DNA of 19,267 nt from assembly GCA_903929895.1 (NCBI GenBank), contig CAIYWM010000350.1, forward strand, positions 1-19,267, in the 5' to 3' direction. The notes beneath the pieces were generated by a model, which did no database searches, was not told the DNA's origin, and saw only the letters and a program-made list of their open reading frames with translations. This DNA comes from an uncultured Alphaproteobacteria bacterium (GTDB lineage: Bacteria > Pseudomonadota > Alphaproteobacteria > Reyranellales > Reyranellaceae). The position numbers and the translations under genes were made by a program. Position 1 is the stretch's first letter. Every line of letters begins with the position of its first letter. This document shows, one piece after another, positions 1 to 19,267 of this stretch.

Positions 1-105
1 AACTTCAAGCCGGAGTGACGGCCTTTGGCGTTATCTTGAGCATTTGTCGAGGGACGTGAAGACGAAGGACGTCGGTAGTTTACTTCGCTGCCCTGTCAGA
101 TAACT
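1..105. other. Gene-free left edge
   Basis: I see no convincing gene here. The first 18 bases could be the end of a plus-strand frame (NFKPE then TGA), but too little is in the window to judge. Bases around 33-82 hold TTGAG and CGAAGGAC pieces that resemble a decayed copy of the palindromic repeat just to the right. That resemblance is by eye only. Confidence 0.3.
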
Positions 106-186
106 GTCGTCCTGAGCGCAGCGAAGGACCTTGCGTAAAGCACACTCCTTAGCAAGCGTGAGATCCTTCGCTGCGCTCAGGATGAC
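106..186. repeat. REP-like inverted repeat downstream of glnD
   Basis: Two 23-base arms, 106-128 and 164-186, are reverse complements with one mismatch; the core is TCCTGAGCGCAGCGAAGGA. A 35-base spacer with a weak inner CTTGC/GCAAG pairing separates them. The arms would form a strong hairpin in RNA from either strand. It begins 25 bases beyond the glnD stop codon, so it could end or protect the glnD transcript, although no T-tract follows it. The outer motif (TCCTGAG...CGAAGGA) is shared with the longer palindrome at 8365-8478, suggesting one dispersed family. Confidence 0.75.
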
Positions 187-210
187 AAGAGTGGGTAGCA
201 AAACGAGGGG

Positions 211-3003
211 CTATTCAGCTGCCTTCGCCACCGGGTCGAAGCGCGAGTCGAAGTCGCGGATGGCGCTTTCGACGGCCGTGGAGATCTGCTTCAGCTTGTC
301 CTGGTTCACGACCTTCAGGCCGAACAGGTCCTTGACGTAGAACACGTCGACCGCTCGCTCGCCGTAGGTCGTGACGTGCGCGGTGGCGATCTGCAGGTTG
401 AGGCGCGTCAGCGCGCGTGTGACGACGTGCAGGAAGCCTGGCCGGTCGCGGCCGTTGACCTCTATCACCGTGAACGCGTCGGAGGCGTTGTTGTCGATCA
501 GCACCCGCGGCTCGACGGTGAACACGCGGTCGCGCTTGGGCCACGAGCCGCGCTGGCTGTCGAGCTCGCGCTGGATGTCGAGACGGTTGGAAAGCGCCAG
601 CTCCACGCGCGCCGCCAGCCGTGCCAGCCGCTGCGGCCCGTCGAACGGCTTGCCCTCGAGGTCCTGGATCCAGAACGTGTCGAGCGCCATGCCGTTGGCC
701 AGGGTGAAGATCTTGGCGTCCACGATATTGGCGCCACTGATCGCCATAGCGCCGGCGAGACGGGCGAACAGGCCATGCGTGTCGAGCGTGTAGATCGTGA
801 CCTCGGTCACCGAACGCTCATCGTCGACCCTGTGCTCGATGGCGAGCGGCTGTTTGCCCCGTTCGGCGCCCCGCACCAGTTCGGCCTGGCGGACCAGCGT
901 CTCGATCGGGAAGGACAGCCAGTAGGAGGCGTAGCCTCGCGCGAAATGCGCTTCCTTGTCGGCGTCGCTCCAGCCCGGCAGTCGCTTCGCGACCTCGGCC
1001 TGGATGTGCTTGATGCGCTCGGCGCGGCCGCCCATCAGTGTGCCGCCCGACAGGACCTGCTCCGTCGCATTGTAGAGCTGGCGCAGCAGGGCGGCCTTCC
1101 AGTTGTTCCACACGTTCGGGCCCACCGCGCGGATGTCGCACACGGTCAGGACCAGCAGCAGGCGCAGGCGTTCGGGTGACTGGATCAGGGCCGCGAAGGT
1201 TTCGATGGTCTTCGGGTCCATCAGGTCGCGCTGGAACGACGTGGCCGACATGGCCAGGTGATAGCGTACCAGCCAGGCCACGGTTTCGGTCTCGGCAGCG
1301 CTGAGGCCGAGGCGCGGTCCGAGCTGCATCGCCACGTCGGCGCCCAGGACGGAATGATCGCCGCCGCGACCCTTGGCGATGTCGTGCAGCAGCACCGCGA
1401 GATAGAGGACCGGCCGCGACAGGATCTTGTGCACCACGTCGGCCGACAGCGGATGGTCTTCCTTGAGCACGCCCGATTCGATCTTCGAGAGGATGCCGAT
1501 GGCGCGGATCGTGTGCTCGTCGACCGTGTAGGTGTGATACATGTCGTGCTGCGTCTGCGCGACCACCCTGCCGAAATCGGGCACGAAGCGGCCGAACACG
1601 CCGGCCTCGTTGAGGCGCCTCAGCGTCGTCTCGGGATCGTGGCGCGACGTCAGCATCTCCATGAACAGCCGGTTCGCTTCCGGGTCGTTGCGAAGCCTGT
1701 CGACCAGCCGGATGTTCTGCGTGATCAGGCGCAGGGTCGCCGGATGGATGTCGAGATCGTTCTCCTGTGCGACGTGGAAGAGACGCAGGATCGCCACCGG
1801 ATCCTTGGCAAACGAATCGGGTGACGCGACGGCCAGACGTTCGCCGTCGAGGCGGAAGCCTTCGAGCTCGCGCGGCCGCAGGCTTTGCCACAGCGCGGCG
1901 AGCTTGGGCTTGCGACGGCGGCTGTCCTCGAGCGCGGCCACGAAGATGCGCGTCAGGTCGCCAACGGTCTTGGCGTGGAGATAATAGTGCTTGGTGAATC
2001 GCTCGACGCCGCGGCTGCCGGGCCGGTCCTGATAGCCGAGTCGCGTGGCGATCTCGCGTTGAAGATCGAACGAGAGGCGATCGTCGGCGCGGCCCGTCAG
2101 GTAGTGGATGTGGCAGCGCACGGTTGAAAGGAAGCGCTCGGCCCGCTCGAAATGCCGCGCCTCCTCGCGGGTGAGCACGCCCTTGGCGACCAGCTCGCCG
2201 GGCTCGCTCACCCGGTAGAGATACTTTGCGATCCAGAACAGCAGGTGCAGGTCGCGCAGCCCGCCCTTGCCTTCCTTGACGTTGGGCTCGACGACGTAGC
2301 GCGAATCGCCCATGCGCTGATGACGCTGGTCGCGTTCCGCCAGCTTGGCATCGACGAAGTCGCGGCCGTCGCCGACGTAGAACTTCTGCGCGAAGCCGCG
2401 CTGCAGTTCGTCGAACAGGTCGCGGTCGCCCCACAGGTAGCGCGCCTCCAGCAGGGCGGTGCGGATCGTCTGGTCGCGCTCGGCATAGCGCAGGCTCTCC
2501 TCGACCGTGCGGGTCGCGTGGCCGACCTTGAGGCCGAGGTCCCACAGCAGATAGAGCATGAACTCGACGATCTGCTCGCCGCGCGGCGTCTGCTTGTAGG
2601 GGCGCAGGAACAAGAGATCGATGTCGGACAGCGGCGCCAGCTCGCCGCGGCCATAGCCGCCGGTCGCGACCACGCCCAGCCGTTCGGCAGCGCTGGGATT
2701 GGCCGCCGGATAGGCGTGCTGGTCGGCGAAGTCGAACAGGACCCGGATGATCTGGTCCATCAGATAGGAGGTCGCGGCCAGCACCGCCGGCCCGTCATTC
2801 TTGAGCGGGCCCGGCTCCTCGAAGCGGCGGCGGATCTCGGTCCGGCCTTTGGTCAGCGCATCGCGCAGCAGGGCGAGCACCGGAGGGCGCGGCGGCTCGC
2901 TGCCTTCCGGCAGGTCCTCGACCAGATGGGCGAGGGCCGCGTCGAGGGTGCGGCGGCGCACGATGGCGCGGCGGTCCGGGATGTCGTCGTAGGGCTGGGC
3001 CAT
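211..3003 (-). CDS. glnD: Bifunctional uridylyltransferase / uridylyl-removing enzyme GlnD
   Basis: GlnD senses glutamine and adds or removes UMP on PII proteins (GlnB/GlnK), which sets glutamine synthetase activity and Ntr transcription. The 930-residue product has the full family architecture. The nucleotidyltransferase motif GGYGRGELAPLSDIDLLF is at about residues 115-132, with the metal-binding Asp pair at 127 and 129. The PII-uridylyltransferase helical region follows (about 150-450). An HD hydrolase domain has H497, the HD pair at 540-541 and H550 in GGDHSVLG. ACT domain 1 is at about 732-800 and ACT domain 2 at about 844-920. The length is normal for alphaproteobacterial GlnD. The ATG at 3003 lies only 43 bp from the divergent gene at 3047, so the promoters must share or overlap that gap. 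The stop is TAG, followed by the REP-like repeat. No key residue appears lost. Confidence 0.96.
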   Translation of the reverse strand: MAQPYDDIPDRRAIVRRRTLDAALAHLVEDLPEGSEPPRPPVLALLRDALTKGRTEIRRRFEEPGPLKNDGPAVLAATSYLMDQIIRVLFDFADQHAYPAANPSAAERLGVVATGGYGRGELAPLSDIDLLFLRPYKQTPRGEQIVEFMLYLLWDLGLKVGHATRTVEESLRYAERDQTIRTALLEARYLWGDRDLFDELQRGFAQKFYVGDGRDFVDAKLAERDQRHQRMGDSRYVVEPNVKEGKGGLRDLHLLFWIAKYLYRVSEPGELVAKGVLTREEARHFERAERFLSTVRCHIHYLTGRADDRLSFDLQREIATRLGYQDRPGSRGVERFTKHYYLHAKTVGDLTRIFVAALEDSRRRKPKLAALWQSLRPRELEGFRLDGERLAVASPDSFAKDPVAILRLFHVAQENDLDIHPATLRLITQNIRLVDRLRNDPEANRLFMEMLTSRHDPETTLRRLNEAGVFGRFVPDFGRVVAQTQHDMYHTYTVDEHTIRAIGILSKIESGVLKEDHPLSADVVHKILSRPVLYLAVLLHDIAKGRGGDHSVLGADVAMQLGPRLGLSAAETETVAWLVRYHLAMSATSFQRDLMDPKTIETFAALIQSPERLRLLLVLTVCDIRAVGPNVWNNWKAALLRQLYNATEQVLSGGTLMGGRAERIKHIQAEVAKRLPGWSDADKEAHFARGYASYWLSFPIETLVRQAELVRGAERGKQPLAIEHRVDDERSVTEVTIYTLDTHGLFARLAGAMAISGANIVDAKIFTLANGMALDTFWIQDLEGKPFDGPQRLARLAARVELALSNRLDIQRELDSQRGSWPKRDRVFTVEPRVLIDNNASDAFTVIEVNGRDRPGFLHVVTRALTRLNLQIATAHVTTYGERAVDVFYVKDLFGLKVVNQDKLKQISTAVESAIRDFDSRFDPVAKAAE

Positions 3004-3030
3004 GGCGGGCAGATACTACAGGGCGGTGAT

Positions 3031-3045
3031 GGCCTAAAGTAGGCC
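3031..3045. promoter_or_regulatory. Perfect dyad in the glnD / binding-protein divergent gap
   Basis: GGCCTA-AAG-TAGGCC is a perfect 6-bp inverted repeat with a 3-base loop, ending one base before the ATG at 3047. In the plus-strand transcript it would be a hairpin covering the weak ribosome-binding region (GTAGG). As DNA it could be an operator serving both divergent genes. The symmetry is directly visible; the function is inferred and chance is possible at this length. Confidence 0.35.
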
Positions 3046-3046
3046 C

Positions 3047-3952
3047 ATGAACGAACCTCCGCGCCAGCCGTTCACCCTCGCGGTTTTCACCAAGAACCGT
3101 GTGAATCCCGCCTATGATGCCGCCCGGCTTGCCGTCGACCGTGTCGCGGCCGAGGCGGGTGCCCGCACGGTGCACTATGTGCCGGCCACGCCCGACCATG
3201 TGGGCGAGCAGAAAGCGCTGGTGGCCGAAGCGCTGGCGTCGCGGCCGGATGCCGTCCTCTTCAACCCGACCGACGACGTCGCCATGGAGGAGGATGTGGC
3301 GCGGATTTCCGCAGCCGGAATTCCCGTGGCGGTGTTCATCAACCGCATGAACGTGCCGGTCCTGACGTTCGTGGGCTCGGACGATGTCCGCGTGGGCGAA
3401 TCGATCGCCCGGGCCCTGTTCCAGGGTCTGGGCGGTACGGGGAAGGTCGTGGCGCTGGACGGCACGCCGGGCGCCCGCACCGCGCGCGACCGGACCGAGG
3501 GGCTGAAGCGGGCGCTGGCGGAAAGTCCCGGGATCGAGCTGGTGGGATCGAGGATCGGCTATCTCCAGGAGGCCCCGGCCCGGAAGGCGATGGAAGAGCT
3601 GCTGCAGGCCCATCCGCAGATCGACGGCGTATGGACGGCCAACGACGTCATGGCCTTCGGGGCGCTGACGGCGCTGCAGGAGGCCGGGCGGACCGCGACC
3701 GTCGTCGGGATCAACGGCCTGCCGGCCGCGATCGGGTACATCGAGCGAGGCACCATGCTGGCGAGCGTCGATTTCAGCGCCTTCAATATTGCGGCCATTG
3801 CCACCCAGGCCGTGCTGCGGCATCTCGCCGGCCAGCCGGTGCCGCCCGAGATCATGGTGCCGGCGGAGCTGATCGACCGCTCGAACTGCGATCGCTGGAA
3901 GGTGCCGTTCGCGCAACGGCCGATCCCGACTTGGGCCGATTTCGTGCGATAG
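3047..3952 (+). CDS. Periplasmic-binding-protein-fold (sugar-type) protein without signal peptide
   Basis: The 301-residue product resembles the type I periplasmic binding fold used by sugar ABC transporter binding proteins and LacI-type regulators. The N-terminal lobe opens LAVFTKNRVNPAYDAARLAVDRVAAEAG, continues to a DAVLFNPTDD strand at about 68-77 and a GIPVAVFINR strand at 91-100. A hinge-like PGARTARDRTEGLKRAL region and an IDGVWTANDVMAFGALTAL segment typical of the C-terminal lobe follow. It has neither the export signal of a binding protein nor the HTH of a LacI regulator, and an in-frame TAA at 3035-3037 rules out an upstream extension that could add one. No ABC permease or ATPase gene is adjacent. 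It is probably a cytoplasmic ligand-binding protein or sensor, or a relic. It starts a plus-strand run with the HhH gene (11-bp gap) and mnmE. The ligand is unknown. Confidence 0.8.
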   Translation: MNEPPRQPFTLAVFTKNRVNPAYDAARLAVDRVAAEAGARTVHYVPATPDHVGEQKALVAEALASRPDAVLFNPTDDVAMEEDVARISAAGIPVAVFINRMNVPVLTFVGSDDVRVGESIARALFQGLGGTGKVVALDGTPGARTARDRTEGLKRALAESPGIELVGSRIGYLQEAPARKAMEELLQAHPQIDGVWTANDVMAFGALTALQEAGRTATVVGINGLPAAIGYIERGTMLASVDFSAFNIAAIATQAVLRHLAGQPVPPEIMVPAELIDRSNCDRWKVPFAQRPIPTWADFVR

Positions 3953-3963
3953 TGACCGCCATC

Positions 3964-4305
3964 ATGTCGTTCAAAGTCTTCCTCGCGACGATGGCGATTC
4001 TGCTGAGCAGCGGCGCCGTCCATGCGCAGGGCGCGCGCCCTGCCCCGCCGGCGGCTCCTGCAGCCTCCGGTCAGATCGACCTGAACAGCGCCAGTCGCGA
4101 CGATCTCATGTCGCTCGACGGGATCGGCGAGGTGCGCGCCGACGCCATCATCCGGGCGCGGCCCTTCAAGGCCAAGACCGAGCTGGTCGAGCGGCGCCTG
4201 ATTCCCGAGGCGCTGTACGAGAAGATCGCCGACAAGGTCATGGCGCGCCCGGTGCCTGCCGCCCCCGCGCCGCGCCCCGCTCAACCGGCGCCCAAGCGGA
4301 CGTGA
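3964..4305 (+). CDS. Small secreted helix-hairpin-helix protein (ComEA-like domain)
   Basis: This 113-residue protein begins with a signal peptide: positive residue K4, a hydrophobic stretch at about 5-19, and likely cleavage after VHA at residue 21. An Ala/Pro-rich linker is followed by one helix-hairpin-helix unit at about 38-70 (IDLNSASRDDLMSLDGIGEV, then RADAIIRARPF). The tail is again Ala/Pro-rich and basic (ending PAPKRT). HhH domains of this ComEA type bind DNA or act in protein contacts; nothing here shows DNA uptake, and no other competence gene is nearby. I chose the ATG at 3964 because it opens the signal peptide. The stop TGA overlaps the GTG start of mnmE in GTGA, so the two are probably translationally coupled. 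Confidence 0.8.
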   Translation: MSFKVFLATMAILLSSGAVHAQGARPAPPAAPAASGQIDLNSASRDDLMSLDGIGEVRADAIIRARPFKAKTELVERRLIPEALYEKIADKVMARPVPAAPAPRPAQPAPKRT

Positions 4306-5645
4306 CCGACGCCACGATCTACGCGCTGGGGACGCCGACGCCCACGCGCGCGCATCCCGGCGCGCTCGCGGTCGTTCGGCTGAGCGGGCCACGCGCGGGC
4401 AACGCGGTGGAGCAGCTCACCCGCAAGCCTCTGCCAACGCCGCGCCGCATGGTCCTGCGCACGCTGGTGGATCCCTCGACCGGCGAGGCCTTCGACAAGG
4501 GGCTGGTGGTCTGGTTCGCAGCACCCGATACCGAGACCGGCGAGCCGATGGCCGAGCTGCATCTTCACGGCGGCCGCGCCGTCGTGGGCGCGGCGCTGGA
4601 GGCCCTCGCCCATCTCGGTTTCTGCCGCCTGGCCGAACCGGGCGAGTTCACGCGCCGCGCCTTCGAGCAGGGCAAGCTCGACCTCACCGAAGCCGAGGGC
4701 ATCGCCGATCTGGTGGCGGCCGAGACGGCGGCGCAGCGGCGACAGGCGCTGCAGCAGATGGATGGCGCGCTGCACCGGCTCTACGAGGACTGGCGCAGCA
4801 GGGGCTTGCGGGCACTGGCCCATCTCGAGGCGGCGATCGACTTTCCTGACGAGGATCTGCCCGAGGGGCTGGCCGACGAGGTGCGTGTCGCCGTGACCGG
4901 CCTGCAGGAGGCGATCGCGGTCCACCTGAAAGATCGTCGCGGCGAGCGGCTGCGCGACGGCCTGTCCATCGCCATCATCGGACCACCGAATGCGGGCAAG
5001 TCCTCGCTTCTCAACCTCCTCGCCCGGCGCGAGGCGGCGATCGTCTCGGAGACCGCCGGCACGACGCGCGACGTGATCGAGGTGCATCTCGATCTCGGCG
5101 GCTGGCCGGTGGTGCTGGCCGACACCGCGGGCCTGCGCGACTCAGGCGATGCGATCGAGCAGGAGGGCGTGCGGCGCGCGCGCGCGCGGGCGGCGGCGGC
5201 CGACCTGCGCGTACTGGTCCTCGACGCTTCCGGCGACTGGCGTTCGGAAATGCAGACCATCACCCGGTCGACCGAACGCTGGAATCCCGAGCGGGACATC
5301 TTGGTGGCGAACAAGGCCGATCTCGTGGCGATCGACGATCCCGGCGTCGTCGCTTTGTCCACCAGGAGCGGGACCGGCCTGCCCCGGTTGCTGGCTCGGC
5401 TGGAAGCGTCCGCCGAAGCGTCGATGCAGGAAGGAGCTGGCGCACCGCCGCTCACGCGCGCGCGCCATCGCGAGGCGCTGCTGGAATGCCACGCGTCGCT
5501 GGAACGCGCGCTGTACGCACCGGAGGTCGCGCTGGCGGCGGAAGATCTTCGACTGGCCCTGCGCGCTCTTGGGCGCATCACCGGGACCGTGCGCCTGGAC
5601 GAACTCCTCGACGTGATCTTCCGGGACTTCTGCATCGGCAAGTAG
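4302..5645 (+). CDS. mnmE: tRNA uridine-5-carboxymethylaminomethyl modification GTPase MnmE
   Basis: MnmE works with MnmG to install the (carboxymethyl)aminomethyl group at C5 of the wobble uridine in certain tRNAs. The 447-residue product has the N-terminal tetrahydrofolate-binding domain (about 1-118, with GEFTRRAF at 114-121), a helical domain, and an inserted G domain. The G domain has G1 GPPNAGKSS at 227-235, GTTRD at 253-257, DTAG at 274-277 and NKAD at 337-340. It ends in the hallmark FCIGK, whose Cys is needed for modification. The length is normal. The start is a GTG at 4302 overlapping the preceding stop by four bases; the N-terminus from there (MTDATIYALGTP) fits the family. Its partner mnmG lies about 6.7 kb downstream, separated by the B12 import locus. 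Confidence 0.97.
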   Translation: MTDATIYALGTPTPTRAHPGALAVVRLSGPRAGNAVEQLTRKPLPTPRRMVLRTLVDPSTGEAFDKGLVVWFAAPDTETGEPMAELHLHGGRAVVGAALEALAHLGFCRLAEPGEFTRRAFEQGKLDLTEAEGIADLVAAETAAQRRQALQQMDGALHRLYEDWRSRGLRALAHLEAAIDFPDEDLPEGLADEVRVAVTGLQEAIAVHLKDRRGERLRDGLSIAIIGPPNAGKSSLLNLLARREAAIVSETAGTTRDVIEVHLDLGGWPVVLADTAGLRDSGDAIEQEGVRRARARAAAADLRVLVLDASGDWRSEMQTITRSTERWNPERDILVANKADLVAIDDPGVVALSTRSGTGLPRLLARLEASAEASMQEGAGAPPLTRARHREALLECHASLERALYAPEVALAAEDLRLALRALGRITGTVRLDELLDVIFRDFCIGK

Positions 5646-5660
5646 CGATCGAAGCGATCG
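5646..5660. terminator. Short hairpin directly after the mnmE stop
   Basis: CGATCG-AAG-CGATCG starts at the base after the mnmE TAG and can fold into a 6-bp stem with a 3-base loop. No T-run follows, so it is at best a weak or Rho-assisted 3' end. The remainder of the 147-bp gap between the convergent genes mnmE and btuD (5646-5792) shows nothing else I can name. Confidence 0.25.
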
Positions 5661-5792
5661 ACCTAAAGGCTGGAACGGGGCAAAGAATCGTGCGGGCCGG
5701 CGGTCATGGCCAGCCGAGCCGAGGAGCCCGGATGCTGCAGATCGCCGAGAAGATCATCGTTCAGCAGAATGCAAAGTTCGATCCGACGCGCT

Positions 5793-6578
5793 TCACCGCT
5801 CCCAGGCCACCGGCTGGGAGATCCCGTCGATGGTGACGTGGCGGAAGGTGACGCCGTAGGCGACGTCGATCACGCCGGCCGCGAGTGCAACAGTGGGTGG
5901 ACCGTCGGCGGCGACCTTGTGGTTGGCCAGTACGACGATTCGGTCGGCGAAGCGGGCGGCGAGGCCCAGGTCATGCAGCACCACGATCACGCAGGCGCCG
6001 CGAGCGGCTTCGGCCCGCAGGATGCTCATGGCTTCCAACGCGTTAGCGGGGTCGAGGCTGGCGACCGGCTCGTCGGCCAGGAAGACCGCGGCTTCGGTGG
6101 CGAGCGCCCGCGCCATCATCATGCGGGCCCGCTCGCCCTGGGACATCGTGTCGATGGGCCGGTCCGCAAGGCCCACGCCGTCCACGCGTTCGAGCGCGCG
6201 CTGGATCGCCTCCACATCCTGGGTCCTGAGGGGGCGGCTGAGATTGGCGCCATGCGGCAGGCGGCCGAGCGCCACGAGGTCGCGCGCGCGCAAGGGCCAG
6301 TAGGCGGAAGCCGCTTGCGGAAGGTAGGCGATGCTCCAGGCGCGAATGGCGGGACCGAGCGAGGCCAGCGGCTGACCGCGCAGCTGCACCTGCCCGGCCG
6401 CCGGCGTATCGAGGCCGGCGAGATGGCGCAGCAGGGTCGTCTTGCCCGCGCCGTTGGGCCCGACGATGGCGGTGACGTGGCCCGCGTCGAAAGCGAGATC
6501 GATGCCGTCGAGGACCACCGCATGGTCGCGGCGACTCACGAGGCCGCGTACGGAAAGGGCGCTGCCGGTCGTGGTCAT
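5793..6578 (-). CDS. btuD: Vitamin B12 / siderophore-type ABC importer ATP-binding protein
   Basis: This is the ATPase subunit of the BtuCDF-type importer; it hydrolyses ATP at the inner face of the cytoplasmic membrane to drive uptake through BtuC. The 261-residue product has Walker A GPNGAGKT at 40-47, Q-loop Q88 (YLPQ), a signature MSQGE at 145-149 (a variant of LSGGQ), Walker B VFLADE at 165-170 and switch His 202. The ATG at 6578 overlaps the btuC stop (ATGA), showing translational coupling. It is the last gene of the btuF-btuC-btuD unit. The family also carries ferric siderophores and haem; B12 is assigned from the riboswitch-controlled btuB upstream on the same strand. Confidence 0.9.
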   Translation of the reverse strand: MTTTGSALSVRGLVSRRDHAVVLDGIDLAFDAGHVTAIVGPNGAGKTTLLRHLAGLDTPAAGQVQLRGQPLASLGPAIRAWSIAYLPQAASAYWPLRARDLVALGRLPHGANLSRPLRTQDVEAIQRALERVDGVGLADRPIDTMSQGERARMMMARALATEAAVFLADEPVASLDPANALEAMSILRAEAARGACVIVVLHDLGLAARFADRIVVLANHKVAADGPPTVALAAGVIDVAYGVTFRHVTIDGISQPVAWER

Positions 6579-7531
6579 GCTGCGAGCCAGGCGGCGTGGG
6601 CCTTGCGCACGGCACGCACCAGGAAGGGTGCGCCGACCAGCGAGGTGAAGACGCCGAGCTGGAGTTCGGACGCGGTCGGCAGCAGACGCACCGCGACGTC
6701 GGCGCCCAGCACGAGCGCGGCGCCGACCAGCATCGAGGGAACCAGCGTTGCCCCCGGGCGGAAGCCCACCTTGGCGCGGACGAGATGCGGCGCGATCAGG
6801 CCCACGAAGCCGATGACGCCCGCCACCGAGGTGGCCGCTCCGACCATCAGGCCGACACCGAGGGTGAGCCTGAGGCCCAGCGATCTCGTATCGGCGCCGA
6901 GGCTGCGCGCCGTGTCCTCCCCCAGCGACAGGGCGTCGAGCCAGCGGCCGGCTCCCAGTACGATGGCTGCGCCCAGGATCATGAACGGCGCGGCCATCGC
7001 GAGATAGTGCAGGTCGCGGTCGACGATAGAGCCGGCCAGCCAGAGCGAGATCTCCTGGTAGGCGAAAGGGTTGGGCGACAGGGCCAGGACCAGGGAGATC
7101 AGTGCCGCGGCGATGGCGTTAATCGCCACGCCCATCAGCAGCAGCGACACGGTTCCCGTCCCCGACCGCACCGCGCCCATCAGCAGCGCGACCGCGACGG
7201 CCGCACCGGTGATGCCCGCGAGCGGCAGCGCCAACGCGAAGGCAGCCGCGAGGCCGCTGTAGAAAGCGCAGACGGCGGCGAAACCCGCACACGCCGACAC
7301 GCCGATGACGCCGGGCTCGGCCAGCGGATTGCGCAGCCAGCCCTGCAGCACCGCACCGCTCAGGCCCAGCACCCCGCCGATCAGCAGCCCCAGGGTGGCG
7401 CGCGGCAGGCGCAGCTCCCAGACGATGGCCCAGCCGACCTCGTTGCCCAGGCGCCACGGCCACCAGGCCGGACCGACCGCCAACGACAGCAGGAAGAGCA
7501 CGGCCACCAGCAGGAGGAGCCAGCGATTCAT
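6575..7531 (-). CDS. btuC: Vitamin B12-type ABC importer permease (FecCD/BtuC family)
   Basis: This is the membrane channel subunit of the importer. The 318-residue product is strongly hydrophobic, with roughly nine to ten predicted membrane helices, consistent with the ten-helix BtuC/FecCD family. Family landmarks include LRLPRATLGLLIGGVLGLSG near residues 43-62, a RNPLAEPGVIGVSACAGF stretch at about 67-84, and GFVGLIAPHLVR in the C-terminal third, the cytoplasmic loop that contacts the ATPase. The ATG at 7531 overlaps the btuF stop by four bases, and its TGA overlaps the btuD start, so the three are one translational unit. The open frame runs on upstream of this ATG, but that extension is only the antisense or shifted frame of btuF. 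Confidence 0.92.
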   Translation of the reverse strand: MNRWLLLLVAVLFLLSLAVGPAWWPWRLGNEVGWAIVWELRLPRATLGLLIGGVLGLSGAVLQGWLRNPLAEPGVIGVSACAGFAAVCAFYSGLAAAFALALPLAGITGAAVAVALLMGAVRSGTGTVSLLLMGVAINAIAAALISLVLALSPNPFAYQEISLWLAGSIVDRDLHYLAMAAPFMILGAAIVLGAGRWLDALSLGEDTARSLGADTRSLGLRLTLGVGLMVGAATSVAGVIGFVGLIAPHLVRAKVGFRPGATLVPSMLVGAALVLGADVAVRLLPTASELQLGVFTSLVGAPFLVRAVRKAHAAWLAA

Positions 7532-8346
7532 CGCCGCGCCTCCGTCAGGCGTCGCATGACCTCGAAATTGTCCGGGCCGGCACAGATTGAAAACCGGGTC
7601 GGCACCGATGCGAGCTTCGTCTTGCCGGCCAGGGCGAGCAGCGCGTGATGGCCGACGAACTCGGTGGCGCGGGCCGGGTTGTCGTTGGCGGTTCCGTCGA
7701 ACACCAGGAGGTCGGGCTGGCCGGCGAGAACGGTTTCGAGCGACAGGCGGCCGAAGGAGCCGATGCCGAGCTCGGCGGCGAGATTGCGGTAACCGGACAG
7801 TCGCAGCAGCTCGTCCATCAGGCTGTCCCTCCCCGACGTGCCGCGATTGGCCTCGAGATAGACCGCCGTGCCGCGGGGAGCGCCGGACCAGGTCAGCCGG
7901 CGACGCTCCCTCTGCATGCCGGCGATCAGGCTCCGGCCAGCGTCGTCGCGGCCGAGCGCCTTCGCCATCTGCTCGATGACGGTCTCGGCCTCGCCGATCG
8001 ACGTCGCCCACGGAAATTCGAGGACCTGCACGCCCGCCCCTCGCAGCAGCCGCTTCAGGGAAGCGTGCGAGCCCTGGCCCAGGATCACGAGGTCTGGCCG
8101 CAGGGTCAGGATCGATTCGAAGGAATCGCGCACCGGGGCGAGGGCGGCGGCCTGGTCGGCCAGCGCGGAGAGGCGCGGGTCCTGCGAGAGGTAGCTGACG
8201 CCCACCAGCTGTCCGGGCGCGGCAAGGCGCAGCGCCATCTGGTCGAGGCAGAGATTGAGGGTCACCACCCGCTGCGGAGCCTGCGCGGCGGCCGGGAGGG
8301 CCAAGAATAGCAGCACGAAGCATGCGAAGCTGCGGAGGAGCGCCAT
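7528..8346 (-). CDS. btuF: Periplasmic cobalamin-binding protein (BtuF-like)
   Basis: BtuF captures corrinoid in the periplasm and delivers it to BtuCD. The 272-residue product has a clear signal peptide (hydrophobic residues about 6-20, cleavage near AAAQA at 19-23). After it comes the class III binding-protein fold: RVVTLNLCLDQMALRLA near 26-42, LRPDLVILG at 82-90, and a central helix before the C-lobe with GSFGRLSLETVLAGQPDLLV near 196-215. Glu 78 and Glu 204 are candidates for the salt bridges to BtuC. I chose the ATG at 8346; a TTG two codons upstream is possible. No strong Shine-Dalgarno sequence is visible. A 176-bp gap holding a large palindrome separates it from the upstream hydrolase gene. 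A haem or siderophore ligand is possible, but context favours B12. Confidence 0.85.
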   Translation of the reverse strand: MALLRSFACFVLLFLALPAAAQAPQRVVTLNLCLDQMALRLAAPGQLVGVSYLSQDPRLSALADQAAALAPVRDSFESILTLRPDLVILGQGSHASLKRLLRGAGVQVLEFPWATSIGEAETVIEQMAKALGRDDAGRSLIAGMQRERRRLTWSGAPRGTAVYLEANRGTSGRDSLMDELLRLSGYRNLAAELGIGSFGRLSLETVLAGQPDLLVFDGTANDNPARATEFVGHHALLALAGKTKLASVPTRFSICAGPDNFEVMRRLTEARR

Positions 8347-8364
8347 CGTCAAAGTTCGACAACG

Positions 8365-8478
8365 ACCTCATCCTGAGGAGCCGCGCGTCGCGCGGCGTCT
8401 CGAAGGATGGGCAACGGACGGGGTGCTCGCGCCCATCCTTCGAGACGCGCTCCTGCGGAGCGCTCCTCAGGATGAGGT
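8365..8478. repeat. 114-bp near-perfect palindromic repeat between the two B12 cassettes
   Basis: Two 48-base arms, 8365-8412 and 8431-8478, are reverse complements apart from their centres. The outer parts are ACCTCATCCTGAGGAG and GTCTCGAAGGATGGGC with matching partners. Each arm also contains its own small hairpin: GCCGCGCG/CGCGCGGC-like in the left arm and GCGCTCC-TGC-GGAGCGC in the right. An 18-base spacer lies between. It looks like a dispersed alphaproteobacterial palindrome sharing its ends with the shorter repeat at 106-186. It fills most of the 176-bp gap between the hydrolase stop (8523) and btuF (8346). The rest of that gap shows no second riboswitch and no convincing promoter. Confidence 0.85.
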
Positions 8479-8522
8479 CTTTGTTGGGGTGTCTTCAGTC
8501 CAATCTCCATGATCTCACCGCT

Positions 8523-9374
8523 CTAGGCCGCGCCTGTGACGCGCCAGGTGGTGAGGCGGCGCGTGGCAGCCGTCCAGTCGACCAGCGCGATCCTCGGCTC
8601 GGGGGAGGCGTGGGAGAAGGCGATCGTTCCGTCGACGGCGGCGACCGATCGGGCCGCCTCGAAATCGAGGACATCCCTGCCGGTGCGATTGCAGACGAGG
8701 ACGGGGCGCCCGGTCGTCGCGGACGCGCGTTCCCATTCGCCGTCGGGGCCGTGAAGGCCCGGTGCCCAGGCGGCGGCGGACATATGCAGGTCGACGCCGT
8801 GGGCCGCGGTCTCATCGACGAGGTGGGTCGAATACATGTCGGCGCAGACGAAGAATCCGACACGGCCGATACCGTCGACGGTCAGCACCGTGGGACGATC
8901 ACCCGGCGTCGACCAGGATTCCGAGCCGACCCTGAGGGCGTTGATCTTGCGATGCCGGCCGACCACCGCTCCGTCCGGCGCGAACAGGATCATGCTGTTG
9001 AACAGCGCGCCGTTCTCCGGTGCGGCCTCCGGGGTGCCGAGCACCAGGGACGCCCTGGTCTCACGAGCCAGCGCACCGGCCCAGGCGAACAGTTCGGCTT
9101 GTCCGGGCGCGATCCAGTCGGTGCCCACGAGGTCGCGAAACCCATAGCCGCTCACGGCCAGCTCGGGGGTCACGATCAGCCGGGCGCCGCTCGCCGCGGC
9201 CCGGCGCACAGCCTGTTCGAGGGCGGTCCTGTTCGCCGCGATCTCCCCGGGCCGGGGCGCGAGATGAAGCAGGGCAATCGTTGACGTCGGAGTGGCTGTG
9301 GCTGGGGTCACGGTAGCGAAAGCTACGCCACCGGCGAAGACTTGCAGCAAGTTTCGCCGGTGGCGCGGACGCAT
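8523..9374 (-). CDS. Carbon-nitrogen hydrolase (nitrilase superfamily), probable Tat-exported
   Basis: The nitrilase superfamily hydrolyses nitriles or amides by a Glu-Lys-Cys triad. This 283-residue protein has all three in the expected settings: E71 in VTPELAVSGYG, K143 in GRHRKINALR, and C177 in VGFFVCADMY. The N-terminus (MRPRHRRNLLQVFAGGVAF) has a twin-arginine pair with RRNLLQ followed by a hydrophobic stretch, so Tat export of the folded enzyme is likely; mature protein would begin near residue 30. The ATG at 9374 is eight bases past the btuB stop, so it is almost certainly co-transcribed and under the same cobalamin riboswitch. The substrate is unknown. Side-chain amides of corrinoids are a speculative possibility from context; a general periplasmic amidase is equally open. 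Confidence 0.85.
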   Translation of the reverse strand: MRPRHRRNLLQVFAGGVAFATVTPATATPTSTIALLHLAPRPGEIAANRTALEQAVRRAAASGARLIVTPELAVSGYGFRDLVGTDWIAPGQAELFAWAGALARETRASLVLGTPEAAPENGALFNSMILFAPDGAVVGRHRKINALRVGSESWSTPGDRPTVLTVDGIGRVGFFVCADMYSTHLVDETAAHGVDLHMSAAAWAPGLHGPDGEWERASATTGRPVLVCNRTGRDVLDFEAARSVAAVDGTIAFSHASPEPRIALVDWTAATRRLTTWRVTGAA

Positions 9375-9382
9375 CGTACCGC

Positions 9383-11311
9383 TCAGAACCTCGCCTTCAC
9401 GCCGAAGAAGGCCTGGAAGTACGGCGCCTGGAAGCCTTCCGGCTCCTCGTACACCCGGTCCAGAACGTTTTCGGCGCGGGCAAAGAGCTGCACGGACGGA
9501 ATGACGTCGTACTGGGCTGTGATTCGCACCAGCGTGTACGGAGCCGGCGTCATGATCGCACCGGTGACGGCATTGGCGTCGAACCGGCTGTTGACCTGCA
9601 GCACGCCGACGCCGAACAGGGTGTTCTCCCACGGCCGCACCTCGGCGCGGATGTTGAAGACGTCGCCGGGACGGCGCAGCAGCGGCTGGTTGGCATCGAC
9701 GTTGCGCGCGATCAGGTGGGTGTAGTCGAAATACAGATCGAACCACTTCACCGGGCTGATCTGCAGAGTCACCTCGAAGCCTTCGGTCTGCGCGTTGGCG
9801 ACGTTCTGCATCAGGGCGAAGGTCGGCGGCGCGCATTGGATCAGGTTCGAGTAGGTGTTGAAGAAGTAGGTGATGCCGGCCTTCACCTTGCGGTCGAAGA
9901 TCCCCTGCTCCACCCCGAATTCGTAGCCGCGGCTGTATTCCGGCTGGAGGTTCGGATTGCCGCCGCAGAACGGTCCCGGACCGAACATTTCGATCAGCGC
10001 CGGCGCCTTGAAGGCGGTGCCGTACGACGCCTTGATCTTGGTGTCCGTCGGCGCCCACAGGTAGGACGCACCGGCACGCCAGGTGCCCACGGTGCCGAAC
10101 ATGTCGTTCATGTCGACACGGCCGCCGACGTTGAGGTTGAACCCTTCGAACGGGTTGAGACGAAGCTGACCGTAGATGCCGGTCTGGGCCATCGTGCCCC
10201 AGGTCTGCGTGTAGGGAGTGAACGGACCGACCGTGTTGGTGTAGGCCCATTGCCGGTCGTAATCGATACCGCCGATGACCTCGATCTGGTCGATGACCTT
10301 CACGAGGTTCTTGAAATCGGCCTGCAGGCGGCGACCGTTGAACCAGCTGTCGGTGTTGAACGGGAACGGGTTCTGTACGCTCGCATAGTCGAGATCGTGC
10401 CGCGTGATCGTGCTGTAGTTGACGCCGACGACGGGCTTCCAGCGTCCGTCGAAATACGAGCCTTCGATTTCGCCGCGCGTGTAGAACTGCGACGTGTAGG
10501 TGTTGGCGTTCGGATCTTCCTGCCCGACCTGGTCGTAGTTGACCTTGGCGTCGATGTAGCGACCGTACCAGTTGAACTGGGTGTTCTCGTTGATCTCGAA
10601 GCCGAGCCGCGCCGCGAGCGTGATGTTGCGATAGGGATCGATGTCGACGAAGCCGCCGTTCGGCGTGAACCGCGCGGGCACCGGCGTGTCGTTCGGGCTG
10701 AACGTGCCGGCGACGCTCAGGTTGTAATTGAATTTACCTTCGCTACCGCGCACGTAGGCGCCGCTGTTGCTTGTCAGCCGCGTGCCGAGTTCGGTGAAAG
10801 CCGCGCCGTTCATCGGCCCCTTGCCGGCCTTCGTGACCATGTTGATGACGCCGCCCATCGCCTGGCTGCCGTACATCGTGGACATCGGGCCGCGCACGAC
10901 TTCGATGCGGTCGAGGTTCTCGGTGAGGAAGTTGCCGAAGTCGACCGCGCCGTTGCCGCTCGACGGATCGCTGACATTGACGCCGTCGATCAGCACCAGC
11001 ACGTGGTTGGAATTGGAGCCGCGCACGAAGACCGAGGTCTGCGTGCCCACGCCGCCGGACTGTTGCACGGAGACGCCGGGGACGGTCCTCAGCACCTCGG
11101 CGGCAGTGCGAAGCTGCCGTCGCTGCATCTCTTCCTGCATGACGATGGTGTAGCTGGCGGTGACCTTGCTCGGGTCGGTCGGGAAGCGATCGGCCGTCAC
11201 GACCGTCGCGGGCATCATGGCGTCCGGTTCGGTCTGCGCTTGCACCGTCATCGGTGCGGCAAGGGGCGCCAGGAACGGAAAAACAAAAAGAAATCGACGG
11301 ATCGGCGTCAT
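9383..11311 (-). CDS. btuB: TonB-dependent vitamin B12 outer-membrane receptor BtuB
   Basis: BtuB imports cobalamin across the outer membrane using TonB energy. The 642-residue product starts with a signal peptide (MTPIRRFLFVFPFLAPLAAP, then MTVQA). A TonB-box-like ATVVTADRF follows. The plug domain has VLRTVPGVSVQQSGG, SVFVRGSNSNHVLVLIDGVN and EVVRGPMSTMYGSQAMGGVI, closely matching the corresponding E. coli BtuB segments. A long beta-barrel ends in an aromatic residue (FFGVKARF), as expected for outer-membrane assembly. The ATG at 11311 has a good Shine-Dalgarno sequence; an in-frame ATG at 11389 lies in the riboswitch expression region and would bury the signal peptide. The cobalamin riboswitch directly upstream makes the substrate call strong. 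Confidence 0.93.
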   Translation of the reverse strand: MTPIRRFLFVFPFLAPLAAPMTVQAQTEPDAMMPATVVTADRFPTDPSKVTASYTIVMQEEMQRRQLRTAAEVLRTVPGVSVQQSGGVGTQTSVFVRGSNSNHVLVLIDGVNVSDPSSGNGAVDFGNFLTENLDRIEVVRGPMSTMYGSQAMGGVINMVTKAGKGPMNGAAFTELGTRLTSNSGAYVRGSEGKFNYNLSVAGTFSPNDTPVPARFTPNGGFVDIDPYRNITLAARLGFEINENTQFNWYGRYIDAKVNYDQVGQEDPNANTYTSQFYTRGEIEGSYFDGRWKPVVGVNYSTITRHDLDYASVQNPFPFNTDSWFNGRRLQADFKNLVKVIDQIEVIGGIDYDRQWAYTNTVGPFTPYTQTWGTMAQTGIYGQLRLNPFEGFNLNVGGRVDMNDMFGTVGTWRAGASYLWAPTDTKIKASYGTAFKAPALIEMFGPGPFCGGNPNLQPEYSRGYEFGVEQGIFDRKVKAGITYFFNTYSNLIQCAPPTFALMQNVANAQTEGFEVTLQISPVKWFDLYFDYTHLIARNVDANQPLLRRPGDVFNIRAEVRPWENTLFGVGVLQVNSRFDANAVTGAIMTPAPYTLVRITAQYDVIPSVQLFARAENVLDRVYEEPEGFQAPYFQAFFGVKARF

Positions 11312-11318
11312 AGACGGA

Positions 11319-11324
11319 TCTCCC
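11319..11324 (-). promoter_or_regulatory. btuB ribosome-binding site
   Basis: GGGAGA on the minus strand lies seven bases before the ATG at 11311. It fixes the btuB start and is the likely target of riboswitch control of translation. Confidence 0.7.
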
Positions 11325-11407
11325 AAGACAGAACACGCACAAGGCGCGTCACCGCTCGGTTGACCGTCCCGTTGGATTGTCCCGTCCATCGGAAGAGAGA
11401 CGCTATC

Positions 11408-11580
11408 GCCGGCAGGTCTTCTGGCTCGCGGGTCGTCGCTCCTGTCCGTCTTCCCAGACCGAGGTCCAGTGACTCTTGGGCAGTCGCTCGCCGCTTACAG
11501 CTGCGGGTACAGCTGCCGATTAGCTCCCGAAGGAGCAGCACGGCATTCCCTGTTAGCCTCCGGTTAAGGAGGACCGTCGA
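11408..11580 (-). promoter_or_regulatory. Cobalamin (AdoCbl) riboswitch upstream of btuB
   Basis: On the minus strand the order and spacing of conserved blocks match the class I cobalamin riboswitch of the E. coli btuB leader: GACGGTCC at the 5' end, AACAGGGAATGCCGTG, GCAGCTGTACCCGCAGCTGT followed by AAGCGG, the AGTCACTGG block, TGGGAAGACGG, and the B12 box GAGCCAGAAGACCTGCC near 11411-11427. About 97 bases separate its 3' end from the btuB ATG. No U-tract terminator is obvious there, so control is more likely by ribosome-site occlusion. Binding of adenosylcobalamin would reduce expression of btuB and the hydrolase gene. Boundaries are accurate to a few bases only. Confidence 0.93.
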
Positions 11581-11588
11581 TGGGCACT

Positions 11589-11617
11589 GGTTAAGGCACA
11601 TCGGCAGCTTCCGTCAA
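11589..11617 (-). promoter_or_regulatory. Candidate promoter for the btuB leader
   Basis: On the minus strand TTGACG (11617-11612) is a close -35 match. Seventeen bases later comes TTAACC (11594-11589), a poor -10. Transcription would start near 11582, just before the first conserved riboswitch block, so the position is sensible even though the -10 is weak. Confidence 0.35.
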
Positions 11618-11680
11618 GATTTCGTGATCGGGCGCCATACGACGCGGGTACGGCGGGTGGCGCGCACGCTACACTTGGGG

Positions 11681-12307
11681 ATGACCCGAATCCTGCTGAC
11701 CCGACACGGTCACGTCGACGGAATCCACCCCGCCCGCTTCCGCGGCCGCGCGGAGCTGCCGCTCACGGCCCGGGGGCTGGCGCAGGCCGATGCGCTGGCC
11801 GCCCGCATCGCCGCGCGCTGGAAACCCGTTGCCGTCTATACGAGTTCGCTGCAGCGCTGCGTGGTGACGGGAGACCGGGTTGCAGAAGTCTGCGGAATTC
11901 CCGCGTCGGTTCACGATGGCATGGGCGACATAGACTATGGCGCCTGGCAGATGCGCACCCACGCCGAGATCGAGCAGGAGTCGCCGGACGCCTATCGCCT
12001 GTGGCGACGGGCGCCGCATCTCGTGCGCTTTCCCGGCGGCGAGTCGCTGCAGGACGTGGTGGCGCGGACCTCCAACGCCCTTCGCCTGGTGCTGGAGCGG
12101 CATGCCGACGAAACGGTCGTCCTGGTCGGGCATGACAGCGTCAACCGCGCGTTGCTGCTGCAGCTCCTCGACCAGCCCCTGTCGGCCTATTGGAAGCTGG
12201 CCCAGGACCCATGCACGCTGAACGAGGTCGAGGTCTTCGCGGCGGGTGATGTGAAGGTGGGGTTCATCAACGACACGAGCCATCTCGACCATCTGGACCG
12301 GGGCTGA
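11681..12307 (+). CDS. Histidine phosphatase family protein (phosphoglycerate mutase-like / CobC-like)
   Basis: This family removes phosphate from small molecules through a phospho-histidine. The 208-residue product has the RHG motif at 8-10 (H9 nucleophile), a [13 protein letters not shown] segment, R59 in SSLQRC, the acidic GDIDYGAW motif around 82-89, PGGESLQD near 118-125, and the second catalytic His 151 in VGHDSVNR. The length suits alpha-ribazole-5'-phosphate phosphatases (CobC), and the gene lies beside the B12 locus, but it is on the opposite strand from the riboswitch and no other cobalamin-synthesis gene is present, so CobC is only a possibility. The ATG at 11681 has only GGGG immediately before it and a TACACT six bases upstream, so a leaderless message is conceivable. 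mnmG follows after 22 bp. Confidence 0.85.
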
Positions 12308-12329
12308 CCGGAGGCGTAAATGGCCCGGC

Positions 12330-14189
12330 ATGCAGGCCTTCTCATATGATGTGATCGTAGTGGGCGGCGGCCATGCGGGCTGTGAAGCTGCGGCCGCGTC
12401 GGCGCGCCTCGGCGCACGCACCCTGCTCCTCACCCACCGGATCGAGACGATCGGCGAGATGTCCTGCAATCCGGCGATCGGCGGGTTGGGCAAGGGTCAC
12501 CTCGTCCGCGAGATCGATGCGCTCGACGGGATCATGGGCCGAGCCATCGACCGTGGCGGGATCCAGTTCCGGACCCTCAATCTCTCCAAGGGGCCGGCGG
12601 TCCGCGGACCGCGGGCGCAGGCCGATAGCAAGCTCTACCGGCAGGCCATCCAGGCGTTGCTGGCCGAGCAGGCAAATCTCGAGATCCGCGCCGACTCGGT
12701 TGCGGACATTCTCTTAGATACAACTGGTGCGTGTGCGGGAGTCATCACCGAGTCCGGGGCCGAGATCGGCGCCGGGCGGGTGATCCTGACGACGGGTACG
12801 TTCCTGCGCGGCCTGATCCATATGGGCGAGACCAAGATCCCGGCCGGGCGCGTGCGCGGCGATGGGGTCGAGGAGCCGTCGACCGCGCTTGCCCAGACAT
12901 TGCATCGACTTGGCTTCAAGCTGGGACGCCTCAAGACCGGGACGCCGGCACGGCTGGACGGTCGGACGATCGACTACGCTTCGCTCGAGCAGCAGGACGG
13001 CGACGACCCCCCCCGGCCATTCTCCTACCTCACCGAGCGCATCACGACGCCCCAGGTCCCCTGCCACATCACGACGACGACGGCGGCGACGCCCGAGATC
13101 ATCAGCGCCAACCTCCACCGCGCGCCGATGTATTCCGGCCAGATCGAGAGTGTCGGCCCTCGCTATTGTCCGTCGATCGAGGACAAGGTGGTCCGGTTCG
13201 GCCAGCGCGACCGTCACCAGATCTTCCTTGAACCCGAGGGTCTGGACGACTTCATCGTCTACCCCAACGGAATCTCGACCTCGCTGCCGAAGGACGTCCA
13301 GCTGGCGATGCTTCAGACCATTCCCGGTCTGGAGCGTGCCGAGATGCTGCGCCCGGGCTACGCCATCGAGTACGACCACATCGATCCGCGGGAGCTGAAC
13401 GCGACCCTGGAAACCCGCCGGGTTCCGGGGCTCTATATGGCCGGCCAGATCAACGGTACGACCGGCTATGAAGAAGCGGCTGCCCAGGGTCTCATTGCCG
13501 GCCTGAACGCCGTCTTGGAAAAGCCCTTCATTGTGGATCGGGCCGATGGCTATCTCGGCGTCCTGATCGACGACCTCGTGTCGCTCGGCGTGACCGAGCC
13601 CTACAGGATGTTCACCTCGCGCGCCGAGTATCGTCTCTGGCTCCGGGCCGACAACGCCGACCAGCGCCTCACTCAACGGGGCATCGAAATCGGCTGTGTT
13701 GGGCCCGAGCGGGCAGAGATGTTTCACGTGAAACACCAGGCACTCGAAGCGGCTCGCTCCCTGGCCGGCGGACTGAAGATCAGCCCCTCCGCCCTGGCCA
13801 AGCGCGGGATCCCTATCAACCAGGACGGGGTCGCGCGGTCAGCTCTCGATTTACTTGCCTATCCTGAGATCGACTGGACCCGGCTCGTCGGCCTGTGGTC
13901 CGAACTCGGAACGGTATCCGCCGAGGTGGCGGAACAGTTGACGATCGACTCCCGTTACGAGGGGTACCTGAACCGGCAGCGGGGTGACATCGCCGCCTAT
14001 CGTCGGGACGAGGCCTTGGCCCTTCCGGCCGATCTGGATTACGGCGCCATTGGGAGTCTTTCGACGGAGGTCCGGCAGAAGCTTGAAGCCAACCGGCCGG
14101 CCACCCTCGGTCAGGCCGCGCGGATTTCAGGGGTCACACCGGCGGCATTGGTTGCCTTGCTGAAGCATGTTCGCCGTAAGGCGGCGTGA
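12330..14189 (+). CDS. mnmG: tRNA uridine-5-carboxymethylaminomethyl modification FAD enzyme MnmG (GidA)
   Basis: MnmG is the FAD- and NADH-using partner of MnmE in wobble-uridine modification. The 619-residue product opens with the Rossmann motif [15 protein letters not shown], followed by [40 protein letters not shown] and [14 protein letters not shown], all near-invariant in the family. [18 protein letters not shown] and the C-terminal helical domain follow. The length is standard. The ATG at 12330 fits the family N-terminus, but the good Shine-Dalgarno sequence (GGAGG, 12310-12314) is 15 bases away and better placed for an out-of-frame ATG at 12320. A run of eight C at 13007-13014 lies in the frame without disrupting it. 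A perfect parS sits at 13720-13735. The stop is two bases before the rsmG start. Confidence 0.97.
13720..13735. promoter_or_regulatory. parS centromere site inside mnmG
   Basis: TGTTTCACGTGAAACA is an exact match to the 16-bp chromosomal parS consensus bound by ParB. It is read as MnmG codons for M464-F-H-V-K-H469. ParB loads here, spreads as a CTP-dependent clamp, and is moved by ParA. Confidence 0.93.
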
Positions 14190-14190
14190 C

Positions 14191-14829
14191 ATGACCGATC
14201 TGCTTGCCGATGTTTCACGTGAAACACGCCGTCAGTTGGAAGTTCTGGTGGAGACACTGGAACGGTGGCAGAAGGCCATCAATCTGGTTGGCAGGACGAC
14301 TTTGGACGGTGCCTGGAAGCGGCACATCCTCGACTCAGCCCAAGTCGTTCCTCTCATACCAGCTGAGGCGAAAACGCTGGCCGATCTGGGAAGCGGTGGC
14401 GGATTCCCGGGGCTTGTCATCGCCGCGATGCGACCGGATCTCGAAGTTACCCTGATCGAATCCGATGCCCGGAAAGCCGCGTTTCTGGGCGAAGCCGGTC
14501 GGAAGATGGGGCTGGCCCGTCAGCCAAAGCTCGTGATCAAGCGGATCGAGGCGGCGCCGCCTGCCAATGCCGAGGTGGTGACCGCCAGGGCGCTTGCGCC
14601 GCTGAGCCAGTTGCTGGAATGGTCCGACCGACACAGGATGAATACCGCTATTTGTCTTTTCCACAAGGGGAAGGACTGGCAGGCGGAGGTGGACGAGGCC
14701 AAGAAGAAGTGGGACTTTTCCCCGGAAGCATTTGCGAGCGTAACCGATCGTGACGCCGTCCTCCTCAGAATCGGCCCCTACACCGCCGCAGATCTTCGCG
14801 ATCGCCAACCAGAAGGGCGGCGTCGGTAA
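14191..14829 (+). CDS. rsmG: 16S rRNA (guanine-527-N7)-methyltransferase RsmG (GidB)
   Basis: RsmG methylates N7 of G527 in 16S rRNA using S-adenosylmethionine. The 212-residue product has the WQKAINLVGRTT segment (26-37), HILDSAQVV, the SAM-binding LADLGSGGGFPGLVIA at 63-78, the LIESDARKAAFL motif, and VVTARALAPLSQLL typical of the family. I chose the ATG at 14191 because AGGCGG (14179-14184) is six bases upstream; an ATG at 14167 would add eight residues and overlap mnmG. A second parS lies in codons 7-12. The last 80 bases overlap the parA reading frame in another phase, so the C-terminal tail after LLRIGPY is unusual and partly dictated by parA. Confidence 0.94.
   Translation: MTDLLADVSRETRRQLEVLVETLERWQKAINLVGRTTLDGAWKRHILDSAQVVPLIPAEAKTLADLGSGGGFPGLVIAAMRPDLEVTLIESDARKAAFLGEAGRKMGLARQPKLVIKRIEAAPPANAEVVTARALAPLSQLLEWSDRHRMNTAICLFHKGKDWQAEVDEAKKKWDFSPEAFASVTDRDAVLLRIGPYTAADLRDRQPEGRRR
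14211..14226. promoter_or_regulatory. parS centromere site at the start of rsmG
   Basis: A second exact TGTTTCACGTGAAACA, 491 bp from the first. Here it is read in a different phase, as part of D7 and then V8-S-R-E-T12 of RsmG. It is about 525 bp upstream of parA, so ParB loading here covers the promoter-proximal part of the par genes. Confidence 0.93.
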
Positions 14830-15598
14830 GACCACGACGGCGATCAACCTCGCCACAGCCCTGGCGGCCGTCGGCGAGAAGGTCCTTTTGATAGACCTTG
14901 ATCCGCAGGGAAATGCCTCCACGGGTCTAGGGGTGGCGAGAAATGAGCGCTCACCCGGTTCCTATGAGTTCCTGTTGGGCCTGAACCCGCTGGATGCCTC
15001 CGTTCGCGCCACCCAGATCCCCGGCCTGGACGTGATGCCGGCGGCGGGCCAGCTCGCCGGGGCCGAAATCGAACTGATTGACTTGGAACGACGCGAGCAC
15101 CGGTTGGCCGAGGCTCTGGCCGCGCCGGGCAACGATGCCCGGCAACGCTGGACGATCGTCCTGATCGACTGTCCGCCCTCGCTCGGCCTCGTCACCCTGA
15201 ACGCCCTGGTCGCCGTCGACGCCGTCCTGGTTCCGCTGCAGGCGGAGTTCCTGGCGCTCGAAGGCATCGGGGCACTCGGCAACACGATCGACCGGGTCCG
15301 GAAGAGACTCAATCCAAGGTTGCATATTTTCGGGGTCGTCCTGACCATGGTGGACCGCCGCATGACGCTCAGCCACCAGGTCGTGGCCGACGTGCGCGCG
15401 CATTACGGCGAGCTGGTCTTCGGAACGACCATCCCGCGCAACGTCCGCATCGCCGAGGCGCCCTCCCACGGCATGCCCGTGCTGATCTACGACAATGCCT
15501 GCGCCGGGTCGCAGGCCTACATCCTGCTGGCGAGCGAATTCATCCGCCGCCGGCGCCTAGCCGCAGAACAGGCGATTTCCCATGAGCCAGCCCCCTAA
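14750..15598 (+). CDS. parA: Chromosome partitioning ATPase ParA (Soj)
   Basis: ParA binds DNA non-specifically as an ATP dimer and pulls ParB-parS complexes. The 282-residue product has the deviant Walker A KGGVGKTTT at 22-30 with signature Lys 22 and catalytic-site Lys 27, LLIDLDPQGNAS (46-57) with the D49/D51 pair, and IVLIDCPPSLGLVTLNAL as the Walker B region. Conserved VPLQAEFLALEG and VVLTMVDRRMTLS segments follow. The GTG at 14750 is the only start that retains the Walker A region, and it lies 80 bases inside rsmG. The 3' end overlaps parB by 17 bases. The two genes form the usual par operon. Confidence 0.95.
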   Translation: MTPSSSESAPTPPQIFAIANQKGGVGKTTTAINLATALAAVGEKVLLIDLDPQGNASTGLGVARNERSPGSYEFLLGLNPLDASVRATQIPGLDVMPAAGQLAGAEIELIDLERREHRLAEALAAPGNDARQRWTIVLIDCPPSLGLVTLNALVAVDAVLVPLQAEFLALEGIGALGNTIDRVRKRLNPRLHIFGVVLTMVDRRMTLSHQVVADVRAHYGELVFGTTIPRNVRIAEAPSHGMPVLIYDNACAGSQAYILLASEFIRRRRLAAEQAISHEPAP

Positions 15599-16565
15599 AC
15601 CACGCGGCCTCGGCCGCGGACTGTCCGCCTTGCTGGGTGACGACGAAGTCGCCTCGGCCGTGACACCCGCCGCGCCCGTTGCGGCAGCGCCGTCCCCGCC
15701 GGCCTCTGCGCCAGCCGGGCCGACCGAGGCCGAGCCGGCGCGCGCCTCTTCCGGCAAGTTGCCGCCGCTCACCCTGCCGATCGGCCAGCTGAAGCCCGGC
15801 AAGATGCAGCCGCGCACCAGCTTCGAGGGCATCGAGATGCTGGTGGAGTCGGTCCGGGAATACGGCCTCCTGCAACCGATACTTGTGCGTCCGCTGCGCG
15901 ACTCGGCCGACAGCTACGAGATCATCGCCGGCGAACGGCGCTGGCGGGCGGCGCAGAAGGCCCAGCTCCATGACGTGCCGGTCGTCATCCGCACGATCGA
16001 CGACAGGGACGCGCTGCAGATCGGCCTGGTCGAGAACCTGCAGCGTTCCGACCTGACCGCGATCGACGAGGCGCAGGGCTACAAGCGGCTGGTCGAAGAG
16101 TACAGCCACACCCAGGAGGACCTGGCGCGCATGATGGGCCGTAGCCGGCCGCACATCGCCAACACGTTGCGCCTGCTCGACCTTCCGCCGCCGGTTCAGG
16201 AAATGGTGCGGGACGGCGCACTTTCCGCCGGCCAGGCGCGTACACTGATCGGTGTACCTGACCCCCTGGCGATGGCGCAGCGGGCCATCGCCGAGAAGCT
16301 GACCGTGCGCGATCTCGAGCGTCTCGCCGGCGAGACCAAGACGAAAGCCAAGCCCGGCAGCGCCGGCAAGACCAGGGCCGGCGGTGCCGCCGGTGGCGCG
16401 GCCAAGAGTGCCGACACGAAGGCGCTGGAAAGGCGCCTCGAGGAGGCGCTCGGTCTCAAGGTCGATCTCACATTGCGCGGCCTCGGCGAGCAGAGCGTGC
16501 TGACCCTGGAAATCCGCGACTTCGATCAGCTCGACACGGTCGTCGACAAACTCACGCGGCGTTAG
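15582..16565 (+). CDS. parB: Chromosome partitioning protein ParB (Spo0J)
   Basis: ParB binds parS and spreads as a CTP-fuelled DNA clamp. The 327-residue product begins PRGLGRGLSALLGDD, the ParA-contacting N-terminal motif. An Ala/Pro-rich linker (about 24-58) leads to the CTPase domain with GERRWRAA at 117-124 and ENLQRSDLTAIDEA at 151-164. The helix-turn-helix is near 176-199 (HTQEDLARMMGRSRPHIANT). After a Lys/Gly/Ala-rich linker (about 252-276) comes the C-terminal dimerisation domain. The ATG at 15582 overlaps parA. No terminator is visible in the 58 bp before rutB, so read-through into the rut genes is possible. Confidence 0.95.
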   Translation: MSQPPKPRGLGRGLSALLGDDEVASAVTPAAPVAAAPSPPASAPAGPTEAEPARASSGKLPPLTLPIGQLKPGKMQPRTSFEGIEMLVESVREYGLLQPILVRPLRDSADSYEIIAGERRWRAAQKAQLHDVPVVIRTIDDRDALQIGLVENLQRSDLTAIDEAQGYKRLVEEYSHTQEDLARMMGRSRPHIANTLRLLDLPPPVQEMVRDGALSAGQARTLIGVPDPLAMAQRAIAEKLTVRDLERLAGETKTKAKPGSAGKTRAGGAAGGAAKSADTKALERRLEEALGLKVDLTLRGLGEQSVLTLEIRDFDQLDTVVDKLTRR

Positions 16566-16623
16566 CGGTTCGACGATCTGGTCAGGTTCTTGCTGGACTC
16601 CGTGACGCACAACGGAAGGTCCC

Positions 16624-17394
16624 ATGGAAACCGGTCCAAAGCCCGTCAGCTACTTCTCGCCCGACGATCCCGCCGCGCGCCGGCTCGAGGCGCGACCCGA
16701 GCCGATGCTGATCAAGCCATCGGAAACCGCGCTGATCATCGTCGACATGCAGAACGCCTATGCCTCGCCCGGCGGCTATCTCGATCTCGCGGGATTCGAC
16801 ATCTCGGGCGCCGCGCCCGCGATCGAAAAGATCCGCGAGGCCGCGGCGGCGGCGCGTGCCGCCGGCATTCCCGTGATCTATTTCCAGAACGGCTGGGATC
16901 CCGACTATGTCGAGGCCGGCGGCCCGGGCTCGCCCAACTGGCACAAGTCGAACGCCATGAAGACGATGCGTGCGCGCCCCGAACTGCAGGGCAAGCTCCT
17001 GGCCAAGGGCGGCTGGGACTACGAGCTCGTGGACGCATTGCCGCCGCAGAAGGGCGACATCGTCATTTCCAAGCCGCGCTATAGCGCCTTCTACAACACC
17101 AACCTCGACAGTGTCCTGCGCGCCCGCGGCATCCGCTCGCTGGTCTTCACTGGCGTCGCCACCAACGTCTGCGTGGAGTCGACTCTGCGCGACGGCTTCT
17201 TCCTCGAATATTTCGGCATCGTCCTGCACGACGCCACCCACCATGCCGGGCCCGACTACATCCAGAAGGCGTCGCTGTTCAACATCGAGAGCTTCTTCGG
17301 CTGGGTGTCGTCGGTCGAGGCGTTCCGCAATGCCCTGCAGGCCAATGCCCATCCTGGCCTCAACACGGCCCTCAACACGGAAGGACGAGACTGA
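16624..17394 (+). CDS. rutB: Ureidoacrylate amidohydrolase RutB
   Basis: RutB, an isochorismatase-fold hydrolase, cleaves (Z)-3-ureidoacrylate, the ring-opened product of uracil, releasing carbamate or ammonia and 3-aminoacrylate. The 256-residue product matches E. coli RutB over nearly its full length, as far as I can recall that sequence: [58 protein letters not shown]. The triad is D41, K150 and C183, each shifted by the same 17 positions from E. coli D24, K133 and C166, so the N-terminus carries about 17 extra residues. GGAAGG four bases before the ATG supports this start. The stop overlaps the rutC start (TGATG). Confidence 0.95.
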
Positions 17395-17780
17395 TGCCCA
17401 TGAAGCCCGTGATCCCGCCCGGCACCGGCAAGACGCTGGCGCCCTATTCGCCCGGCGTGGTGGCCGACGGCATCGTCTACGTCTCCGGCACCCTGCCGCT
17501 CGATGCCGACACCAACGTGGTGCATGTTGGCGATCCGACCGCGCAGACGCATCATGTGCTGAAGACCATCCAGTCGGTGATCGAAGCCGCCGGCGGCACC
17601 ATGGCCGACGTCACCTTCAATTCGATCTTCCTCACCGACTGGGCGCACTACGCCGCCATCAACGCCGTCTATGCGCAGTATTTTCCGGGCGACAAGCCCG
17701 CGCGCTACTGCATCCAGTGCGGCCTGGTGAAGAAGGACGCGCTGATCGAGATCGCGACCGTCGCGCATATCGGCAAGTGA
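17394..17780 (+). CDS. rutC: RutC, 3-aminoacrylate deaminase (RidA family)
   Basis: RutC belongs to the RidA/YjgF family of enamine/imine deaminases and acts after RutB in uracil breakdown. The 128-residue product is full length, with [35 protein letters not shown] and [20 protein letters not shown], close to E. coli RutC including the Arg of the PAR motif that binds the substrate carboxylate. The start overlaps rutB by one base. Its last codons (IGK and stop) lie in the first copy of a 14-bp tandem repeat whose second copy supplies the rutD start. Confidence 0.95.
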
Positions 17781-17796
17781 TCATCGGCAAGTGATC
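17769..17796. repeat. 14-bp tandem duplication at the rutC/rutD junction
   Basis: ATCGGCAAGTGATC occurs twice head to tail, at 17769-17782 and 17783-17796. The first copy contains the rutC TGA stop and the second contains the GTG start used for rutD. Without the duplication the rutC stop and rutD GTG would overlap (AAGTGATC). It looks like a recent slippage or misalignment event. Confidence 0.9.
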
Positions 17797-18573
17797 TGCG
17801 ACGTTCACCCAAGCGAACGGCCCGGGGGAGCGACGGTTCTGCTGTCGGCCGGCCTCGGCGGCGCGGCCGGCTACTGGACGCCGCAGCTCGCCGCCCTCAC
17901 CGCCCGCTATCGCGTCATCACCTACGATCAGAGCGGCACCGGCCGGGCGCGCGCGACGCGGCTTCCCGCGGGCTACGCCATCTCGGATATGGCCGACGAG
18001 GTCCTCGCGATCCTCGATGCGACGTCGACCAAGAGCTGCCACTTCGTCGGTCACGCGCTGGGCGGCCTCGCGGGCGTCGACCTGGCGCTGCGCCATCCGG
18101 ACCGCGTGCGGTCCCTCACCATCGTCAACGGCTGGGCGACGGCCGATGCCCATACGCGGCGCTGCTTCGAGATTCGCGTCGCATTGCTGAAGGGCGCCGG
18201 TCCCGAAGCCTACGTCCGAGCCCAGCCGATCTTCCTCTATCCCGCAACCTGGCTGGCGGCGAATGCGGAACGCATGGCGGCGGAGGACGCCCATGCGCTC
18301 TCCGGGTTCCAGGGCAGCGACAACCTGCTGCGCCGCATCGAGGCCCTGCTGCGCTTCGACGCCACAGCGCAGCTCGACGCATTGAAACTGCCGGTTCTGC
18401 TGTCGGCCGCCCGCGACGACGTGCTGGTGTCGTGCAGCCAGTCGGAGGCGCTGGCGGCGCGACTGCCTAACGCCCTTCTCGACGTGGCACCCTTCGGTGG
18501 GCACGGGCTCAACGTCACCGAGCCCGCGGCCTTCAATGCGTTGTTGCTGGGCTTTCTCGACCGTCAGGCCTGA
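17791..18573 (+). CDS. rutD: RutD, alpha/beta-hydrolase-fold aminoacrylate hydrolase
   Basis: RutD accelerates conversion of aminoacrylate to malonic semialdehyde in the Rut pathway. The 260-residue product resembles E. coli RutD: LLSAGLGGAAGYWTPQLAAL, YDQSGTGRA, FVGHALGGLAG, NGWATADAHTRRCFEIR, QPIFLYPATWLAANAERM, FQGSDNLLRRIEAL. The alpha/beta hydrolase elbow reads GHALG at 87-91, so the usual Ser nucleophile is Ala 89, as in E. coli RutD. The terminal GGHGLNVTEP keeps the conserved His. The GTG at 17791 is the only start near the family N-terminus; it lies ten bases after rutC in the second copy of a tandem repeat, and no good Shine-Dalgarno sequence is visible. Confidence 0.92.
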   Translation: MICDVHPSERPGGATVLLSAGLGGAAGYWTPQLAALTARYRVITYDQSGTGRARATRLPAGYAISDMADEVLAILDATSTKSCHFVGHALGGLAGVDLALRHPDRVRSLTIVNGWATADAHTRRCFEIRVALLKGAGPEAYVRAQPIFLYPATWLAANAERMAAEDAHALSGFQGSDNLLRRIEALLRFDATAQLDALKLPVLLSAARDDVLVSCSQSEALAARLPNALLDVAPFGGHGLNVTEPAAFNALLLGFLDRQA

Positions 18574-18590
18574 TCGCTTCAGAAGCCTGA
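18564..18590. terminator. Hairpin spanning both convergent stop codons (rutD / lipoprotein)
   Basis: TCAGGC (18564-18569) pairs with GCCTGA (18585-18590). Inside it CTGA pairs with TCAG, leaving a 5-base loop and a 2-base bulge. The stem includes the rutD TGA and the TGA of the minus-strand lipoprotein, only five bases apart. It may mark 3' ends on both strands, but no T-run flanks it. Confidence 0.4.
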
Positions 18591-19049
18591 CGCGACCGCG
18601 CGGTTGCCGCCCGTCACCCCGGCGCGGCCCTTGTCGGCCGACACTTCCGTTGCCGTGCATCTCGGATTGAGCGGCAGGCCTGGCCAGACGTCGACTTCGA
18701 GGAAGCGCGTTTCCCCCGGTGCGATATCGACGGTGGCCGCCTGGGCAGGCGTCTGGGTGAGCGGCGCGTAGCTGGGCGCGTTGCAGGTGATGACGTGCTG
18801 CCCGGGCGCGACCTCGACGCGGATCCAGGTCCTGCTGGCCAAGGAGCCGATCGGCTGTTGTTTGTCCGCCAGCGAGAACACCGCCTCAGACCCGAGAACC
18901 GAACTGCGATACAGGTACAGGGCGGCCTGACCCGGCGCTGGCGGGTCGAACCGCTTCCCCTCCCTGTCCGCTGCGGGCCCTGCCAGGGGCACGGTTGCGC
19001 AGGCGCTCAACAGGAACGACGTCGCTACCCAGAAATACAAAGCGCGCAC
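18579..19049 (-). CDS. Small lipoprotein, DUF2846-like
   Basis: This 156-residue protein has a short signal peptide ending in the lipobox LLSAC, so Cys 17 would be lipidated and the protein anchored to a membrane facing the periplasm. The mature part starts with a flexible ATVPLAGPAADREG stretch. A beta-rich domain follows, with AALYLYRSSVLGSEAVFSLA, IGSLASRTWIRVEVAPGQHV and APGETRFLEVDVWPG, the pattern of DUF2846-type proteins. Their function is not known to me. I chose GTG 19049 because GGAGAGGGA lies just upstream and the signal peptide begins there; the open frame upstream to 19229 runs antisense to the ferritin gene and is not coding. It is divergent from the encapsulated-ferritin gene, with 97 bp between them. 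Confidence 0.8.
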   Translation of the reverse strand: MRALYFWVATSFLLSACATVPLAGPAADREGKRFDPPAPGQAALYLYRSSVLGSEAVFSLADKQQPIGSLASRTWIRVEVAPGQHVITCNAPSYAPLTQTPAQAATVDIAPGETRFLEVDVWPGLPLNPRCTATEVSADKGRAGVTGGNRAVASGF

Positions 19050-19050
19050 G

Positions 19051-19059
19051 TCCCTCTCC
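19051..19059 (-). promoter_or_regulatory. Ribosome-binding site fixing the lipoprotein GTG start
   Basis: GGAGAGGGA on the minus strand is a strong Shine-Dalgarno sequence directly upstream of GTG 19049. It is the main reason for not extending the gene into the open frame beyond. Confidence 0.7.
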
Positions 19060-19146
19060 ACGGCAATTGCAATGACAGAGGCGCAACGGGACCGGCGCGA
19101 CGTCGTTCCCTGCGGAACCTGGCGCGCGATCGAACGTTGCTGCGCC

Positions 19147-19267
19147 ATGGCTAGTGAAACGCTGCACGAAGACCCGGCCAAGCTTGGTCCCGAGGTCATG
19201 GATCGCCATCGCGCGATCGCTTCCCTCATGGAAGAGCTGGAGGCCGTGGACTGGTATGACCAGCGCG
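19147..19267 (+). CDS. Encapsulated ferritin (EncFtn), N-terminal part, cut by window end
   Basis: The 40 visible residues include RHRAIASLMEELEAVDWYDQ, which matches from memory the first helix of the Rhodospirillum rubrum encapsulated ferritin (RHRAIVSVMEELEAVDWYDQ). EncFtn forms a ring of dimers, oxidises Fe(II) at sites shared between subunits, and is packaged inside an encapsulin nanocompartment that stores the iron. E29, E30, E32, W36 and Y37 here correspond to E31, E32, E34, W38 and Y39 there, including the ferroxidase Glu. The second helix with the other iron ligands, and any C-terminal encapsulin-targeting peptide, are outside the window. ATG 19147 fits the family N-terminus; an in-frame ATG at 19072 would add 25 unlikely residues. 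No clear Shine-Dalgarno sequence is visible. Confidence 0.8.
   Translation, partial: MASETLHEDPAKLGPEVMDRHRAIASLMEELEAVDWYDQR

Follow-up and report, generated by a model that had tools for sequence, protein, structure and literature searches.

A contig-edge encapsulated ferritin gene from a Reyranella species and the EcfG-type promoter motif upstream of it

In Rhodospirillum rubrum, the gene for the encapsulated ferritin (EncFtn) is presumably adjoined by the gene for the encapsulin shell, as a sequence-only reading of the present DNA had stated. The R. rubrum protein (Rru_A0973; 5da5, 33bf) belongs to the same two-helix family as the gene described here. Glu32, Glu62, His65 and Tyr39 are placed at its ferroxidase centre, and Glu31/Glu34 are described as a second metal site (PMC5012862). 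The EncFtn of the H. ochraceum encapsulin system (7oe2) is the same type of cargo and also carries a targeting peptide (E 6.7e-36 against the EncFtn of L066, a near relative of our locus), but it is more distant in sequence. The EncFtn core is likewise shared by the s-FLP form, which comes without a targeting peptide and is represented by N. europaea NE0167 (3k6c; PMC11202242, partial text). On the regulatory side, EcfG/PhyR regulons of R. etli and S. melonis offer the nearest comparison. The motif of R. etli EcfG1 is GGAAC-N16-CGTT (PMC3892343, partial text), and GCAAC forms are also listed among the tabulated EcfG-dependent genes of S. melonis (PMC6599016).

The DNA analysed here, called the window, is one whole contig of 19,267 nucleotides (G000:C350:1-19267) from an uncultured bacterium of the Reyranellaceae. 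The assembly to which it belongs, G000, comprises 5.26 Mb in 1031 contigs and is 84.5% complete and 6.9% contaminated. At its right edge the window very probably holds the beginning of an FLP-TP-type EncFtn gene of a Reyranella species, the leading gene of an operon of two genes, cargo and shell, under an EcfG-type promoter. The likeness to the R. rubrum system covers the first-helix ligands in the window itself and, in relative L066, the equivalents of Glu62 and His65, the linker, the targeting peptide GSLGIGSL[KR] and the adjoining shell gene. The features that may set the Reyranella locus apart are its place between parAB and holA, its EcfG-type promoter and the missing Shine-Dalgarno sequence of its clade.

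The EncFtn gene at the contig edge and its neighbours

The features of the right part of the window are as follows.

14750..15598, forward strand: parA, placed by tblastn synteny and named from its sequence; a syntenic anchor
15582..16565, forward strand: parB, placed and named in the same way; the anchor upstream of the EncFtn-shell pair
16624..17394, forward strand: rutB-like gene (TIGR03614, 419 bits)
17394..17780, forward strand: rutC-like gene (TIGR03610, 225 bits)
17791..18573, forward strand: rutD-like gene (TIGR03611, 347 bits; also synteny)
18579..19049, reverse strand: putative small lipoprotein of 156 aa, with a GTG start after GGAGAGG and a lipobox-like LLSAC, both read by eye
19085..19109, reverse strand: candidate EcfG-type promoter facing the lipoprotein gene, an exact GGAAC-N16-CGTT, divergent from the EncFtn promoter
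19114..19138, forward strand: candidate EcfG-type promoter of EncFtn, an exact GGAAC-N16-CGTT whose CGTT ends 8 nt before the ATG
19147..19267, forward strand: 5' part of the EncFtn gene, 40 codons and 1 base (PF22277, EncFtn chains in the PDB, 39/40 identity to L027 and L033)

The reading frame is open from the ATG at 19147 through 19266, and codon 41 begins at 19267. The 40 residues match the Pfam family PF22277 (EncFtn-like) with 44.7 bits at a cut-off of 27 (E 1.2e-11). With the NCBIfam model TIGR04535 (encapsulin-associated ferritin-like protein) they reach 37.9 bits over 34 of the 114 model positions, which falls under a cut-off of 125 that is a full-length value. They also align with EncFtn chains of known structure, from R. 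rubrum (5da5 and 5l8g, E about 7e-10), H. ochraceum (7oe2) and N. europaea (3k6c). In the alignment to 5l8g/5da5, E29, E30, E32, W36 and Y37 of the window correspond to Glu31, Glu32, Glu34, Trp38 and Tyr39 of R. rubrum, with a numbering offset of 2. All the metal ligands of the first helix (Glu31, Glu32, Glu34 and Tyr39) are therefore represented, by E29, E30, E32 and Y37. The equivalents of Glu62 and His65 in the second helix, as well as the targeting peptide, would fall past the contig end and are seen in relatives instead. Because 39 of the 40 residues are identical in the proteins of two congeners (L027 and L033), the match is far beyond chance, and the sequence comparison confirms the 40 residues at 19147-19266 as a member of the EncFtn family. 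The sequence-only reading had recognised the first-helix signature, with its iron-binding Glu residues and W/Y pair, and was right in this; the PF22277 score and the alignment to the R. rubrum chains bear it out.

A fragment of 40 residues could in principle belong to a paralogous ferritin-like protein unconnected to encapsulins, since this first helix is also common to s-FLPs that have no targeting peptide (3k6c, L148-L152). Such a paralogue is extremely improbable: the 39/40 identity is to copies with a targeting peptide and an adjoining shell gene, against 24/40 for L005 and 25/40 for L004, both shell-less, and the gene order is the same as in relatives. The gene and its interpretation represent a further member of the known EncFtn-encapsulin system, cut by the assembly.

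The start at 19147 fits the relatives, whose proteins begin with MASE, MASD or MSSE at the same point. An in-frame ATG at 19072 was considered as the true start and rejected; relatives do not keep the upstream opening, which in L066 and L069 is just 4 codons long.

Between parB and the lipoprotein gene, rutB, rutC and rutD are grouped at 16624-18573, with no space for rutA. This rutBCD insertion between parB and EncFtn is found in only 4 of the 80 fetched loci (L066, L069, L071 and L075).

The divergent lipoprotein had been proposed as either an accessory or a mere neighbour. It is not a conserved accessory or a needed part of the EncFtn system, because only 10 of the 80 fetched loci have it; its match to PF11008 (DUF2846) is weak (22.8 bits, below the cut-off of 34.3). 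The other option holds, with an addition: the lipoprotein gene may be a co-regulated neighbour and a stress gene of its own, because it faces its own GGAAC-N16-CGTT in the window and a motif of this type in 7 of the 10 loci carrying it (six N16, one N17). In the remaining three (L072, L074 and L075) no such motif faces the gene.

The shell gene in relatives and in the window's genome

The two near syntenic relatives, L066 and L069, show how the locus continues. Up to the contig end, L066 matches the window's DNA in two stretches with 93.8% and 93.1% identity; the value for L069 is 92.6%. In both, the order is parA, parB, rutB-rutC-rutD, the lipoprotein gene (reverse), EncFtn and the shell gene, followed by holA and leuS on the opposite strand (these two names were read from the proteins, not from family searches). 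The EncFtn proteins are full-length, with 127 aa in L066 and 131 aa in L069, and end in a linker followed by DGSLGIGSLR. That of L066 scores 146 bits with TIGR04535 (cut-off 125), and its second helix contains the ExxH pair E60 and H63, equivalent to Glu62 and His65 of R. rubrum. The L066 shell protein matches the family-1 encapsulin model NF041155 of NCBIfam with 319 bits (cut-off 100), and its best solved match is 9ry4. The second ExxH helix, the C-terminal targeting peptide and the following HK97-fold encapsulin gene that the sequence-only reading expected past the contig end are thus all present in syntenic relatives, and an EncFtn family model, the kind of comparison it also proposed, recognises the window's own residues.

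The pair is widespread in the genus. The following counts are over loci that are related to each other and not independent. The targeting-peptide pattern [SG]LG[IV]GSL[RK] occurs in 41 of the 44 loci of the window's lineage; the misses are L102 (DLGIGSLR), L113 (deleted) and L135 (contig cut). A shell match stands beside EncFtn in 77 of the 80 fetched loci, the exceptions being L135 and L142, cut by a contig end, and L113, which has none. Among the 60 same-genus genomes besides G000, EncFtn is found in 45, the shell in 46 and both in 44 (counted from tables). In 43 of these 44 the two genes lie side by side on one contig with 108-150 bases between the matched stretches, and in G050 they are on two contigs. 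The other 15 of the 60 have no EncFtn match; two of these, G027 and G036, do have a shell gene.

In G000 itself, EncFtn is found in the genome search solely at the contig edge, and a profile search with Linocin_M18 (PF04454) gives no shell match. When DNA from EncFtn onward is compared with G000, 3.2 kb of L066 and 8.4 kb of L069, only the first 122 bases match. The holA gene is not found in G000 either, and leuS gives only partial matches at 30-35% identity. Across the genus the holA probe finds its target in 58 of 61 genomes (the misses are G000, G004 and G033), including every one of the 41 with a completeness of 90% or more and a contamination of 5% or less. The leuS gene is essential. A loss of the shell gene in G000 is accordingly not concluded: with holA and leuS missing as well, the absence is read as an assembly gap, and the stretch of about 8 kb after EncFtn with shell, holA and leuS was most likely not assembled. 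Absence of any encapsulin gene from the genome had been named as a finding that would count against the encapsulin reading; formally this is the situation in G000, and it carries little weight given the equal absence of holA and leuS.

A different reading of the same gap is that the window's EncFtn has neither shell nor targeting peptide and is free in the cytosol, which is the s-FLP state of L113 (genome G029). It can draw on the missing PF04454 match in G000 and on the occurrence of this state in a single lineage locus among 44, but it is quite improbable: the pair is complete in both L066 and L069, with a long linker and targeting peptide that set the window's nearest relatives apart from s-FLPs, and G000 lacks the entire following 8 kb, leuS and holA included. 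We infer that the copy in G000 continues as in these relatives. Because 15 of the 60 relatives have no EncFtn and G029 has neither shell nor targeting peptide, a shell gene after EncFtn in this strain is likely but not certain. The encapsulin interpretation is supported through the Reyranella relatives. The more specific expectation of a shell gene just beyond 19267 agrees with the adjacency seen in relatives; in G000 no such gene is assembled.

L113 (4639-4959, equal to G029:C939 in a genome that is 98% complete) provides a natural experiment on EncFtn without a shell. One deletion of about 890-920 bases removed the linker, the targeting peptide and the shell: bases 1-293 of its EncFtn gene align with relatives, and the sequence resumes at the shell end. 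The frame stays open, leaving a 106-aa EncFtn core next to holA, and no shell (PF04454) match is found anywhere in G029. Shell and targeting peptide were thus lost together and the ferroxidase core was kept.

Other loci show further states. In G045 (L194), parB is followed by holA, and neither EncFtn nor shell was found between them. L190 (5898-5981, in G020) is an encapsulin locus in decay, in which 28 residues of the shell protein persist between parB and holA. EncFtn genes that stand alone, encode some 95-115 aa and lack a targeting peptide occur at L148 (5135-5410), L149 (5524-5799), L150, L151 and L152, and separate genes of the s-FLP form are L004 and L005 (genomes G090 and G039). The stand-alone genomes G077, G089, G090 and G100 have no shell match; G039 has one stand-alone EncFtn (C56) besides a normal EncFtn-shell pair (C15). 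In G016, L155 (5605-7471) carries a second family-1 encapsulin. Immediately before it lies a protein of 355 aa that contains GFVDGTENP, which we take to be DyP-peroxidase-like, and has a GSLGIGSLK tail; this protein is probably a peroxidase cargo.

The EcfG-type motif and the start of the mRNA

GGAAC and CGTT at a fixed spacing were first noticed across the EncFtn upstream regions of 20 relatives, and the lineage set used for counting was fixed after that. It comprises 44 loci (L064-L106 without L103, plus L113 and L135), with a cut that follows the shell identities. GGAAC-N16/17-CGTT lies within 250 bases upstream of EncFtn in 38 of them, and the remaining six (L083, L084, L086, L093, L094 and L100) have GCAAC with N16 or N17. 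Elsewhere in the same loci the GGAAC form occurs 7 times in 1,155,188 positions on both strands. Against the 38 loci observed, 2000 draws of random 250-base pieces from these loci give an expectation of 0.056 loci and a maximum of 2; the G[GC]AAC form averages 0.12 loci in such pieces, with a maximum of 3. Outside the lineage, the GGAAC form is found in 1 of 35 loci (L110, N17) and the GCAAC form in none. These 35 include L103 and L142, whose placement is unclear; with both counted inside, the figures become 38/46 for the exact form and 44/46 including GCAAC. L111 was left out of the count, its contig beginning inside the gene. The motif, GCAAC form included, is absent upstream of the shell-less L148-L152 and of the shell-bearing class-level relative L154. 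In L072, L073 and L074 a further GGAAC-N17-CGTT stands at -69.

Conservation of the spacer is low: when the loci are divided by the distance of the motif from the ATG, 3 of 16 spacer columns reach 1.0-1.2 bits in the near class and the rest are lower, and none exceeds 0.8 in the far class. The recurrence of the motif is therefore more than a by-product of conserved DNA around it. The invariant GGAAC and CGTT columns themselves carry no evidence, the sequences having been chosen by that pattern.

The near class consists of 18 loci and the window; here 8 or 9 bases separate the end of CGTT from the ATG. Between -20 and -4 (17 bases), not one of these 19 has GGAG, GAGG, AGGA, AGGAG or GGAGG, and the window contains no Shine-Dalgarno sequence between CGTT and ATG. 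In the far class (26 loci, motif 35-78 bases from the ATG) a Shine-Dalgarno-like word is present in 22, the exceptions being L090, L092, L098 and L113. With ECF sigma factors, transcription starts a few bases past the -10 box. The near form of the promoter therefore predicts a leaderless mRNA, and the EncFtn mRNA is probably leaderless in the window's clade. A 41-row tree of EncFtn and shell requires 3 changes of the near state; well-supported branches force them, with L082 and L070 placed apart from a near clade of 16 rows. The state may have arisen by three gains, or by one gain with two losses. The tree leaves out L090, L093, L103 and L119 (shell start not found) as well as L113 and L135, has L110 as its sole outside row and contains a half-filled row for L070.

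PhyR and the general stress response

The promoter motif suggests that the EncFtn-shell pair is regulated by the general stress response. G000 encodes a PhyR on C492 (NF006623, 299 bits at a cut-off of 240), with matches to PF22233, PF22029 and the receiver domain and with solved PhyR chains among its structure matches. An ECF sigma gene lies beside phyR in G000 (best solved match 5uxx), and in G028 there are two. NepR was not identified: two small ORFs near phyR have no Pfam match. GGAAC-N16-CGTT is found upstream of phyR on the same strand in each of the three genomes looked at, 316 bases from the predicted start in G000, 316 in G028 and 573 in G015.

The genus survey does not add to this. 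PF22233 gives a match in 54 of the 61 genus genomes, 49 of them over the cut-off, with a model of only 50 positions that may miss some. Those without a match over the cut-off are G007, G009, G010, G017, G018, G021, G027, G040, G043, G045, G053 and G055; G027 is 97% complete and most others are incomplete. EncFtn or shell is present in 8 of these 12, against 39 of the 48 other same-genus genomes (counted from tables), and the carriers among the 12 include G021 (93% complete) and G055 (99%). In the survey the presence of EncFtn thus does not track that of PhyR, and this counts against the stress-response reading.

The motif could also be real but used by another ECF sigma factor, responding to iron or envelope stress, with no part for the general stress response. 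This is rather unlikely, though clearly less so than the alternatives above. GGAAC-like -35 boxes are found with other ECF sigma factors, such as the GGAACTT of E. coli RpoE (PMC8103513, partial text), and several EncFtn carriers have no PhyR match over the cut-off. However, the -10 CGTT with the N16 spacer equals the published R. etli EcfG1 motif exactly (PMC3892343), and the same motif recurs at the three phyR loci. Iron-responsive boxes (Irr-like TTTAGAA and TTCTAAA, IRO-like) were not matched in 18900-19160, a weak test with three simple patterns.

An EcfG-type promoter of an EncFtn-encapsulin operon seems unreported in the literature searched, which left subscription journals mostly outside. 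Within that scope, encapsulin together with EcfG, and EcfG with linocin, were not found; the word encapsulin is absent from the S. melonis EcfG paper (PMC6599016); and two papers among the hits for encapsulin with 'general stress response' (PMC8795404 and PMC7762939, judged on partial text) were off topic.

With use of the motif by EcfG as the preferred reading, the following course of events is predicted. The operon would be transcribed from the EcfG-type promoter just upstream, as a leaderless mRNA in this clade, and the compartment would be produced while the PhyR-EcfG stress response is active. The EncFtn protein is predicted to form a two-helix, metal-assembled decamer and, from its family, to oxidise Fe(II). 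Its C-terminal targeting peptide would bring it into the family-1 encapsulin shell encoded by the next gene, and the iron would be mineralised inside the shell.

As a gene, the find is ordinary, one more EncFtn-encapsulin pair. The wider proposal, which we consider reasonably probable from the sequence comparisons, is that the iron-storing encapsulin of Reyranella belongs, through PhyR-EcfG, to the alphaproteobacterial general stress response, with a promoter recurring in all the lineage loci examined and an mRNA that would be leaderless in the window's clade and probably two other lineages as well. In that case, cultured Reyranella without phyR or ecfG should make no shells under stress, whatever the iron supply. 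The recurrent EcfG-type promoter offers a concrete, testable answer to the question of when the compartment is made, and if that answer is true, encapsulin iron storage would be tied to general stress rather than to the iron supply.
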